In this document: in pieces, positions 1-64,000 of the stretch
How the letters are laid out: the number at the start of each line of letters is the position of its first letter
Numbering within the stretch: position 1 is the first letter of the stretch
Assembly: GCA_037481695.1 (NCBI GenBank)
Contig: JBBFLE010000003.1
Location: forward strand, 248,001-312,000
Length of the DNA stretch: 64,000 nucleotides
Reading direction: 5' to 3'
DNA from: a bacterium
Lineage (GTDB): Bacteria > Desulfobacterota > Desulfocorpusculales > Desulfocorpusculum
Program-made: the position numbers and the translations under genes
Notes under the pieces: generated by a model
Database searches by the model: none
What the model was told of the DNA's origin: nothing
What the model saw: only the letters and a program-made list of their open reading frames with translations

Positions 1-2256
1 ATTATCCTCCTTGGGGGAGTCCATGTGGCAGCCCATGCAGTTCAGGGCCTGGTGAGCTATGTTCCCCTCGCTGTATCTCTGGGGGGCTCCTTCCAAGAAG
101 TACTCCCAGGCGTTCCTGCTCCAGAGGATGGCGCCCCCGTCCAGGTAATGGGGGTTGATGAAGCTAACCCCACTGGCGCTTATCACACTGTCAGGCTGGG
201 CATATGGATCCAGCGAGGGGTTGGCTGCCTTGATGGCCTTGTACACCGTAAGCCCGCTTTCCCTTCCCTGGTGGCAGAACAGGCAAATACGACCGTCTCC
301 CACCGTATCTGGAATGTCTGTGCCATCCATGAACTTGTCTATCCCTCCTCTTGGGTTCTTGGTGGCATCAACGAAGCGGGAGTTGTAAGAAAGCTTCTTG
401 GGAATCCGGATGGAGTTCCCTGTGCCGTTGGGATCCTGGTGGGGATCGTGGCAGGTGATGCATGTCACCGTGGCATCACCCCATAGGACCTGTGCACTGT
501 CTGTTCCCTGGCGATCCTCCTGGTAATCGATGGATCCCAGGCCGTGGTGACACTGGTTGCACACATAGTTGTTTATGAGAACCGGCTGGGTGGTATTGCC
601 TGCGCTCACCAGGTAAGCATTGTTGGGATCAGGAGTCGTGGTGAGCTGGAAGGTGGTGTTACCTTTGTTGCGAAGGCTTCCCACCCCTCCCGAGCCGGTG
701 ATGCTCATATCAAAAGGATAGGTGGGCTGGTGGGTGGAACCATATGCGCCGGCGCTGAACTCCTCGAAAGGTGGAGCAGCCTTGTTGGCATGGCCGCTTC
801 TCATGTATTGGGTCATTATGTCCTGGTTGTGGGTTGAACCCAGCTCCACAAGGGTTCCGTTTGCCTTGCGGCCCCAAGCGGTGTACTTGTAAGAGCCCTT
901 GGTATGACAGCTGGCACAAAGCCCCTCTGTGTTGGTGCGCATGTCCCTCACCTGGAACTCAATGGAGCCCTGGAAGGGCACAAAAACGGAAATTGTGCCA
1001 GTGCCCACCGCCTTCTTGTATGTGACCGTGGCCTTGGCCACCGCCCCTATCTGATTCGTGCCCAGGGGGGAGAGAGCCTGGGAGTCAGTGCGGGGCTTGA
1101 TGATGAGGCTCTGGTCGTCCAACACCTCCTCCACCTCAAAGCCCGCCCCGTCAAATACTGCCTGCACCTCCACCTGCTCTCCGGGGTTGAGGGCATCTGC
1201 TGGCAGGACTGCTGATCCTGTGGCCTGACCAAAAAGCAAAAGGGTGTCCCCAGGCTTCACCTTGCCAAGGAAGCCTCCCTGAGCAAAGACCAGCTTGTCA
1301 GAAACCGCATGTTCGCTCTGCAGGCTCCCATTACCCTGTACAATGGGCCTGACTGGCCTGGCAATGGCCGAGCCCCGGCTCCAGGTGCCCAGGGCCAGGT
1401 TCTGAGCCCCAGTTTCATCCACCTTGTAGGCTCTGTGGTTGGCATACAGGACCGATCGGCCCTCCACAGGTGCCACCTCCAGGACCGTACTGCCAGAGAC
1501 CCTGCTCACCTGGACCGTACTGGAGACCTGGGCCAAATCATTTCCGCTGGGAGCCGGGATGTGAGCCTGATGACATGCCCCACAACCCACTTCCGGATCC
1601 GGCATGGTGCCCCGAGCTATGCGTTTGGTAAGTCTGGGGTGCTCCAGTGCGTAATTGTGGCACACGCTGCACTCTTCGATACGCTGATTCATGTTCACAG
1701 GCCTTCCGTTGGCCCTAAGAAAGGTCACTGCCTCACCTGTGGCCAGAATGCCTGTGGCCCTCTTTCTGCCCTTGCCCAGCTGATCAAAGAACTTGCCAGG
1801 AAATCCGTTGGAATTGGCATGCCTGGTGGCCATGAAGGAGGCCGAGTCAAAATAGGGCTCCGTGTGACAGCCTATGCAGGTCTGGGTGGTGGGTATGCCT
1901 CCGGGTCCGCCGTGGGCCTGACTTATTCCTTGGTGGCAGCCAATACAGCTCAAGAAATCTGTGACCGTTGGGTTGAAGGCAGGGCTGGAGTGGATGGAAC
2001 CCTCATACCCCTCTCGTATGGTGTAGAAAGGATTGGGCCTGGGCTCCAGATTCAAGGGCAGGTAATCCAGGTGGGCGTTTCTGTTGGAAACATCCAACCT
2101 GGAGGGATCATTGTCCAACCAAGCAGAATGACATCTGAGACACACCTGGCTGGAGACCTCCTGGGCCGCGGCCCATCCAGAAAATGCCAGGCCCATGATC
2201 ATCCAGCCCATCACCCATAGAGCGCCCATACCTCGTTCTTTACCCCCTTTTCCCAT
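1..2256 (-). CDS. Secreted decahaem (or larger) c-type cytochrome, 3' end outside window
   Basis: The gene reads leftward off the window edge, so only its first 752 codons are visible. It starts at an ATG behind AGAGGTGGGG. A hydrophobic signal peptide ending near WAAAQ (about residue 31) predicts export to the periplasm or outer surface. Ten CXXCH haem sites are visible in two groups of five, near residues 39, 104, 127, 196 and 225, then near 447, 565, 599, 660 and 740. A cysteine-poor, probably beta-rich stretch of about 200 residues lies between them. This pentahaem-beta-pentahaem layout recalls outer-surface electron-transfer cytochromes of the OmcA/MtrC kind, but homology to that family is not proven here. 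It lies downstream of a two-CW regulator and a cytochrome b/nonahaem module, so a role as terminal or periplasmic electron carrier is likely. Further haems may lie beyond the edge. Confidence 0.85.
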   Translation of the reverse strand, partial: MGKGGKERGMGALWVMGWMIMGLAFSGWAAAQEVSSQVCLRCHSAWLDNDPSRLDVSNRNAHLDYLPLNLEPRPNPFYTIREGYEGSIHSSPAFNPTVTDFLSCIGCHQGISQAHGGPGGIPTTQTCIGCHTEPYFDSASFMATRHANSNGFPGKFFDQLGKGRKRATGILATGEAVTFLRANGRPVNMNQRIEECSVCHNYALEHPRLTKRIARGTMPDPEVGCGACHQAHIPAPSGNDLAQVSSTVQVSRVSGSTVLEVAPVEGRSVLYANHRAYKVDETGAQNLALGTWSRGSAIARPVRPIVQGNGSLQSEHAVSDKLVFAQGGFLGKVKPGDTLLLFGQATGSAVLPADALNPGEQVEVQAVFDGAGFEVEEVLDDQSLIIKPRTDSQALSPLGTNQIGAVAKATVTYKKAVGTGTISVFVPFQGSIEFQVRDMRTNTEGLCASCHTKGSYKYTAWGRKANGTLVELGSTHNQDIMTQYMRSGHANKAAPPFEEFSAGAYGSTHQPTYPFDMSITGSGGVGSLRNKGNTTFQLTTTPDPNNAYLVSAGNTTQPVLINNYVCNQCHHGLGSIDYQEDRQGTDSAQVLWGDATVTCITCHDPHQDPNGTGNSIRIPKKLSYNSRFVDATKNPRGGIDKFMDGTDIPDTVGDGRICLFCHQGRESGLTVYKAIKAANPSLDPYAQPDSVISASGVSFINPHYLDGGAILWSRNAWEYFLEGAPQRYSEGNIAHQALNCMGCHMDSPKEDN

Positions 2257-2607
2257 GGCCCCACCTCTTCCTTATTGGGTTGCTTTGCAAGATCCCAAAA
2301 GATCCTTGCTTGAGCCAGCCAGAACCTTGATTCTCACGCCATATTTTAATCTAGAACCTGTATACATAATCCCTACGTTGTGGCAAAACTGTTTACCAGG
2401 AGAGGATATAGGTTGTCAAGAGCAATTTTTTGTCCCAAGAAGATGGGGTTCTCTGACCAGGACAGTTGGGCCCTATGGATGGGCTTGGGACTACTACATT
2501 TAGTGGGAGCCAGGCCTTGCCCTCACCAAGTATTGCTATTTTTGCCCTATTGATTCAGAGCTCAGGCAGCCCAGGCTCCTCGCGCCAGGCTCAGCCCCAG
2601 AGCTTCC
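2257..2607. other. Intergenic region upstream of the decahaem cytochrome gene
   Basis: This 351-base gap lies between the two-CW regulator stop and the decahaem start, both on the minus strand. It is more AT-rich than the flanking genes, especially at 2330-2440. I see one plausible sigma-70 promoter (listed separately) and no convincing ORF, tRNA or strong terminator. Confidence 0.6.
2359..2386 (-). promoter_or_regulatory. Candidate sigma-70 promoter for the decahaem cytochrome
   Basis: On the minus strand, TTGCCA (2386-2381) is followed after 16 bases by TATACA (2364-2359). That places a start site about 95 bases before the ATG at 2256. The match is moderate, and the surrounding AT-rich stretch makes chance matches easier. 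Confidence 0.35.
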
Positions 2608-3030
2608 TCAAGGACATGGGCCCTGGGCTTGCTGCGCTATTGGAGCGAACTGGAAGCTTTCTGGAAATATGGAGGCAAAAACCCTGCAGGATCTGCATAG
2701 CTCCATCTTTTCTTCCCAGGTTCTCCTGGCCTTACCCTGGCACATGGTGCCATTGATGAACCAGCAGAGATCCCCTGATTGGAACTCCCACGCAGGGCAG
2801 ATGGCCATTCGCTCCTGAGGGCAGTTTTGGATCTCCCAGCAGGGCTTTTGTTTTTTCCCATTTTTTCTGGAGAGGAAAAACAGGGCCTGCCGCTCCGCAT
2901 GGGCAGGGATCTTCCTCCATCCCTGCTCAAAGCTCTGCACTGCCTTCAATGAGGTGCCCAGAAGGTGAGCCATTTCAGATTGCGTTTTTCCCAGGTAATG
3001 TCTGATCTCCGCCAACAGCCGCCTGTCCAT
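2608..3030 (-). CDS. HTH regulator with two-CW domain
   Basis: This is a 140-residue DNA-binding protein. Residues 1-45 form an XRE-like helix-turn-helix (LLAEIRHYLGKTQSEMAHLL, then a recognition helix around KAVQSFEQGW). The rest is a cysteine-rich 'two-CW' domain with the pattern CWEIQNCP, ICPAW, LCWFINGTMC and LCRSCRVF, a family I know from delta-proteobacteria. The cysteines could bind metal or sense redox state, but that is inference. I chose the ATG at 3030 because AGGAGGT lies nine bases upstream; an in-frame extension to 3081 lacks such a site. It lies between the cytochrome b gene (stop at 3140) and the decahaem gene (start at 2256), all on the same strand, so it is the obvious local regulator candidate for the cytochrome block. 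Confidence 0.75.
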   Translation of the reverse strand: MDRRLLAEIRHYLGKTQSEMAHLLGTSLKAVQSFEQGWRKIPAHAERQALFFLSRKNGKKQKPCWEIQNCPQERMAICPAWEFQSGDLCWFINGTMCQGKARRTWEEKMELCRSCRVFASIFPESFQFAPIAQQAQGPCP

Positions 3031-3139
3031 TGCATCCCACCTCCTACGGGAGGATGCTATCCTAGCACAATCTCTCCTCATGGCAAGATCTCAGGAAGCA
3101 GGCAAGCTCAGGCTCTCGAGAAAGCCTGCAAATCGCTGC

Positions 3140-4078
3140 CTACCTGGAGATCCAGGCAGCAGCGATCAGCACTATGGCGCCTGTTCCCAAGAGAAAGCCT
3201 GTCCAGGCTACTATTTTGTAAACAAATAACATGTCTGGGGTCACCTCAGGGGCCACTTTGGCAGGCACCTCCTTGGAGACCATCACCCGTTCATACTCCT
3301 GGGGATGCTCCTCCCGGAAGTAATGCTCGGTCATTCTGCCTGTGAATATCACCAGATCCAGCGGGAACTTGTTGGGCCTCATGTGGGTATTGAAGAAATG
3401 TATGGTGAAGATGAACCCCATGGCCAAGAGCGCTTCCTCGCTGTGAATGATGGTGGCCAGATTGAAGACCCATCCAGGAAGCCATCTGGCAAAAAACGAG
3501 GGGAACCAAAGCAGAAGCCCCGAGCTTCCTATCATGGTCACCCCCCAGAACACGGCCCAATAGTCAAACTTCTCCCAGTAGGTCCACCTGCCGAAACTTG
3601 GTTTGGGACCTTTGAAAAGAAACCACCTTATCTGGTCTCTCAGATCCCTGAGATCCTTGGGTTGGGGTACCATGGAGTCAGGCCCCCAAAACATTCCTTG
3701 GCTTCGACCCGTTAGAATCCTCCAGGCCAGATAGCAGAGGTGCCCCAGAAAATAAGCAAAGGTGATCACAGCGCAGATCCTGTGGATCAGCCCCAGGGCT
3801 CGGGTTGGCACATATTGTGCCAGGGCCAGGACTATCTCGCTGTCGCTGAATTTGATGGGCAGACCCGTCAGGGCCAGGCCCAGGAAGCTACCCATCACCG
3901 CCAGGTGAAGGAGCCTCTGGGTGCGGGTGAAACGCACGAACTGGGGCCTTCTCCTGGGCCAGGGATAAGAGGGCTCCAGGACGCCCATTTCCTCCTGACA
4001 GCCCGCCTCCTGTGCTTCGGGCCCTTCCTTCATGTCTTGGAGGGGGCTCTCATTCACCTTCTTGATTTCCGTTGTCAA
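3140..4078 (-). CDS. Membrane cytochrome b (b561/formate dehydrogenase gamma type)
   Basis: The 312-residue protein has a charged, proline-rich cytoplasmic N-terminus of about 50 residues, then four or five hydrophobic helices. Histidines suitable as haem b ligands lie in RLLHLAVMG, GLIHRIC, LGHLCY, TIIHSEE and TIHFFNTH. This matches the di-haem cytochrome b of the formate dehydrogenase gamma/b561 superfamily, which passes electrons between quinones and periplasmic partners. The start is a TTG at 4078 preceded by GGGAGGT at six-base spacing. It overlaps the end of the nonahaem gene by 29 bases, which indicates tight co-translation. I infer that the b-type subunit and the membrane-anchored nonahaem cytochrome form one quinone-linked complex. 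Confidence 0.82.
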   Translation of the reverse strand: MTTEIKKVNESPLQDMKEGPEAQEAGCQEEMGVLEPSYPWPRRRPQFVRFTRTQRLLHLAVMGSFLGLALTGLPIKFSDSEIVLALAQYVPTRALGLIHRICAVITFAYFLGHLCYLAWRILTGRSQGMFWGPDSMVPQPKDLRDLRDQIRWFLFKGPKPSFGRWTYWEKFDYWAVFWGVTMIGSSGLLLWFPSFFARWLPGWVFNLATIIHSEEALLAMGFIFTIHFFNTHMRPNKFPLDLVIFTGRMTEHYFREEHPQEYERVMVSKEVPAKVAPEVTPDMLFVYKIVAWTGFLLGTGAIVLIAAAWISR

Positions 4079-5105
4079 GCTTGGACCTCCCTCTCCTTCT
4101 GACCGCCCACTCCACCAGGAGCCTCTGGAGCCAGAGCAGGCTGTGGAGTCCGAAAAACCCGAAGGTCATAACTAGTATGCCCACCATGAACAGGTTGGCA
4201 TAGTAAAGAAGTGGCCTCTTGGGATCATGGATGTCGGCATGGGGAATATAGCTCACAAAGTTCTCGGGGGCGTTGGCGTGACATTTTCTGCAGGTGTGAA
4301 GCAGATTCTGCCTGTGAACAGTGGAACGTATGTCCCTGGCGGGAAAGATGCTGTGGGAGCTGTGGCAGTCATGGCATTTGGCGCCTGTGATCTCTCCCAG
4401 GGATGTAAGCTTGCCGTGGAAAGTATCCCTGAAGGTCTTGTAATACTCTCTGTGGCAGCTCCCACAGCGGTTGGCCTGGGCCAGCCTGTGAAGTTTGCCC
4501 TCTGCCTGGGTGATCCTGTGTGTGTAATGGCAGTCCTGGCAACCCGGGGCTCTTCCGTCGCCCTGGGCCAAAAGCTGTCCGTGATAACTTCTCTGGTACT
4601 CCGCCTTGATCCCTTCATGGCAGGTTCCACATAGGTTGGGCACATTGACCTTGGCGCTTCTGGAAAGAGGATCCTCGTGAGAGCGCACATCGTGCTTGCC
4701 GTGGCAGTCCTTGCAGCCAGGGGCAAAAACATCACCCCTTCTGATGGATCTAAAGTGGATGCTGTCCAGAAACTCGGTGGCCTCCTCAGAATGGCACTTG
4801 CCGCATTCCACCCTCTGCAACTCCCCTTCCCTGTGGGGCACCTCTGCTATGTCAGAATGGCAAAGCACGCAGGCAAGCCTGTGGTGCACTGAGGTATCAA
4901 AGCCTTTCTGATCCACGAAAAGGGAAATCTTCTTTCCATCGGATGTGGTCTTGGAAAGATCAGGATCCCCGTGGCATATGAAACACTCCTCGTTGGAGGG
5001 AGCCTGGGCCACAGAGATCTCAGGCGAGCAAACAAGGGCTGTCAAGACCAAAAGCCCAACCAAGCCCTCCCCCAACGCCTTTGCCCAAAACCCTGTTTTT
5101 CCCAT
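4050..5105 (-). CDS. Membrane-anchored nonahaem c-type cytochrome
   Basis: The product has 351 residues, with a signal peptide (hydrophobic stretch ending at ISVAQA), nine CXXCH motifs (CFICH, CVLCH, CGKCH, CKDCH, CGTCH, CQDCH, CGSCH, CHDCH, CRKCH) and many spare histidines for bis-His ligation. A transmembrane helix near the C-terminus (LFMVGILVMTFGFFGL) is followed by an arginine-rich cytoplasmic tail. The topology is therefore a periplasmic haem domain held at the inner membrane. The ATG at 5105 gives a normal signal peptide and lies 20 bases after the pentahaem stop. A TTG at 5141 would overlap that gene and adds nothing recognisable. Together with the overlapping cytochrome b gene it probably forms a quinol:cytochrome oxidoreductase. 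Confidence 0.85.
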   Translation of the reverse strand: MGKTGFWAKALGEGLVGLLVLTALVCSPEISVAQAPSNEECFICHGDPDLSKTTSDGKKISLFVDQKGFDTSVHHRLACVLCHSDIAEVPHREGELQRVECGKCHSEEATEFLDSIHFRSIRRGDVFAPGCKDCHGKHDVRSHEDPLSRSAKVNVPNLCGTCHEGIKAEYQRSYHGQLLAQGDGRAPGCQDCHYTHRITQAEGKLHRLAQANRCGSCHREYYKTFRDTFHGKLTSLGEITGAKCHDCHSSHSIFPARDIRSTVHRQNLLHTCRKCHANAPENFVSYIPHADIHDPKRPLLYYANLFMVGILVMTFGFFGLHSLLWLQRLLVEWAVRRRGRSKLDNGNQEGE

Positions 5106-5125
5106 GGCCTGCCCTGCCCGGTCTT

Positions 5126-5872
5126 TCACTTGGCAACGCAAAGAGCCTTGGCCTCACGGGCCAGACCGAAGGCCTGCAGAACATGCGCCTCGGTGTTTTG
5201 AAGGTTGAACCTGTGCCACTGCTTCTTGGCATTGGAAAGCTCCATCTCCGCTGCCACAAGCTTGCTCCTGACCCAGGCCTTCTGTTTCACATCCTCCTTG
5301 ATGGACACAAACTCCCTCATGCACCCTATGGTGAATTCCGCCTGGTTGAGTGACTCCAACAGAAGCCTGGCCACCTGAGGCACATGCTGGTAGCCCTTGA
5401 GGGACTCGTTATGGCAATCCACGCACGAGGCCACGATCTCCTTCACGGTGAAGGTGTGCCCGGTCTTGGGATGATGGCAGCTTATACAACTGGGACCCCG
5501 CCCCTGCTGCAGGAACTTGTAGTGGGAGCTGGTGGAAAAATCCGCATACTCTCCCCCATGGCACTGCCCACATCGCTCGTCCATCTTGAGATAATAAGAT
5601 GGAGTTTTTTTGCCCTCTCCCTCCAGCATGCCCGAGTGGGCTGCCGCTGCCTTGGGCTCGGTGGGTTTCCCGCCATGGCACTTGTCGCATGTGACCTTCC
5701 TGGCCGCATGCCAGGAGTCTTTCCACTGATGGTAATTCTTGTCCACCTTCTGGTTACCTGTGGCTTCTTGGTGACAGTTCACACAACTGTTGGCCTCTAC
5801 GCTTTGGGCCCAGGTTTGAGCACTGAAAAGCCACCAAAATCCGGCCGCCAGCAAAAATGCCCAGCCTGCCAT
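5126..5872 (-). CDS. Periplasmic pentahaem c-type cytochrome
   Basis: The product has 248 residues. An N-terminal signal peptide (AFLLAAGFWWLFSAQTWAQ) is followed by five CXXCH sites (CVNCH, CDKCH, CGQCH, CISCH, CVDCH) within about the first 155 residues. The haem-free C-terminal third is helical and charged (VSIKEDVKQKAWVRSKLVAA). Architecture and length resemble NrfA/HAO-like or multihaem shuttle proteins, but no CXXCK active-site haem is present, so I call it an electron carrier, not an enzyme. The ATG at 5872 is preceded by GGGGGGTG. It begins the pentahaem-nonahaem-cytochrome b segment and lies downstream of a terminator-like hairpin at 5972-5999. Confidence 0.83.
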   Translation of the reverse strand: MAGWAFLLAAGFWWLFSAQTWAQSVEANSCVNCHQEATGNQKVDKNYHQWKDSWHAARKVTCDKCHGGKPTEPKAAAAHSGMLEGEGKKTPSYYLKMDERCGQCHGGEYADFSTSSHYKFLQQGRGPSCISCHHPKTGHTFTVKEIVASCVDCHNESLKGYQHVPQVARLLLESLNQAEFTIGCMREFVSIKEDVKQKAWVRSKLVAAEMELSNAKKQWHRFNLQNTEAHVLQAFGLAREAKALCVAK

Positions 5873-5971
5873 GGTTCACCCCCCGGGTTCTCCTTTTTAA
5901 TTCTCCTCTAAATTCCACACCCAATTATGACCACATCGTGGTGGCAGTTGTCAAGCCATTTGGACCAGCCC

Positions 5972-5999
5972 AAAAAGAGGCCCTTGCAATGGCAAGGGC
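5972..5999 (-). terminator. Rho-independent terminator after the NapC-like gene
   Basis: The 8-bp arms GCCCTTGC/GCAAGGGC (5980-5987 and 5992-5999) enclose a four-base loop. On the minus strand they are followed by CTCTTTTT. It lies 100-130 bases beyond the NapC-like stop codon and before the pentahaem gene, so it would end or attenuate the upstream transcript. The opposite strand also has a short T-rich tail. Confidence 0.55.
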
Positions 6000-6055
6000 T
6001 TTCTTGAGCTGTAATGGAGCATAGACCGGTTTATGCCAAGGATAAGGTGAACTTG

Positions 6056-6091
6056 GCCCGCATCATTCATCATGGGGTGAATGATGCGGGC
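6056..6091. repeat. Perfect 14-bp inverted repeat
   Basis: The arms 6056-6069 (GCCCGCATCATTCA) and 6078-6091 are perfect reverse complements with an eight-base loop. It lies nine bases after the NapC-like stop at 6100 and has no T tail of its own. It could be an mRNA-stabilising hairpin or a protein-binding operator. Its arm carries a motif that recurs in other gaps of the window (see findings). Confidence 0.8.
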
Positions 6092-6099
6092 AGGCAGAT

Positions 6100-7614
6100 T
6101 CATTGAACCAGGGTGCCGCCGTGGCAATTCCCGCAAAGAAGCTCTTTGCCGATATCTCCTCCTGGATGGTGAAACTCCAAACCCAGGGCATCTACCTCCT
6201 TGGGTTCCAGGCCCGGTCCCTGGGCGATGATGAGATGGCAGGTGTTGCATTCATGGGAGATGACCCGGCCGTCAGGGCTCATGTGTTCTCCATCATGGCA
6301 GCGGATGCAGCCGGGCCAGATGGAGTGGCCGATATTGTCCGGATAGGATTGCCAATTGGCCCTCATCTCGGGAAATATGGTTTCTCGAAAGATCCTTTGC
6401 ACCTCAGAGATGGCATCCTGTATCTTTTTCTGGTCAGGATGCTGGGCATAATCCTCCCTGAGTTTTTTCTCTATCAGGCTCAAACCCTCCATCTCAGTGC
6501 GGCTCTCCTTGGCGGCCATGGTGAGGACCTCCACTGCGTTCTTCTTGATATAAGGCAGGTTTCGATCCAGCCGGCCCAGGGCCATGGATTGGTTCACCGA
6601 GCGCACCGGAGGCGCGTATATGTGGGTGGGCCTGTTGTGGCAGTCTATACAGTCCATGAGCCTAATCCGTTCCGGGGATATCTGTTTGGGATCCAGCTCC
6701 TTTCCCCTGGCCTGGTACACGGTTACTCTGCCCCTGTCGTCGGTCACCCTCACCCAGGGGATATCCTGGCGAGCCTTGTCCAGAGCCACGTATTCCACCT
6801 TCTGATTTGTGCTCATGTGCCAATGGATGCCGTGCACAGGCCCCAGGCTCGGGTCACCTCCCCCCACCTTGAGCAACAGTCGGATGGTCCAAGGGCTGTT
6901 TTTCTCATCAGCCAGAAAATGCGTTCTGACCCTTTCCACAGAGCCCGAGAACTTCTGGGGCCAGTGACACTGCTCGCAGGTCTCCCTGGCGGGTCTCAGG
7001 TTCTCCACAGGGGTGGGAATAGGCCTGGAGTGTTTTTCAAAGGCAGTGGAGTAAATCTGGTACACCCCGGATATCTTGGACTTGACGAACCAGCTGGCCC
7101 CCGGGCCCACATGACATTCGGTGCAGGCCACCCTCGCGTGGGGGGATCTCTGGTAAAGGGTGTACTCCGGTTTCATCACCGAGTGGCAGATCAGTCCGCA
7201 AAACTCCACGGACTCGGTGAAGTGGTAGGTCCTGTACATGCCTATGGCAGAGAACACAAGGAAAAAGAAGGACACCACCACCACGGTAATAAAGACCCTT
7301 CTGTGGCGGGGCTTGTTGAGATCAATGTACGGTAGCGGAGCCTCGGCACCCAGAACCTCTCGATGTCTCCTCCTGTGCTCCCTCCAGACCCCTACCAGGA
7401 TCAGCACCAGCCCGGTGATGATGCCTCCCGGGACTATTTGGTAAGTGACCACCGCCATGTAAGGATTGGCAAACCCCCTTGAGAAATCTATGTACATGAG
7501 GGCCAGCACCGTCAAAAAAGAGCAGATGGCCAAGATGGTGCCAAGCATGCTTAAGGGATTGGCCATCAAGGAAGGTTTCCTTGTCTCGGGGGCAATTTTT
7601 TCTTGCTCCGTCAT
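6100..7614 (-). CDS. NapC/NirT-like membrane multihaem cytochrome (quinol dehydrogenase)
   Basis: The 504-residue protein has two N-terminal transmembrane helices (about residues 22-45 and 55-77), a third near 105-128, then a periplasmic haem domain. The first haem site is the unusual CX3CH (FCGLICHSVM), followed by six CXXCH (CTECH, CEQCH, CIDCH, CIRCH, CNTCH, CGNCH). The block around SPHARVACTECHVGPGAS is typical of NapC/NirT quinol oxidases of metal- and sulfate-reducing bacteria, which take electrons from quinol to periplasmic cytochromes. A GGAGG lies ten bases before the ATG. It is second in the transcript, 100 bases after the trihaem gene. It is longer than classical NapC (about 200 residues) because of the extended C-terminal haem domain. 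Confidence 0.85.
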   Translation of the reverse strand: MTEQEKIAPETRKPSLMANPLSMLGTILAICSFLTVLALMYIDFSRGFANPYMAVVTYQIVPGGIITGLVLILVGVWREHRRRHREVLGAEAPLPYIDLNKPRHRRVFITVVVVSFFFLVFSAIGMYRTYHFTESVEFCGLICHSVMKPEYTLYQRSPHARVACTECHVGPGASWFVKSKISGVYQIYSTAFEKHSRPIPTPVENLRPARETCEQCHWPQKFSGSVERVRTHFLADEKNSPWTIRLLLKVGGGDPSLGPVHGIHWHMSTNQKVEYVALDKARQDIPWVRVTDDRGRVTVYQARGKELDPKQISPERIRLMDCIDCHNRPTHIYAPPVRSVNQSMALGRLDRNLPYIKKNAVEVLTMAAKESRTEMEGLSLIEKKLREDYAQHPDQKKIQDAISEVQRIFRETIFPEMRANWQSYPDNIGHSIWPGCIRCHDGEHMSPDGRVISHECNTCHLIIAQGPGLEPKEVDALGLEFHHPGGDIGKELLCGNCHGGTLVQ

Positions 7615-7713
7615 TGAAAAGTTTCCTCCAACTTGATGAAAGATATCCGGGATGAGGCCCAGGGGGACGGCAATGCCTCTTGTCCTCCCTGGATCCTCTG
7701 CCCTTCCAGCAGT

Positions 7714-8070
7714 TCACTTCTTGTGGCATTTGACGCATGAGGCCTGATCATTGACACCGAAGGCCACCTGGCCATTGTGACAGGAGCCACAATTTTGACC
7801 TTGCTTCATGTTGGCCTTTGTGAAATCTGGAGTTGTGCCTCTTTTCATCTTGAAGATCTTGGTGTGGCAATCTGTGCATTTGGGGTTTTTGGCGCTGTGT
7901 TTTTCGTGACTGAAGGTCACCTTGCCCGGGCTTTCCTTTCCCTGATCGTAGGTGAAATCCGCTGGAGGCTTTGGCTGGGCCATGAGCTGACCTGCCATAC
8001 TCAAGCCAAGGATCCCCATGATAAAAAGCCCCGCCACTGTGTAAACTCTCCATGCACGCCTCTTGTTCAT
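7714..8070 (-). CDS. Trihaem c7-type periplasmic cytochrome
   Basis: The small 118-residue protein has a signal peptide (VAGLFIMGILGLSMAGQLMAQ), three CXXCH motifs (CTDCH, CGSCH, CVKCH at the extreme C-terminus) and the FSHEKH signature of the c3/c7 class. Such proteins are soluble periplasmic electron shuttles. The ATG at 8070 has GGAGG upstream and gives a standard signal peptide; the upstream extension to 8130 was rejected because it would bury that peptide. It is first in the cytochrome transcript, directly downstream of a good sigma-70 promoter. It probably carries electrons between the NapC-like protein and the larger cytochromes. Confidence 0.85.
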   Translation of the reverse strand: MNKRRAWRVYTVAGLFIMGILGLSMAGQLMAQPKPPADFTYDQGKESPGKVTFSHEKHSAKNPKCTDCHTKIFKMKRGTTPDFTKANMKQGQNCGSCHNGQVAFGVNDQASCVKCHKK

Positions 8071-8163
8071 GTTGCCCTGTAACCTCCTTTCTTTTTTTGC
8101 CAGAAGAAAATAACTCCCCGGCCATGCCACAAAAAAGCTCTTTCTGGATTCCCGATCTCTTCG

Positions 8164-8192
8164 ACAATAAATGTCCTGAGATAACTTGTCAA
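8164..8192 (-). promoter_or_regulatory. Sigma-70 promoter of the cytochrome operon
   Basis: On the minus strand a perfect TTGACA (8192-8187) and TATTGT (8169-8164) are 17 bases apart. Transcription would begin near 8157, about 87 bases before the trihaem ATG. It is one of the best sigma-70 matches in the window. Confidence 0.6.
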
Positions 8193-8322
8193 CTTTATGT
8201 CAATGGCCCCTTATTTTCCGGCTTCCACCAGCACCCGGCATGAGCTGGGCTCGACAACATGAGCTGGGTCTGATGCCTGGGGCGGGAATCATTGAGCAGA
8301 CTTGTGCTTACAACAGAGAGGG

Positions 8323-11300
8323 TCAATGAAGGCAATGGTACTCCTGGAGGCAGCGCACCTCGAGCCTCTTTTTCCTTAGGGCCTCGATGCCATTTACCGT
8401 TGCCGCAGCTCCGCTCAGGGTGGTGACTATGGGGATGTTGAAAGCTGTGGCAGTGCAGCGGATGGCCACCTCGTCCTGCCTGGGGGTTCGACCAGGGGTT
8501 GGTATGTTGATTATGAGATGGATCTGCCCGTTTTTTATTAGATCCACCACATTGGGCCTTCCCTCTGAGACCTTTCGGATCCTGGTCACCTCTATGTCGT
8601 TTCGAATCAGCGCATTGGCCGTGCCTTCGGTGGCCACTATGTCAAAGCCCAAATCCACCAGCCTCTTGACGATGTAAAGGATGTTTCTCTTGTCCTTGTT
8701 CCTCACGCTTACGAAAACCGTCCCCTCAAGGGGCAGTTGCAGATCAGCGGCCATCTGGCTCTTCGCAAAGGCCATTCCAAAGGCCGAGTCTATGCCCATG
8801 ACCTCTCCTGTGGAGCGCATTTCAGGTCCCAATATGGTGTCCACGCCCGGGAACCTCTTGAAGGGGAAGACCGACTCCTTGACTGCCAGATATGGAGGCC
8901 TCACCTCCTTGGTTATGCCCATTTCCCTTAGCTTCTGCCCCATCATCACACGGGTGGCCACCTTGGCCCAGGGGATCCCGGTGGCCTTGCTCACAAAAGG
9001 CACCGTGCGAGATGCCCTGGGATTTACCTCCAGTACATACACCACATCATTTTTGACCGCGTATTGGATGTTCATGAGCCCCACCACCTGCAGCTCCTTG
9101 GCAAGGGCATGGGTGTTGCGTCTGATCTCCTCCAGCACAGGCTCATTGAGGGTTATGGGAGGAAGCACGCAGGCACTGTCTCCTGAATGTATGCCCGCTT
9201 CCTCCACATGCTCCATGATCCCGGCAATTACCACATCCTGTCCGTCCGCCACAGCATCCACATCCACTTCTATGGCGTCTTCCAGGTACTTGTCTATGAG
9301 AATCGGTTTGTCCGGGGAGGCCTCCACAGCCATTGCCACGTAGGCCTCCAGGTCCTTCTCATGATATACGATCTCCATGGCCCTTCCCCCCAGCACAAAG
9401 GAGGGCCTTACAACCACAGGGTACCCTATTTCCGAGGCCACCTCCTTGGCTTGCGCAATGGATGTGGCTGTCCCGTTTTCGGGCTGCACCAGCCCCAGCT
9501 TCCTGAGCAGTTCCTGGAATCTCTCCCGGTCCTCGGCCCTGTCTATGCTGTCCGAAGAGGTACCCAGGAGTCTCACTCCGGCTTTCTGAAGGGAAACGGC
9601 CAGATTCAAGGGGGTCTGGCCCCCGAACTGCACAATGAGCCCCAGGGGCTTTTCCCTTTCCACTATGGCCAGCACATCCTCCCTGGTGAGGGGCTCGAAG
9701 TACAGCCTGTCGGAGGTGTCGTAATCCGTGCTGACGGTCTCTGGGTTGGAGTTCACCATTATGCTCTCGTAACCCATCTCCCTTAGGGCAAAGGAAGCAT
9801 GGCAACAGCAATAGTCGAACTCTATGCCCTGGCCTATGCGGTTGGGCCCTCCACCCAATATCATGACCTTGGGCCGATTTGAGGGCCGGCTCTCATCCAC
9901 CGGCTCATAAGTGGAATAGTAATAAGGGGTATAGGCTTCGAATTCCGCTGCGCAGGTATCCACCAGCTTGAAAGCTGGAACCACCCCAAGGGAGAGCCTC
10001 AGCTGCCTTACGGTCTCCTCCTCGGTGCCCCACATGTGAGCCAGTTGTACATCCGAGAAGCCGTAGCTCTTGGCCATCCAGAGAAGATCTTTTCCCACGG
10101 AGTCCTTCAAGGTCTCCAGGTCCACAGCCTCCCCTTCCTTTCGCCCCACTGCCTGCGGCCTGGCTGCCAGAATCTCCCTCTCCATGTCCACGAGCTGTTT
10201 GATGTGATGCAGGAACCACGGGTCTATGCTGGTGAGCCTGTGGATCTCCTCCACCTCCATTCCTTCCAACAGGGCTAGACGCACGAAGAAGATCCTCATG
10301 GGATTGGGGATTCTGAGCTTCTCCCTTATCCTGGCCCACCTCTCCTCGGGGGTCATGGCCTTGGGATCCGGCCGCCTCTGGAGCAACTTGAGCTGCACAG
10401 GGGTCTCCTGCCTGGATACCTCGGTGATGTTCTCGGGCGTCCAGACCTGCCAGTCTTTCCCGTCGTTGCCCAGCCCGTAGCGGCCTATCTCCAAAGATCT
10501 GAGCCCCTTTTGAAGCGCTTCCTTGAAGGTACGGCCTATGGCCATGGTTTCCCCCACTGACTTCATGGAAGTGGTGAGGGTGGGATCCGAGCCTGGAAAC
10601 TTCTCAAAGGTAAACCTGGGTATCTTCACCACACAGTAGTCTATGGTGGGCTCAAAAGAGGCAGGTGTCTCCCTGGTGATGTCATTGGCTATCTCATCCA
10701 GGGTATAACCCACGGCCAGCTTGGCGGCTATCTTGGCTATGGGAAAACCCGTGGCCTTAGAGGCCAGGGCAGAGCTCCTGGAGACCCTGGGATTCATCTC
10801 TATGATAACCATACGGCCGTCCATGGGGTTGATGGCGAACTGTATGTTGGAACCCCCTGTCTCCACCCCTATTTCCCTTATGCAGGCTATGGCCGCATCC
10901 CTCATGCGCTGATATTCCCAATCCGTCAGGGTCTGGGCCGGGGCCACCGTGATGCTGTCGCCCGTGTGTATTCCCATGGGATCCAGGTTCTCTATGGAGC
11001 ATATGATGACCACGTTGTCCTTGAGGTCCCGCATCACCTCCAACTCAAACTCTTTCCAGCCTATCACAGACTCTTCCAGCAGAATCTGCCGGATCATGCT
11101 CGCCTCTAGACCCCTGGCAGCCTTCTCCTCCAATTCTTCCAGATTGTAGGCCACCCCTCCCCCTATTCCGCCCAAGGTGAAGGCTGGCCTTATTATGACT
11201 GGAAAACCCAACTCCTGGGCCACGGCCCTGGCCTCTTCCAGGCAATGGGCCAGCCCGCTGCGAGGCAGATCCAACCCTATGCGAGCCATGGCCTCCCGGA

Positions 11301-11694
11301 AAAGCTGCCGGTTCTCGGCCTTCTTAATGGCCTCCAGCTTTGCCCCTATCATTTCCACGCCGAAGCGCTCCAAGACCCCGCTCTCGGCCACCTGAACCGC
11401 CACGTTGAGGCCGGTCTGCCCCCCCAGGGTGGGAAGAAGGGCATCGGGTCTTTCCCTCTCGATAATTCGCTCCACGGCCTCTGGCACTATGGGCTCTATG
11501 TAGGTGCGCTCAGCCATCTCAGGATCTGTCATTATGGTGGCGGGGTTGCTGTTGATGAGCACCACCTGATAACCTTCCTCCCTCAAAGCCTTGCAGGCCT
11601 GGCTTCCCGAGTAGTCGAACTCGCAGGCCTGACCAATGACTATGGGGCCGGAGCCTATGATCAAGATCTTGTGGATGTCCTCTCTCCTGGGCAT
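8323..11694 (-). CDS. carB: Carbamoyl-phosphate synthase large subunit
   Basis: The 1123-residue protein has the duplicated ATP-grasp architecture of CarB: N-terminal half beginning [22 protein letters not shown], second half with [19 protein letters not shown], and a C-terminal MGS-like allosteric domain ([16 protein letters not shown]). It makes carbamoyl phosphate from ammonia (channelled from CarA), bicarbonate and two ATP, for pyrimidine and arginine synthesis. It is slightly longer than the E. coli enzyme (1073 residues). The ATG at 11694 is preceded by AAGGTAAGGA. It follows carA by 143 bases on the same strand, and I see no terminator between them. Both ATP-grasp halves appear intact. 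Confidence 0.97.
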
Positions 11695-11837
11695 GTATCC
11701 TTACCTTCTGAGTTCCCTGCGGGTTCGCATGGGTTTTGAGATCTTCTAGGGAGGCTGCTCAGATTCCCTGAAGTTCCCTTCATCTGAGGCCCAAAACCCT
11801 TCTTGAGACTGGGCCGTGGCTGGGAAACCCTCTTGTC

Positions 11838-12995
11838 CTATTTTCGATTCTTTTCCATCATGGCCACAAAATCCCCAAACAAATACCTGGCGTCATGGGG
11901 TCCTGGGGCTGCCTCCGGGTGGTACTGCACGGATAGAATGGGCAGCCCTCTGTGGCGCAAACCCTCCAGAGTCTGGTCATTGAGGTTCACGTGTGTGAGC
12001 TCCACCTCCCGGGGATCCAGGCTTTCCATGTCCACGCAAAACCCGTGATTTTGAGCCGTTATCTCCACCTTACCCGTTCGCAAATCCTTTACAGGCTGAT
12101 TGCCTCCCCTGTGACCGAATTTCAGCTTGAAGGTGCGGCCACCCAAGGCCAGGCCCAATATCTGATGACCCAGACAGATCCCGAAAATGGGCCTCTTGCC
12201 CAAGAGTTCTCTGACGGTCTCTATCAGGTAGGGGACCCCTTCGGGGTCGCCAGGTCCATTCGAGAGAAATATGCCCTCGGGCTCCAGCTCCAGGATTTCG
12301 CGGGCCGTGGTGTGGGCCGGAACGACCCGCACGTGGCAGCCTGCCGAGGCCAGAAGCCGAAGAATGTTATACTTGACCCCACCGTCCACAGCCACCACCC
12401 TGTATGGAGCTTCTGGTCCCGTGCGATCCACGCCCGCTCGGGAGGGTTCATCCTTTCCCAGTTCCAGTTGCGTTTTCAATTCCTCCCACTCAAAGGGCTC
12501 CCTGCAGGTCACCTCCTTGACCAGGTCCCTACCTATGAGGCCTGGGGAACAACGGGCCTTTTCCACCAAAACATCTGGATCCGACTCCAGTGTGGAGAGA
12601 ACCGCCCTCATGGCCCCGGCCTGCCTGATATGCTTGGTAAGAGCCCTGGTGTCCACGCCTTCCACCGCCACTATGCCATGGAGTTTCAGGTAATCTCCCA
12701 GGGAACCCGTGGCCCTCCAGTTGCTGTAAGTGGGTGAGTATTCCCTTACCACGAATCCTTCCACATGGGGCTTCCAAGACTCCACATCCTGGGGATTGAC
12801 TCCGTAGTTGCCAATAAGCGGATATGTCATGGCCACGATCTGGCCCTTGTAAGAAGGATCTGTCAAAATCTCCTGGTATCCGCACATGGAGGTGTTGAAG
12901 ACCACTTCCCCGTAAGCCTCCCCCTCTGCCCCGAAGGAGTACCCTTTGAACCAAAGGCCGTCCTCCAGGGCCAGAACCGCATGCTTTCTCTCCAT
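11838..12995 (-). CDS. carA: Carbamoyl-phosphate synthase small (glutaminase) subunit
   Basis: The 385-residue CarA has an N-terminal substrate-channel domain ([32 protein letters not shown]) and a C-terminal class I glutamine amidotransferase. The latter shows the nucleophile motif [16 protein letters not shown] and the catalytic [12 protein letters not shown]. It hydrolyses glutamine and passes ammonia to CarB. The ATG at 12995 has GGGAGG five bases upstream; an in-frame ATG at 13010 is less well placed. It is first in a carA-carB unit. No pyrimidine-responsive leader is evident in the 273 bases upstream. Confidence 0.96.
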
Positions 12996-13268
12996 ATTGC
13001 CTCCCTGCACCCGCAGGCCTCGGCCCTCCCTCAGTCAATCCTGAGCTCCCCGAGCTTCCCAATACCCCATCTGTTAGAAAACCTGGCTGTTGTACATCCA
13101 GCTGACGCCCACCCGGGCGGTGAGGGCCTGTCTCCCAAAGCCTTGATGAGTCCTTACTCTTCTCTCAGATCTTGTATGCAAATCCCATGAGCCCGACCCT
13201 CCCCGGAGGACCTGCTTCCTGGGGTCCTGGGCTTCAGTTTGGGCCAATCCTCCAGGCCACGATTCCTC

Positions 13269-14387
13269 TTATTTAAGAGAACCCCCCATGGCCTTTTCTG
13301 GAGATGTCTCCAAGTGCATGATGAGCAAGTTTGTTTCCCCCCGGCTGTACGAACCCCACAGGCTGCGAACATCCCAAGCCGGCATTACCACCAACTGAAG
13401 CATGGCATCAGTCCAACCTTCTTCCCATCTGGGTTCCATCCCACCAACTGTTTCCAGCAGATTATCCCGCACCTGCTCATGGAAATAAGATGCCAAAGCC
13501 CTGGCCCTGGGCAGGGAGGCCTGAAGCTCTCGGGCTTCCATGCTTCGAAGCTCCTGCAGAAATCCTTCCATCTTGTCACAGAAGGTCTTCCATGGCAGCA
13601 GATCTGCCAGTGCTTGCCGTACGCGGGCCGCTTCCCTGGAATCCAGGGGAGAAAACATGGGAAGCCTTAGGTGCATGAGAGCCAAAGGCATCTCCTCTCC
13701 TTCCTGGGCGGCCCGCTCCAGAAGGTGCTCCAATACCAGCCTATTGGGAGTCAAGAGGGGGAAATCCTGTTCTTGGTCCAAGGCGCACATCATTTCCGCA
13801 AAGGCTCGTACCCTCTGGGGTATCAGGATGTCGTCCTGCTCCAAAGTAGCAAGAGGCTCTCCCATCCAATGGGGCACATCCGCCTCCTCCACGCCCAGAT
13901 GCACAAACATCCGGGCCTGAGTCTGTTTTAAACCAGCCAGCTCCTCCCGGATTTCACTTCTTTGGCGGTCCAGGTCCTGGGCCAGTTGCAAGAGCAGCTG
14001 CCCTCTGAGAGTCTCTTCCTGGGGGGAGTGATCCTTAAGAGGTGTTCCATAATCACGAATCTTCTTGACCAGATCCCAACCCGGCTCCTCCTGTGATTCC
14101 AGGCCTGCGTAGTGAAGATATCTCAGGTAACCGCTTTCCTGGTAGAGGTTACCCAACCTTTCCCATTCCCCCAATAGAGCTCTTACGCTCTTATGATCCA
14201 GACTCAAACCCAGAGGCCGCCGCACGTGCACCCAGCCCATTTTCTGGGCTTCTTCTGTGTAGGGGGAAAGGCAGGAGAAAACAGGCTGAAGCACCAAGAT
14301 CTTCTCAAACCAAAGAAGCAGACCCCAAAGGGGCTTTGCCTCCAGGTCGATATAGGGAAAGTAAAGGACTGGCTTCAATCCTGCCAT
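13269..14387 (-). CDS. Unrecognised protein, 372 residues
   Basis: I do not recognise the family. The protein is soluble-looking, without signal peptide or membrane segment. It opens with KPVLYFPYIDLEAKPLW, a possible strand-loop start, and has a long charged middle with predicted helix or coiled coil (about residues 125-155, LRGQLLLQLAQDLDRQRSEI). There is no cysteine cluster or P-loop. Conserved-looking aromatic and proline patches near the N-terminus, together with codon use like the neighbours, argue for a genuine gene. The ATG at 14387 has only a weak ribosome site. It lies upstream of carA by 273 bases on the same strand and divergent from glnS, and context gives no function. Confidence 0.6.
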   Translation of the reverse strand: MAGLKPVLYFPYIDLEAKPLWGLLLWFEKILVLQPVFSCLSPYTEEAQKMGWVHVRRPLGLSLDHKSVRALLGEWERLGNLYQESGYLRYLHYAGLESQEEPGWDLVKKIRDYGTPLKDHSPQEETLRGQLLLQLAQDLDRQRSEIREELAGLKQTQARMFVHLGVEEADVPHWMGEPLATLEQDDILIPQRVRAFAEMMCALDQEQDFPLLTPNRLVLEHLLERAAQEGEEMPLALMHLRLPMFSPLDSREAARVRQALADLLPWKTFCDKMEGFLQELRSMEARELQASLPRARALASYFHEQVRDNLLETVGGMEPRWEEGWTDAMLQLVVMPAWDVRSLWGSYSRGETNLLIMHLETSPEKAMGGSLK

Positions 14388-14707
14388 CGATAGGTTCTCA
14401 TGAGGCCAAATTCCGAGGCCTTAAGGCTCCAGGCCCAAGCTCCAGCAAAGATCTATCACATCATATCATGAGCCGGGCCGATTCTGTAACTGCCATGTCC
14501 ACCGGCCCTTGCAGACCTGGCAGTTCCAGCTCTCCAGCAGGGCCCGGCTTGGGGATATGCTTATCCAGGAGCTCTAATGCATGACCGGAATCTCAGGTGC
14601 TGCCTGCATTGCCTTGACCATGGCCCTGACAGACCATATCATGGCCACGTAAAGCTAAGCTTGACATTTGAGGCAGGGCCTTTTTTGCAAGTGAATAGAA
14701 AGAGCCC
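14388..14707. other. Divergent intergenic region before glnS
   Basis: This 320-base gap lies between the unrecognised minus-strand gene and glnS. It holds a good sigma-70 promoter for glnS at 14614-14642 (listed separately). I see no ORF with a plausible ribosome site and no structured RNA family I recognise. Confidence 0.6.
14614..14642 (+). promoter_or_regulatory. Sigma-70 promoter of glnS
   Basis: TTGACC (14614-14619) and TATCAT (14637-14642) have an ideal 17-base spacer. Transcription would start near 14649, about 59 bases before the glnS ATG. Confidence 0.55.
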
Positions 14708-16390
14708 ATGAAAAAAGAGCCTGAATCCAGGGATTTCATCAGGGAGATAATTCGAGAAGACCTCCGAAAGGGAAAAAACAACGGGAGGGTGGCCACCCGT
14801 TTCCCTCCAGAGCCCAACGGCTTTCTTCACATAGGTCATGCCAAGTCCATATGTCTCAATTTCGGCATTGCACAGGAGTTCGGCGGCACCTGCAACCTGC
14901 GCTTCGACGACACCAATCCCACCAAAGAGGAGGCCAGGTATGTAGAATCCATCAAGGAAGATGTGCGATGGTTGGGCTTCGATTGGGGCAACAGGCTCTA
15001 CTTTGCATCGGACTATTTCGAGCAGCTCTACCAATACGCCTTGGAGCTCATTCGCAAGGGAAAGGCTTATGTGGACAGCTCCACCCAGGAAGAGATCCGA
15101 GAGATGAGGGGCACCCCCACCCAGCCGGGAAAAGAGAGCCCTTACCGAAATCGCTCAGTGGAGGAAAACCTGGAGCTCTTTGAGCGCATGAGAAAAGGGG
15201 AGTTTGCCGATGGCCAGCACGTGTTGAGAGCAAAGATCGACATGGCCTCCCCCAATTTGCTCATGCGGGATCCTGTGCTATATCGCATACGAAAAGTAAG
15301 ACACCATCGCACGGGCGACAGATGGTGCATCTATCCCATGTATGATTTCACCCACTGTCTTTCGGACGCCATCGAGGGCATAACCCACTCCATCTGCACC
15401 CTGGAGTTCGAGGTCAACAGACCCCTCTACGATTGGGTGCTGGAGAATGTAAGCGCCCCCTGCCACCCTCAGCAGATAGAGTTTGCAAGGCTCAACCTGA
15501 GTTACACGGTGCTGAGCAAACGAAAACTCATCCAGCTTGTGGAAAAAGGCATTGTACAGGGATGGGACGATCCCCGCATGCCCACCATCGCAGGGCTGAG
15601 AAGAAGGGGCTATACTGCCCAAGCCATAAGGGATTTCTGTGAAAGGATTGGGGTTGCCCGCAAAGACAGTCTTGTGGACATAGGGCTCCTGGAGCATTGT
15701 GTCAGAGAGGATCTGAACCGAAGGGCTCGCAGGGTCATGGCAGTGCTGAGACCTCTCAAGGTGGTCATAGAGAACTTTCCCGAGGGCAGGCTGGAGGAGT
15801 TGCAGGGCCCTTACCATCCAGATGATCCATCTTTGGGCTCCAGGCTGATCCCCTTTTCCAGAACCATCTTCATCGAGAAAGAAGACTTCATGGAAGAGCC
15901 TCCCCGCAATTTCCACAGGCTGGCACCGGGCAGGGAGGTTCGGCTGCGTTACGGCTTTTTCATAAAGTGTGTGGATGTGCTCAAGGACCCATCCAGCGGG
16001 CAGATCCTGGAGCTTCGCTGCACTTACGACCCACATACCAGAAGCGGTTTTGCACCTGACGGCCGAAAGGTCAAGGGCACCATTCACTGGGTTTCTGCAA
16101 AGCATTCACTGGAAGCCAGGGTGCATCTGTATGATCGGCTCTTCATGGTGGAGGATCCCAACGAGGGACCAGATTTCCTGAGCTACTTGAACCCAAGCTC
16201 CCTGGAGGTGATAGAGGGGGCAAGGGTGGAGCCCAGCCTGGCCGAGGCATCCCCTGGAGACCATTTCCAGTTCGAGCGCCTGGGTTACTTCAACCTGGAC
16301 CCCGTGGAAGGGGCCAAGGGAAAGCTGGTTTTCAATCGCACGGTTTCTCTAAAGGACACCTGGGCCAAGCTGGCCGGCCGCTCTATTTGA
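14708..16390 (+). CDS. glnS: Glutaminyl-tRNA synthetase
   Basis: The 560-residue class I synthetase charges tRNA-Gln directly with glutamine. The HIGH motif is FLHIGHAKS (residues 41-44) and the KMSKS equivalent is VLSKRKL (about residue 270). RFPPEPNG and [10 protein letters not shown] are characteristic of GlnRS as opposed to GluRS. Length matches the E. coli enzyme (554). The ribosome site (AGAAAGAG) is modest. GlnRS is not universal in bacteria, since many use GatCAB. Its presence fits the tRNA-Gln(CUG) gene at 34032. The last eight bases overlap, tail to tail, the end of the DUF5661 gene on the other strand. Confidence 0.96.
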
Positions 16391-16820
16391 GAGCCTTGGC
16401 CTCTGTCTGGGCCAAGACGAATCTTGCCTTTAGAAGCCTGCGATAATAAGACTCCACCTTGGAGGAGTCCTTGGCCAACAGAGCCTTGAGAAGATCCCCC
16501 TCTAGCTCCGCCACCTCAAGCCTCTGGTAATAATCCATGGATTCCTTCAGATGAGCCAGCACTATTTTGCCGGTCAGAAGGGGATGGTTGTTGGTGACAT
16601 TGGCATCAGGAAATCGGGTTCCATGCTCCAGCTCCACCTCCAGCCCCACTTTGAACTCCTCCAAAGGAATGCGCATCCCCTCGGAATTTACCTCCTTGAG
16701 GATGATACGGGCTTCCTTGTCCGTGACCTTGGCATTCTTGAGACGGCTCCAGTCCCTGATGCCCAAAGCCTTGCATACCCTCTGCACCTCAGCTGGAGTC
16801 ACATAAACCGGAATTTCCAT
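16383..16820 (-). CDS. DUF5661 family protein
   Basis: The small cytoplasmic protein has 145 residues. The pattern [39 protein letters not shown] and [23 protein letters not shown] is what I recall for DUF5661, which has no known function. The C-terminal third is helical and lysine/arginine-rich. The ATG at 16820 follows AGGAGGTGAGCAG; the longer frame upstream runs into mdh and has no such site. It is last in the sdhA-sdhB-mdh unit, 46 bases after mdh. Its end overlaps glnS by eight bases on the opposite strand, so transcripts converge here. Confidence 0.7.
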
Positions 16821-16866
16821 CTGCTCACCTCCTCTGGCTGCCTTCTTGTGCATTTCTGGGAAGGGT

Positions 16867-17925
16867 TCAGCTAATTGAGAACTTTTCCTCCAGAATCCGG
16901 GCTGCAACACGGGTGTCTTCCTTTATGGCTTCAGCCGAGACCCTGAGTTCTTCTCCAATATCTTCCACATCCAATTCATAGATCTCCTCCACCCCGCCAG
17001 GACCGATCCTTGCCGGTACACCAAAACCCATGGAGTCTATTTTGTCCTGAGGTTCAATGAGGCCATACTCCTTTTCCAGAATGGCCACCACGGGTTGCAC
17101 CTCTGGCTCTCCGCTTATGATGGCCCGTAACATCTGCCCCACGGCCTTGGCAGGCCCCACCGAGGCGCTGTGACCCGTTGCTGCCACGAAATGTGTTCCT
17201 CCCTTTTTTGCCTGCTCCAGCACAGCCGCCACCCTTGTGGAATCAACTTTCTTGGCCCTCAAGAGAAGGTCCAGGGGGATTCCCCCCACAGAAAAAAAAC
17301 GGGGGCTCACCACCATGGAGTCTCCGTGGTCCCCGAAAACGATCCCCCTCATCTCATTGCCCGAGATGCCCAGCTCCTTGGCCATGGCATAACAGATGCG
17401 CCTGGCATCCAGGTTACCGGCCTGCCCCATCACCTTTTGCCTGGGAAAGCCGCTGACCTTGTACCCAACCCAGGTCATGGTAGTAACCGGATTCCCCATG
17501 AAAATCAGAATGGGAAGGTTTTCAGGATCGCAGCCCCCGTAAAGCCTTCTTATCTCCATGGAGGTCTGGGCAATGATTTCGGTGTTCACTCCCAAAAGAT
17601 CCCTTCTGCTTTGCCCCTCTTTTCTGGGAACTCCCACTCCCACGAATATCACGTCCAGACCGGCCATATCCTCCACCCTGTTGGTACCCACGAGTCTGGG
17701 TCTTCGGGTGGAGTTGGCCTTGAGATCCTCTATCCATGCAGCCGCCCTGTTGGGATAATCGGGCTGCGGTCTTCCGTAAAAGACTATTTCCTTGCCCAGC
17801 CCCTCATCCACAAGAAAGACCACAACATCCCTGGACACGTTTCCAAAACCCCATACCCCAATGCGATCCATCTCCCTGGGCCTCTGCACCAGGAAGCAGC
17901 CCTTTGCCAATCCCCCATCCTGCAT
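16867..17925 (-). CDS. mdh: Malate/lactate dehydrogenase family (probable malate dehydrogenase)
   Basis: The 352-residue NAD-dependent dehydrogenase has a Rossmann start (DRIGVWGFGNVSRDVV), the IFVGVGVPRKEGQSR loop, FMGNPVTTMTWV and the catalytic histidine region VFGDHGDSMVV. The mobile loop carries PRKEGQSRRDL, with arginines suited to a dicarboxylate substrate, so malate is more likely than lactate. The first glycine motif is GxGxxS, a slight departure from GxGxxG. The ATG at 17925 follows GGGAGGTAGAG. This adds about 18 residues before the Rossmann core, and an internal ATG at 17871 is an alternative. It lies 53 bases after sdhB, consistent with one C4-acid transcript. Confidence 0.85.
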   Translation of the reverse strand: MQDGGLAKGCFLVQRPREMDRIGVWGFGNVSRDVVVFLVDEGLGKEIVFYGRPQPDYPNRAAAWIEDLKANSTRRPRLVGTNRVEDMAGLDVIFVGVGVPRKEGQSRRDLLGVNTEIIAQTSMEIRRLYGGCDPENLPILIFMGNPVTTMTWVGYKVSGFPRQKVMGQAGNLDARRICYAMAKELGISGNEMRGIVFGDHGDSMVVSPRFFSVGGIPLDLLLRAKKVDSTRVAAVLEQAKKGGTHFVAATGHSASVGPAKAVGQMLRAIISGEPEVQPVVAILEKEYGLIEPQDKIDSMGFGVPARIGPGGVEEIYELDVEDIGEELRVSAEAIKEDTRVAARILEEKFSIS

Positions 17926-17978
17926 CTCTACCTCCCAGATTCCCAGGCTTGCCCAGCAGATCACTGCAAGGGTGTTTC

Positions 17979-18734
17979 TCAGGCAGGCCCCTGCCCTCCG
18001 GTGTCGGTGGAAAGTTCCTGTTGTGAGCCGGCTGCTATGCGCGCATCATGCAAGCGTTTTTTAGTGCGCCCCAGCCACTTGCGCACATCTATCTCCTTGG
18101 GACAGACCCTGGTGCATAGACCGTGGCCCTTGCAGCCCCAGATGCCTTGCTCCCTGTCCAGGATCTCCATTCTCTCCCTGGAAGCCTGATCTCTGGAGTC
18201 GAACAGATACCTGAAGGCCCTAAGCAGGGCCGCAGGCCCCAGAAATTCACTCTGTTTGGGTGTGATGGGGCAGGCAGCGGTGCAGCATGCACAGAGGATG
18301 CAGCGGATGGCCTCATCGTATACCTCTCTTTCCGAGGGACTCTGCAGCCTCTCCCTCTCGGGGGCCTGCTCCCCTGTTATCAGGTATGGCTTTACCTTTT
18401 CATACTTCTGGTAAAAGGGGTCCAGGTCCACCACCAGATCCCTGATCACCTGGAAATTGGGGAGGGGCTCCAGGGTGATCAGGCCTTCTGGGTACTCCTT
18501 CACAAGCCTCTGGCAGGCCAAACCACATACGCCGTTTATGAGCATGCCGTCAGAGCCGCATATGCCGTGGCCGCAGGAGCTCCTGAAAGCCAGGGAAGGA
18601 TCCTGTTCCCACCTCACCCTGTTCAGGCAATCCAGGATCCGCTCCCAGGGCTTGGCCTCCATGGAAAACTCATCATAATGGGGCTCTGATTCCCGGGTGG
18701 GATCCAGCCTGAAGACCCTCAGTGTCACCAGCAT
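17979..18734 (-). CDS. sdhB: Succinate dehydrogenase/fumarate reductase iron-sulfur subunit
   Basis: The product has 251 residues. The [2Fe-2S] plant-ferredoxin domain shows SSCGHGICGSDGM and CGLAC. The C-terminal half has CILCACCTAACP for [4Fe-4S] and GCKGHGLCTRVCPKEIDV for the [3Fe-4S]/[4Fe-4S] pair. It relays electrons from the SdhA flavin to the quinone or another acceptor. The ATG at 18734 has GGAG upstream, and the gene begins 13 bases after sdhA ends. No sdhC/D-type membrane anchor is found on either side, so the anchor is either encoded elsewhere or replaced by another partner. Confidence 0.93.
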   Translation of the reverse strand: MLVTLRVFRLDPTRESEPHYDEFSMEAKPWERILDCLNRVRWEQDPSLAFRSSCGHGICGSDGMLINGVCGLACQRLVKEYPEGLITLEPLPNFQVIRDLVVDLDPFYQKYEKVKPYLITGEQAPERERLQSPSEREVYDEAIRCILCACCTAACPITPKQSEFLGPAALLRAFRYLFDSRDQASRERMEILDREQGIWGCKGHGLCTRVCPKEIDVRKWLGRTKKRLHDARIAAGSQQELSTDTGGQGPA

Positions 18735-18747
18735 GTGCGTGTGCTCC

Positions 18748-20472
18748 TCAGTATGTACGCTCCTTTGGTGGAAAGCGGGTAATCTTTACGGGCTTCCAAT
18801 CTATACGGACCTCTTGCCCATCGTAGAAGACCAAGGTGTGTTTTAGAAAAAGGGCGTCGTTCCTCTGGGGATGATCCTCCCTAAAATGGGCCCCACGGCT
18901 CTCTTTTCTGCAAAGAGCGCTTTCCACAACCACCCTTGCCACAACCAGCATGTGCTCCAGCTCCAGGGCTTCCACCACCTCCAGATCAAAACTCCTTCCT
19001 CCGCCTCCAAGACCCAAGCGTGTAAAACGTTGCTGAAGCTCCAGGACTCCCTCCAGGGCAGCAAGGAGTCCCTTTTCATCTCTGAAGACCGAGCAGTGAT
19101 CCATGAGAAGGCCCTGCAGGTCCTGCCTGATTCCGGGTACCGTTTCTGGACCCCTTGCCTGCAACAACTTCTGGAGTCTTTCGGGCTTATGGGGCTCTCC
19201 CATGTCTTGAGGGGGCAGATCAGGGGCCTCTTTTATGCATTCTGCCATGGCCTTTGCGGCCCTTCTTCCGAAAACTACCAGGTCCAAAAGGGAGTTGCAA
19301 CCCAGTCTGTTGGCCCCGTGCACAGAGACGCATGCGCATTCCCCTGCTGCGAAAAGTCCCTGCACAGGGCTTTGCTTGCCGTCCCCCAAGACCCTCCCGT
19401 CGGGGTCAGTGGGAATTCCTCCCATGAAATAATGGCAGGTGGGCTCAACTGGAATGGGCTCCAAAGAGGCGTCCACGCCGCCATAGATCCGGGCAAATGA
19501 GGCCACCTCCCAAAGCCTCTCCTTGATGCGCTTCTCTCCCAAGCCTGTGAGATCCAGGTGCACATAAGGTTGCCCTTCCACACCCCTTCCTTCCCTGATC
19601 TCCTTCAATATGGCCCTGCTCACTATGTCCCTGGGAGCCAGATCCAGGATCTGGGGGGCGTACCTGGCCATGAATCGCTCCCCCAGGCCGTTTCTGAGTA
19701 CCCCTCCCTCACCCCTGGCTGCCTCACTCAAGAGGATTCCCACTCCTCTGAGGCCTGTGGGGTGAAACTGCACGAACTCCATGTCCTGAAGAGGTATCCC
19801 ATGGCACAAGACCACGGCCAAACCATCCCCTGTGTTGCCAAAACAGTTGGAGGTGGTGCGAAAGAGCCTACCCGCCCCTCCCGTGGCTATCAAAACGCTC
19901 TTGGCCCAAACCCTAAGAGCCTCACCCCTGGAAATATCCAGAAGCCATGCCCCCACGCATCTCTGTTTCTGGAATATCAAATCCAGGAGCAGAAACTCCG
20001 GGTAGAACACAACCCCCATTTTCAGACATTGCTCGTAAAGGGTGTCCACTATCACCCTGCCGGTCCTGTCAGAGGCGTAGCAGGCCCTCTTCACAGGGGC
20101 CTTCCCAAAATCCCTTGTGTGGCCTCCGAAGGCCCTTTGGGCTATGAGGCCCCTGTGGTTGCGGCTGAAAGGCACCCCCATGTGCTCCAGCTCCAGTATG
20201 GCCCTGGGGGCGTCCCTCACCATGATCTCCACAGCATCCTGGTCTGCCAGGTAGTCGCTTCCCTTGACTGTGTCGAACATGTGCCATTCCCAATGATCCT
20301 CTTCCTCGTTGCCCAAGGCTGCGGTGATCCCGCCCTGGGCCGCTCCAGAATGGGAACGGGTGGGAAAGACCTTGCTCACAACAGCCACACTGGTCTCTTG
20401 GGCCAGCTCAACGGCTGCCCTCAGGCCAGCCATCCCCGAGCCTATTATGAGAGCATCGTGAAACTTCTCCAG
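18748..20472 (-). CDS. sdhA: Succinate dehydrogenase/fumarate reductase flavoprotein, apparent CTG start
   Basis: The 574-residue FAD subunit has the dinucleotide fold (HDALIIGSGMAGLRAA), the FAD-attachment region RSHSGAAQGGITAALG, HPTGLRGVGIL with catalytic residues, the arginine-bearing EGGVLRNGLGERFM, and the C-terminal RNDALFLKHTLVFY. The first ATG (20433) would cut off the GxGxxG motif. Reading upstream in frame, the only codons before a TGA stop are non-canonical. A CTG at 20472 has GGAG seven bases upstream and restores the usual EKFHDALIIGSG start. No in-frame ATG, GTG or TTG exists there. A candidate promoter begins transcription only about 23 bases before this CTG. Oxidation of succinate or reduction of fumarate cannot be told apart from sequence. 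Confidence 0.92.
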   Translation of the reverse strand: MEKFHDALIIGSGMAGLRAAVELAQETSVAVVSKVFPTRSHSGAAQGGITAALGNEEEDHWEWHMFDTVKGSDYLADQDAVEIMVRDAPRAILELEHMGVPFSRNHRGLIAQRAFGGHTRDFGKAPVKRACYASDRTGRVIVDTLYEQCLKMGVVFYPEFLLLDLIFQKQRCVGAWLLDISRGEALRVWAKSVLIATGGAGRLFRTTSNCFGNTGDGLAVVLCHGIPLQDMEFVQFHPTGLRGVGILLSEAARGEGGVLRNGLGERFMARYAPQILDLAPRDIVSRAILKEIREGRGVEGQPYVHLDLTGLGEKRIKERLWEVASFARIYGGVDASLEPIPVEPTCHYFMGGIPTDPDGRVLGDGKQSPVQGLFAAGECACVSVHGANRLGCNSLLDLVVFGRRAAKAMAECIKEAPDLPPQDMGEPHKPERLQKLLQARGPETVPGIRQDLQGLLMDHCSVFRDEKGLLAALEGVLELQQRFTRLGLGGGGRSFDLEVVEALELEHMLVVARVVVESALCRKESRGAHFREDHPQRNDALFLKHTLVFYDGQEVRIDWKPVKITRFPPKERTY

Positions 20473-20800
20473 GGCAATTCTCCAAGAAGAATTTTTTTTC
20501 CAGTATGGCCAGCCCAGGATGAGTGGTCAAGGACTCCTGGACTCAGAAGAGCGGACTCAAACAAAGTGCCTTCACCTCTTGGGGAGGGTGAACTTGAGGT
20601 CAAGACCCTTTTGCAGGGATATGTCTAAGCCATTTTTTGGAGTAAGAGGAAAAGATCAAAGTTTTGTCCAGATATGTTCATCCAGCCTGAAAAGCAAACC
20701 AACCAGCTCTGACCAATTCCTCTTCTTGGGGAACATGCAGGTCAAGCTCACAACCTACCAGGGAGATCCATGCATCTCCCAAGTATCCTTGAGGCCCGAT
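20473..20800. other. Intergenic region upstream of sdhA
   Basis: This 328-base gap lies between the small secreted protein gene and sdhA, both on the minus strand. It contains the candidate sdhA promoter and a hairpin (GGGAGAT/ATCTCCC, near 20760-20781) without a T tail, after the secreted protein gene. I see no sdhC-like membrane ORF in it on either strand. Confidence 0.6.
20502..20530 (-). promoter_or_regulatory. Candidate sigma-70 promoter of the sdhA operon
   Basis: On the minus strand TTGACC (20530-20525) and CATACT (20507-20502) are 17 bases apart, giving a start near 20495. This leaves only about 23 bases of leader before the CTG start codon proposed for sdhA at 20472. Confidence 0.45.
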
Positions 20801-21304
20801 CTATGGACAAATCCACCAATTGCCCCCAAGAACAAGCCCAGAGGCAGAGCCGTTCTTTATGCTTATGCTAGATGGCACTGAAGCGTCATACATCCCCAAG
20901 CCTTGGTCGCCATAAAAGTCAGTTCCTCCCACAAATCCGTACTTTATGCTAAGTTTGTCCGTCCAGCCTACCCCGCCTGTCACAAAAAAACGAGTCTCCC
21001 ACCTGCCCTTCATGTTGATGGAAGGCACATCTATACAATGGGCCCCGATGAACACGTCCACGTAACCACCCCAATAGTAGCTAGCCGAAGGCAGGGCCTT
21101 GACCTGGAGATTTCCACCCCCTTCATGAATCAAGATGGTAAAGGTATCGTCGCTAGAGTCATAGTCAGCATCAAAATTATAAGGATAGGTTACCTTGATC
21201 CCGTACTTAACTATGGTCCCCGCCCAGGCATGCCCAAGCCCCAAGGTGGCCAAAAAAAGAGCAGCCATTGTCAATTTACCCATGAATCCGAATTTTCTTT
21301 TCAT
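20801..21304 (-). CDS. Small secreted protein of unknown function
   Basis: The product has 167 residues, with a clear signal peptide (basic MKRKFGFMGK, hydrophobic core, cleavage after GHAWA). The mature part is glycine-, tyrosine- and serine-rich with alternating strand-like pattern (TFTILIHEGGGNLQVKALP) and two cysteines that could form a disulfide. I recognise no family. It is probably a small beta-rich periplasmic or extracellular protein. The ATG at 21304 follows GGGAGGC. A TATAAT on the minus strand at 21394-21389 may be part of its promoter, though no well-spaced -35 is seen. Confidence 0.65.
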   Translation of the reverse strand: MKRKFGFMGKLTMAALFLATLGLGHAWAGTIVKYGIKVTYPYNFDADYDSSDDTFTILIHEGGGNLQVKALPSASYYWGGYVDVFIGAHCIDVPSINMKGRWETRFFVTGGVGWTDKLSIKYGFVGGTDFYGDQGLGMYDASVPSSISIKNGSASGLVLGGNWWICP

Positions 21305-21524
21305 GACTCTTGCCTCCCGCCATTTTTTTGAAAGCCTGCTTTGCTGGGCTAAGATCTGAAAAGGGATCCATCTGTCTGCGGCAAGCCTATTATAGGGTCA
21401 GCCCCAAGTCAATGAATTTCTTTCCCTCCAAGTATTTTTTTTTATCCCTTGACCCGAGGGGTTGGCTGGGGCATGCTTGCCAGCATGGGGCCAGACTGAC
21501 CTGAGAAAGCATGGGAGGTGCCAC

Positions 21525-24494
21525 TTGAAGAGAATCACTGGAATGCCTCCTGCTTGGCTGTTGGTCATCGGGCTTTTGGCCTGGAGTGCCGCGGCCGGAT
21601 CTGCTTTTGCCTTTACCATAGAGAAGGGCAAGGTGGTTTTCAACTGGCAGGCTCCTTTTCGTGACTCCATAACCCTGGCCGGCTCTGACTGGCAGATCAT
21701 CCCAGGACAGGACTCTGGCCTTACGCTCCAGTTGGGTCCGTACCAGGAGACCCTTTCTGCCTTTAGTTTCTCACAAAAGGGCTCCAAGCTTATTTACTCT
21801 CGCCCCCATTACCCAGGCATACGCAAGCTCAGCATCGATACTGTCACAGGCAGATTCAAGATCCAGGCCGGGGGGCTTTATCTTTGGGAACTCTTGAAGC
21901 CCTTTGCAGTGGCAGCTTCTGTGGGAGATGAAAAGGAATGCATCGTCTTGTACCCCCAGGTGAAAAGCAAGAAAAAGTGGAGCTTTCTGGCCCAGCGGGG
22001 GGACATACAAAGCCAGAGTTGCGGAAAGGTCTCTGGAGCCATAGGTGTTCCCCCCAACAATCTTCTGGAGCAGGAACCCAACCAGGACCCCCATGACCCC
22101 CAGATCATCCCAGGCCCTGGTTACAGCCTGGCAGGCCATGCGGGAGAGTTTGAAGAGTCCTACAAGATCCCGGATCCAGACAATCCCGGGTATTGGATCT
22201 GGCTACAGGATATATTCAAGGTTACCTTGACAGAGCCTTCCAGGGTGACCCTCACCATGGGAGCGGACAATCTCAGAGCAAACGACCTGGACCTCTTTGT
22301 TCTGGACTCTTGGGGAAACAGTCTCTTGCAGCGCTCCGAAGGACTTCTAGCCACAGAGATGGCGGAAATCCAAGAGCCTGGCACCTATCTGCTTGGAGTG
22401 TCGGCTTACAAGGGAGCAAGCCCCTACGTGCTCTCAGTGGAGTCTGCAGCATCTGGAGGCTCGGCATTTTGGGGCACCATCCCACCTGATGCAGATTTTG
22501 TGCCCGGGGAAGTGCTTGTGAAGCGCAAGCCTTCCCCCAAATCAGGTAAAAAGGTGGACCCTGGAGTCCTGGGCTCACGCCACGGGCTGGTCCTCAAGAA
22601 GAGCCTGCCCCCTGAGGTGGAGATCTTCCAGGTGGATACTTCCTCTTTTGAGACGGCAAAGAAAAAGAGCCTGGAGAAGGGTAAGCCAGTGGGGGATGAA
22701 CGGGAATTACTCAAGCGATTGACCCTGGAGGCCATAAGGCGCCTTAGGCTGGACCCAGAGGTGGAGTACGCAGAGCCCAACTATATCAGGAGGCCCCTTC
22801 TTACCCCCAATGACACATACTTCGGCTACCAGTGGCACTACGATCTCATAGGGCTACCCCAGGCCTGGGATGTGACCACAGGAAGCGACGAGATCATAGT
22901 GGCGGTCTTGGACACAGGCATCTTAAGCCTTCATCCGGATCTAGCCGCAAGACTTGTGTCAGGGTACGACTTCGTGAGCATAACTTCCATTTCCAATGAC
23001 AGAGACGGAATAGATTCCGATCCAGAGGATCCAGGAGATGACCCTGAAGGATTTAGCAGCAGCTTCCACGGCACCCACGTGGCAGGCACCATAGGAGCTG
23101 CCACCAACAACTCCATAGGAGTTGCTGGAGTGACTTGGCGTGGGAAGATCATGCCCATAAGAGTGCTTGGGGTGGGAGGCGGCACGGATGCCGACATAGC
23201 CCAGGGCATAAGGTATGCTGCGGGTCTTAGCAATGCCTCTGGTACCCTTCCCCCAAATAGGGCTCAGATAATCAACATGAGCCTGGGGGGCCCGGGTTAC
23301 AATCAGACCCTTTTGGATGCAGTTAGAGCAGCCAGAGACCAAGGGGTGATAATATTGGCCGCCGCAGGAAACAGTAACACCAGCACCCCTTTTTACCCTG
23401 CGGCTTATCAGGCAGTGGTGGCAGTATCAGCAGTGGATGCCTCGGGCCAGAAGGCACCCTACTCAAACTACGGCGACTGGATCGATGTGGCAGCCCCGGG
23501 AGGAAACGTCTCTGTGGATCTCACAGGGGACGGCTACCCCGACGGGGTCTTGAGCGCACTGGCCAACCAGTATCGAGGTGCCATAACCAGTTACAACTAT
23601 GTTTTTTATCAAGGCACCTCCATGGCCTGCCCCCACATGGCGGGTGTGGTGGCCCTGATGCTGGCAGTCAATCCAGAGATGACACCGGCTGATCTGGACT
23701 CCCTTCTGGAAGGCAATCACGCCTCGGCCCCAGGCGTGAGAATAACCAAGGACATTGGGGCTACAGGAAAAGACGACCTTTACGGCCACGGGCTCATAGA
23801 CGCGCCCATGGCTCTGGCCGCAGCCCAAGCCATCAGAGGCTCCCCAGGGGGATCTGGTTCAGTTCTCTCTTTGTCAACAAACAGGCTCAACTTCGACACC
23901 TTCTTGGAGACCCTCTATGTGGATGTGAGCAACCGTGGCAGCGGGACCCTCACGGTAACCGGGGTGACAGGGGACCAAACCTGGATAAATGTTACACCCA
24001 CATCTGGCACAGCACCCCTTAGACTGACCATTTCTGTGGACAGAAGCGGGCTTTCCGAGGGGGATTACTCGGGCCGGGTGACCGTATTTTCAGACGCCAC
24101 CCAGGGAGATCCCGTTGCCTCGGTGGAACTTAGCCTTAAGGTCAGTTCAGGAGCATTGAAAGGGGAGGTGGGAACCCTCTATGTCCTGGCAGTGGATCCT
24201 GAGACCTATTACACGGTGGCCGAGGCAGTCACGGACTCCCAAGGCAATTATCTTTACCTTACACCCTTCCTGCCGCAGGGGGAGTATTTGTTTTTCGCCG
24301 GGACCGACCGCGATGAGGATGGATGGATCTGCGATACTGGGGAAGCGTGTGGTTATTACCCCGACCCTGTCCAGGTTACCTCAGGCGACACAATACCTAA
24401 CATAGACTTCCTGGTGGCCAACATGGTCAACATACAATCTGCCCGGGTGGCTCTCAAGCAAACAGGTGGCAGGGGTCTGCGCCGCATAAGGTAA
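21525..24494 (+). CDS. Large secreted subtilisin-family (S8) protease
   Basis: The protein has 989 residues, with a signal peptide ending near GSAFA. An N-terminal beta-rich region (about residues 25-190) precedes a PPC-like domain (about 195-310, DLDLFVLDSWGN, EPGTYLLGVSAY). A propeptide-like segment (about 325-415, VPGEVLVKRKP to EVEYAEPNY) leads to the S8 catalytic domain with Asp in VAVLDTGI, His in HGTHVAGTIGA and Ser in GTSMACPHMAGV. A BACON-like domain (WINVTPTSGTAPLRLTISVD) and a cysteine-pair C-terminal domain follow. The triad is complete, so an active extracellular peptidase is expected. I chose a TTG at 21525 because GGAGG lies six bases upstream and the start KRITGMPPAWLL makes a proper signal peptide. 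An internal ATG at 21543 is the alternative. Confidence 0.9.
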   Translation: MKRITGMPPAWLLVIGLLAWSAAAGSAFAFTIEKGKVVFNWQAPFRDSITLAGSDWQIIPGQDSGLTLQLGPYQETLSAFSFSQKGSKLIYSRPHYPGIRKLSIDTVTGRFKIQAGGLYLWELLKPFAVAASVGDEKECIVLYPQVKSKKKWSFLAQRGDIQSQSCGKVSGAIGVPPNNLLEQEPNQDPHDPQIIPGPGYSLAGHAGEFEESYKIPDPDNPGYWIWLQDIFKVTLTEPSRVTLTMGADNLRANDLDLFVLDSWGNSLLQRSEGLLATEMAEIQEPGTYLLGVSAYKGASPYVLSVESAASGGSAFWGTIPPDADFVPGEVLVKRKPSPKSGKKVDPGVLGSRHGLVLKKSLPPEVEIFQVDTSSFETAKKKSLEKGKPVGDERELLKRLTLEAIRRLRLDPEVEYAEPNYIRRPLLTPNDTYFGYQWHYDLIGLPQAWDVTTGSDEIIVAVLDTGILSLHPDLAARLVSGYDFVSITSISNDRDGIDSDPEDPGDDPEGFSSSFHGTHVAGTIGAATNNSIGVAGVTWRGKIMPIRVLGVGGGTDADIAQGIRYAAGLSNASGTLPPNRAQIINMSLGGPGYNQTLLDAVRAARDQGVIILAAAGNSNTSTPFYPAAYQAVVAVSAVDASGQKAPYSNYGDWIDVAAPGGNVSVDLTGDGYPDGVLSALANQYRGAITSYNYVFYQGTSMACPHMAGVVALMLAVNPEMTPADLDSLLEGNHASAPGVRITKDIGATGKDDLYGHGLIDAPMALAAAQAIRGSPGGSGSVLSLSTNRLNFDTFLETLYVDVSNRGSGTLTVTGVTGDQTWINVTPTSGTAPLRLTISVDRSGLSEGDYSGRVTVFSDATQGDPVASVELSLKVSSGALKGEVGTLYVLAVDPETYYTVAEAVTDSQGNYLYLTPFLPQGEYLFFAGTDRDEDGWICDTGEACGYYPDPVQVTSGDTIPNIDFLVANMVNIQSARVALKQTGGRGLRRIR

Positions 24495-24564
24495 GATTGC
24501 TTTGTGAGGAGCTGGCCTGGAGAGGATTTGAGGCGCTTTGGAGAATCACAGGGGGTTTTGATCC

Positions 24565-26661
24565 ATGGAGGAGATTCGGCGAACTTACTGCGCCAGGATG
24601 GACCACGGCGGATGCGCTTTGTTGGTCACGGTCAAAGACGGCAAGGTAATCAAGGTACAGGGGGATCCAGAATCTCCCATAAGCCTGGGATATGTGTGCC
24701 CCAAGGGGCTGGCCGCTGCCCAGAGGCTGTATCATCCCCAGAGGCTCAGAAAGCCCCTTCTCAGAGAGGGCCGTCGAGGGGAAGGCAGGTGGAAACAGAT
24801 ATCATGGCCCCAGGCCCTGGAGCTTCTTTCCCAAAAAATAAAGGAAACAGCCAGAAGCTTCGGGCCCCAGGCCGTGCTATTCGCCCAGGGTGCACCCAAG
24901 GGGCTGGAGTTCTGGATCTTGATGAGATTGGCCAATGCATTGGGTTCCCCCAATGTGGCTGGCATTGGAAACATGTGCCACATGCCCAGGGAGATCTCCT
25001 CGGTGATCACCTTTGGCTTCTGGCCGGAGGTGGACTACGATCATCCCCCTGCCTGCATAGTGCTTTGGGGCAGCAATCTGGATCAGACCAATGAGGAGGC
25101 CACCATCTCTTCGAGGCTCAGGAGAGCTCTGGATAAGGGCAGCAGGCTGATTGTGGTTGATCCCAGGCCCACCCGCATGGCCCGCAAGGCAGACCTTTGG
25201 CTCAAGCCCAGACCGGGCTCAGACGCAATCCTGGCCATGGGTATCATGAAAGTCATGGTGGAAGAAGGGCTGGCGGATCAGGAATTCCTCCAGAGTTGGA
25301 GTGTGGGTTATCAGGATCTCACCCAGAGGCTCCAGAATTACAGCCTCGAGCAGGTGGAAGAGATCACCTGGGTTGGTTCAGGGCAAATAAGAGAAGCAGC
25401 CAGGCTTTTTGCCAAGACCAGGCCGGCTGCCATTCAGATGGGAAACGCTCTGGAGCACACCATCTGGGCACACCAGACCTGCAGGGCCCTGGCCTGTCTC
25501 ATGGCCCTGGGGGGCAACCTGGAAGTGCCGGGGGGAAATATCAGACCCGCTCCACCCAAGTGCATTGCCCCCAGGGATCTGGTTCTGGCCCACAGGCTCC
25601 CGGATCGAAGGCAAAAGATGCTGAGCTCATCCTGGAACCTGCATCCCCTTCTGGCCACTGTGCCGGCCCAGATGGCCACAGAAGCTATTTTAACTAACAG
25701 GCCCTATCCCGTTAAGCTCGCCTATCTTCAGGGCACAAATCCCATGTTGAGCTATCCTGGCTCTCCAAGGGTGCAGGAGGCCCTGAGCAAGCTGGATTTT
25801 CTGGCAGTGGCCGAAATCTTCATGACCCCCACGGCCGCCATGGCGGATCTGGTTTTGCCTGCAGCCACTCACATGGAGTTCCATGACATAGGCAACTACG
25901 GGCTGCCCAAGAGCTTCATCCTGGCCAGGCCCAAAATAGTGGAGCCGCCCAAAGAGGCCTGGTCTGATCTTAGAATCCTCAACGAACTGGCCAAGACCCT
26001 GGGGCTAGAAGAGCTTTTCTGGGACAACGAGGCGCAAATCTTGGAGGAGGTTCTTGCCCCTTCAAACATCACATATGACCAATTCAAGGACACTCTGGTG
26101 CTTTGGGGTTCTCCCCAATACAGGACTTACCTCAAAGGTGGATTCAAGACCCCTTCGGGAAAAGTGGAAATCATGTGCCAGCAGCTGGCCCAAAGAGGGC
26201 TTGACCCGCTCCCAGGTTTCCCAAAACCCTCGGATTGGGGGTCTGGTCCATCCAAGGAGTTCCCCTTTATTTTGACAAGCGCCAAGGATCCGGTTTTCTT
26301 CCACTCCGCGTACAGGCAGATCCCATCCCTCAGGAAGATCTCCCCTGAGCCCATGGTGGAGATCTCCCCCGAGACAGCATCGCTGCTGGGCCTGAGCCAG
26401 GGAGACTGGGTTTGGGTTAGCTCTTCTGTGGGCAGGATTCGCCAGAGGGTCCGCCTGGTGGAAGGGCTGGATCCCAGGGTGGTCTGCGCTGCCTATGGCT
26501 GGTGGTTCCCCGAAAAGGGCATGGATACCCTCTTGGGATGGCAGGAGGCCAATTTGAACCTGCTTACCAGCCAGGAGCCTCCCTTTGACCCTCTTTTGGC
26601 CAGTGTGAATCTCAGGGCAATACCCTGCAGTCTGGAGAAGATCCCAGACGCTCCAGAATGA
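24565..26661 (+). CDS. Acetylene-hydratase-like Mo/W oxidoreductase with altered Fe-S motif
   Basis: The 698-residue protein is a DMSO-reductase-family bis-pterin enzyme without a signal peptide, hence cytoplasmic. Recalled similarity to Pelobacter acetylene hydratase runs through ISWPQALELLSQKI, RLIVVDPRPTRMARKADLWL, TPTAAMADLVLPA and TPSGKVEIMCQQL. The N-terminal cluster motif has Cys9, Cys17 and Cys45 but Met12 where the second cysteine should be. Asp13, at the position of the hydratase catalytic Asp, is kept. Cys138 in GIGNMCHMP matches the metal ligand Cys141. A redox or hydratase reaction is therefore possible, but the substrate is unknown. The start has AGGGGG upstream. It begins 70 bases after the subtilase and overlaps the LpdD-like gene tail to tail by 50 bases. 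Confidence 0.85.
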   Translation: MEEIRRTYCARMDHGGCALLVTVKDGKVIKVQGDPESPISLGYVCPKGLAAAQRLYHPQRLRKPLLREGRRGEGRWKQISWPQALELLSQKIKETARSFGPQAVLFAQGAPKGLEFWILMRLANALGSPNVAGIGNMCHMPREISSVITFGFWPEVDYDHPPACIVLWGSNLDQTNEEATISSRLRRALDKGSRLIVVDPRPTRMARKADLWLKPRPGSDAILAMGIMKVMVEEGLADQEFLQSWSVGYQDLTQRLQNYSLEQVEEITWVGSGQIREAARLFAKTRPAAIQMGNALEHTIWAHQTCRALACLMALGGNLEVPGGNIRPAPPKCIAPRDLVLAHRLPDRRQKMLSSSWNLHPLLATVPAQMATEAILTNRPYPVKLAYLQGTNPMLSYPGSPRVQEALSKLDFLAVAEIFMTPTAAMADLVLPAATHMEFHDIGNYGLPKSFILARPKIVEPPKEAWSDLRILNELAKTLGLEELFWDNEAQILEEVLAPSNITYDQFKDTLVLWGSPQYRTYLKGGFKTPSGKVEIMCQQLAQRGLDPLPGFPKPSDWGSGPSKEFPFILTSAKDPVFFHSAYRQIPSLRKISPEPMVEISPETASLLGLSQGDWVWVSSSVGRIRQRVRLVEGLDPRVVCAAYGWWFPEKGMDTLLGWQEANLNLLTSQEPPFDPLLASVNLRAIPCSLEKIPDAPE

Positions 26662-27037
26662 GCAAGACCAAGCTTCTGCAGTTCTCAATCACCTTCTGGA
26701 TGCCTTCGGGGCTCAAATCCTCCCAATGGGCCCCTGCGCATACAACCACATTTCCCCTCACAGCAGCCGAAAGGCTCTGGGCCGCCTCCTTGACCAGTTG
26801 GTCCTCCTTGTGCCCGGGATAGGTGAAGACCGAAACAGTGCTGCTCCACTTTGTTGGATCTTTGAGGCTGGGCCTGGGCATTGCCATGGCAACGGCTCCT
26901 ATGTGGGGCCTCTGCCCTCCCCAGATACATACAAGCCAATCGGTCTTTCCCACCCGCATGACCCTAGCGTGAAGATCGTAAAGCCCCGTTCGGGTCTGCA
27001 GGGTAAAACCCCTGTTGATCTTTGGCCAGCCTCCCAT
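26612..27037 (-). CDS. LpdD-like (prenylated-flavin chaperone) domain protein
   Basis: The product is 141 residues and cytoplasmic. The segments VGKTDWLVCIWGGQRPHIGAVAMAMPRPSLKDP, TVSVFTYPGHKEDQLVKEAA and VVVCAGAHWEDLSPEGIQKVIENC are what I recall of the LpdD-like domain, which in gallate decarboxylase systems assists loading of prenylated FMN into UbiD-type enzymes. No UbiD or UbiX gene is in the window, so that role here is unproven. The ATG at 27037 follows GGAGGAGCC; an in-frame ATG at 27064 lacks a site. Its last 50 bases run antisense through the 3' end of the Mo/W enzyme gene, an unusual convergent overlap. It is a single gene on this strand. Confidence 0.65.
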   Translation of the reverse strand: MGGWPKINRGFTLQTRTGLYDLHARVMRVGKTDWLVCIWGGQRPHIGAVAMAMPRPSLKDPTKWSSTVSVFTYPGHKEDQLVKEAAQSLSAAVRGNVVVCAGAHWEDLSPEGIQKVIENCRSLVLLILERLGSSPDCRVLP

Positions 27038-27311
27038 GGCTCCTCCATCTGGCTCGAGAAGCATGATCTTAGCAGAGACCCAAGACCCAGTCCATCAGAT
27101 CCTGCCATCATCAACAGCCCAAATCATTCAAACAAGTGAAAGACTGTGGCGCCTCTAATCCATAAAAGAGAATCCCCAAATGATGAGCCTTCAGCCAAGG
27201 GCCAAGGGCCTGGCTTGGTGCTTGTGGATCCTGCCCCACTTGCAATCCTTGAAGGCTTGGGCTACCTTGCCCTTGTCCTCGGAAATCTCAGGAGACTCAG
27301 GAGCGCTACCC

Positions 27312-28133
27312 ATGGGAATAGTGGCCGGAATTCTGGAACTCATGGTGATTCTTCTTTTGGTAAGGCTCTTGGTAAGGCCTGCTGAAGCCTTTTTCCACCC
27401 CATGTACAGGCTCCTTTACAAGATTACTGACCCGGTGCTCTTGCCCTCCAGGTATGTAACCAGGACCCAGGCACAAGGAGTTCTTCTCACTGTGGTGGCC
27501 TTGACCGTGCTCAAGGGAGCCTTCTATTCGGTTTTTGGGCATGTGAGTTTTTCCAGGGGAGTCGGCCAGAGTCTGCTGGAGCTGCTTCACCTGCTGTTCC
27601 AGGCTTACATGGTGCTATGGATAGTGGCTGTGCTGGGGCGTCGGACTTACGCAAATCCCTTGGGGGAAGCAGTGGCCAGGGCCTTTATCCCCCTGGACTC
27701 ACTGCTGGGTTATCTGGGATATCCCAGGCGAAAGATTCTGACGGGTTCTTTGCTTTTGATTTGGGTCCTCTTTGTGCTTCTCTCCAGCGTATTTAGGGCC
27801 TTGTTCCTGCTTCAGGACTTCCCCAGCCCCCAGCTCTTGTTGGCCAGTGTTTTCGAGGGACTCCTGCTTTTCATAGGCCTTTTCCCCTTTCCAGGCTTTT
27901 TTTCCCTGATATTGGTGGCCGGAGCCCTGTTGTCCTGGTTTAGCCCGGATCCCAGAAACCCGCTGGTGCATGCCATCTATGGCGTATCAGAGCCCCTTTT
28001 GGCCCCATTTAGAAGGTTCATTCCACAGCTGGGAGGCATAGATTTCTCTCCCCTGGTGGCACTGCTGGCCTTCCAGGTCCTGGGAGGGGCTGCTCAGCAA
28101 TTGGTCCTACAGCTATTCAGAGCCACGTTGTGA
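27312..28133 (+). CDS. Membrane protein with two YggT domains
   Basis: The 273-residue protein is mostly hydrophobic, with about six helices. The N-terminal YggT repeat (LELMVILLLVRLLVRP to ITDPVLLP) and the C-terminal one (LVAGALLSWFSPDPRNP, SEPLLAPFRRFIPQLGGIDFSPLVALL) both carry the family's S/N-P and P-aromatic signatures. YggT proteins are linked to osmotic tolerance, membrane organisation and division in other bacteria; the specific role here is unknown. The tandem duplication makes it about three times the length of single-domain YggT. The ATG at 27312 follows AGGAG at nine-base spacing. The 274 bases upstream hold no clear gene. Confidence 0.8.
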   Translation: MGIVAGILELMVILLLVRLLVRPAEAFFHPMYRLLYKITDPVLLPSRYVTRTQAQGVLLTVVALTVLKGAFYSVFGHVSFSRGVGQSLLELLHLLFQAYMVLWIVAVLGRRTYANPLGEAVARAFIPLDSLLGYLGYPRRKILTGSLLLIWVLFVLLSSVFRALFLLQDFPSPQLLLASVFEGLLLFIGLFPFPGFFSLILVAGALLSWFSPDPRNPLVHAIYGVSEPLLAPFRRFIPQLGGIDFSPLVALLAFQVLGGAAQQLVLQLFRATL

Positions 28134-28379
28134 GCTCAGAAAAGCTGACTTGTGGCCATGTTCCAAAGAATGTGGTTTCCTTTGGCCGCATGGTTGATCA
28201 GGCATGGAAGATTGAGACAATGAAACCTCCGAATCCACACAGTTCTTATGTGAGCAAGGCTTCTCTCACACTCACTGGGGTCATGTCAGGTACCCAGATG
28301 GGGCTGGCAGCCTATTTGAGAAGCCTGATTCCACTGCCTGCTCTTGGAGTTTGATGCGGGCTTGGTCGGGAGAAGTGCC

Positions 28380-30668
28380 ATGGGAGAATGGAAAAAGACC
28401 GGATGCGTGCTTTGCGCCCAGAACTGCGGCCTGGAGGTAATGGTAGAGGAAAACCGCATGTTACGGGTGCGTCCAGACAAGGACAATCCCAGAAGCCAGG
28501 GCTATGCTTGTAGAAAGGGGCTTAATGTCCTCCACCATCATCACCACGCGGATAGATTGCTTTATCCCCTCAAACGGGTCCAGGAGGGGTTCCAGCGCAT
28601 CTCCTGGGATCAGGCCCTGGGAGAAATAGCAGCCAGATTGAAATCCATAGTGCAGCTCCACGGACCCAGAGCCGTGGCATACATGGGCGGTGGTGGACAA
28701 GGATGCCATTTCGAGGCTGCCTTCGGAGTAAGACTTCTTAGGGCTCTGGGCTCTCGCTATCATTACAGCCCTTTGGCCCAGGAGCTCACCGGAAACTTCT
28801 GGGCTTGGGGAAGAGTCACAGGCAGGCAGTATCTATTTGGAATTCCGGACCATGATCACACCGAAGTCCTGATGGCTTTGGGCTGGAACGGCATGCAGAG
28901 TCATCAAATGCCCCAGGCCAGGAGGTTTCTGACCTCCATGGCCCAAGACCCCCATAGAACCCTCGTGGTGGTGGATCCGCGCCTCAGTGAAACAGCCAGG
29001 ATAGCAGACATACACCTGCCCATCAGGCCCGGCACGGATGCATTGATGCTGAAAAGCATGATACAGATCCTGCTGCAGGAGGGCTGGGTGAACAGGGATT
29101 ATATCTTCAGGTGGGTCCAGGGATATCAAGAGGTGGAAAAGTGGTTCCAGGGATTTGATCCCCAAGCTGCCTGCAGGGTCTGTGAGCTGAGCTACGAAAG
29201 AGTGCGGGAAGTGGTGCGACTCATGGCCACCCGAGGTTCTTCCATTCATCCAGATCTCGGGGTCTTCATGAACAGGCACAGCACGGCCACAACGTACCTG
29301 GCCATTTTACTCTTGGCTCTTTGCGGCAGAATAGGCACACGGGGGGGAAATGTCTTTTGCGGGTATCTCATGCCCATGGGAGCCCACACAGACGAAAGGG
29401 ATCCTGGGAACTGGAGGACAGTGATCACCGGGTACCCGGCCATCATGGGCACGTACCCTCCCAATGTGATGCCCGAGGAGATCCTAAACGACCACCCCCA
29501 AAGGCTCAGGGCCGTCATATGCACCCAGTCCAACCCGCTTCGCTCCTATGCTGATACCTCAGCTTATGAGAAAGCCTTCTCCAAGCTGGACCTGCTTGTG
29601 ACCTGCGAGCTGGCCATGACCGAAACCGCAGCCTTGTCCCATTACGTGTTGCCAGCCCGTTCCGGGTACGAATCCTGGGATGGAACCTTCTTTGCCTGGA
29701 ACTTCCCGGAGATCTACTTCCAGATGAGAAGGCCCATTGTGGAGCCCCAAGGGGAGAGGTTGGAGGTCAGCCAGATCTTGGTGGAACTGGCTGATCGTTT
29801 GGGTCTTATCCCGCCCATCCCGCAAGAGCTAATGCAGGCAGCCAGAAGCAAGGACAGGCTGAGATTCGGGGCCATGCTCATGGGCCTGGTCAGATCCAAC
29901 CAAGCTCTCCGTGAAAACCTGCCCTTTGTTTTGGCCAAGACCCTGGGTTTGGAAATGGGCTCGGCCAACCTGGCCGCCTTGTGGGGGATCCTGGCGGCCG
30001 CACCAGGTCGTTTCAGACAGTGGGCTGCCAAGGCCGGGTTTGACCCAGGTCCTTTGATGGGCGAACAGGTATTTCAGGCCATACTGGATCACCCTGAGGG
30101 CCTTTGGATAGGCCGTTGCGATCCAGAGGAAAACCTCTCCATGTTGTGCACAGAAGACGGCAAGCTCCATATACACATACCGGAGATGGAAGACTGGATC
30201 CGTTCCATTACCCCGGAGTCAGAGTCTTTGGCCTTGGAAAAGGAAAAAAGGGGCTGGCCTCTGATTCTCATGGCAGGCCGCCACATGGATACCAATGCCA
30301 ATACCCTCATGCGGGATCCAGTCTGGAACCAGGGCAAGAGAGCCTGTACCGCCGCAGTGCACCCTGATGACGCTGCAAGCATGGGTCTGAGAGACGGGCA
30401 GATGGTCAAAGTGGTGACAGAGGCTGGATCTGTGGAAATAGAACTGGAAGTGGACCCCGGCTCGAGGCCTGGAACCGTCATAATACCCCACGGCTTCGGG
30501 CTCATTTACCAGGGCAAGGAGCATGGAGCCAATGTGAATTGGCTTACCAGTTCCAAGCATCGGGACCCTCTAGCCGGGACTCCACTTCACAGATTCGTGC
30601 CCTGCAGGCTGGAGCCTGCCTCGAGTTGGGCTGCTTCCAGCCCGCAAGAAAAAGGAGCTCTCACGTGA
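28380..30668 (+). CDS. Mo/W-pterin oxidoreductase with Glu in the metal-ligand slot
   Basis: The 762-residue DMSO-reductase-family enzyme has an intact [4Fe-4S] motif CVLCAQNCGL plus CRKG (Cys9, 12, 16, 44), then YMGGGGQGCHFEAAFGVRLL, HPDLGVFMNRHSTAT and a C-terminal pterin-binding domain (LMAGRHMDTNANTLMRDP, RPGTVIIPHGFG). There is no signal peptide, so it is cytoplasmic. Counting from GS at 124-125, the residue where acetylene hydratase has its metal cysteine is Glu135 (PLAQELTGNFW). That suggests carboxylate or absent protein ligation. The substrate is unknown. GGGAG precedes the ATG at 28380. The stop TGA overlaps the next gene's GTG, so the two are translationally coupled. A run of five histidines near residue 52 is native. 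Confidence 0.87.
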   Translation: MGEWKKTGCVLCAQNCGLEVMVEENRMLRVRPDKDNPRSQGYACRKGLNVLHHHHHADRLLYPLKRVQEGFQRISWDQALGEIAARLKSIVQLHGPRAVAYMGGGGQGCHFEAAFGVRLLRALGSRYHYSPLAQELTGNFWAWGRVTGRQYLFGIPDHDHTEVLMALGWNGMQSHQMPQARRFLTSMAQDPHRTLVVVDPRLSETARIADIHLPIRPGTDALMLKSMIQILLQEGWVNRDYIFRWVQGYQEVEKWFQGFDPQAACRVCELSYERVREVVRLMATRGSSIHPDLGVFMNRHSTATTYLAILLLALCGRIGTRGGNVFCGYLMPMGAHTDERDPGNWRTVITGYPAIMGTYPPNVMPEEILNDHPQRLRAVICTQSNPLRSYADTSAYEKAFSKLDLLVTCELAMTETAALSHYVLPARSGYESWDGTFFAWNFPEIYFQMRRPIVEPQGERLEVSQILVELADRLGLIPPIPQELMQAARSKDRLRFGAMLMGLVRSNQALRENLPFVLAKTLGLEMGSANLAALWGILAAAPGRFRQWAAKAGFDPGPLMGEQVFQAILDHPEGLWIGRCDPEENLSMLCTEDGKLHIHIPEMEDWIRSITPESESLALEKEKRGWPLILMAGRHMDTNANTLMRDPVWNQGKRACTAAVHPDDAASMGLRDGQMVKVVTEAGSVEIELEVDPGSRPGTVIIPHGFGLIYQGKEHGANVNWLTSSKHRDPLAGTPLHRFVPCRLEPASSWAASSPQEKGALT

Positions 30669-31288
30669 ATTGGGAAGTTCCTGCCTTAACCCCTGGAAAC
30701 GAGGTTACCATTTGCGGCCTTAGCTTGGAGGATTACATCCGCAAGGTGGAGGTTTTCCATGGCTATGCTGCCCCGGGCATGATCCTGGGGGGCTTCATGG
30801 TGGACATGGCAGTGGGCAGAATGCCCCATGGCCAGCTCTTCGACGCCCTGTGCGAGACACCCAAGTGCCTTCCAGATGCCATACAACTGCTCACTCCTTG
30901 CACAGTGGGCAACGGCTGGCTCAAGATACTTAATCTGGGTCGATTTGCCCTGACCCTTTACGACAAGAAGGGGGGAGAGGGAGTAAGGGTCTTCGTGGAT
31001 CCCTCGAAGTTGGCCTCTTGGCCTCTGGCACGAGATTGGTTTCTGAAAGTGGGGCCCAAGGAGAAGAGGGATCTCAGAGAGCTGGTGGAGCTTCTCTGCC
31101 AGATGGGCTGCAAGGCCTTGGGTGTTCAACGGGTAAGAATTGACCCAGGCTTTCTCAAGCTCAGGCGCCACAGGCAGTTCTCTGTTTGTCCTCGTTGCGG
31201 GGAGAGCTACCCATGCGACGACGGGCCGGTTTGCTTGGGCTGCCAGGGTCAGGCCCCGTACAAGAGCGTGAGTCCTTTGGAAACATGA
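30665..31288 (+). CDS. FmdE-like protein with C-terminal zinc ribbon
   Basis: The product has 207 residues. The core EVFHGYAAPGMILGGFMVDMA and ETPKCLPDAIQLLTPCTVGNG to LNLGRFALTLYDK is that of the FmdE (formylmethanofuran dehydrogenase subunit E) domain, often found beside Mo/W enzymes. The usual HGHxCPG has become HGYAAPG, losing one cysteine, while the second metal-binding region is kept. A four-cysteine ribbon (CPRCG to CLGC) ends the protein. It starts with GTG at 30665, preceded by AGGAG at seven bases and overlapping the upstream stop as GTGA. FmdE proteins are thought to act as partners or maturation factors of the adjacent Mo/W enzyme; that role is inferred here from coupling. Confidence 0.8.
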   Translation: MNWEVPALTPGNEVTICGLSLEDYIRKVEVFHGYAAPGMILGGFMVDMAVGRMPHGQLFDALCETPKCLPDAIQLLTPCTVGNGWLKILNLGRFALTLYDKKGGEGVRVFVDPSKLASWPLARDWFLKVGPKEKRDLRELVELLCQMGCKALGVQRVRIDPGFLKLRRHRQFSVCPRCGESYPCDDGPVCLGCQGQAPYKSVSPLET

Positions 31289-31298
31289 GGGAAAAGCC

Positions 31299-32729
31299 GT
31301 GGCAAGAGATCTGGATACATACCCTGATATAAGTTCCATGGCCCAGGCCATGCGCCGGGGCGAGACAAATCCAGTGGAGCTGACAGAGGCATGCCTGGAT
31401 CGGATAAGGAATCTGGATGAGAATCTGGGAGCCTTTTGTCTTGTCTGTGAGGAAAGGGCCAGGGCGCAGGCCAGGGCTGCTTGGGAGATTCTCAAGGCAG
31501 GGATTGATCTGGGCCCTCTCCAGGGTATTCCTTTTGCAGTAAAGGATCTCTTGGATGTGGAAGGTATGCCCACCACCGCAGGATCCAGCCTCTTGAAGCA
31601 AAATCAGGCCCCAAGAAGCGCCTCTTCTGTGCGAAAGTGCTTGCAGGCAGCAATGGTGCTTTTGGGAAAGACCAAGACCGTTCAGTTCGCATATGGTGGA
31701 GTGGGAATAAACTCTGATTGTGGCACCCCAAGGAACCCCTGGAGTTCTGAGCACCTCGTGCCCGGGGGATCCAGCAGCGGCTCGGCCGTGGCCGTGGCTT
31801 CAGGCATGGCAGCCGCAGCCCTGGGAACAGATACTGGGGGCTCTGTGCGCATCCCTGCAGCCCTCTGTGGAGTGACCGGACTCAAGACCACGGTGGGTCG
31901 GGTGAGTCGAGCCGGGGTTTACCCCCTCAGTTGGACCCTGGATTCGGTGGGGACCCTGACCAGGAGTGTGAGGGATGCAGCTCTATTATATGCAACTGTG
32001 GCAGGGCCCGACCCCGAAGATGAGTCCACCTGGGCAGCTCCCTTGGTCAGAATTGACTTGAGCAGGGAGCCGGATCTAAAAGGAATCAGACTTGCCTTCC
32101 CGCAATCTGAGTTCTGGGAAAAAGTGGATCCTGACATAGAAAAGGCTGTCAGAGCTTCGGGGGATGTTTTTAGAGAGCTGGGAGCCAGCCTGCTGGATGT
32201 GGATTTCCCCGAGGCCCGGGATGCGTGTCGAATAGCCAAGATGGGCATCATAACTGCATCCGAAGCTTACTGCGCAAACAGACATTGGGTGGAAGAACAC
32301 TTGGGAGAACTGGATCCTGTGGTGGCTTATCGCATCCTCAAGGGCAAGGACATCCCCGCGCACCAGTATGTGAGCACATTGCGGGAGGTCAGAGAGCTAA
32401 GGGCTAGGGCCCTCAAGTCACTGGAGCGCGTGGACGGACTCCTTGTGCCCTCCACCAGGCTGCCTGCCTTGCCTGTCAAAGATTTGGAAGCCTCCATAGA
32501 GGCCTATGCAGAGGCCAACTGGGCTTATCTTAGAAACACCTCCATAGGAAATGTGCTGAATCTCTGCGGCATCAGCATTCCGTGCGGCTTCTCTTCAGAG
32601 GGCTTGCCTCTAGGCTTGATGATTTACGCCAAGCCCTTTGAGGAAGAGACCGCCTTGAGAATAGGAAATGCCTTTCAGCTTGTAACTGATTACCACTTGA
32701 GAAGACCCCCCTTGGCTTGCCAAGCTTGA
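31299..32729 (+). CDS. Amidase-signature family hydrolase
   Basis: The 476-residue amidase has a complete Ser-cisSer-Lys triad: Lys82 in GIPFAVKDLLDVEG, cis-Ser158 in PGGSSSGSAVA and the nucleophile Ser182 in TGGSVRIPA. The family hydrolyses amides, carbamates or transfers ammonia (GatA). This copy lacks GatC/GatB neighbours, so it is more likely a metabolic amidase. The GTG start at 31299 lies 10 bases after the FmdE-like stop with GAGGG upstream. It is third in the operon with the Mo/W enzyme. Whether its product feeds that enzyme is unknown, but the spacing makes a common pathway plausible. Confidence 0.88.
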   Translation: MARDLDTYPDISSMAQAMRRGETNPVELTEACLDRIRNLDENLGAFCLVCEERARAQARAAWEILKAGIDLGPLQGIPFAVKDLLDVEGMPTTAGSSLLKQNQAPRSASSVRKCLQAAMVLLGKTKTVQFAYGGVGINSDCGTPRNPWSSEHLVPGGSSSGSAVAVASGMAAAALGTDTGGSVRIPAALCGVTGLKTTVGRVSRAGVYPLSWTLDSVGTLTRSVRDAALLYATVAGPDPEDESTWAAPLVRIDLSREPDLKGIRLAFPQSEFWEKVDPDIEKAVRASGDVFRELGASLLDVDFPEARDACRIAKMGIITASEAYCANRHWVEEHLGELDPVVAYRILKGKDIPAHQYVSTLREVRELRARALKSLERVDGLLVPSTRLPALPVKDLEASIEAYAEANWAYLRNTSIGNVLNLCGISIPCGFSSEGLPLGLMIYAKPFEEETALRIGNAFQLVTDYHLRRPPLACQA

Positions 32730-32743
32730 GGAAGGAGGAGCAA

Positions 32744-33298
32744 ATGGACTTGAGAGCCCATCTGCAGAGAGCCTGGGATGTGTGCTGGAGATTCATCGTG
32801 CCTATGGTGGTCAACACCCTGGTGATGATAGTTGTGGGGATAGCCAGCCTTGGGATACTGGCTCCGGTGGTGGCAGCCGGATACACCAACTCCTTGCTTT
32901 CGGCCCTCAGAGAACAACGCGAACCCAGACCCGGGGATCTCTTCTCGGAAATGAGACTCTTCTTTCCACTTCTTATCTTCTCTGTGGCCGTAGCTCTGGC
33001 CATTTTCTTGGGCTTCGCTGCCTTTTTTATCCCGGGAATCCTCCTGACAGCAGTTCTCATCTTTTGCTTCTTATATGTGCTTCCCCTCATGGTGGACAAG
33101 AGGCTCGATCTCCTGGAGGCCTTGAAGGAGAGTTTTTCCATGGCCATCCGCAACATCCCGGAGCATATCACGGTTTGCGCCATCTTTGTTGTGATCTCGG
33201 CCCTGGGCAGCTCGGTGATGCTGGGCACTCTTCTCACCCAGCCCTTTGCCACCTTGTTCTTGCTTTCGGTATACGAAGAGAAAAAGGCCAGAGCTTGA
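32744..33298 (+). CDS. Integral membrane protein of unknown function
   Basis: The product has 184 residues and four or five hydrophobic helices (FIVPMVVNTLVMIVVGIASLG, FFPLLIFSVAVALAIFLGF, FFIPGILLTAVLIFCFLYVLP, HITVCAIFVVISALGSSVML). Its pattern recalls DUF975/glycerophosphodiesterase-type membrane domains, with FxPG in the middle and a basic C-terminal tail, but I cannot assign it. The ATG at 32744 follows GGAGGAGCAA. It starts 14 bases after the amidase and looks like the last gene of that operon. A transporter or membrane accessory role is possible but unsupported. Confidence 0.7.
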   Translation: MDLRAHLQRAWDVCWRFIVPMVVNTLVMIVVGIASLGILAPVVAAGYTNSLLSALREQREPRPGDLFSEMRLFFPLLIFSVAVALAIFLGFAAFFIPGILLTAVLIFCFLYVLPLMVDKRLDLLEALKESFSMAIRNIPEHITVCAIFVVISALGSSVMLGTLLTQPFATLFLLSVYEEKKARA

Positions 33299-33526
33299 CG
33301 TCTCTTGGCAGGGATTGCCTTTGGTGCATTAGCTTTTGCCACAGCATGGATGAGCTTGGGGCTATGGTCCCAAACCTCCGTACTGTTTTACCCAGTTTCA
33401 AGCCTGGATCAGGCAAGGACCCCACAGGGGAAATCAGGCCTGCATTTCAGCTTGGATCAGCTCATCTCAGGACATGGCCAAACTAGCCATGATCCCCCGC
33501 ATCCACCCCATGGATGCCCCGTGCCA

Positions 33527-33850
33527 TCAGCGGGGGCCCGGAATTGTGTTTGTGTGGAGAAGCTCTCCTGGTTCCTTTCCCTGCCTGAGCTTGCCCTGAT
33601 AGAGAAGATTGCTCCTGACTGGGCCCATGTACCCACCCTTGGAGCCCACGGTGTCAGAGCCCGCTTCCTGGTACCAGAGCCACATGTCCCCGTTTTGGGT
33701 GTCAAAGAGGAAAACCTTGGGAAAGACCCGTGAGGTGGGATCTCCCACTTGGATCAGCATGGCCTGATACCGCCCAGGGGCCTGGGCCCAGGCCCCTGTG
33801 GCTCCCAAAAGCAGGCAAAGCATCGTCAAGGAAACCAAGACCTTTCTCAT
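33527..33850 (-). CDS. Small secreted protein of unknown function
   Basis: The product has 107 residues, with a signal peptide (MRKVLVSLTMLCLLLGATGAWA). The mature part, starting QAPGRYQAMLIQVGDP, includes VFLFDTQNGDMWLWYQE, which looks like a short beta-hairpin segment. No cysteines remain in the mature protein. I do not recognise the family. The ATG at 33850 follows GAGGAGG at nine bases, whereas upstream in-frame starts would spoil the signal peptide. It is flanked by a convergent plus-strand operon and an upstream tRNA terminator, so it is probably monocistronic. Confidence 0.6.
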   Translation of the reverse strand: MRKVLVSLTMLCLLLGATGAWAQAPGRYQAMLIQVGDPTSRVFPKVFLFDTQNGDMWLWYQEAGSDTVGSKGGYMGPVRSNLLYQGKLRQGKEPGELLHTNTIPGPR

Positions 33851-33983
33851 GGCGCTGTGCCTCCTCATGAATTCCTCAAACCTGAAATAGCCCCACAAGC
33901 TGCTTTCTTGCCCCAAGCACATGCCACACCCAAAGGACTCCTGGTGAACGTTTTGAGCAGTCTGGCAGGATCAGCCGTTGCCC

Positions 33984-34018
33984 AAAAAATAAGGGCCTGG
34001 TCTTTGTGTTCCAGGCCC
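33984..34018 (-). terminator. Rho-independent terminator of tRNA-Gln
   Basis: A perfect 8-bp stem GGGCCTGG/CCAGGCCC (34011-34018 and 33993-34000) with a ten-base loop is followed on the minus strand by TTATTTTTT. It lies 14 bases beyond the tRNA 3' end. Confidence 0.8.
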
Positions 34019-34031
34019 TGGTGAAGGCAGG

Positions 34032-34105
34032 TGGCTGGGGGACCTGGATTCGAACCAAGATTCACGGAGTCAGAGTCCGTTGTCCTGCCGTTGAACGATC
34101 CCCCA
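34032..34105 (-). tRNA. tRNA-Gln (anticodon CUG)
   Basis: This is a 74-base cloverleaf including an encoded CCA. The acceptor stem TGGGGGA pairs with TCCCCCA. The anticodon arm ACGGA/TCCGT encloses CTCTGAC, giving anticodon CTG, which reads CAG. The T arm contains GGTTCGAATCC. Discriminator G and the weak first acceptor pair (U-A) are normal for tRNA-Gln and help GlnRS recognition. It has its own promoter and terminator. No other tRNA is seen in the window. Confidence 0.96.
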
Positions 34106-34115
34106 ACAAAGCAAA

Positions 34116-34145
34116 AATATATCTTAACTCTCCCTGGGCCGTCAA
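34116..34145 (-). promoter_or_regulatory. Promoter of tRNA-Gln
   Basis: On the minus strand TTGACG (34145-34140) and TATATT (34121-34116) are 18 bases apart. Transcription would begin near 34109, only about four bases before the tRNA 5' end. Confidence 0.55.
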
Positions 34146-34161
34146 CTCCCATGGTTCTTCC

Positions 34162-34181
34162 AAAACGCTTTTGTCAAAAGC
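34162..34181 (-). terminator. Weak hairpin after the DUF167 gene
   Basis: The 6-bp arms GCTTTT/AAAAGC with a three-base loop are followed by GTTTT on the minus strand. The hairpin lies 31-50 bases after the DUF167 stop. It is short and AU-rich, so it may be only a partial terminator for the fumC transcript. Confidence 0.3.
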
Positions 34182-34211
34182 ACGTTCCAGAGCCCTTTTT
34201 TCATCAAGGAG

Positions 34212-34526
34212 CTAACCACCTGTTGTACCCTTCAGCCTCTGGAGCAGTTCCTGAGGCTTGAGCCCCCACACCCTCACTTTTTTGCTCCGGGAGGCCTTGC
34301 CTGAGACAATTTCCACCTTGCCCTTGGCAACATCCAAGACCTCCCCCAGGAATTCCTGTGCAGCCCTGTTGGCCTTGCCCTCCAAAGGAGGGGCCTTGAT
34401 CTTGAGCTTTAGCTCTCCTTGCACCATGCCGCACATCTCATTGGATGAAGCCTTGGGCTGAACCCTGATCCAAAACTCCACCCAACCCTCACCTGCTTGA
34501 AGCTTCAGAGCTTGCAGCTCATCCAT
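34212..34526 (-). CDS. DUF167 (YggU) family protein
   Basis: The small cytoplasmic protein of about 104 residues shows the DUF167 core: VEFWIRVQPKASSNEMCG, ELKLKIKAPPLEGKANRAAQEFLGEVL and VEIVSGKASRSKKVRVWGL. The function of the family is unknown; it is widely conserved and often sits near YggT or PLP-homeostasis genes. A YggT-domain gene is in this window but about 6 kb away. The ATG at 34526 was preferred over a TTG at 34562. It follows fumC by 32 bases and ends that transcript. Confidence 0.85.
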   Translation of the reverse strand: MDELQALKLQAGEGWVEFWIRVQPKASSNEMCGMVQGELKLKIKAPPLEGKANRAAQEFLGEVLDVAKGKVEIVSGKASRSKKVRVWGLKPQELLQRLKGTTGG

Positions 34527-34558
34527 GCCCGAATCCTTTTTCCCGAAACAGCCCCCCT

Positions 34559-35947
34559 TCAATTCCCAGTCATCCTCTTTATGTCCAGGAGGTTCTCCAG
34601 TTCCTCCCGGGGGAGTATCTGTTTTTGAGCCGCCAGTTCCCTGATGGTCTTACCTGTGGCCAAGGCCTCTTGGGCCAAGGCAGCGGCTGCATCGTACCCT
34701 ATGACCCGCGCCAGGGGCGTGACCAAAGCCATGCTGGACTCCACGAAGGAAAGGGCCCTCTTTTCGTTGGCTCTTATGCCCTCCACGCATTTCTGAGCCA
34801 GCACCAGGCAACCGCCTGTCAGAATCCGGATGGACTCCAGGAGCCTGTCAGCCATGATGGGCATCATGGTGTTGAGTTCCAAGGAGCCGTGCTGTGCCCC
34901 TATGCACACAGTAAGGTCGTTTCCCATGACCGCCGCGGCCACCATCATCACGCACTCGGGGATCACGGGATTGACCTTGCCCGGCATTATGGAACTTCCA
35001 GGCTGAAGCTCTGGAAGCATTATCTCACCCAGGCCGCCATGGGGGCCGGAGTTCATCAGCCGCAGGTCATTGGCTATTTTCATGAGGCTTGTGGCCAGGG
35101 TCTTGAGCGCTCCGCTGGCCTCCACCAAAGCATCTTTGCTTCCCAAGGCCTCGAACAGATCAGGGGCCTGCACAAAGGGTCGGCCGCTCAGCTCCCTTAT
35201 GTAAGAAATGGCCAGCCTGGCAAAGCCTTGGGGCGCATTGAGTCCTGTGCCCACGGCCGTGCCGCCCAAGGCCAGTTCCAGGAGCGATGGCAGGGTGGAC
35301 CTGATGCGGGCCACCGAGTGGGCCATCTGCGAGGCATAGGCCTTGAACTCCTGGCCCAGACGCACAGGAAGAGCGTCTTGCAGATGAGTGCGGCCCAGCT
35401 TCAATACACCGTCCAGCTCAGAGCCCTTTTGCTCCAAGGCCTGCTGCAGCCTTCCCACAGCCGGCAGCAGCCCCTCTTCCAGGGCCTGCACGGCTGCCAC
35501 ATGGATGGCTGTGGGTATAACGTCGTTGCTGGATTGGCTCATGTTCACGTGATCATTGGGATGCACCAGGGACTTGTCCCCACGCTTTCCTCCCAGGATC
35601 TCCGCTGCCCTGTTGGCGATCACCTCGTTGGCATTCATGTTGGTGGATGTACCCGAGCCTGTCTGAAACACATCCACCACAAACTCCCCATCCAGCCTTC
35701 CATCCATCACCTCTGAAGCCGCTTGCATCACCCCATGGGCCACTACAGAATCCAACAGACCCAGCTCCATGTTGGCCCGGGCACAAGCCAGCTTTACAAG
35801 CCCTAGGGCCCTTATGAGCTCCCGGGGCATGCGTCTTTGGCTCACGGAAAAGTTTTCCAGGGCCCTCTGGGTCTGGGCTCCCCAGTATGCCCAGGCCGGC
35901 ACCCTTACCTCCCCCATGGAGTCCCTTTCCATTCTGTATCCCTGCAT
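34559..35947 (-). CDS. fumC: Class II fumarate hydratase
   Basis: The 462-residue oxygen-stable fumarase interconverts fumarate and malate. The superfamily signature GSSIMPGKVNP is present, as are TGSGTSTNMNANEV, the HPNDHVNMSQSSND substrate loop and LGRTHLQDALPVRLGQ. The length is normal. The ATG at 35947 has GAGGGAG upstream; a second in-frame ATG at 35932 is possible. The gene is about 14 kb from sdhAB-mdh, with which it would share the C4-acid pathway. It begins 39 bases after the RlmJ-like gene on the same strand, so it is probably read from a longer transcript. Confidence 0.96.
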   Translation of the reverse strand: MQGYRMERDSMGEVRVPAWAYWGAQTQRALENFSVSQRRMPRELIRALGLVKLACARANMELGLLDSVVAHGVMQAASEVMDGRLDGEFVVDVFQTGSGTSTNMNANEVIANRAAEILGGKRGDKSLVHPNDHVNMSQSSNDVIPTAIHVAAVQALEEGLLPAVGRLQQALEQKGSELDGVLKLGRTHLQDALPVRLGQEFKAYASQMAHSVARIRSTLPSLLELALGGTAVGTGLNAPQGFARLAISYIRELSGRPFVQAPDLFEALGSKDALVEASGALKTLATSLMKIANDLRLMNSGPHGGLGEIMLPELQPGSSIMPGKVNPVIPECVMMVAAAVMGNDLTVCIGAQHGSLELNTMMPIMADRLLESIRILTGGCLVLAQKCVEGIRANEKRALSFVESSMALVTPLARVIGYDAAAALAQEALATGKTIRELAAQKQILPREELENLLDIKRMTGN

Positions 35948-35986
35948 CCTGTCTCCCTCGGAATTCTGTTCTGGTTCTTCAGGCAG

Positions 35987-36811
35987 TCATGAAGGCCCTT
36001 CCTTCATTCCTTTTTTCCACCTGAACATGGCCCCGAGCCTCTCTGCCAGGAGCTCAAGTTGGGGGAAGAGATCTTCCTGGACAAGGTCTGCCCTTCCCCC
36101 CAACATCACCCCACAGCCGGCCATGGAAGACCCTTTACGTTTCTCCCAGATGATCTCCAAAGCCTGATGACCCCTTGCCAGATCAAAGCTTGGTTCCTGC
36201 TCTGAGCTAAGGGGGTACCAGATCAAGAAAGCCCTGCACCTTCTCTCCAGCAAAGCCGGGAGCCTGGAGCACTCCAGCTTGTCTTTTTCTGCATCCGGAT
36301 AAAAGGGCGGATCCACCAAGACCAAGTCCCATGTCTCTGTTGAGCGCACTGCTTGGAAGCCGTCTTCAGGCAAGAAAACTATGGGACTTTTTGGGCTACC
36401 TGATGCCCCCAGACAGCAGAAATATTTCTTTACCTCTGGGGAAACATCATACAGGTGCATCTGGAACTCTATGCCCAGACTCTGGAGGTGCAGGGCCACC
36501 AAAAGCCATGAGCCCAAATAAACCCCACCCGAGCCTCCGGGTGGACTCGCCAATTGGAAATAGGGATGGGTGCTCAGGGCGAGGGGAATGGGGGCCAATC
36601 TGCCTATTCCTTGCCTCCAGCCTCCTTCTTTGCCCAGCACCTGCAAGCCCTTGCCACAGTGGGTCTCCAGGTAACGAAAAGGCCCCTCCTGGGGGTTCCT
36701 TTGGAGCAAAAGCCCATCCAAAACCGTGAGCAACAAGAAGTGTTTCCAGACGTCCCCCTTGTTGCCTGCCCTGGGCCCATGTTCATAAGAACAGGCGCAA
36801 GACCCTCTCAC
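35987..36811 (-). CDS. RlmJ-like 23S rRNA adenine methyltransferase, divergent
   Basis: The 274-residue protein aligns by eye with E. coli RlmJ, which N6-methylates A2030 of 23S rRNA. YEHGPRAGNKGDVWKH matches the N-terminal YRHxFHAGNxADVxKH, YLETHCGKG matches the SAM loop, PEDGFQAV matches ADGFQ, LVLVDPPF matches the catalytic DPPY, and FLIWYPL matches the next strand. The catalytic motif ends in Phe instead of Tyr, and the later NPPW motif is missing, so target or activity may differ. It starts with GTG at 36811, seven bases after phoA. The ribosome site is weak, which suggests coupling to phoA translation. Confidence 0.72.
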   Translation of the reverse strand: MRGSCACSYEHGPRAGNKGDVWKHFLLLTVLDGLLLQRNPQEGPFRYLETHCGKGLQVLGKEGGWRQGIGRLAPIPLALSTHPYFQLASPPGGSGGVYLGSWLLVALHLQSLGIEFQMHLYDVSPEVKKYFCCLGASGSPKSPIVFLPEDGFQAVRSTETWDLVLVDPPFYPDAEKDKLECSRLPALLERRCRAFLIWYPLSSEQEPSFDLARGHQALEIIWEKRKGSSMAGCGVMLGGRADLVQEDLFPQLELLAERLGAMFRWKKGMKEGPS

Positions 36812-36818
36812 CGCTTCT

Positions 36819-38354
36819 TCACTTCATGGAAGGCAGCTCTCCACCCCAGGCCTTGGCCAGGATCTTGGCCACCTCAGTGTTATCCAACAGCCCCCTGAAC
36901 TTCTCAGCCATGGGCCCTTGGGCCATGATCATCACTGGGGTATGGGTGTGTGTCCCCACGGCCCAGGCAGTTCCAAGCTCCCGACCCAGGATCCTGCCCA
37001 GGAGGGCCACGGGGTTCATGGAGCCGTAAACATAGAATTCCGTGAACTCCCTGGGAGCCGGGTATCCGAGGGAGGGCTCCTTTGCCAAAACCATTTGGGC
37101 CTGCTCTTCTGAGATCACGAAGCCTGAGTGCTGCTCCAGTTCTTTTTTCAGCAAGGCAGGATCCCCCTTGCTGTCCAAGACCATTTTAAAAAGAGACTTG
37201 TTCTGGCGGGCCATGCGCTCAAAGATGGCTTTATCATTGAAGTTATACTTGGATTTCCATGTCTCTCCACTGGCCAGTTTCACCGGAGCTGGCGGATTGA
37301 AGCTATGGTAAGCAATGGCAGGCCCCCCTGTGTCGTGGTCGGCCGTCAAGATCACCAGTGTTTCGGGATGGGTCTTGGTAAACTCCAAGATCACCCCCAA
37401 GGCCTCATCCATTTCCATCATTTCGTGAAGCAGGCTAGCCACATCATTGGAGTGGGCCGCCCAGTCTATCTGCCCTGCCTCAACCATCAGGAAAAAACCC
37501 TGGGGGTTTCTGGAAAGCACTTCTAAACTCTTGAGGGTCATTTCCCCAAGTCTGGGGATACCCTTTACGCTTTGAGGCTGCCTGTCTATGGCCAGGGGAA
37601 AGGCCGCGGCACCGAAAAGGCCCAGTATCTTGGGGTTGGCTGCAGGATCCAGTCTTTGCAATTCCTGGGCATTGGCCACAATGGCATATCCCCCTTGCCT
37701 GGCCTGCTCCACCAGATCTTTCTCATCTTCCCTCTTGGAGGCCCCCCAGCCTGCCTCCTTGGGCGTGGAGCTTAGGGCCTGGTGCTCTTCCACCCTGGTG
37801 CCCTTGGGAATAAAAAACTGGGCACCGCTGGACAGGGCCACATCCACCTTACCCTCCTCCACCAGCTGGAGTGCGATCTGAGCTTCCATGTCTCTGTGGA
37901 GCACCTGTGCGTAAAAACCAGCAGGAGTGGCATGGGTTATCCTGGTGTTGCTGATGAGGCCCGTGGACTTACCTCTTTGCCGGGCCACATCCAAGATGCT
38001 CTTCAAAGGCCTTCCTTCGTGGTCCTTGCCTATCATTCCGTCGCGAGTCTTGACCCCGCAGGCCAAGGCCGTGGCTGCCGATGCCGAATCCGTCACCACG
38101 GTCCCGTACTGGTTGGTCAGGCAATAACCTGTGTTTCCTGATGCCATGAGCCGCTCCAGATTTAGCCTGTTTTCCTCGCCCTTCATGAATCGGTTATAGT
38201 AAACAAGAAGCCCCACGGCCTCGGGCCCCATGCCATCTCCAATAAACAGGATCACGTTCTTGGGGGCAGAAGAGGCCTGAAGAAGTGCTGGCCATGTCAA
38301 AATAGCAGCCAAGATGGCCAGGAATACTCGCAAGGTTTTCTCAATGCCTTTCAT
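36819..38354 (-). CDS. phoA: Alkaline phosphatase
   Basis: The 511-residue exported phosphomonoesterase has a signal peptide (FLAILAAILTWPALLQASSA). Metal site and nucleophile motifs include NVILFIGDGMGPEAV, VTDSASAATALACGVKT with the phosphoserine, EAGQIDWAAHSND, ILTADHDTGG and the C-terminal VGTHTHTPVMI histidine. It releases phosphate from organic esters in the periplasm using zinc and magnesium. It belongs to the larger, H/GTHT-type group, not the compact E. coli form. The gene starts three bases after the DUF488 gene. No Pho box could be placed, since the promoter must lie further upstream. Confidence 0.93.
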   Translation of the reverse strand: MKGIEKTLRVFLAILAAILTWPALLQASSAPKNVILFIGDGMGPEAVGLLVYYNRFMKGEENRLNLERLMASGNTGYCLTNQYGTVVTDSASAATALACGVKTRDGMIGKDHEGRPLKSILDVARQRGKSTGLISNTRITHATPAGFYAQVLHRDMEAQIALQLVEEGKVDVALSSGAQFFIPKGTRVEEHQALSSTPKEAGWGASKREDEKDLVEQARQGGYAIVANAQELQRLDPAANPKILGLFGAAAFPLAIDRQPQSVKGIPRLGEMTLKSLEVLSRNPQGFFLMVEAGQIDWAAHSNDVASLLHEMMEMDEALGVILEFTKTHPETLVILTADHDTGGPAIAYHSFNPPAPVKLASGETWKSKYNFNDKAIFERMARQNKSLFKMVLDSKGDPALLKKELEQHSGFVISEEQAQMVLAKEPSLGYPAPREFTEFYVYGSMNPVALLGRILGRELGTAWAVGTHTHTPVMIMAQGPMAEKFRGLLDNTEVAKILAKAWGGELPSMK

Positions 38355-38357
38355 GAC

Positions 38358-39026
38358 TCAGTTCTCCTCCATCTGTTCTGCCGCAGCCCCTGGAAGGCCT
38401 GCTGGCCCTGTAAAAAGACCTTGGGTGTTTTCTGCTCCCGTGTCTTCTTGTATTGGCCAAGCCGTGGGAGATCTATCATAAACCAGCACCTCTCCCTCCA
38501 CCCTGGCCAGGGGTGAGATTCTGTGGATCAAGGGGTTGGCTTTGGAGCGAATGTGTTTCACCATCACCCCGCGGGCTGTCAAATAATCTGCCAGAAGCCC
38601 CCTGTGGCAGTGAAAAGGATCTATTTCTGCACACATGACCGCAGTGCAGACATGGGCAGCATCCTCTTCCAGACATGAAACAGCCTTTCGAAACTCCTCG
38701 CCAGCCATATGGTCAGCATAACCCCTCATACCCGGATTCCTGAGGGAGATATTTCGCGAACCCTCTCGGGGCTCCCGGAATCCCCCCAGGGCCCTTCCCT
38801 CCCAACGGTACACTATCCCGGCCTCGGCCAGAGACACTTCCAGATGTTCCCTTGAAAAATGAGGACTCTTCCTGGAAGCCGGATAGGCCCTCACATCCAC
38901 CACCTTGCGGATTCCGTGGAAACGAAGCAGCTCCAAGAAGGATTCCCAGCTTCTCTTCCCATGCCCTATGGTGAAGATTTCCTTGGGTGGCCGCCCTTGG
39001 GAACAATGGGCTCGGTCTTCTTCCAT
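38358..39026 (-). CDS. DUF488 family protein
   Basis: The 222-residue cytoplasmic protein has IFTIGHGKRSWESFLELL, KVVDVRAYPASRKSPHFSRE and CAEIDPFHCHRGLLADYL, which define DUF488. The family function is uncertain; the conserved Cys-His cluster near residues 135-145 suggests a metal or redox site. It starts at the ATG overlapping the DsbA-like stop as TGATG, so translation is coupled. It ends three bases before phoA. Confidence 0.85.
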   Translation of the reverse strand: MEEDRAHCSQGRPPKEIFTIGHGKRSWESFLELLRFHGIRKVVDVRAYPASRKSPHFSREHLEVSLAEAGIVYRWEGRALGGFREPREGSRNISLRNPGMRGYADHMAGEEFRKAVSCLEEDAAHVCTAVMCAEIDPFHCHRGLLADYLTARGVMVKHIRSKANPLIHRISPLARVEGEVLVYDRSPTAWPIQEDTGAENTQGLFTGPAGLPGAAAEQMEEN

Positions 39027-39622
39027 CACCTGGGCCTCTTCAGTTCGTAGAAATACTCATGACAGGCCAGGCCCGCCACATGATCCCAGAGTTCTCCAGC
39101 TTGTTCCCCTCTGGGCACCTTAGAAATCACAGGACCATAATATGGTGTCATGGAAGGCCCGAAAAAAATCGTTGGAACTCCGAAAGCCCCTGTGGTGCAA
39201 AGCTCTGCATAGAGCCCCCAGAGCTCTTGGTCCAGGTCCCTGTCCTGCAAAGCCTCTAGAGCCCACTTCTGGGGCAGACCCACTTTACCCAAGACCTCAA
39301 CCAATACCCCTTCCTCTTGAGGATCTTCCCCCCTCTCATGTATGGCTTCCCCCAGGGCAAAGTAAAGCTCCTCCAGCTTCAAATTCCCCCCACGACCTCG
39401 GGTCATGTGCATCAGCCTCATGGCAGCTCGGTTGCTCCTGAATCTGCTCATCATGGGGTGATCTGGCCGCTCCCGGTTTAGGTATTCCAATGAAAGAAGA
39501 GCCCACTCAACTCCCAGGGACCTGACCCCCCGAACCTCTTTTAGCCACTGGGCCACCCTCCAGCTCCAGGGACACAGAGGATCAACGGCCACCTTGACCC
39601 ATGTTGCATCAGCCTTCACCAT
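39026..39622 (-). CDS. DsbA-like thioredoxin-fold protein
   Basis: The 198-residue protein lacks a signal peptide. The active-site region DPLCPWSWRVAQWL holds a single cysteine followed by Pro-Trp-Ser, where DsbA has CPHC, so only the first catalytic cysteine is kept. The cis-proline loop GVPTIFF is present. This pattern is shared with cytoplasmic DsbA/FrnE and 2-hydroxychromene-2-carboxylate isomerase relatives, so disulfide isomerase or glutathione-dependent activity are both possible. The ATG at 39622 lies after GGAGGTGAGAAGG. It follows the acyl-CoA dehydrogenase by 57 bases and is coupled to the DUF488 gene. Confidence 0.75.
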   Translation of the reverse strand: MVKADATWVKVAVDPLCPWSWRVAQWLKEVRGVRSLGVEWALLSLEYLNRERPDHPMMSRFRSNRAAMRLMHMTRGRGGNLKLEELYFALGEAIHERGEDPQEEGVLVEVLGKVGLPQKWALEALQDRDLDQELWGLYAELCTTGAFGVPTIFFGPSMTPYYGPVISKVPRGEQAGELWDHVAGLACHEYFYELKRPR

Positions 39623-39679
39623 CTGCCTTCTCACCTCCAATTGGCTCTAGAAGGCCCCAGTGCTGAGACCCCATAAAGC

Positions 39680-40822
39680 TCACAAGCCCATCACCCTTGC
39701 AGCGATCGTCTTCATTATCTCATTGGTTCCGGCAAAAATAGACATGACCCTGGCATCCCTCCAGGCCCTTGCAATGGGATATTCCTCACAATAACCGTAA
39801 CCTCCGAAGAGCTGAAGGCATCCATCGGCCACCCTCATGACCATATCCGTTGTCCAGTACTTGGCCATGGAGACCTCCAGAACCACGTTTCGGCCTTCCA
39901 TATGATCCGCTATGAGCTTGTCCAGAAATGTGCGCCCCAGCTTTATCTCAGTGGCCATCTCCACCAGCTTGAATTGATTGTGCTGGAACTTGGATATGGG
40001 CCTTCCAAAGGCATGGCGTTGCTGGCAATACTGGATGGTCAGGGGCAGTATGTGCTCGGCCAGGGCTACTGCGCCTATGGCCACCATGAGCCTCTCCTGC
40101 TGGAGTTTTTCCATGAGCATCTTGAAACCCTGGCCCTTTTCCCCCAGCCGCTGGGACTTGTGAATCCGGCAATCGTTGAAGAACAGCTCGGCCGTGTCCT
40201 GACTGTGCCAGCCTATCTTTTTTATCTTCTTGCCTTTTTCAAAACCAGGGGTACCCTCTTCCACCACATACAGGTCAATGCTCTTGTGGGGCTCCTCCAC
40301 CTTTGGATCCCTGGCTGCCAGGACCAGAAGCCCGCAGTTAAGCCCGTTGCTTATGAAGGTCTTCTGGCCGTTTATGATCACCCATTCCCCGTCCTCCACG
40401 GCAGTGGTTCGTATGGAAGCCAGGTCGCTTCCTGTGTTGGGCTCGGTCATGGCCACGGCGGTTATGATTTCACCGGTGACACACCCTGGCAGATATTTGC
40501 GTTTTATCTCTTCCGAACCGTATGAATAGATATAGGGAACCACTATGTCGCTGTGAAGCGGGGCAGCCAATCCGGAGAAATTGGCTTTGGGAAGCTCTTC
40601 GGCCACTATGACCGAGTAGAGAAAATCGGCACCCATGCCCCCATACTCTTCTGGAACCCACATGCAAAGGAAGCCCTGGTCGCCCATCTTTCTCCAGACA
40701 GACCTTGGCACTATGCCGGCTTCCTCCCACTCCTCCACATGGGGGACCACCTCCCGCTGTAGAAACTTCCTGAAAGCTTCTCTGAAGATGCGATGCTCCT
40801 CGGTGTATTTTAGAATCTCCAT
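39680..40822 (-). CDS. Acyl-CoA dehydrogenase
   Basis: The 380-residue FAD enzyme is of standard length. Family signatures are AVAMTEPNTGSDLASI, FISNGLNCGLLVLAA, RHAFGRPISKFQHNQF and QLFGGYGYCEEYPIARAWRDARVMSIFAGTNEIMK. The catalytic glutamate in the last block (YGYCEEYP) is at the usual position. It oxidises an acyl-CoA to the enoyl-CoA and passes electrons to ETF. Substrate chain length is not evident. The ATG at 40822 follows GAGAGGTGCAG, while upstream in-frame starts would overlap the SDR gene. It is transcribed with the SDR gene. Confidence 0.95.
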   Translation of the reverse strand: MEILKYTEEHRIFREAFRKFLQREVVPHVEEWEEAGIVPRSVWRKMGDQGFLCMWVPEEYGGMGADFLYSVIVAEELPKANFSGLAAPLHSDIVVPYIYSYGSEEIKRKYLPGCVTGEIITAVAMTEPNTGSDLASIRTTAVEDGEWVIINGQKTFISNGLNCGLLVLAARDPKVEEPHKSIDLYVVEEGTPGFEKGKKIKKIGWHSQDTAELFFNDCRIHKSQRLGEKGQGFKMLMEKLQQERLMVAIGAVALAEHILPLTIQYCQQRHAFGRPISKFQHNQFKLVEMATEIKLGRTFLDKLIADHMEGRNVVLEVSMAKYWTTDMVMRVADGCLQLFGGYGYCEEYPIARAWRDARVMSIFAGTNEIMKTIAARVMGL

Positions 40823-40962
40823 CTGCACCTCTCCCGCTTCAGATTTTCGCCGTGCATGAACACCCAGCCCCTGGATGCAGACTCCTTTCTGGGCCCAGCC
40901 CCCCACAGAAGCTCCCAGAGGGAGCTTGTTGTTCTCAGTTCCTTTGCCTGGCCCGCATGACT

Positions 40963-41919
40963 TCAAGAATCGGATGTTGGGGACTGGGCTCCCCCTGCCC
41001 GGGCCAGGGCCCTTATCATGGGCTCCATGGCAGAGGCTGCATTGGGATACTCCCTGGCCCCTTCCATGCTATTTATCTGCTCCCAGGCGGCCTCCACTTC
41101 CTCAGGAGTGGGAATTCTTTTTCCATCTCCAACCAGCGCACCTGCTCCGGTCAGGATGGCCACCCGGCTAAAATAGCCTGCACCAGCGCTGTAGATTTTG
41201 CCGCTCTCCTTGCACCTCTCGGAACACAGAAAAACAACCAGCGGCGTCACCAGCTCTGGTTGGAGTCTGGCAAACAAATCTGCGGGCAGCACGTCTTGTG
41301 TTAGCCTGGTTGCAGCCATGGGGGCAATGCTGTTGACAAGCACATTGTACTTCGCTCCCTCCAGCTTCAGGGCATTCATGAACCCAACCAGCCCGAGTTT
41401 GGCAGCCGCATAGTTGCTCTGGCCGAAGTTGCCGTAAAGCCCTGCGGCTGATGTTGTCAAGACTATGCGCCCATAGCCTTGCTCTCGCATTTGGGAGAAG
41501 GCTGGACGGGTGACATTGTAGGCCCCGTTTAGATGCACCTCCATGACAGCATTCCAGCCCTCGGGCTCCATGTTCAAGAGGGTTTTATCCCTTAGGATCC
41601 CAGCATTGTTGATGAGAATGTCCACCCTTCCAAAGGCTGCCAGGGCGCTCTCCACAATGGATCTACCTCCCTGAGAGGTTGCCACCGAATTGTAATCGGC
41701 TACTGCCTCTCCTCCCAAGGCCCTTATCTCATCTACCACCTTGTCAGCCGCCAGGTTGGAGCCAGGACCGGTCCCATCCCTGGATCCACCCAGATCGTTC
41801 ACCACTACCCTGGCACCCCTTCGAGCCAGCTCCAAGGCATACGCCCTTCCAAGCCCTGCCCCGGCTCCTGTCACCACAGCCACCCTGCCATGAAAGGTTA
41901 TCAGTTCAGATCTGGACAA
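40963..41919 (-). CDS. Short-chain dehydrogenase, MFE-2 type 3-hydroxyacyl-CoA dehydrogenase
   Basis: The 318-residue SDR has the cofactor motif VVTGAGAGLGRAYALELARRG, NDLGGSRDGTG, NNAG and the catalytic tetrad with Ser in LTTSAAGLYG and YAAAKLG. The match to RVAVVTGAGxGLGRxYAL-VVVNDLGG is characteristic of the dehydrogenase domain of MFE-2/peroxisomal multifunctional enzyme and steroid dehydrogenases. Its partnership with the acyl-CoA dehydrogenase suggests beta-oxidation-like metabolism. The start is TTG at 41919 behind GGGGGGAG; no ATG lies before the Rossmann motif. The C-terminal tail (about residues 255-318) extends past the SDR fold. Confidence 0.88.
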   Translation of the reverse strand: MSRSELITFHGRVAVVTGAGAGLGRAYALELARRGARVVVNDLGGSRDGTGPGSNLAADKVVDEIRALGGEAVADYNSVATSQGGRSIVESALAAFGRVDILINNAGILRDKTLLNMEPEGWNAVMEVHLNGAYNVTRPAFSQMREQGYGRIVLTTSAAGLYGNFGQSNYAAAKLGLVGFMNALKLEGAKYNVLVNSIAPMAATRLTQDVLPADLFARLQPELVTPLVVFLCSERCKESGKIYSAGAGYFSRVAILTGAGALVGDGKRIPTPEEVEAAWEQINSMEGAREYPNAASAMEPMIRALARAGGAQSPTSDS

Positions 41920-42036
41920 TGGCTCCCCCCACTCTTTTTAAGTTCAGACTCCCAGGTGATCTGTTTCTCCAACTTGTTCACTCTGGGCAAATTTCCTTTT
42001 TGCCAACTCATCAAAAAAAGCAGCCCCAAACTCTCC

Positions 42037-43152
42037 TCACTTGGGAACAGAGGCTTGGCTTTTGGCCCGAAGCCGCTCGATGGCCAAGCGGACGCTCTTG
42101 CCCAACCTTTCGATGGCCTGAGCCAGATCCCCTATCTCATCCCTGCGTTGCCTTCCTGGAATTTCACCCCCGAATTTTCCCAAGCTCATCTGCTCTGCCA
42201 CCACGGTCAGGCCGCGGATGGGTCCGGCCAGCCTCTGGGAAAAAAGATAGGCAATCAAGATCACCAGGATGACCGTCACCCCTAGCATTATCAAAGCTCT
42301 TTGGTTCGCCTCCCTTACGGGGGCGTAAGCTTCCTGGCGATCCTGCTGGGTGACCAGTGTCCAGCCATGGGAGGTCTTCTGCACCACGGCCAAAAACTCT
42401 TTGTCCCCCTGATTGAAACTCACCGTCTTCTTGCCCTGATTGGGTCTGGCTGCAAAGGCCGGGTGTCCACTTAGATCCTTTCGGGACTTGGTCATTTCCT
42501 CATCAGGGTGGGCAATCACGAATCCGCCTTCATCCAGAAGAAAGGCAAAGCCGGTTTTCCCGATACGTAAGTTGGCTATTTGATCTGTAAGATCTGTCAG
42601 ATGCATGGCCATGGCAATGACACCCTGGATCTTCTGTTGGGATCCTGGCCCGGCCGCAAGAATCGGAGCTGCTATTATGAGGGCAGGCTTGCCAGTAGTC
42701 CTGCCGATGAGAACTTGAGTGGTCATGGGAGCTCCGCTGACCACATCTTTTACATATTTTCGGTCCCTGTAGTCTAGAAGCTTGCCGTCATCGCTCCTGC
42801 CTACGTTCATGCCCTCCAGGTCCGTGGTGAAGACCAGATAGCTCCATTTGTACTCGTTCAAGATGGTCTTTAGGACAGGATCCTGCCTTTCCCTTTTCAT
42901 TGACCTTATCTCTTCCAGGGCTCCGTTTTGGTAAAGGGCTTTCACATGCATGCCCACCCAGTCATCCACACGGGCGGCCAGCTTGTCCGAAGCCGCAACC
43001 AGGCGCTCTTCTATGACCCGGGAGAGGTCTTCCACCGAGTAACGGTAACTTACATACCAGATGGCCCCTAGAGGCACGAGGGCCACTATCAGCATGGCCA
43101 ACAAGATCTTATGAAAGATTCTCCATCGTAACCCTTTACTTTTCTCTCCCAT
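42037..43152 (-). CDS. dCACHE-HAMP membrane receptor without output domain
   Basis: The 371-residue protein has an N-terminal transmembrane helix (ILLAMLIVALVPLGAIWYV), a periplasmic dCACHE sensor of about 240 residues (YVKDVVSGAPMTTQVLIGRTTG, GKTGFAFLLDEGGFVIAHP), a second helix (LIMLGVTVILVILIAYLFS) and a HAMP domain (LAGPIRGLTVVAEQMSLGKF). It ends about 20 residues after HAMP, with no methyl-accepting, kinase, GGDEF or phosphatase domain. It presumably signals through a separate partner. AGGAGGAAACAC precedes the ATG. It is the last gene of the PATAN/roadblock cassette, 182 bases after the preceding gene. Confidence 0.85.
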   Translation of the reverse strand: MGEKSKGLRWRIFHKILLAMLIVALVPLGAIWYVSYRYSVEDLSRVIEERLVAASDKLAARVDDWVGMHVKALYQNGALEEIRSMKRERQDPVLKTILNEYKWSYLVFTTDLEGMNVGRSDDGKLLDYRDRKYVKDVVSGAPMTTQVLIGRTTGKPALIIAAPILAAGPGSQQKIQGVIAMAMHLTDLTDQIANLRIGKTGFAFLLDEGGFVIAHPDEEMTKSRKDLSGHPAFAARPNQGKKTVSFNQGDKEFLAVVQKTSHGWTLVTQQDRQEAYAPVREANQRALIMLGVTVILVILIAYLFSQRLAGPIRGLTVVAEQMSLGKFGGEIPGRQRRDEIGDLAQAIERLGKSVRLAIERLRAKSQASVPK

Positions 43153-43334
43153 GTGTTTCCTCCTGAGCCCATAGGTGTTTATTGGATGAGAGCTGCCTGG
43201 AATCCGTCAAGAACTGGCCTGCTTCGCACAACTCCCTGTGTCTTGCATCCAAAAGACCTTCCCAAGCGGGATTCCTAGATTTTCTTAGGGTGAGACATAT
43301 GCCGATCATCGGACTTTTTGGAAGCAAAATCCCA

Positions 43335-44138
43335 TCAAGAGAGTCTTTCTTTTGGGCTGGGGATACTTTGTATCACTCCCAACATGGCTCTTTGGAATTC
43401 CACCCTGGCTGGCTCCTCTTCTATGAGATCCGAGATTCTTTCCACAAGAACCGGGAGGTCCTCGCGATTCAGGTAATCCAAATTCATACCCATCTCCCCC
43501 AAAGTATCCTGAATTATCACAGGAGCTATGGGTCCGATTTGTGCGGCCAAGAGCTCTTCCATCTCGCCCATAAACCTCTTGAGCAAAGTTGGATCCAGGG
43601 GTTTTTGAGCAGACACCATCTTAATTATTCGGCGGTTGGCCAAGTGAGCCAAAACCCTGCTCACGGAGAATTCGTTGGCCTTAAGGGAGAGGCAGATGTC
43701 TTTGACAGAGTTTCGGCCATTGACCAATGCCAGCACCTTCCAGAGCTTACTGTCAACGCTCACCCGGCCTGCCTGTGTGTCGGCCGAAAGGGCGAAGACT
43801 GCTTCAGGGCCAGGCACCAGGGCCCTGATCTTGCGGATTTCCTCATGCCTTTCCTCTAAGAAGGAGAGGATGTGGTTGGTGTCCTCTTCCACATCCACCA
43901 CCAGGCTCTCCACATTCTCGTAAAAGCTCAAGGAGATGCTCATCCAGTTGCTCAAAAATTCCAGGGCCTCCTTTCCCCTGAGCCTTCCAACCTGGCAGTG
44001 AACAATGCGACCGTCGCTAAGCCCTATGACCCCTTCCCGGCCTGGCCAATGGTTCACCTGAAGCCTCCCGGAGCGGCCCTCTGCCACGAGTTTTTTTAGA
44101 GTTTCGTAAAGGCTTTGTGACCCAGGTTGCACTGCCAT
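43335..44138 (-). CDS. PATAN (DUF4388)-winged-helix protein
   Basis: The product has 267 residues. The N-terminal PATAN/DUF4388 domain (SLYETLKKLVAEGRSGRLQV, GVIGLSDGRIVHCQVG, GKEALEFLSNW) is followed by a winged-helix-like segment (LWKVLALVNGRNSVKDICLSL, EFSVSRVLAHLANRRIIKMV). A helical C-terminal domain (about residues 185-260) resembles the tails found in such proteins. PATAN proteins act in response-regulator and gliding/pilus signalling in cyanobacteria and delta-proteobacteria. GAGGGGTGGGATCTC precedes the ATG. It follows the roadblock-like gene by 29 bases. Confidence 0.78.
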   Translation of the reverse strand: MAVQPGSQSLYETLKKLVAEGRSGRLQVNHWPGREGVIGLSDGRIVHCQVGRLRGKEALEFLSNWMSISLSFYENVESLVVDVEEDTNHILSFLEERHEEIRKIRALVPGPEAVFALSADTQAGRVSVDSKLWKVLALVNGRNSVKDICLSLKANEFSVSRVLAHLANRRIIKMVSAQKPLDPTLLKRFMGEMEELLAAQIGPIAPVIIQDTLGEMGMNLDYLNREDLPVLVERISDLIEEEPARVEFQRAMLGVIQSIPSPKERLS

Positions 44139-44167
44139 GAGATCCCACCCCTCCCACAGAGTTTGTT

Positions 44168-44629
44168 TCAGTGGCCAGGCCTCTTGAACAGCTTGGAGAA
44201 AATGCTCCCCTCAGAAGCCTTTGCCCCTGAACTCGGAAAGACCTTTTGGACCCCCAAAGCCCTCCAACCATGCTCTTTCACATCCAGTGAAACCCTAAGC
44301 AAGGAGAGGCTGGTGGCTGGTTCTGCCACTAAGAAGAGATTTCTGTAAGAGGCTTCTTCCAGAGAAGGAGCCTCACCTGAGGGATCTGTATTCTGCCCTA
44401 TTCTTCTCCACAGAAGCAGAAACCTCGGGTAAAAAATGGCGATCTCTTTCAGCTCGGGCCTGCTCAAAAAAGGATGGTTCATCCATGTTTCAAGAAAACC
44501 AAACCAGCTAGAGTCCTCCCTTGCGTTCGGTAAAGAGCTCAAGATACGGCCATCAGGCCCTAAAACGCAAACCATTCGAACCCCATCCGTTGCGGCCAGA
44601 TCTGCAAGGGGAGATTCTTTTCCTGCCAT
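44168..44629 (-). CDS. Small roadblock/LC7-like protein
   Basis: The 153-residue soluble protein has the alternating pattern DGVRMVCVLGPDGRILSS, then a helix, then IFYPRFLLLWRRIG and YRNLFLVAEPATSLSLLRVSLDV. This resembles the beta-alpha-beta core of roadblock/LC7 (MglB-like) domains. The match is by shape more than by sequence, so the assignment is tentative. The C-terminus is basic and phenylalanine-rich (FSKLFKRPGH). The ATG at 44629 lies five bases after the upstream PATAN-roadblock gene stops; a TTG at 44650 would overlap it. Confidence 0.6.
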   Translation of the reverse strand: MAGKESPLADLAATDGVRMVCVLGPDGRILSSLPNAREDSSWFGFLETWMNHPFLSRPELKEIAIFYPRFLLLWRRIGQNTDPSGEAPSLEEASYRNLFLVAEPATSLSLLRVSLDVKEHGWRALGVQKVFPSSGAKASEGSIFSKLFKRPGH

Positions 44630-44634
44630 CAGCC

Positions 44635-45402
44635 TCACCCCTGTTCCCAATGAAGGATCATCTCTCGGCGGAGTCCAACAATGTCGATTCCTTTTTCCAC
44701 CTCTACTGCGGCCACAAGGTCTCCCCCCAAGCTGGCCAAAAGCCAGTTCCTGCCCTCCAGGACCAAAGAGAGCATCAGGGGTTGCCCACCGCTATCCGGA
44801 GGAGCCATCTGGCGGGCTGCTCCCAGCACCTCCCACATTATCCTGAACCAGCTCAGTAACTTGGGCACGGGTTGTGCAGGGCAAAGGACCTCCCCGGCCT
44901 TGCCCACCAGGCAATTGCCCACCCCGGGGCGATCCAGCATGACCCTATGGAAACCCCTCAGCCTCAGCAGTTCCGAGGCCTGGGCTTGGCCTTTGGGGGA
45001 AGCTGGCTCCTGGCTCTGTGGGGGAGCGGCTTTGCGGTCCTCGATACGGGCCATGGCCTGGATCAAGAGAGCATGCCAGGGGACATCTATGGTCTCCATG
45101 GCCGGCCGACGCTCGGCATCCAGAAGCACCTCTCCTTCCACCCACCCCAATAGCTCCTCAAAAGCCTTTGCTCCTGCGACATTTCCCACCTGTGCGTGAA
45201 CTATGTTGCCGCCCCTTAGGAAGATTTCTCCGGCTTTCCCGCTGCAGCGAAGTTCCACCTTGCCGGTGAACCCGTTCATGGCAAGCATCTGAATCAGGTT
45301 GGGCAACTCGAGTCCTGCAAAGAGCCCTATGAATCCTTTTTTGGGGGATCCAGAATCCTGGGGCTGACTGGAGGCAAAGCCTTTTTCCGTGGGTTCTTTC
45401 AT
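44635..45402 (-). CDS. PATAN (DUF4388)-roadblock fusion protein
   Basis: The product has 255 residues. The PATAN domain spans about residues 24-110 (LPNLIQMLAMNGFTGKVELRCSG, AGEIFLRGGNIVHAQVGN, GAKAFEELLGW). A proline-rich linker then leads to a roadblock/LC7-like domain (FHRVMLDRPGVGNCLVGKAGEVL, LSLVLEGRNWLLASLGGDLVAAVEVE). In related bacteria roadblock proteins pair with Ras-like GTPases such as MglA, but none is in the window. AGGGGAGAT abuts the ATG. It is the first gene of a four-gene signalling unit and sits about 60 bases downstream of a strong sigma-54 promoter. Confidence 0.78.
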   Translation of the reverse strand: MKEPTEKGFASSQPQDSGSPKKGFIGLFAGLELPNLIQMLAMNGFTGKVELRCSGKAGEIFLRGGNIVHAQVGNVAGAKAFEELLGWVEGEVLLDAERRPAMETIDVPWHALLIQAMARIEDRKAAPPQSQEPASPKGQAQASELLRLRGFHRVMLDRPGVGNCLVGKAGEVLCPAQPVPKLLSWFRIMWEVLGAARQMAPPDSGGQPLMLSLVLEGRNWLLASLGGDLVAAVEVEKGIDIVGLRREMILHWEQG

Positions 45403-45471
45403 ATCTCCCCTGTCAAAGGCAAAGCATCAAATGTTGGGTCCGCACCCCGCGGCCCGCATCAGGGCATACTT

Positions 45472-45489
45472 ATGCAAATGCTTTGCCAA
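45472..45489 (-). promoter_or_regulatory. Sigma-54 (-24/-12) promoter of the PATAN/roadblock cassette
   Basis: On the minus strand the sequence TTGGCAAAGCATTTGCAT matches the RpoN consensus: TGGCA at -24 and TTGCA at -12, with the GG and GC doublets exactly ten bases apart. The start site would be near 45462, about 60 bases before the ATG at 45402. Transcription would then need an activator of the kind encoded at 55916-57511, though a link to that gene is not shown. Confidence 0.68.
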
Positions 45490-45605
45490 TTGTCAAGCAA
45501 ATTCTGTGTTAATTTCCATGGCCATGCCAAACCCTATGGACATCACCTCCAAAAAAATGGCAGTATCGTTGCTGTACAGATGCACCAAATCATGGAGGTA
45601 CTGAC

Positions 45606-46538
45606 ATGGGAAAGATCATCATCACGGCTGCCATCACCGGTTCTGTTCACATCCCCACCATGAGTCCTCATCTGCCTTTGACCCCCGAGCAGATCATACA
45701 GGACGCTGTCAAGGCCTGGGAGGCAGGAGCGGCCATAGCCCACATACACGTGAGGGATCCCAAGGATGGCAGGCCCAGTTCAGACCCCGAGCTTTTCTAT
45801 CGCGTGTGCAGAGGCATAAAAGAAAGATGTGATTTGATCCTGCTTCCCACCACAGGAGGAGCCATTGGCCAGAGCTGGGAGGAGAAGCTGGTCCCCATTC
45901 GAAAATTACAGCCTGAGATGTGTTCTTTTGACCCTGCCCCTTTCAATTTCGGTATCTTTCAGTTGGCAGGAAGGTTCCATCAATTCCGCTTTGATTGGGA
46001 AAAGGGCTATCTGGAGCAGTGCAGGAGAATAACTTTTGCTCCCACCTTCGATGACGACCTGAATTACGCCCGTACCTTTCTGGAATTGGATGTAAAGCCT
46101 GAATTCGAGATGTACGAACTGGGTCATCTCAATTACGTGACCTGGCTCATGGAAGAAGGCCTGGTCAAGAAGCCCCCTCATCTACAGTTCGTGTTCGGAC
46201 CCATGGTAGGCTGGATGCATCCCTCTGTGAAACACCTGGTCATGATGTACGAGGAAGCGGTTTCGCTTCTGGGGGAATGGAATTTCACCTGGTCCGTTGC
46301 TGGGGCAGGCCGCCACCAGATCCCCCTTGCAGCTACAGCCATGGCCATGGGAGCCCCCAACGTGAGGGTGGGCTTGGAGGATTCCCTTTACGCTGGGAAA
46401 GGCAAGCTTGCATCTTCCAGCGCGGAACAGGTGGCCATGGTGGTGCGAATAGCCAAGGAAATGAGTCTGGAGCCTGCCAGCCCGGCTGAGGCCAGGCAGA
46501 TCTTGGGTCTCAAGGGCCTGGACAAGGTGGCTTTCTGA
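45606..46538 (+). CDS. BKACE family beta-keto acid cleavage enzyme
   Basis: The 310-residue TIM-barrel zinc enzyme is of the DUF849/Kce family, which condenses a beta-keto acid with acetyl-CoA to give acetoacetate and a CoA ester. Zinc-binding His46 and His48 lie in AHIHVRDPKDGRP, at the same numbering as the characterised Kce enzyme. The third ligand glutamate is Glu258 in RVGLEDSLYAGKG, and PTTGGAIGQS forms the CoA loop. 3-Keto-5-aminohexanoate is the founding substrate, but the family is diverse. GGAGGTACTGAC precedes the ATG. It is divergent from the PATAN operon, with a probable terminator after it, so it is likely monocistronic. Confidence 0.9.
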   Translation: MGKIIITAAITGSVHIPTMSPHLPLTPEQIIQDAVKAWEAGAAIAHIHVRDPKDGRPSSDPELFYRVCRGIKERCDLILLPTTGGAIGQSWEEKLVPIRKLQPEMCSFDPAPFNFGIFQLAGRFHQFRFDWEKGYLEQCRRITFAPTFDDDLNYARTFLELDVKPEFEMYELGHLNYVTWLMEEGLVKKPPHLQFVFGPMVGWMHPSVKHLVMMYEEAVSLLGEWNFTWSVAGAGRHQIPLAATAMAMGAPNVRVGLEDSLYAGKGKLASSSAEQVAMVVRIAKEMSLEPASPAEARQILGLKGLDKVAF

Positions 46539-46566
46539 AATCTTTCAATGAGCTGGCCTGTTAGCA

Positions 46567-46593
46567 GGGCCTTTCCCCGGGCCCGCATTTTTT
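46567..46593 (+). terminator. Probable terminator of the BKACE gene
   Basis: The short GC stem GGGCC/GGCCC (46567-46571 and 46580-46584) is followed by GCA and six T residues (46588-46593), about 30 bases after the stop codon. The stem is only five base pairs, so strength is uncertain. Confidence 0.45.
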
Positions 46594-46779
46594 AAGACTT
46601 GGTGAAAGATGCTGGCTACCTTCTGGATATCTGGGGATGAACTAATCCCTGGTCAAATGCGGCCTGATTTTCAAAATGGGGGCCTTGCTGGGTCCAGCCC
46701 TGAAAACAGGTAAAGGGAACTGGGATCCCAGGGCATAGCCCCCATGTCACAGATCCTGGGCAATGATGGGGGCTGGGTC

Positions 46780-47220
46780 TTATGTTACATCCAGCCCCTC
46801 CCTTTGGAGCAATTCCAGGGCGATCCTCACGGCCCCGGCTATGATGGGAGGACATATCTCTGTGGGCAGCTTTCCGGGCTCTGCCTCCAATATGTCATCA
46901 CAATGGTTTCCAGGATATTGGGAAATAAGCTCTTCCTGGAATCTCTCCTCCAGTTCCTGGATCAGCATGTACATTTTGCCTTGCTCTATGCGGCCCTGGG
47001 ATGCAGTGGCTATGAGGCAGGCGGCTGCCGTCAAAGTCCCGCAGGTTGCTCCCATGAGCCCTTGGGCACCCACCAGGCCGCCCATGGCAGAAACCACCTG
47101 CGGCTGCTCGAGGCCCAGGTGACGCAGGCCAACATCCATGACTATCTGGCTGCAGAGGTTCCCCCTCTTGGAGGACTCCTTTACTTCCTGTGAAAGTTCC
47201 TCATCCCTCGGCACAGGCAT
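46780..47220 (-). CDS. C-GCAxxG-C-C family protein
   Basis: The product has 146 residues. Cysteine spacing and glycine-rich core (LCSQIVMDVG, GLVGAQGLMGATCGTLTAAACLI, then NHCDDI and ICPPII) follow the family named for its C-GCAxxG-C-C pattern, common in anaerobes and of unknown function. The GCA of the core is here GAQ, so one conserved cysteine is lost. The cysteines may bind a metal or cluster. GGGAGGGG precedes the ATG. It is transcribed downstream of the radical SAM gene, 63 bases after it, and may be co-expressed. Confidence 0.75.
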   Translation of the reverse strand: MPVPRDEELSQEVKESSKRGNLCSQIVMDVGLRHLGLEQPQVVSAMGGLVGAQGLMGATCGTLTAAACLIATASQGRIEQGKMYMLIQELEERFQEELISQYPGNHCDDILEAEPGKLPTEICPPIIAGAVRIALELLQREGLDVT

Positions 47221-47283
47221 GAACCCCTCCCCTTGTGGAATCTTTCAAACAGAGCGTTTTGTAACAGGCTGCGGCCGGGCATG

Positions 47284-49200
47284 TCAAGGCAGCCTTACCT
47301 TCCCCATCCTGGGCTTTCCAGGCGGCAGAGAAATTCCAGTGATGGCAGCCCAGGCAATGGTGTTTTCTCTTCTGGAGAAGAGAAGCTCTTCCTCCCTTCC
47401 ATGGAAAAGGGGCTGCAGAGCCTGCAGAATCTTTCTGGATATGAGTCTTGGGGTTTCCCACAAGACAGGCAGTTTCCTCAAGGGGTCTCTGTCCTGAAAA
47501 AAGGGCATCTGATGAACTACCCTTATAACTGGAATCAGCTGATCCAGCTCCAGCCAGAACGCCGGATCCTCATGGCACCTGGAAAGCAAGAAGGGACGGC
47601 AGGAAAGCCTGAGATAATCATCAGGGCAAAGAGACCAGAGGCCTGCCTGATACGAGCCTGGATCGTGTAGCTCTTTCAGAAGCTTCTCAAGGTTTCTCAA
47701 GGGAAACCGCCTTTGTGCTTCCATTCCCCAGAAAGGAAGAAGATCAGGCAGGAATTTCTTTTGCCACTGCCCCCATTGGGCCATGAGGCTCCAGGGAGGC
47801 TCATGGCTGCTAGATCTGAAAAGAAAAACAGGCGATTGGGCCAGGCTGTCCATCAATTCGGGGGCAAGGCCAGGAAGGCAGCCCCCTTGCTTCTCATGGA
47901 TCTCCACCAGCCCGATGAGATCAAAGGGGCCTTCACATGGACTCAAATCCGGCAGGTGCAGAGGATAAAGCCCCAGATCCAACCTCCTTTCTGCCTGTTC
48001 CAAAGCATTCCTGAGTTCCTCTATGCCCGTTTCCCCCACGGCCTCCACCTGGTATGGAGGGCTTGGTCTGTACTTCACCCCCCAGTATCCAGCCCTTTCT
48101 TTGAGCTTGGTGCCGGGCAGCACCAAAAGAGGAAATATTGTCACATGTTCCCCCAGGCCCTGTTCCCCGAGGAAATCAACTGTTTCCAGAAATCCCCTGG
48201 AGGTGTCCCCCGGTAGCCCGAGTATCACGTCTATCTGAAGCTGGATACCTCTTTCCAGAAGCAGGTGTGCCCCCTTGGCAAAGGCCAGGGGCCTACCAGG
48301 CCTGCCCACTTTTCTCAGGACGTGGCTATGAATGCTTTGAAGTCCTGTTTCTAGGGAGCGGAAGCCAGCTTTCTTAAACCCGTCCGCAAGGGTGGAGTCC
48401 ATCTGGTCCACCCGGGCCTCTGTGTGCAAAGGTATGGAGAGGGCGTTCCACCTGGCCAATTCCTCCAGACGCTTGGCCAGACCGGGGGTGACCTGGAAAG
48501 AGGGATCCAAGAAATAGATCTCCTTTACCCCCTTGCCCGAGGCCCAAAGCACATGGTTGCTGACCCATTGGGCAGGGAACCATCGCAACTCCTGGAGGCT
48601 TTTCCCGTAATAACAGTAAGCGCAGTGGTACGGGCAGCCGCGCATGGTCTCCACCCATATGGAGCCGTCCGGAGCCTGGGGCAAGAGCCCCATGAGATAG
48701 GGTGAGGGTATCTCATCCAGAGCCATTGCTGGACGGGCTCTTTCTCTTGCGGCCGCAAGCTTTTCTCCATTTACTTCCGGGTCCCGGGATATCTCCCCCA
48801 GCAGCAAAGGGAACACATGCTCACCCTCCCCGCAGTGGACCAAGTCAAAGGGATGGTGGGGGAACCTGTCCTGGAAGTCTCCGGCTGCCTCGGGCCCTCC
48901 TGCCAGGAGCCAGATGCGGGGATTGGACTCCTTGAGAGCCCTGGCCACTCTGATGGTCCTGTCCACATTCCAGAGGTATAGGGTAGCCACCACCACATGA
49001 GGCTCCAGGGAAAGTATCTGCCTGACCAAAGCCCCTGTGGAGGCAAAGGAGCTCAAAGCTTGCGGCAAGAAAATGGGTTCATGCTTCACTCCCTTGGCCA
49101 AGGCGCTGGCGGCCAGGTAACCTCCTGCCAAGGGATGATCTGCTCCGGCGTAGTCATAACCAAAATCCAAAACCGGCAATTGCAGGTAAACAACCCTCAT
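47284..49200 (-). CDS. B12-binding-domain radical SAM protein (DUF4080-type)
   Basis: The product has 638 residues. An N-terminal cobalamin-binding-like Rossmann domain (about residues 1-150; YLAASALAKG, VVVATLYLWN, IWLLAGGPEAAGDF, CGEGEHVFPLLL) lacks an obvious DxHxxG lower ligand. The radical SAM core follows with CPYHCAYCYYG, GVKEIYFLDPSF, GFRSLETGLQS and QIDVILGLPGDT. The C-terminal 250 residues resemble DUF4080. The substrate is unknown; relatives are often annotated as methylases or methylthiotransferases. The ATG at 49200 was chosen since it begins the Rossmann strand (RVVYLQLPVLDF), although its ribosome site is poor. Confidence 0.85.
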   Translation of the reverse strand: MRVVYLQLPVLDFGYDYAGADHPLAGGYLAASALAKGVKHEPIFLPQALSSFASTGALVRQILSLEPHVVVATLYLWNVDRTIRVARALKESNPRIWLLAGGPEAAGDFQDRFPHHPFDLVHCGEGEHVFPLLLGEISRDPEVNGEKLAAARERARPAMALDEIPSPYLMGLLPQAPDGSIWVETMRGCPYHCAYCYYGKSLQELRWFPAQWVSNHVLWASGKGVKEIYFLDPSFQVTPGLAKRLEELARWNALSIPLHTEARVDQMDSTLADGFKKAGFRSLETGLQSIHSHVLRKVGRPGRPLAFAKGAHLLLERGIQLQIDVILGLPGDTSRGFLETVDFLGEQGLGEHVTIFPLLVLPGTKLKERAGYWGVKYRPSPPYQVEAVGETGIEELRNALEQAERRLDLGLYPLHLPDLSPCEGPFDLIGLVEIHEKQGGCLPGLAPELMDSLAQSPVFLFRSSSHEPPWSLMAQWGQWQKKFLPDLLPFWGMEAQRRFPLRNLEKLLKELHDPGSYQAGLWSLCPDDYLRLSCRPFLLSRCHEDPAFWLELDQLIPVIRVVHQMPFFQDRDPLRKLPVLWETPRLISRKILQALQPLFHGREEELLFSRRENTIAWAAITGISLPPGKPRMGKVRLP

Positions 49201-49572
49201 GATCAACTGCACCCGAACGCTGTTGCTCAGCCCCTTTCCCCAGGAGCCAGCAGACTTGGAGCTCACGCTTTCTAAGCACCCAGGGGGCTTCAAACCCCGG
49301 CCCCCTTTGCTCCGACTCCAGCAATACCCTTTATGCTATATTGAAGCACACCCGGGGGATTGGAGCCAGCACGAAGCAGGAGCCGGGATGGATGGAAAAT
49401 CCTAGAGACTCTGTTTTCCTGGCCCCCAGCAGCATGAACTGCTTTATAATAGAAGCCGGGAGTCTAGATGAAAAAGAGTTGGGGGCTTGTGCTGCCTTAA
49501 AAAGGTACGCCCCCATACTGGCAGGAGAGCCGGTCGGCTTTTTTCAAAGACAAAGGACAGGGAGGTGATAAA
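49201..49572. other. Divergent intergenic region with possible structured leader
   Basis: This 372-base gap lies between the radical SAM gene (minus) and the zinc-ribbon peptide gene (plus). On the plus strand it holds a TATAAT (49445-49450) without a good -35, and a hairpin with six-base outer arms GGGGGC/GCCCCC (49481-49486 and 49509-49514). A weak AGCC/GGCT hairpin follows, with six T residues (49539-49544), just before the zinc-ribbon gene. This could be a short leader RNA or attenuator. No protein gene is apparent. Confidence 0.4.
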
Positions 49573-49776
49573 ATGTCAACACCCAGACACTGCCCCGGTT
49601 TCGAGTCTTTCAAGAACCTTCAGGCATTCACATGCCGCTGTCCCAATTGCGGGGCAGAAAAGGAGATCTTCTCAGACGAGTTCGACAAGCGGCACATCTG
49701 CTCGGCCTGCAAGCAGGAGATTGACTTCAGCAAGTGCCAGTTGGAGGTAAGCGGACAGACCAAGACCTCTAGATAG
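49573..49776 (+). CDS. Small zinc-ribbon protein
   Basis: The peptide has 67 residues. Two CxxC knuckles, CPNCG (residues 23-26) and CSAC (43-46), are 17 residues apart, with flanking cysteines at 21 and 55. The middle (EKEIFSDEFDKRH) is acidic. This is a compact zinc ribbon of the kind that binds nucleic acid or protein. I recognise no named family with certainty. GGGAGGTGATAAA precedes the ATG. It stands alone, with a possible leader hairpin upstream, so its expression may be regulated. Confidence 0.72.
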   Translation: MSTPRHCPGFESFKNLQAFTCRCPNCGAEKEIFSDEFDKRHICSACKQEIDFSKCQLEVSGQTKTSR

Positions 49777-50035
49777 GAGGAATACGGCCCGCATCATCGG
49801 CCAAGAGCTGCTGGTACGGGCCCATCCAAGGAAATCCCACTTTAAGCTCAGCCAGAGCTGTTGGCACTTCTCTGGCCCATGCAGGACAAGGCCTCAAGCA
49901 GCACAGCCCTGGACATGGGCAAGGTGATCTCGCCATGTGCTTAGATGAACTGGCTTATGTCCCATAGAGCATGATTTTCCCAATGAGGTAATTTCTGGGC
50001 CTGGAAAAAGGGTAAAGTTTCCCAGACTGGCTGAT

Positions 50036-51238
50036 TCACTTACCTCTTTGGTATTTCTTGTGGCTGGATCCTGACAAGACCTGCTGGAATTTCTCCCCAA
50101 GAAGTCTTTGCTGCCAAGGTGTGAGAAGCTCTTCCCAGGTTTGATTCAGGTGCCTTGGCTCAGAAGAGGCCAGGGCTCTAAGCAGGCTGTTGGGACACAG
50201 GATGCCTGGATCAAGACCTTCTTCTTTTGCCCTCTGGTCTCTTATCTGCTTGAGGGCCATGAAGCGATTTCGGGATCCAGGCGGATTCTGTACTGCCTTG
50301 GGTGGCTTGAAGGCAACAAAGGGATCTCTGTTAAGACCTTCCTGCAGAGCCCTGAGAAGACCCTCTGCCCATAGCTCCACTACTCTTTTGGTGATACCAG
50401 GAATCCCCAGCAAGCTCTTGAGGTCTGTGGGTTTTTCCCTGGCCAAGGCCAGGAGTGTCTCGCTGGGCAGGATCTTGAAGACCGGCACGTCCCTCTCTCT
50501 GGCCTGCTGCTCTCTCCACTCCAGAAGGGCCTGAAGCGCGGCCAGGCTTCTGTGGTCCAGCTTTCTGGCCCCAGGGATTTTCATGGCATTGGGGGGATCC
50601 CTGCGAAGGGGCTCGATCTTCTCCAGAGCTAGAAAATGAGCCCTGGCCAACTCCATTCGACCCAGAGCTTGCAGTTCGTGGGCCAGGGAGTCCCTGAGGG
50701 CCAGGAGATAACAGCTGTCTCTGACAGCGTAATCCAGCATGGGCGCTGGCAGAGGCCTTCTGCTCCAGTCGGCTCTCTGAAACCTCTTCTCCAGCCTTAT
50801 GCCCAGCCGCTCCTCCAAGAGATCCGAGAGGCCCAGCCTTTTGGCCCCAACACAGCGGGCTGCCACCATCGTGTCAAAAATTCCCCTGGGCTTGAACCCG
50901 GCGCCCTTGAGAAGCCTCATGTCATAATCGGCACCATGGAAAACCTTCTCCAAGTTTGGATTCTCCAACAGGGGCCTCAGGGCCTTGAGGTCCCCAAGGG
51001 CAAGGGGATCTATGAGTGCCACTTCCCGCGCTGAGCAAACCTGTACAAGGCATATTCTCTCCCTGTATCGATACAGGGAATCGGCCTCCAGATCCACTGC
51101 CAGCCTGGCCTCCATTGCCCATCTGCCCACCAGTTCCTCAAGGGCAATGGGATCTTCCACCCATAGGATCTCTCTTCCCAGCCTTGGCTGCAAAAGCCCT
51201 TGTGAATAGCTCCCAGAATCCTCTTTCACTTCTCCCAC
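50036..51238 (-). CDS. rnd: Ribonuclease D
   Basis: The 400-residue 3'-5' exoribonuclease trims tRNA and other small RNAs. The DEDD exonuclease motifs are ARLAVDLEADSLY (DxE), VFHGADYDMRLL (Exo II) and LDYAVRDSCYLLALRD (Exo III, DEDDy tyrosine). One or two HRDC domains fill the C-terminus (LEWREQQARERDVPVFKI and LKQIRDQRAKEEGLDPGILCP). The length is close to E. coli RNase D (375). The start is GTG at 51238; the codons preceding it contain remnants of another frame (see findings). It appears monocistronic. Confidence 0.93.
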   Translation of the reverse strand: MGEVKEDSGSYSQGLLQPRLGREILWVEDPIALEELVGRWAMEARLAVDLEADSLYRYRERICLVQVCSAREVALIDPLALGDLKALRPLLENPNLEKVFHGADYDMRLLKGAGFKPRGIFDTMVAARCVGAKRLGLSDLLEERLGIRLEKRFQRADWSRRPLPAPMLDYAVRDSCYLLALRDSLAHELQALGRMELARAHFLALEKIEPLRRDPPNAMKIPGARKLDHRSLAALQALLEWREQQARERDVPVFKILPSETLLALAREKPTDLKSLLGIPGITKRVVELWAEGLLRALQEGLNRDPFVAFKPPKAVQNPPGSRNRFMALKQIRDQRAKEEGLDPGILCPNSLLRALASSEPRHLNQTWEELLTPWQQRLLGEKFQQVLSGSSHKKYQRGK

Positions 51239-51609
51239 ACGGCTCCAACACTGGTTTTTTCAAGAAAGCATGGAACTGCCAGGCCTCTTCATTATTTTTT
51301 GAGGGCCCATGACAAAAGGCCGCAGGCTCCATGGGCTGGCCTCCAGATCCCAAAGCCTTCATTATGATTTCATGTTCCCAGAGCTGGAGCAACACCTCTG
51401 GATACATTCCAGGACCCAAGGCAAAGGATCATCCAAATCCCGGACTTGACACTTCAGGCAGAGCGCTCCATGCTCCAAGAAGAACTCAGCCCCGGATGAG
51501 GCCCCAGGGTGGGGTCATCTGGTCTTAGGCATCCATGGCCTTGGGATCTGCCTGCCAGTTTAAGGAGCCCTGTGAGGCCATGGAGGAGATCAAAGGGGGA
51601 GGTGGTTTC
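51239..51609. other. Intergenic region with possible broken minus-strand reading frame
   Basis: This 371-base gap lies between the RNase D start (minus) and an exported OB-fold-like protein (plus). On the minus strand, two protein-like stretches in different frames abut near 51420. One reads EFFLEHGALCLKCQ and DDPLPWVLE; the other reads MYPEVLLQLWEHEI and ALGSGGQPMEPAAF. They could be pieces of one gene broken by a frameshift. I could not identify a family, so no gene is called. Confidence 0.35.
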
Positions 51610-52077
51610 ATGTTCATGCAGATCAAAACCATTTTCTGCTGGTTCATGGGCATATTTCTAGTCCTGGAGGCAAGCGCCCATGCTCAAGAGGTGGCCATTA
51701 GAAGGGCTGGTGGCCAGGGTTGGGGCGCCAAGAGTGCTTATGGCAAGCTGTTTGACCCTTCCACCTTGGAGAATGTCACTGGAGAGGTGTTAAGCGTGGA
51801 AAGGTTCACTCCCTTGAGGCAGATGGGCTATGGGCTGCTGGTGGTCTTAAAGACCCCCACCCAGACCATAGATGTACACGTGGGTCCGGGTTGGTTTGTG
51901 GCTGAGCAGGACTTTGAGATAGCCCCAGGGGACAGGATCACGGTGAGAGGCTCGAGGATTCTTTTCCAAGATGTGCCGACCATCATAGCCACGGAAGTGC
52001 GCCATGGTGACCGGATCTTGAAGCTCAGAACAGACACAGGCCAGCCCATCTGGTCTGAGGAGGACGAGGAGGGGTGA
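51610..52077 (+). CDS. Exported OB-fold-like protein
   Basis: The product has 155 residues, with a signal peptide (TIFCWFMGIFLVLEASAHA). The mature part contains TLENVTGEVLSVERFT, YGLLVVLKTPTQTIDVHVGPGWFV and PGDRITVRGSRILFQDVPTIIATEVRHGD. That beta-strand pattern resembles small periplasmic OB-fold (BOF/YgiW- or DUF5666-like) proteins. The function is unknown, but such proteins are often stress-related. A GGGAGGTGG lies before the ATG at 51610. The C-terminus is acidic (EEDEEG). It converges with the fused SpmA-SpmB gene, 17 bases away. Confidence 0.68.
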   Translation: MFMQIKTIFCWFMGIFLVLEASAHAQEVAIRRAGGQGWGAKSAYGKLFDPSTLENVTGEVLSVERFTPLRQMGYGLLVVLKTPTQTIDVHVGPGWFVAEQDFEIAPGDRITVRGSRILFQDVPTIIATEVRHGDRILKLRTDTGQPIWSEEDEEG

Positions 52078-52094
52078 GTCGAGCCTCCATCTCG

Positions 52095-53411
52095 TCACCC
52101 GCCATAGAAGATCCTTCCCAGAAGCACGGCTGCAAGAATTCCGGCTGCATCCCCCATGAGCCCTGCCCAGAGGGCGTAACGCACCCGCTTGACTTGCACG
52201 GCTCCAAAGTAAACGGCCAGTATGTAAAAAGTAGTATCTGTGGATCCCTGCATCACCGAGGCTATGAAGGCCTCCAAGGAGTCAGGTGCCCTGGCCACCA
52301 GCTCTGACATGATCCCGAAGGCCCCCGAGCCTGAAAGAGGCCTGACCAAGGCCATGGTCAGGGTCTCGGGGGGCATTCCTATAAGCCCAGTGAAAGGGCT
52401 TAAGATCCCGGTCAAGATTTCCAAGGCTCCTGATGCCCTGAACATGCCAACTCCCACCAGTACGGCCACCAGGAAAGGAATTATGCGCAGGGCCACCTGG
52501 AATCCCTCCCGGCCCCCATCACAGATACACTCATACACAGGAATTCTCCTGCTCACACCGTATAGAACCATGAGCCCCATGAGAAAAGGTATCAAGGCGT
52601 GGGAAAGTGCGGGAAAAGCGGCCTGCGGGTGAGAGCCCCCAAGCAGATGGATTCCCAGCCCGCCTCCAAAGGCAGCCAAATACCCAGGAAGGATCCACCT
52701 GCGCCATCCCCGGGGCTGGGAGTGATCCGAGGGAGGCTTTCCCTGCTCTTCCAAATCTCCCCCATGAAACTCCAGGTGCTTTTCTTTCACCTTTGGATCG
52801 GCCTTAGTCCTGTAGATCCGCGACAAGAGCTTGGCACAGAGCACTGCCACAATGGTGGAGCAGGTGGTGGACAAAAGCGTAGGAATAATTATTCCACCAG
52901 GATCGCTGGCCCCTGCAGAAGCTCTCACAGCCATCACCCCTAGGGGCAAGATGGTCACGGAACTTGTGTTTATGGCCAAGAAAAGGCACATGGCGTCTGT
53001 GGCCTCACCCTTTCTGGTATTTAGTTTGTCCAGCTCCTGCATGGCCTTTATTCCCAAGGGGGTAGCGGCATTGCCCAACCCCATCATGTTGGCTGCCAGG
53101 TTCATGACCATGGCGCCCATGGCCGGATGATGGCCAGGCACATCCGGAAAGAGTCTCACCAGCAGGGGCCTAAGAACCCGTGAAATGGAGACCATGAGAC
53201 CCGCTTCCTGCACCACCTTCACCAGGCCCAGCCACAAGGCCATGGCTCCCACCAGTCCTATGGCCAGCTCCACGGATTGTTTGGCTGCCTGAAAAGATGT
53301 TTTTCCTACATCCTCTAGCCTGCCTGTGGCTGCACCCACCAGCACAGAAGATAGCAGAAGGAAAATCCACACAAGATTCATGGCAGAGTTCTTGGAAGCC
53401 TTCTGATCCAT
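52095..53411 (-). CDS. Fused SpmA-SpmB nucleoside-recognition membrane protein
   Basis: The 438-residue protein has multiple membrane helices. The N-terminal half is SpmA-like (MNLVWIFLLLSSVLVG, GLMVSISRVLRPLLVRLFPDVP, NLAANMMGLGNAATPLGIKAM, TSSVTILPLGVMAVR). The C-terminal half is SpmB-like (YECICDGGREGFQVALRIIPFLVAVLVGVGMF, RPLSGSGAFGIMSELV, GSTDTTFYILAVYFGAV). In Bacillus the two are separate proteins linked to spore-core dehydration. Here they form one chain in an organism with no other spore gene in view, so another transport role is likely. The start is uncertain: ATG at 53411 is used, with 53483 and 53381 as alternatives. Confidence 0.85.
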   Translation of the reverse strand: MDQKASKNSAMNLVWIFLLLSSVLVGAATGRLEDVGKTSFQAAKQSVELAIGLVGAMALWLGLVKVVQEAGLMVSISRVLRPLLVRLFPDVPGHHPAMGAMVMNLAANMMGLGNAATPLGIKAMQELDKLNTRKGEATDAMCLFLAINTSSVTILPLGVMAVRASAGASDPGGIIIPTLLSTTCSTIVAVLCAKLLSRIYRTKADPKVKEKHLEFHGGDLEEQGKPPSDHSQPRGWRRWILPGYLAAFGGGLGIHLLGGSHPQAAFPALSHALIPFLMGLMVLYGVSRRIPVYECICDGGREGFQVALRIIPFLVAVLVGVGMFRASGALEILTGILSPFTGLIGMPPETLTMALVRPLSGSGAFGIMSELVARAPDSLEAFIASVMQGSTDTTFYILAVYFGAVQVKRVRYALWAGLMGDAAGILAAVLLGRIFYGG

Positions 53412-53533
53412 GTGAGCTGCGCCCCCACCTTTATCCACTTTGAGGCCCAGACCGGGCAAGGCCCAATGGAGTCTTGTGAGCATGACCCTAAGAATCCAGA
53501 GCCGTCCACATCAGGTGATCATGGGGGCCAATC

Positions 53534-55801
53534 CTAGCCCCTCCTCCATGGGCCTGCAAGGAAAAACACACCCAGGGCAATGGTCACAACGCCCTGGAGC
53601 AAAGTCAGCACCAGACCCGTTTTGGCCAGCCCCAGGATGGGTACCAAAAGCACACCCCCCAGAAGAGCCCCCACTGCAGCTCCCAGGTGATCCCAGGCAC
53701 TGGCAACTCCTGCTGTGATCCCAGCTCTTCCCAGGCCTTTGTCCAGGACCGCGCAGGTCAAGGGAAAGGAGGCCCCGGTGGCAAGACCAGCCAGGAACAT
53801 CCAGAGACACATGGCCATCTGAGCCCCAGGCCCAGGATCCTCCAAGGCGCTCTTGGGGAGGAGCTGGCCCACCCAGAACAAGGCAATGGAAGCGCATAGC
53901 AAAGTCATGGCCCCTTGCAATGCCAACAAAGGCCCCAGGGCCTTGCCCTTATTCTTTCCGGACATCCCCCCTGCCCATATTCCCCCTGCTGCCAACCCCG
54001 CCATGAAAACCCCCACCAGCAGGCCCACCCTGGAATAGAGATACCCCCAAACGGCCTGATAGAGATATAAACACACCATCTCCTGGGCCATGGCGGTCAT
54101 GCCAGTCACCCCCAGAGCCACCAAGGGTATTCTCTGCATGGTTAAGCCCTTTTTTCCCCAAAGAGGGGTCATGATGAGAACTGTCAGAGTGCAAAAGATC
54201 CACCACCAGGACACCTCTTCCAGGGAGCTCAGAAGCTGCATTCCCCAGAAGCTCCCAGAAAGCTTTTCCCAAAGCGCCAGGAACCGAACAATGCTGCTGG
54301 GATGAGCGTCCAGGTTGGGCTTTTCCCTGCTCTTGCTAAGGGTCTCCTCCCAGAGCTGGACCTGCTGTGGTTGGATCCAGGTATAGAAAAGACCCCTGGG
54401 TATTTGCTCCCAGAAGGAGCCACGGCTGGCCAAGGTTTCGGGATCCAGGCTTATCCTGCCTTTTCTTTTGGAAGCCCAAAAAAGAGTCCTTTCCCCTGGA
54501 ATCACCCTAACCTCGGGGTAGACCCCTGCCAGGCTGTTATGGATGGTGCCCAGAAACCTCTCCAGCTCCGGGCCTAGATAGTTCACCGAGCCTGTGACTG
54601 CATGGACAAGCAACCCATCGGTATCCAGGATGCGGCTCAGTGCCTGGAAGAACTCCACGGTGTGAAACCGGTTCAGAAGGCTGGTGGAGGGATCCCCCAT
54701 TTGGATCACCACTGCGTCGAAGCTCCTGGGGGGGATCTTGGGTATAAGAAACCGGGCATCCAGGTACTTCACCTGGAGCCTCGGATCCTCAAGCCCGCGC
54801 CTCAATTCCGGGCTCAGAAAAGGTCTGGCTGTCTCAAAGACTGCCTGATCCAGCTCTAACAGGAGGATTCGCTCCACGGGATGCTCCAACAAAAGGGGAA
54901 TGGTGCTTGCCGGACCCCCTCCGATGAGCAGAATTCTCTTGGGCATGGGATCCTGGTGCATGAGGATATGAACCAAGGGAGCAGCCTCCACAGGGTCAGG
55001 GAAGCTGAGGATGGGTCTGCTGTTGCCAAAAATGGTGAACTGCCCTTCCATTTCGCCCAGCTCCACGCTCTGGTAAGGGGTGTCCACTGTGGTGATTCTC
55101 TTAATGGAGGGATGAAGCGCATCCCAGCGTCTTTGGGCAGACCACTCCTGTATCCAGGAGACCAGCCCCCCTGTGAGAGCAGCTCCCCAGCAGGCTCCCA
55201 GGAGGCCCAACCAAAGCCCACCAGGCCTATTGCGCCCCAAGAACCCCCATGCACTCAGAAAACATGTGAGCATGCCACTCCAGGCCAGTATGCCGGGGCC
55301 ATGGAGATGGGGTATCATCACAAAAGTAAGGGCCAGCCCGCCCAAGAGACTTCCCAGCGCTTCCCAGAAATAGACCCGGGCTATTGCTCTCAGAGGGGAT
55401 CCGCCCTCCCAGGCGGCCATGGCTGCTGCCAAGGGGAACATGGCTCCCACCAGTGCAGCCTGGGGCAGCAGGAATCCTGCCATGGCCAGCACAGAGCCCA
55501 GGGCTGGCATGGCAGAGCCAGGGGCTCCTGATATCCAGCTTCTGAGGTGGCGCACGGCCAGAAGAATCCCCATGCAGACAACCGGCGAGGCTCCAAGCAG
55601 CCAGGAAAGCTGCCTGTGGGGTTCACCAATGGAGTCCTTGATGCGAGTTGCCCCCCAGGCTCCGGCCAAAATACCTGTCAGCCAGGAAGCCATTATCATG
55701 CCGATGGCCAGTTCATGGCCTGCCACCACGGCCAGCATTTCCCTCAGCAACACAACCTGTGCCGCCAGGGCATGAAAGCCCATGGCCAAGAAAATACCCA
55801 T
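53534..55801 (-). CDS. Spermidine-synthase-like domain fused between membrane transporter-like halves
   Basis: The 755-residue protein has an N-terminal block of about six helices (residues 1-210), a soluble polyamine-synthase-like domain (about 240-450) and a C-terminal block of about seven helices. The middle domain shows YQSVELGEMEGQFTIFGNSRPILSFPDP, RILLIGGGPASTIPLLLEH, LLLELDQAVFETAR and FDAVVIQMGDPSTSLLNRFHTVEFFQ. In classical synthases the catalytic Asp lies in a D-x-x-D-P loop. Here that loop reads QMGDPSTS, so aminopropyl transfer is doubtful. Such fusions are common in bacteria rich in multihaem cytochromes, and their role is unsettled. The ATG at 55801 lies behind GGAG; an upstream TTG has no site. 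Confidence 0.85.
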   Translation of the reverse strand: MGIFLAMGFHALAAQVVLLREMLAVVAGHELAIGMIMASWLTGILAGAWGATRIKDSIGEPHRQLSWLLGASPVVCMGILLAVRHLRSWISGAPGSAMPALGSVLAMAGFLLPQAALVGAMFPLAAAMAAWEGGSPLRAIARVYFWEALGSLLGGLALTFVMIPHLHGPGILAWSGMLTCFLSAWGFLGRNRPGGLWLGLLGACWGAALTGGLVSWIQEWSAQRRWDALHPSIKRITTVDTPYQSVELGEMEGQFTIFGNSRPILSFPDPVEAAPLVHILMHQDPMPKRILLIGGGPASTIPLLLEHPVERILLLELDQAVFETARPFLSPELRRGLEDPRLQVKYLDARFLIPKIPPRSFDAVVIQMGDPSTSLLNRFHTVEFFQALSRILDTDGLLVHAVTGSVNYLGPELERFLGTIHNSLAGVYPEVRVIPGERTLFWASKRKGRISLDPETLASRGSFWEQIPRGLFYTWIQPQQVQLWEETLSKSREKPNLDAHPSSIVRFLALWEKLSGSFWGMQLLSSLEEVSWWWIFCTLTVLIMTPLWGKKGLTMQRIPLVALGVTGMTAMAQEMVCLYLYQAVWGYLYSRVGLLVGVFMAGLAAGGIWAGGMSGKNKGKALGPLLALQGAMTLLCASIALFWVGQLLPKSALEDPGPGAQMAMCLWMFLAGLATGASFPLTCAVLDKGLGRAGITAGVASAWDHLGAAVGALLGGVLLVPILGLAKTGLVLTLLQGVVTIALGVFFLAGPWRRG

Positions 55802-55915
55802 GGCCGACTCCGTGGCCTGCTTTGTTTTTTGCTCAGCAGATGCTTCAGGCCAAGCCAATAGTATCTGAGTTTTGCTTTGCTTGTCTCGAAGAAAAAGGCC
55901 TGGCTTGGGCCTTGC

Positions 55916-57511
55916 TCAGCTCTTGTAACGCAGGGGATCAATCCCCAGCGACTTGATGCGATAGTTCAGGATGCGCTCTGTGGTCTGAAGAAGCCTTGCG
56001 GCCTTGGCGCGGTTTCCCCTGGTGGATTTAAGAGCATCTATTATGAGGTCTCTTTCGAATTGAGCCACCGTGGCCTTCAGGGGGGCCTTGAGCTGTGTGC
56101 CCGTAGCCTCTGCTGTCTGCAGAGTGGCAGGGAAGTGATAGCTGTAGATGACCTCCTCGTTGCACACTATGACCGCCCTTTCCATCCAGTTTTCCAGTTC
56201 CCTTACGTTTCCCGGCCAGTGGTAAGCCATGAGCATGTCTATGGCCGGAGTGGAAATCCTCCTGATCTGCTTCTGATACTGCTTTGAGTACTTCTCCAGG
56301 AAATGTTCTGCCAGAAGCAGTATGTCTGTCTTTCGCTCCCTGAGGGGGGGCATGTAGATGGGAAAAACATTTAACCTGTAATACAGATCCTCTCGGAAAC
56401 GACCCTGCCGGATCAGATCTTCCAGGTCCTGATGTGTTGCCGCAATGATGCGCACATCGGCCTGCAAGGTCTTGGAGGAGCCCAGCCTTTCAAACTCTTT
56501 TTCCTGTATTACCCTTAGCAGCTTCACCTGAACCGTGGGGCTGAGGTCTCCTACCTCGTCCAAGAATATGGTCCCTTTGTGGGCCGCCTCGAATCTGCCC
56601 ATCTTGGCCACAAGGGCACCGGTGAAAGCCCCCTTTTCGTGCCCAAAGAGCTCGCTTTCTATGAGGCTCTCGGGCAGGGCCGCGCAGCTTACTCTTATAA
56701 AGGGGCCCGAGGCCCTTTGACTGTTGTAATGGATGGCATGGGCCACCAGCTCTTTTCCTGTGCCGCTTTCCCCCCTTATCAATACCGTGGCCTCGCTGGG
56801 AGCCACCTGGGTGATGGCTTGAAATACTTCCTGCATCTTTCGGCTGTTGCCAACTATGTTGGGAAGCCTATAGCGCTCCTGGAGTTCCTTTTGAAGCTTT
56901 ATGTTTTCGTCTATTAGCCTTTCTTTTTCCTCTTGGAGGACCTGCTGCAGTTTCACTGCCTGACCCACCATAGAGGAGATGATACTTAGAAGCCTAAGAT
57001 CCTCCTGAAGAGAGACCTCTTCTGTGAAGAGACGATCCACGCTTAGGGCTCCCAGCACACTGCGGCCCACCCTGATGGGAACGCACAAGAAGGAAACGTT
57101 CTCTTTCTGGATTTTTCTCCGGGAGCGGGTGCGATCCAAGAACAAAGGCTCCTCCCCTATCCTAGGCACCACCATGGGTTGGCCCGACTCCACGACCCTC
57201 CCTGTTATGCCCTCCCCCAGCTTGTAACGGCCCCTCTGTTGCTCCTCGAAAGAAAGCCCGTGAGCTATTTCTATGGCCAGCTGCCCGGTTCTGGGATTCA
57301 GAAGAGTCAGGGTTCCCCGGCTCATGCCCATGCGATCTGCCAGGATCTGGAAGATCTCCTGCAGGGTGCTACGCAGGTCCAATGAGGAGGACAAGGTTTC
57401 TGCTATGAGGCCCAGGCACTCAAGTTCCAAGGCCTGACGTACAGCCCTGTCCGATGAATCCATGCTGCGGGATAGTCCTTTCACTACCATGACTCCTTGC
57501 TCGACCCGCAT
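55916..57511 (-). CDS. NifA-like sigma-54 transcriptional activator (GAF-AAA+-Fis)
   Basis: The product has 531 residues. A GAF sensor (about 30-190; [38 protein letters not shown]) is followed by a coiled linker, then a sigma-54-interaction AAA+ domain with Walker [24 protein letters not shown] and Walker [11 protein letters not shown]. The GAFTGA loop is perfect, so it should contact sigma-54. A Fis-type HTH ([21 protein letters not shown]) ends the protein. GAF and linker layout match NifA/NorR-type regulators, but no nitrogen-fixation gene is near. It could act on sigma-54 promoters such as that at 45472-45489. It is the gene before the spermidine-synthase fusion on the same strand, 114 bases away. 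Confidence 0.93.
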
Positions 57512-57706
57512 GACTCACAAGAAGCTGACCGAGCGCCTCTGCTGGATCATGTGCCAAGCTCGGCCAGGAGCCCTCAAAATTGACCCAAGGGGCGAGGCTG
57601 CCACTGCAGAAAGACCATCTTGAAAGCCACATCCACCTTCCTGGATTCACCGGCTCCGGGGGGCCAGTGTTGCCTCTGTGCTCTAGGGCTCTTTGTTGCC
57701 TCCCTC

Positions 57707-59440
57707 TTATTGCACCTTGTAGCGGTTAGTGATGGGAAGCCTTCGGTCTTTCCCGAAGGCCCTAGGTGTAATCTTTATTCCAGGAGGGGACTGCCTTCGT
57801 TTGTACTCGCTTTGGTCTACCATGCGGATGACCCTAAGTACTGTCTCGCGCTCAAAACCCCTCCTCTGTATTTCCTCAGGACCCATATCCTCCTCCACAT
57901 AGGCCTGCAAGATGGGGTCCAATACCTCGTAGGGAGGCAGGGTATCTGTGTCCAACTGCCCTTGCCTCAACTCGGCAGTGGGAGGCCTGTCCAGCACGCT
58001 GGCTGGAATAAGCTCCTGCCCGGCTCTCTTGTTGAGGAATCTGGCCAGCCTGTATACCAGAGTCTTAGGAACATCCTTGAGGATCCCGAATCCCCCAGCC
58101 ATGTCCCCGTAAAGAGTGCAATAACCTGTAGAGGTCTCACTCTTGTTGCCGGTGGTGAGCACCAACCAACCGAACTTGTTGGAGAGAGCCATGAGAAGAT
58201 TGCCGCGGATCCTGGCCTGAAGGTTTTCCTCTGTTACATCTTGCTCCAGGCCTTTGAAATGGGGTGCCAACATCTTGAGGTATGACTCATGGATCTCCCG
58301 GATGGGAATCTCCAATAACTTTATACCCAGATTCCGGCTCAGGGCCCTTGCATCCTCCAGGCTCCTCTGGGAGGTGTACTGGGAGGGCATCAAAACCCCT
58401 ACCACAGCCTCTCGGCCCAAGGCCTCAGTAGCTATGGCAGCCGTGAGTGCCGAGTCCACCCCACCGCTCAAACCCAAGACCACCTTAGCGAAACCATTGT
58501 TTTGCACATAACACCTGGTGCCGGTCACCAGGGCTCTCAACACCTCTTCCTCCAAGCCCAAAGGCTCTTGCAACCTGGGTTGCAAAGGTGATCTGTGTTT
58601 TGGGGCAAGGCCCTGAAGTTCTTTGACTTCCAAGCACTTAGCAAGCCCCTCCTCGAAGACCTTCTCCTTCCTCCTCCTGGGATCTGCAAGCCTAGCCCTC
58701 AACACAGGGGTCACCTCCAGGTCAAAGCAAAGCAGCTCCTCCTGGAAAGCCTGGGCCCTGGCCAGAACATCCCCGTGGGGGCTCATCACAACACTTTGAC
58801 CGTCGAAGACCAGTTCGTCCTGGCCACCGACCCTGTTGACATACGCCAGGAAAACTCCATTGTCTGCAGCCCTGGTGGCCAGCATCTGTTCTCTGGCCTT
58901 TCCCTTTCCCATATGGTAGGGGCTGGAGGAAAGGTTCAACAGCACCTGGGCTCCACCCTGCAGGGCCTCTGTCCTGCCCGGCCCTGCGGGATACCATATG
59001 TCCTCGCAGATGGTGAGGCCAACCCTAGCCCCCTCCAGCTCCAAGACCAGGGCCTCGCGGCCGGCCTGGAAGTAACGGTCTTCGTCAAAGACTCCATAAG
59101 TGGGAAGAAAATGCTTACGGTAGGTGGCCAATACCTTGCCTTGCCCCAGCACAGCGGCTGCATTGAAGATATCGTCCTGCCTCTCCACAAAACCCACCAC
59201 CGAGTAAATGCCCTTGGTGGCCCGGGCCAGATCTCCCAGAGCCTGCAGGTTTTTTTCTATGAAATGTGGCATCAGAAGAAGATCCTCGGGCGGATAGCCG
59301 GTAAGGGCCAGCTCCGGGAAGCAAACCAGTTCTGCTCCCAGCTCTGTTGCCCTTTGAGTCCAGTTCCATATCTTTTGAAGGTTACCCTGAATGTCGCCTA
59401 CTATGGTCTCTACCTGCGCCAATGCGATGCGTATGCTCAT
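57707..59440 (-). CDS. nadE: Glutamine-dependent NAD+ synthetase
   Basis: The 577-residue two-domain enzyme has an N-terminal nitrilase-like glutaminase (ELVCFPELALTGYPPEDLL, YRKHFLPTYGVFDE, VGLTICEDIWYP with catalytic Cys, Glu and Lys) and a C-terminal ammonia-dependent synthetase (VVLGLSGGVDSALTAAI with the PP-loop; LTTGNKSETSTGYCTLYGDMAGG; RPPTAELRQGQLDTDTLPPYEVLDPIL). It amidates nicotinic acid adenine dinucleotide to NAD+. The length is normal for the two-domain bacterial form. GGAG lies before the ATG, and a TTGACA promoter sits just upstream. The gene is divergent from glcD. Confidence 0.96.
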   Translation of the reverse strand: MSIRIALAQVETIVGDIQGNLQKIWNWTQRATELGAELVCFPELALTGYPPEDLLLMPHFIEKNLQALGDLARATKGIYSVVGFVERQDDIFNAAAVLGQGKVLATYRKHFLPTYGVFDEDRYFQAGREALVLELEGARVGLTICEDIWYPAGPGRTEALQGGAQVLLNLSSSPYHMGKGKAREQMLATRAADNGVFLAYVNRVGGQDELVFDGQSVVMSPHGDVLARAQAFQEELLCFDLEVTPVLRARLADPRRRKEKVFEEGLAKCLEVKELQGLAPKHRSPLQPRLQEPLGLEEEVLRALVTGTRCYVQNNGFAKVVLGLSGGVDSALTAAIATEALGREAVVGVLMPSQYTSQRSLEDARALSRNLGIKLLEIPIREIHESYLKMLAPHFKGLEQDVTEENLQARIRGNLLMALSNKFGWLVLTTGNKSETSTGYCTLYGDMAGGFGILKDVPKTLVYRLARFLNKRAGQELIPASVLDRPPTAELRQGQLDTDTLPPYEVLDPILQAYVEEDMGPEEIQRRGFERETVLRVIRMVDQSEYKRRQSPPGIKITPRAFGKDRRLPITNRYKVQ

Positions 59441-59464
59441 GGCCTACTCCGTCTGGATGATCTT

Positions 59465-59493
59465 TGAATACCGCCCGTCTCGCTGGGTGTCAA
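59465..59493 (-). promoter_or_regulatory. Candidate sigma-70 promoter of nadE
   Basis: On the minus strand a perfect TTGACA (59493-59488) is 17 bases before TATTCA (59470-59465). Transcription would start near 59458, about 18 bases before the nadE ATG. Confidence 0.45.
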
Positions 59494-59557
59494 GGCCGTC
59501 TTTGATAAGCCCCTTTCCATGAGGTAATATGAAGCCATTGCAAGGCCGGATCCACTC

Positions 59558-60976
59558 ATGGGAAAAGAAGACAGATTTTTGGATGGTAAGACCTGCAAGG
59601 AGCTCAAGAGAATCCTGGGCCCCCATCAGCTCAAACTGGACTGGGAGACCAGGGTCTGCTACGGGTATGATGCCACAAATCAGCTCTTTGTGCCCCACGC
59701 CGTGTGCTTTCCAGAGGACACTTCACAGGTGAGCAGGATCTTGGAGCTGGCCAGTGCAAAAAGAATCCCTGTGGTACCCAGGGGGGCTGGATCGGGTTTC
59801 ACCGGCGGAGCCCTGCCCGTCCAGGGCGGTTTGGTGCTCTCCACCGAGCGTATGAACAGAATCCTGTCCATAAGCCAAGAGGATCTTGTGGCTGTGGTTC
59901 AGCCCGGAGTTGTGACCGGGGTTTTTCAAAAGGTGGTCTCAGGCATGGGGCTTTTTTATCCACCTGATCCTGCCAGCCAGGATTTCTCCACCTTGGGAGG
60001 TAATGTGGCCGAATGTGCCGGAGGAATGCGGGCCCTCAAGTATGGAGTGACCAGGGACTATGTGTTGGGCTTGGAGGTGGTGCTTCCCACAGGCAGCATT
60101 GTGCGTACCGGGGGCAGAACGGTCAAGAATGTTGTAGGCTACGATCTGACCCGCCTGATGGTGGGCTCCGAAGGAACCCTGGGGATCATAACCGAGATAA
60201 CTTTGAAACTCATACCTTTGCCAGAGGCCAGAAGAACAGTCCTGGTCTTTTTTCCCTCAATAAAGACGGCGAGTTTGGCTGTGACCAAGATCTTTTCGCA
60301 GGGCGTGCTTCCCAGCGCCATGGAGCTGGTGGACAGGGCCTGCCTGGATTGTGTTGCCCAGTCCAAACCGGTTCGCTTTCCGGCTGAGACCGCAGCCATG
60401 CTTCTGGTGGAGGTGGATGGCTCCAGGCTTTCGGTGGAGGAACAGGCTGCAAAGGTGGCCCATGTGTGCCATGGTCTGGGCAGCCTGGAGCTGCAGGTAA
60501 GCCAGGATGAGGCCCAGGCCGAGTCCCTTTGGAGCATGAGGAAGGCCATCTCCCCTGCTCTGGCCCGCATTCGTCCACACAGGCTCAACGAGGATGTGGT
60601 TGTGCCCAGAAGCCTCCTTCCTGAAGCCATGGAACGCTTCAGCAAGATAGGGGAACAATGGGGGGTTCCGGTTACGGCCTTCGGGCATGCTGGGGATGGA
60701 AACATTCACGTGAACGTGCTTTACGACAGATCCGATCCCCAAGAGGCCCAAAGGGCCGAGAAGGCTGCCGAGGCTGTCATGAGAGCCACAGTGGAACTGG
60801 GGGGAAGCCTCTCCGGAGAACATGGAATCGGCACCACCAAGGCCAGGTTCCTTTCTCTGGAAATCCATCCCCAGGCATTGGAGCTCATGTGCGCCATCAA
60901 GACCCTTTTGGATCCCAAGGGCATCTTGAACCCAGGAAAGATTTTTCCCCAAAGGGGCAAGGGGGCTCCAGCGTGA
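59558..60976 (+). CDS. glcD: FAD-linked glycolate/2-hydroxyacid oxidase subunit (GlcD-like)
   Basis: The 472-residue PCMH-type flavoprotein has an FAD-binding domain with PRGAGSGFTGGALP, GVVTGVFQKVV, FSTLGGNVAECAGGMRALKYG and GSEGTLGIITEITLKLIP. A C-terminal cap carries FGHAGDGNIHVNVL and GEHGIGTTKARFL. It oxidises glycolate, D-lactate or a similar 2-hydroxyacid. The substrate is not settled by sequence alone. The stop overlaps the GTG start of the partner glcF-like gene, which makes a GlcD-GlcF pair with translational coupling. GlcE is absent here. The start has a modest ribosome site (GCCGGA). Confidence 0.92.
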   Translation: MGKEDRFLDGKTCKELKRILGPHQLKLDWETRVCYGYDATNQLFVPHAVCFPEDTSQVSRILELASAKRIPVVPRGAGSGFTGGALPVQGGLVLSTERMNRILSISQEDLVAVVQPGVVTGVFQKVVSGMGLFYPPDPASQDFSTLGGNVAECAGGMRALKYGVTRDYVLGLEVVLPTGSIVRTGGRTVKNVVGYDLTRLMVGSEGTLGIITEITLKLIPLPEARRTVLVFFPSIKTASLAVTKIFSQGVLPSAMELVDRACLDCVAQSKPVRFPAETAAMLLVEVDGSRLSVEEQAAKVAHVCHGLGSLELQVSQDEAQAESLWSMRKAISPALARIRPHRLNEDVVVPRSLLPEAMERFSKIGEQWGVPVTAFGHAGDGNIHVNVLYDRSDPQEAQRAEKAAEAVMRATVELGGSLSGEHGIGTTKARFLSLEIHPQALELMCAIKTLLDPKGILNPGKIFPQRGKGAPA

Positions 60977-62295
60977 AACAGGATTCTCTGGAGATGGAAA
61001 GATCCCTGGAAAAGCTCAAAGAAATCCTCCATCGTTGCGTCAAGTGTGGAAGATGCAGGGCTGTGTGCCCTGTTTTTACGGCTTTAGGTTCAGAGCCAGC
61101 AGCTGCCAGGGGCAAGCTGGCCTTGTTGGAAGCCTGGCTAAGAGCAGGAAGGCGACTAAGAGGCAGGAGACTCCAGGAAGTGCTCTCCTTGTGCCTCCTG
61201 TGTGGTCGCTGCACGGCCAATTGTCCCAACGGGGCAGGAGCCAAAGAGGCCGTGGAACTGGCCCGGTCCATCATGGCTGCACAAGGCGGGCTTGCCTGGA
61301 CCAAGACACTCTTGAGTTGCTTTAGTTCCCTGCACAGAGAGGCTAGGGATCCATGGCTCAAGGCAGCGGGTTTCTTCCAGAGGCTTGTGATGAGGGAACT
61401 CCCTATGGAAAGGGGCCTTGTCTTGAGGCTTAGCGCAACAGAGCTGGGAGAGCTTTGGGCTCCCAAGATCAAGCCCCCTTTTTTCCTGGAAAGACATGCC
61501 CAAAAGCTGGGCAAAGGACCAATACGTGTGGCACTCTTTGCGGGCTGCACCATCCACTACTTGGCCCCAGAGGTGGGCCAGGCTACCCTGGGAGTTTTGG
61601 ACAGAATGGGATTTGAGGTCCTGATCCCGGGGGGACAAGGCTGCTGCGGACTCATGGCCATGGGTATGGGGGACAAGCCAAGGGCTGCCCGCTTGGCCAG
61701 AAAAGTGGTGGAAGATTTTGCCATGGAGGAAATAGAGGCAGTGGTGGTGCCCTGTGCATCATGTGCTTTCCAACTCTCCAGAGGGATCCCGCAAATTCTC
61801 AATGATGATCCCATGGGTCCCAGGGCAAGGCTTCTGGCCGCAAAGGTCAAGGAACTGAGCGTGTTTTTGTTAGAGCAGCAAGCACTGTCTCTGTTGCCCA
61901 AAAACCAAGGAGCCTCCCATAGGGGCACAGTGGCTTATCACGATCCCTGCCACCTGGCTCTGGGCATGGGCATCAGAGAAGAACCCAGGAAGATCCTCAA
62001 AGGGCTTCGGAGCCGCTCCTTCAGGGAACTGGACAGCCCTGATGAATGCTGTGGAATGGGAGGGACCTTCAGAGTCTTCCACCCGGATGCGGCAGCCTCC
62101 ATTTCTTGGCGAAGACTCCAGAGCCTGAGGAAGGCCAAGGTGAATGAGGTGGTCACTGGCTGCATGGGCTGCTGGATGGGTCTCAAGGAGATGCTGCACA
62201 GAGGCTCGGAAGAAATACGGGTAAGGCACCTTGGGGAGCTGGTTTGGGAAGAGTTGGAAAAAGAAAAAAGGGCTGGGACCCAGCAAGGAGGTTAA
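60973..62295 (+). CDS. glcF: GlcF-like iron-sulfur subunit (two CCG domains)
   Basis: The 440-residue protein has two [4Fe-4S] sites (CVKCGRCRAVCPVF and CLLCGRCTANCPNG), then two CCG domains (GCTIHYLAPEVGQATL, GQGCCGLM and HDPCHLALGMG, DECCGMGGTFRV) with the cysteine-rich motifs of heterodisulfide-reductase-like partners. It takes electrons from the GlcD flavin. The GTG start at 60973 is tied to the glcD stop (GTGA), with GGGGG upstream. An in-frame ATG at 60994 is a less likely alternative. It ends four bases before selA, so all three genes probably share a transcript. Confidence 0.9.
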   Translation: MKQDSLEMERSLEKLKEILHRCVKCGRCRAVCPVFTALGSEPAAARGKLALLEAWLRAGRRLRGRRLQEVLSLCLLCGRCTANCPNGAGAKEAVELARSIMAAQGGLAWTKTLLSCFSSLHREARDPWLKAAGFFQRLVMRELPMERGLVLRLSATELGELWAPKIKPPFFLERHAQKLGKGPIRVALFAGCTIHYLAPEVGQATLGVLDRMGFEVLIPGGQGCCGLMAMGMGDKPRAARLARKVVEDFAMEEIEAVVVPCASCAFQLSRGIPQILNDDPMGPRARLLAAKVKELSVFLLEQQALSLLPKNQGASHRGTVAYHDPCHLALGMGIREEPRKILKGLRSRSFRELDSPDECCGMGGTFRVFHPDAAASISWRRLQSLRKAKVNEVVTGCMGCWMGLKEMLHRGSEEIRVRHLGELVWEELEKEKRAGTQQGG

Positions 62296-62299
62296 AGAA

Positions 62300-63715
62300 G
62301 TGAACGCGTCCAAGGAGCAGATCCTAAGATCTCTTCCCTCCGTGGAAGAAGTGCTTCAAGCCTTGGCTTGGGAGACCGCCCCGAGGAATGCATTGGTGGA
62401 AGCGGTGCGCGCGGTCCTCTCAAGGGCCAGGGAGGAAGTGCTTCGCTGCTCTGAGAAGCAACTCCAGGATTATGAAAGGACCAGAGATCAATGGCTGCGA
62501 TGGGCGTTGGCCGAGGCGCAAGCTTACCTTCGCCCAAGCCTGAGGTCACTGATCAATGCCACTGGGATCATAGTTCATACCAACCTGGGGAGATCTCTTC
62601 TGGCCCAGGAGGCTGTCCAGGCAGTGACAAAGGCTGCATCCGAGTATTCCAACCTGGAGTTTGAGCTGAGGTTGGGGGTTAGAGGCTCCCGCCAGTCTCA
62701 TCTGGAGGGGCTCCTCCAGAGGTTGACCGGGGCCCAGGCAGCTTTTGTGGTAAATAACAATGCTGCTGCGGTGCTTATCTCCCTGAGGGCCCTGGCCAAG
62801 GGGAAAGAGGTGGTGGTTTCCCGCGGGGAGCTAGTGGAAATAGGAGGCTCTTTCCGAATGCCAGATGTCATGGCTGAAAGCGGCGCCCGTTTGGTGGAGG
62901 TGGGCACCACCAACAAGACTCATCCCAGGGACTACGAGGCTGCTGTGGGTCAGGAAACAGCCTTGCTCCTGAAGGTTCACACCAGTAATTACAGGATCCA
63001 GGGTTTCACCAGGGAGGTGAGCCTGGAAGAGTTGGTGGACATAGGCCGCAGACTCCATGTGCCGGTCATGTATGACCTGGGAAGCGGCTCTTTGTTGGAT
63101 CTGGGTGAAGGGTTTTCAGAGCAGGAGCCAACGGTGCAAAGGGCCATAGGGGCTGGGGTGGACCTGGTGAGCTTCAGCGGCGACAAATTGCTGGGAGGAC
63201 CCCAGGCCGGCATAATCCTGGGAAGGAAGGACCTGGTACAAACCATTAAGCAACATCCCCTTGCCAGAGCAGTCAGAATAGACAAGCTCACCCTGGCAGG
63301 CCTCCAGGCCACCTTAGAACTTTACTGGGAGCCCCAAAGGGCCCTGGAGCGGATCCCGACCCTGAGAATGATGAGCACTCCGGCTCAGAAGCTGCTTCCC
63401 AAGGCCAGAAGACTGGCCAGACTCATAAGAAAAGAAAATCCCATGTTGCAGGTTCGTGTGCTCCAGTCACACTCCAGAGTTGGTGGAGGGGCCTTGCCCC
63501 TGATGAGGCTTCCCACCTGGGTGGTGGCGGTGTGCCTTCCCGGGACTCCGGTCCAGCAACTGAGCCAGTCATTAAGGAATGCACAGCCGCCTGTGGTGGC
63601 CAGGATCGCCCAGGAGGAACTGATATTGGATCTGAGGACCATTCAAGAGGGTGAAATTCCTCTTGTGGCCAAGGCTTTCCACCGGAATGGCTTCTTGCAG
63701 AGCTTTGAAAAGTAG
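62300..63715 (+). CDS. selA: L-seryl-tRNA(Sec) selenium transferase
   Basis: The 471-residue PLP enzyme converts seryl-tRNA(Sec) to selenocysteinyl-tRNA(Sec) with selenophosphate. SelA landmarks are SLRSLINATGIIVHTNLGRSLL, YSNLEFELRLGVRGSR, VNNNAAAVLISLRAL, EVGTTNKTHPRDYE and the PLP-lysine loop VSFSGDKLLGGPQAGII. The start is GTG at 62300 with AAGGAGG eight bases upstream, four bases after the glcF stop. An earlier in-frame start would overlap glcF. selB, selC and selD are not in the window. The organism must therefore make selenoproteins, but I found no clear in-frame TGA selenocysteine gene here. Confidence 0.95.
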   Translation: MNASKEQILRSLPSVEEVLQALAWETAPRNALVEAVRAVLSRAREEVLRCSEKQLQDYERTRDQWLRWALAEAQAYLRPSLRSLINATGIIVHTNLGRSLLAQEAVQAVTKAASEYSNLEFELRLGVRGSRQSHLEGLLQRLTGAQAAFVVNNNAAAVLISLRALAKGKEVVVSRGELVEIGGSFRMPDVMAESGARLVEVGTTNKTHPRDYEAAVGQETALLLKVHTSNYRIQGFTREVSLEELVDIGRRLHVPVMYDLGSGSLLDLGEGFSEQEPTVQRAIGAGVDLVSFSGDKLLGGPQAGIILGRKDLVQTIKQHPLARAVRIDKLTLAGLQATLELYWEPQRALERIPTLRMMSTPAQKLLPKARRLARLIRKENPMLQVRVLQSHSRVGGGALPLMRLPTWVVAVCLPGTPVQQLSQSLRNAQPPVVARIAQEELILDLRTIQEGEIPLVAKAFHRNGFLQSFEK

Positions 63716-63717
63716 CC

Positions 63718-64000
63718 ATGAACCAAGGAATCTTCAGGTGTGCTGAGGGCCAGCAGGGCCGGCTGGACAGATTCCTGGCCCTGGCACTTCAGATGCCCCG
63801 CTCTCAGGTCAAGAAGCTCATCCAGGAAGGCCATGTTCTTCTCAATGGAAGGCCTGCCAGGCCCTCTGCATGGGTGGAAGCCGAAGCCTTGGTGCAGGTG
63901 TGTTTCCCCCCACCCTCGCCCTCTGGCCTGGAACCCGAGCCCATGGAGCTGGACATAATTTACGAGGACCAGGATGTGCTGGTCCTGAACAAACAGGCAG
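63718..64000 (+). CDS. RluD-family pseudouridine synthase, 3' end outside window
   Basis: The first 94 codons are visible before the window ends. An S4 RNA-binding domain occupies about residues 10-75 (GRLDRFLALALQMPRSQVKKLI, EGHVLLNGRPARPSAWVEA). The catalytic domain start follows (ELDIIYEDQDVLVLNKQA). This is the N-terminus of RluC/RluD/RluA-type enzymes, which isomerise uridines in 23S rRNA. The catalytic aspartate motif lies beyond the edge, so activity cannot be judged. The ATG comes two bases after the selA stop, so it is probably co-translated. Confidence 0.88.
   Translation, partial: MNQGIFRCAEGQQGRLDRFLALALQMPRSQVKKLIQEGHVLLNGRPARPSAWVEAEALVQVCFPPPSPSGLEPEPMELDIIYEDQDVLVLNKQA

Follow-up and report, generated by a model that had tools for sequence, protein, structure and literature searches.

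What could a receptor that ends shortly after its HAMP domain be signalling to, when the genes beside it encode PATAN and roadblock proteins and no GTPase? The question is raised by a four-gene cassette in the window, the term used here for the whole stretch of 64,000 nucleotides that was analysed. MglA-type GTPases have roadblock proteins as their GAPs or partners. Signal input to these GTPases outside Myxococcus is largely open, and the cassette provides a short list of candidate partners.

Layout of the cassette and its proteins

All four genes are present on the minus strand (42037-45402) with every reading frame open, in the order promoter, gene 1, gene 2, gene 3, gene 4. The features are as follows.

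45473..45488, minus strand: sigma-54-type -24/-12 element, TGGCAAAGCATTTGCA, 71 bp upstream of gene 1
44635..45402, minus strand: gene 1, 255 aa, N-terminal PATAN domain (DUF4388)
44168..44650, minus strand: gene 2, roadblock-fold protein, by family profile
43335..44138, minus strand: gene 3, 267 aa, PATAN, winged helix and C-terminal five-helix bundle
42037..43152, minus strand: gene 4, 371 aa, dCache_1, second TM segment, HAMP and short tail

Genes 1 and 2 overlap or abut, and gaps of 29 bp and 182 bp separate genes 2 and 3 and genes 3 and 4, respectively. The listed start of gene 2 is a TTG at 44650; the ATG at 44629, just past the stop codon of gene 1, is likely the better candidate. No match to an RNA family was found in the cassette region.

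The sequence-only reading had described a PATAN-roadblock protein, a roadblock-like protein, a PATAN-winged-helix protein and an output-less receptor, and all but the roadblock half of the first are borne out. Gene 1 matches PATAN/DUF4388 (PF14332) over the Pfam cut-off (E=3.3e-14), its N-terminus aligns with that of gene 3 in profile comparison (P=1e-28), and homologues occur in genomes G002 (47%) and G001 (35%) and at locus L107. The roadblock domain proposed for its C-terminal half is unsupported, with P=0.4 against MglB and P=0.03 against gene 2 in profile comparisons built from four sequences. PATAN-roadblock fusions do occur elsewhere in the genome from which the window comes.

Taken alone, gene 2 of the window has no Pfam match, and Robl_LC7 (PF03259) is weakly reached by 2 of 20 members of its family. 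The family profile, searched against the PDB, retrieves roadblock structures (best E=8.4e-5; top 15 matches all roadblock) and matches MglB by hhalign at P=4.4e-6. An iterated gene 2 profile drifted into MglB, and separate profile comparisons were used in its place. An AlphaFold model from two sequences (pLDDT 50) was too weak for use. Judged from these profiles, and at family level only, gene 2 is a divergent roadblock-fold protein.

Gene 3 of the window on its own falls below the Pfam cut-off for PATAN (E=0.0013), and DUF4388 is matched by 8/8 members of its family, at best with 1.8e-22. The AlphaFold2 model (pLDDT 85.3, pTM 0.66) comprises a PATAN domain (1-105), a winged helix (112-176) and a five-helix bundle (183-262). 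In a Foldseek search of gene 3, SEA/GATOR1 chains rank first, at E=0.02-0.04 with low TM-score, and Pfam NPR2 lies over the winged helix at E=0.09. This likeness to SEA/GATOR1 may perhaps be merely that of a common winged helix.

Gene 4 carries dCache_1 (E=2.4e-19) and HAMP (E=4e-8) by Pfam, with HAMP at residues 304-353 and the protein end at 371, which leaves a tail of about 15-20 residues without an output domain. It resembles methyl-accepting chemotaxis proteins (MCPs) in its Cache sensor, TM segments and HAMP domain, but the MCP signalling domain is absent past HAMP, as are methylation helices and the kinase-control hairpin.

Conservation of the gene set and of the receptor end

A scan of 395 genomes of the phylum with a gene 3 profile (full length taken as E<1e-50) found full-length homologues in 35 of them. 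Up to 20 kb around each gene 3 locus was then covered, all frames being searched with profiles built for this analysis; loci, genomes and families are given below with the prefixes L, G and f. The gene order expected to recur in relatives does so. Gene 3 is the common denominator of all cassettes found, the roadblock gene lies before it in 22 of 38 loci, and an output-less HAMP receptor lies downstream in 34/38 (33 adjoining, one 1.3 kb off). In L100 such a receptor lies just upstream of gene 3 instead. A search with a narrower gene 3 alignment found 11 named loci, the named members being MAGs of Deltaproteobacteria and Syntrophaceae. Even at L125, the most distant of the named loci, where gene 3 has 29% identity, the pair of gene 3 and receptor is retained. 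The named genomes scanned with gene 3 of the window gave no match at first scan.

Receptors at 34 of the 38 gene 3 loci, from several families of the phylum, have in common the tail motif S-x3-AIxRL and stop within about 15 residues of it. An orphan receptor copy (L126) has the same end and tail, and one of the 34 receptors is split by a contig end, its other half opening a second contig of that genome (L025, L091). The sensor parts vary between loci: compared with its counterparts in G001 and G039, the window receptor matches in HAMP and tail only. Because the receptor end and tail are conserved across loci, the output-less state is one kept by selection. A truncation or frameshift of the receptor was considered and is ruled out by the conserved end. 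Most work on HAMP domains concerns fusions to an output; in this natural family, HAMP seems to pass its signal on in trans.

The sigma-54 element

The element upstream of gene 1 had been called a near-perfect sigma-54 promoter. The element is present, with intact -24 TGGCA and -12 TTGCA cores and with GG and GC kept, but the wording was generous, as 10 of 12 letters agree with the consensus. The core pattern occurs 3 times in the window against 0.82 expected, and TGGCA-N6-TTGCW has 50 exact matches in the 4.1 Mb genome against 4 for a reversed control pattern. RpoN is encoded in the same genome. PATAN exceeds the cut-off at just two loci of this genome and the core element precedes both (about 4e-7 by chance), the second, TGGCAAGGAATTTGCT, lying about 46 bp upstream of the REC-PATAN-mglBA operon.

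In the relatives, an element with at least 10 of 12 letters lies upstream of 14 of 36 cassettes; dinucleotide shuffles would give 0.16, and among 312 control genes 7 have one. Many of the f8 members are closely related, so that these are not independent events, but the families with an element include f1, f8, f11, f73 and f95. At two f11 loci the sequence is TGGTAN6TTGCT, L106 and L124 have an element at the likely true start of gene 2, and G046 has one at the cassette as well as at the mglBA operon (L029, L127). The element is missing from the cassette site in f32, f38, f99 and the sister genome G001, which counts against the polarity reading set out below. By sequence, the single site in the window makes a modest case for sigma-54, one that conservation in relatives makes convincing, and sigma-54 control of the cassette is considered likely. 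With these elements in common, the unlinked loci probably form one regulon. There is precedent for sigma-54 control of pilus functions, since Geobacter pilA is RpoN-dependent (PMC2725144).

A TTGACA just upstream, common to three f1 genomes, could possibly belong to a second, sigma-70 promoter. As the promoter of the cassette sigma-70 was rejected, there being no good -10 past TTGACA and no excess in a scan of the region.

Association with MglA/MglB and type IV pili

MglA and MglB are not encoded within the cassette of the window. The absence of a GTPase and kinase, from which a new signalling arrangement had been proposed, is thus true of the cassette but not of the genome. An mglB-mglA pair lies unlinked at C1:619-621k, in a cluster with pilMNOPQ and with histidine kinase, REC-PATAN-roadblock, CheW and TPR genes, and PilB/PilT-type ATPases are also encoded. 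Four other families have the cassette in one gene run with mglB, three of them also with mglA. Both genes are in the run in L030, L088 and L111, in L097 and the split contigs L025/L091, and in L106. The f38 run (L030, L088, L111) reads mglB, mglA, CheW-like, PATAN (gene 1-like), x, gene 2, gene 3, gene 4, followed, in L030 after a c3-type cytochrome gene, by CheW-like and PilB-type ATPase genes; f38 is the one family whose cassette run also includes CheW and PilB ATPase. The f11 and f95 run reads gene 2, gene 3, (gene 4), REC-PATAN, (x), mglB, mglA. The f73 run ends with mglB, no mglA being found in that 75% complete genome. In L109 mglB stands at the contig end in a run with the cassette, and in L105 mglB is in the cassette run and mglA was not detected. 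Because the GTPase is encoded elsewhere in the window genome and within the cassette run in other families, the cassette looks like an input arm belonging to a module of known kind and not like a GTPase-free arrangement. The link to MglA-type polarity signalling suggested by the sequence-only reading is in this respect borne out by gene neighbourhoods.

MglA is found in 30 of 35 genomes with full-length gene 3 versus 190 of 360 others (Fisher P=9e-5, uncorrected for phylogeny). Counting against the association, MglA was not found in five of the gene 3 genomes (G009, G139, G236, G318 and G392, MAGs 75-97% complete), and in the largest families, f8 and f32, and in the window the cassette does not adjoin mglA.

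Taken together, the cassette is read as the receptor, i.e. sensory input, arm of an MglA/MglB type IV pilus polarity module, HAMP acting in trans on the PATAN and roadblock proteins; the probability of this reading is put at roughly 0.6. It would probably tell surface-crawling bacteria where to place their pili. Transcription of the cassette, and probably of the unlinked mglBA operon too, would be by sigma-54 RNA polymerase together with an enhancer-binding activator. In gene 4 the Cache domain would bind an extracellular ligand, and the resulting change could reach the four-helix bundle of HAMP. Adjacent cytoplasmic proteins, most likely gene 3 with gene 2, would read the short conserved tail of HAMP in trans. 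Genes 1, 2 and 3 would act on MglA/MglB, through the GAP/GEF balance or recruitment to the pole, with an effect that may reach the PilB/PilM pilus base. The protein contacts, direction of signal flow, ligand and pilus effect in this scheme are all suggested by gene neighbourhoods and literature.

Some of the same data could be accommodated without MglA, were the cassette a membrane-tethered transcription switch in which the receptor holds or releases gene 3, whose winged helix, by binding DNA, controls catabolic or transport genes nearby. The winged helix does resemble MarR/TrmB regulators and has a net charge of +5 in the window, yet the charge has a median of 0 over 36 members and falls to -6. 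Likewise, the cassette shares its intergenic region in the window with a BKACE gene that itself has a sigma-54-like element, and the f8 cassette lies between TRAP-transporter operons, but these metabolic neighbours vary by family whereas mglB/mglA and roadblock neighbours recur. PATAN and roadblock are, moreover, protein-interaction modules, and a transcription switch is held to be rather unlikely. Less likely again is an input to chemotaxis or a kinase, by which the receptor would join an array via the CheW-like proteins of mgl operons or modulate the histidine kinase there. The cassette has CheW-like proteins on its flanks in L030/L088/L111, such a protein comes after mglA in L023 and L127, and a histidine kinase and REC-PATAN protein occur in the same clusters; gene 4, however, is without the MCP signalling hairpin, the binding site of CheW, and in most loci the cassette itself has neither CheW nor kinase.

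The idea of a truncated or decaying chemoreceptor in a chance grouping of genes draws on the unusual nature of HAMP receptors without output, and is very improbable given the shared end and tail across families, orphan copy included, the recurring gene order and the open frames. Beyond the polarity reading itself, a speculative and doubtful extension would make the cassette a split-receptor class for bacterial Ras-like GTPases. Here the bare HAMP tail would act in trans on a PATAN-winged-helix/roadblock complex, itself an MglA GAP or GEF, as a counterpart in logic of GATOR1 Npr2/Npr3 (longin-winged-helix) and roadblock Ragulator on Rag GTPases in nutrient sensing.

PATAN genes near mglA are already known, having been described as occasionally near mglA or mglB (PMC4316618, citing Makarova 2006), and the conserved output-less receptor, the gene set and the sigma-54 control are apparently new. 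In the literature searched, which left most subscription papers outside, no description was found of the set of gene 2, gene 3 and output-less receptor or of its sigma-54 elements, and no paper joining DUF4388 with MglA or placing output-less HAMP receptors in such a setting.

The module of Myxococcus xanthus (MglA/MglB/RomR, with SgmX, FrzS and PilB) is similar in that the window genome has canonical MglA and MglB by type IV pilus genes, a REC-containing partner and a TPR protein. MglA-GTP guides PilB to the active pole in Myxococcus, where SgmX and PATAN proteins co-occur (PMC11580455). There, however, the input is the Frz chemosensory system, in contrast to a dedicated output-less Cache-HAMP receptor with PATAN and roadblock genes and a sigma-54 element. 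The conservon operon encodes a HAMP membrane receptor, a roadblock protein, a small protein and an MglA-type GTPase (PMC13343842). The actinobacterial conservon (CvnA-D) has a similar logic of receptor, roadblock protein and GTPase, but CvnA has histidine-kinase parts where gene 4 stops after HAMP, and the cassette has PATAN proteins and, in the window genome, an unlinked GTPase. A CvnC homologue was not found, as judged by Pfam, none of the matches of any cassette protein being to the CvnC type (DUF742). Among cyanobacterial phototaxis PATAN regulators (PixG, PixE, LsiR, PatA), PATAN likewise serves as a type IV pilus motor adaptor (PixE-PilB1), the Synechocystis regulators being thought to act on PilB1 (PMC7690835). 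Unlike these, genes 1 and 3 are without a receiver domain, gene 3 has a winged helix and helical bundle, and the receptor is a separate output-less HAMP protein.

Sigma-54-like elements, and a redox gene near the cassette

Window 45558-45573 (+), second sigma-54-like core element, TGGCAGTATCGTTGCT
L023:10079-10094 (= G000:C1:622078-622093), (-) in L023 coordinates, sigma-54-type element of the mgl operon of the window genome
Window 46780-47220 (-), C_GCAxxG_C_C redox protein gene

The 203-bp intergenic region between the cassette and the divergent gene for BKACE, a beta-keto acid cleavage enzyme (window 45606-46538), holds both the cassette's own sigma-54-type element and TGGCAGTATCGTTGCT, the latter ~33 bp 5' of the BKACE gene. 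Elsewhere in the same genome, the element at L023 precedes a REC-PATAN-roadblock/mglB/mglA/CheW/TPR operon. The redox protein gene lies ~1.4 kb from the cassette, with the BKACE gene between them; in genome G002 such a gene is found 5' of the cassette (locus L092, upstream of 2960).

Partial counterparts and their neighbourhoods

L090:9805-10302 (genome G314), stand-alone winged-helix + helical-bundle protein
L030:6476-6985, gene for a class III cytochrome c
L126:8775-9773 (G049:C23), orphan Cache-HAMP receptor with no output domain

The L090 protein corresponds to the C-terminal part of g3 and has mglB-mglA near by; similar proteins of 150-190 aa occur in other genomes. At L030 an output-less receptor is followed by the cytochrome gene and then by CheW-like/PilB genes. 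The L126 receptor carries the same tail as cassette receptors and has no g3 close by. In family f8 (loci L028 and L029), the g3-receptor pair and a tandem PATAN/DUF2226-like protein are flanked on both sides by TRAP-transporter gene sets, which may hint at the type of ligand sensed by the receptor.
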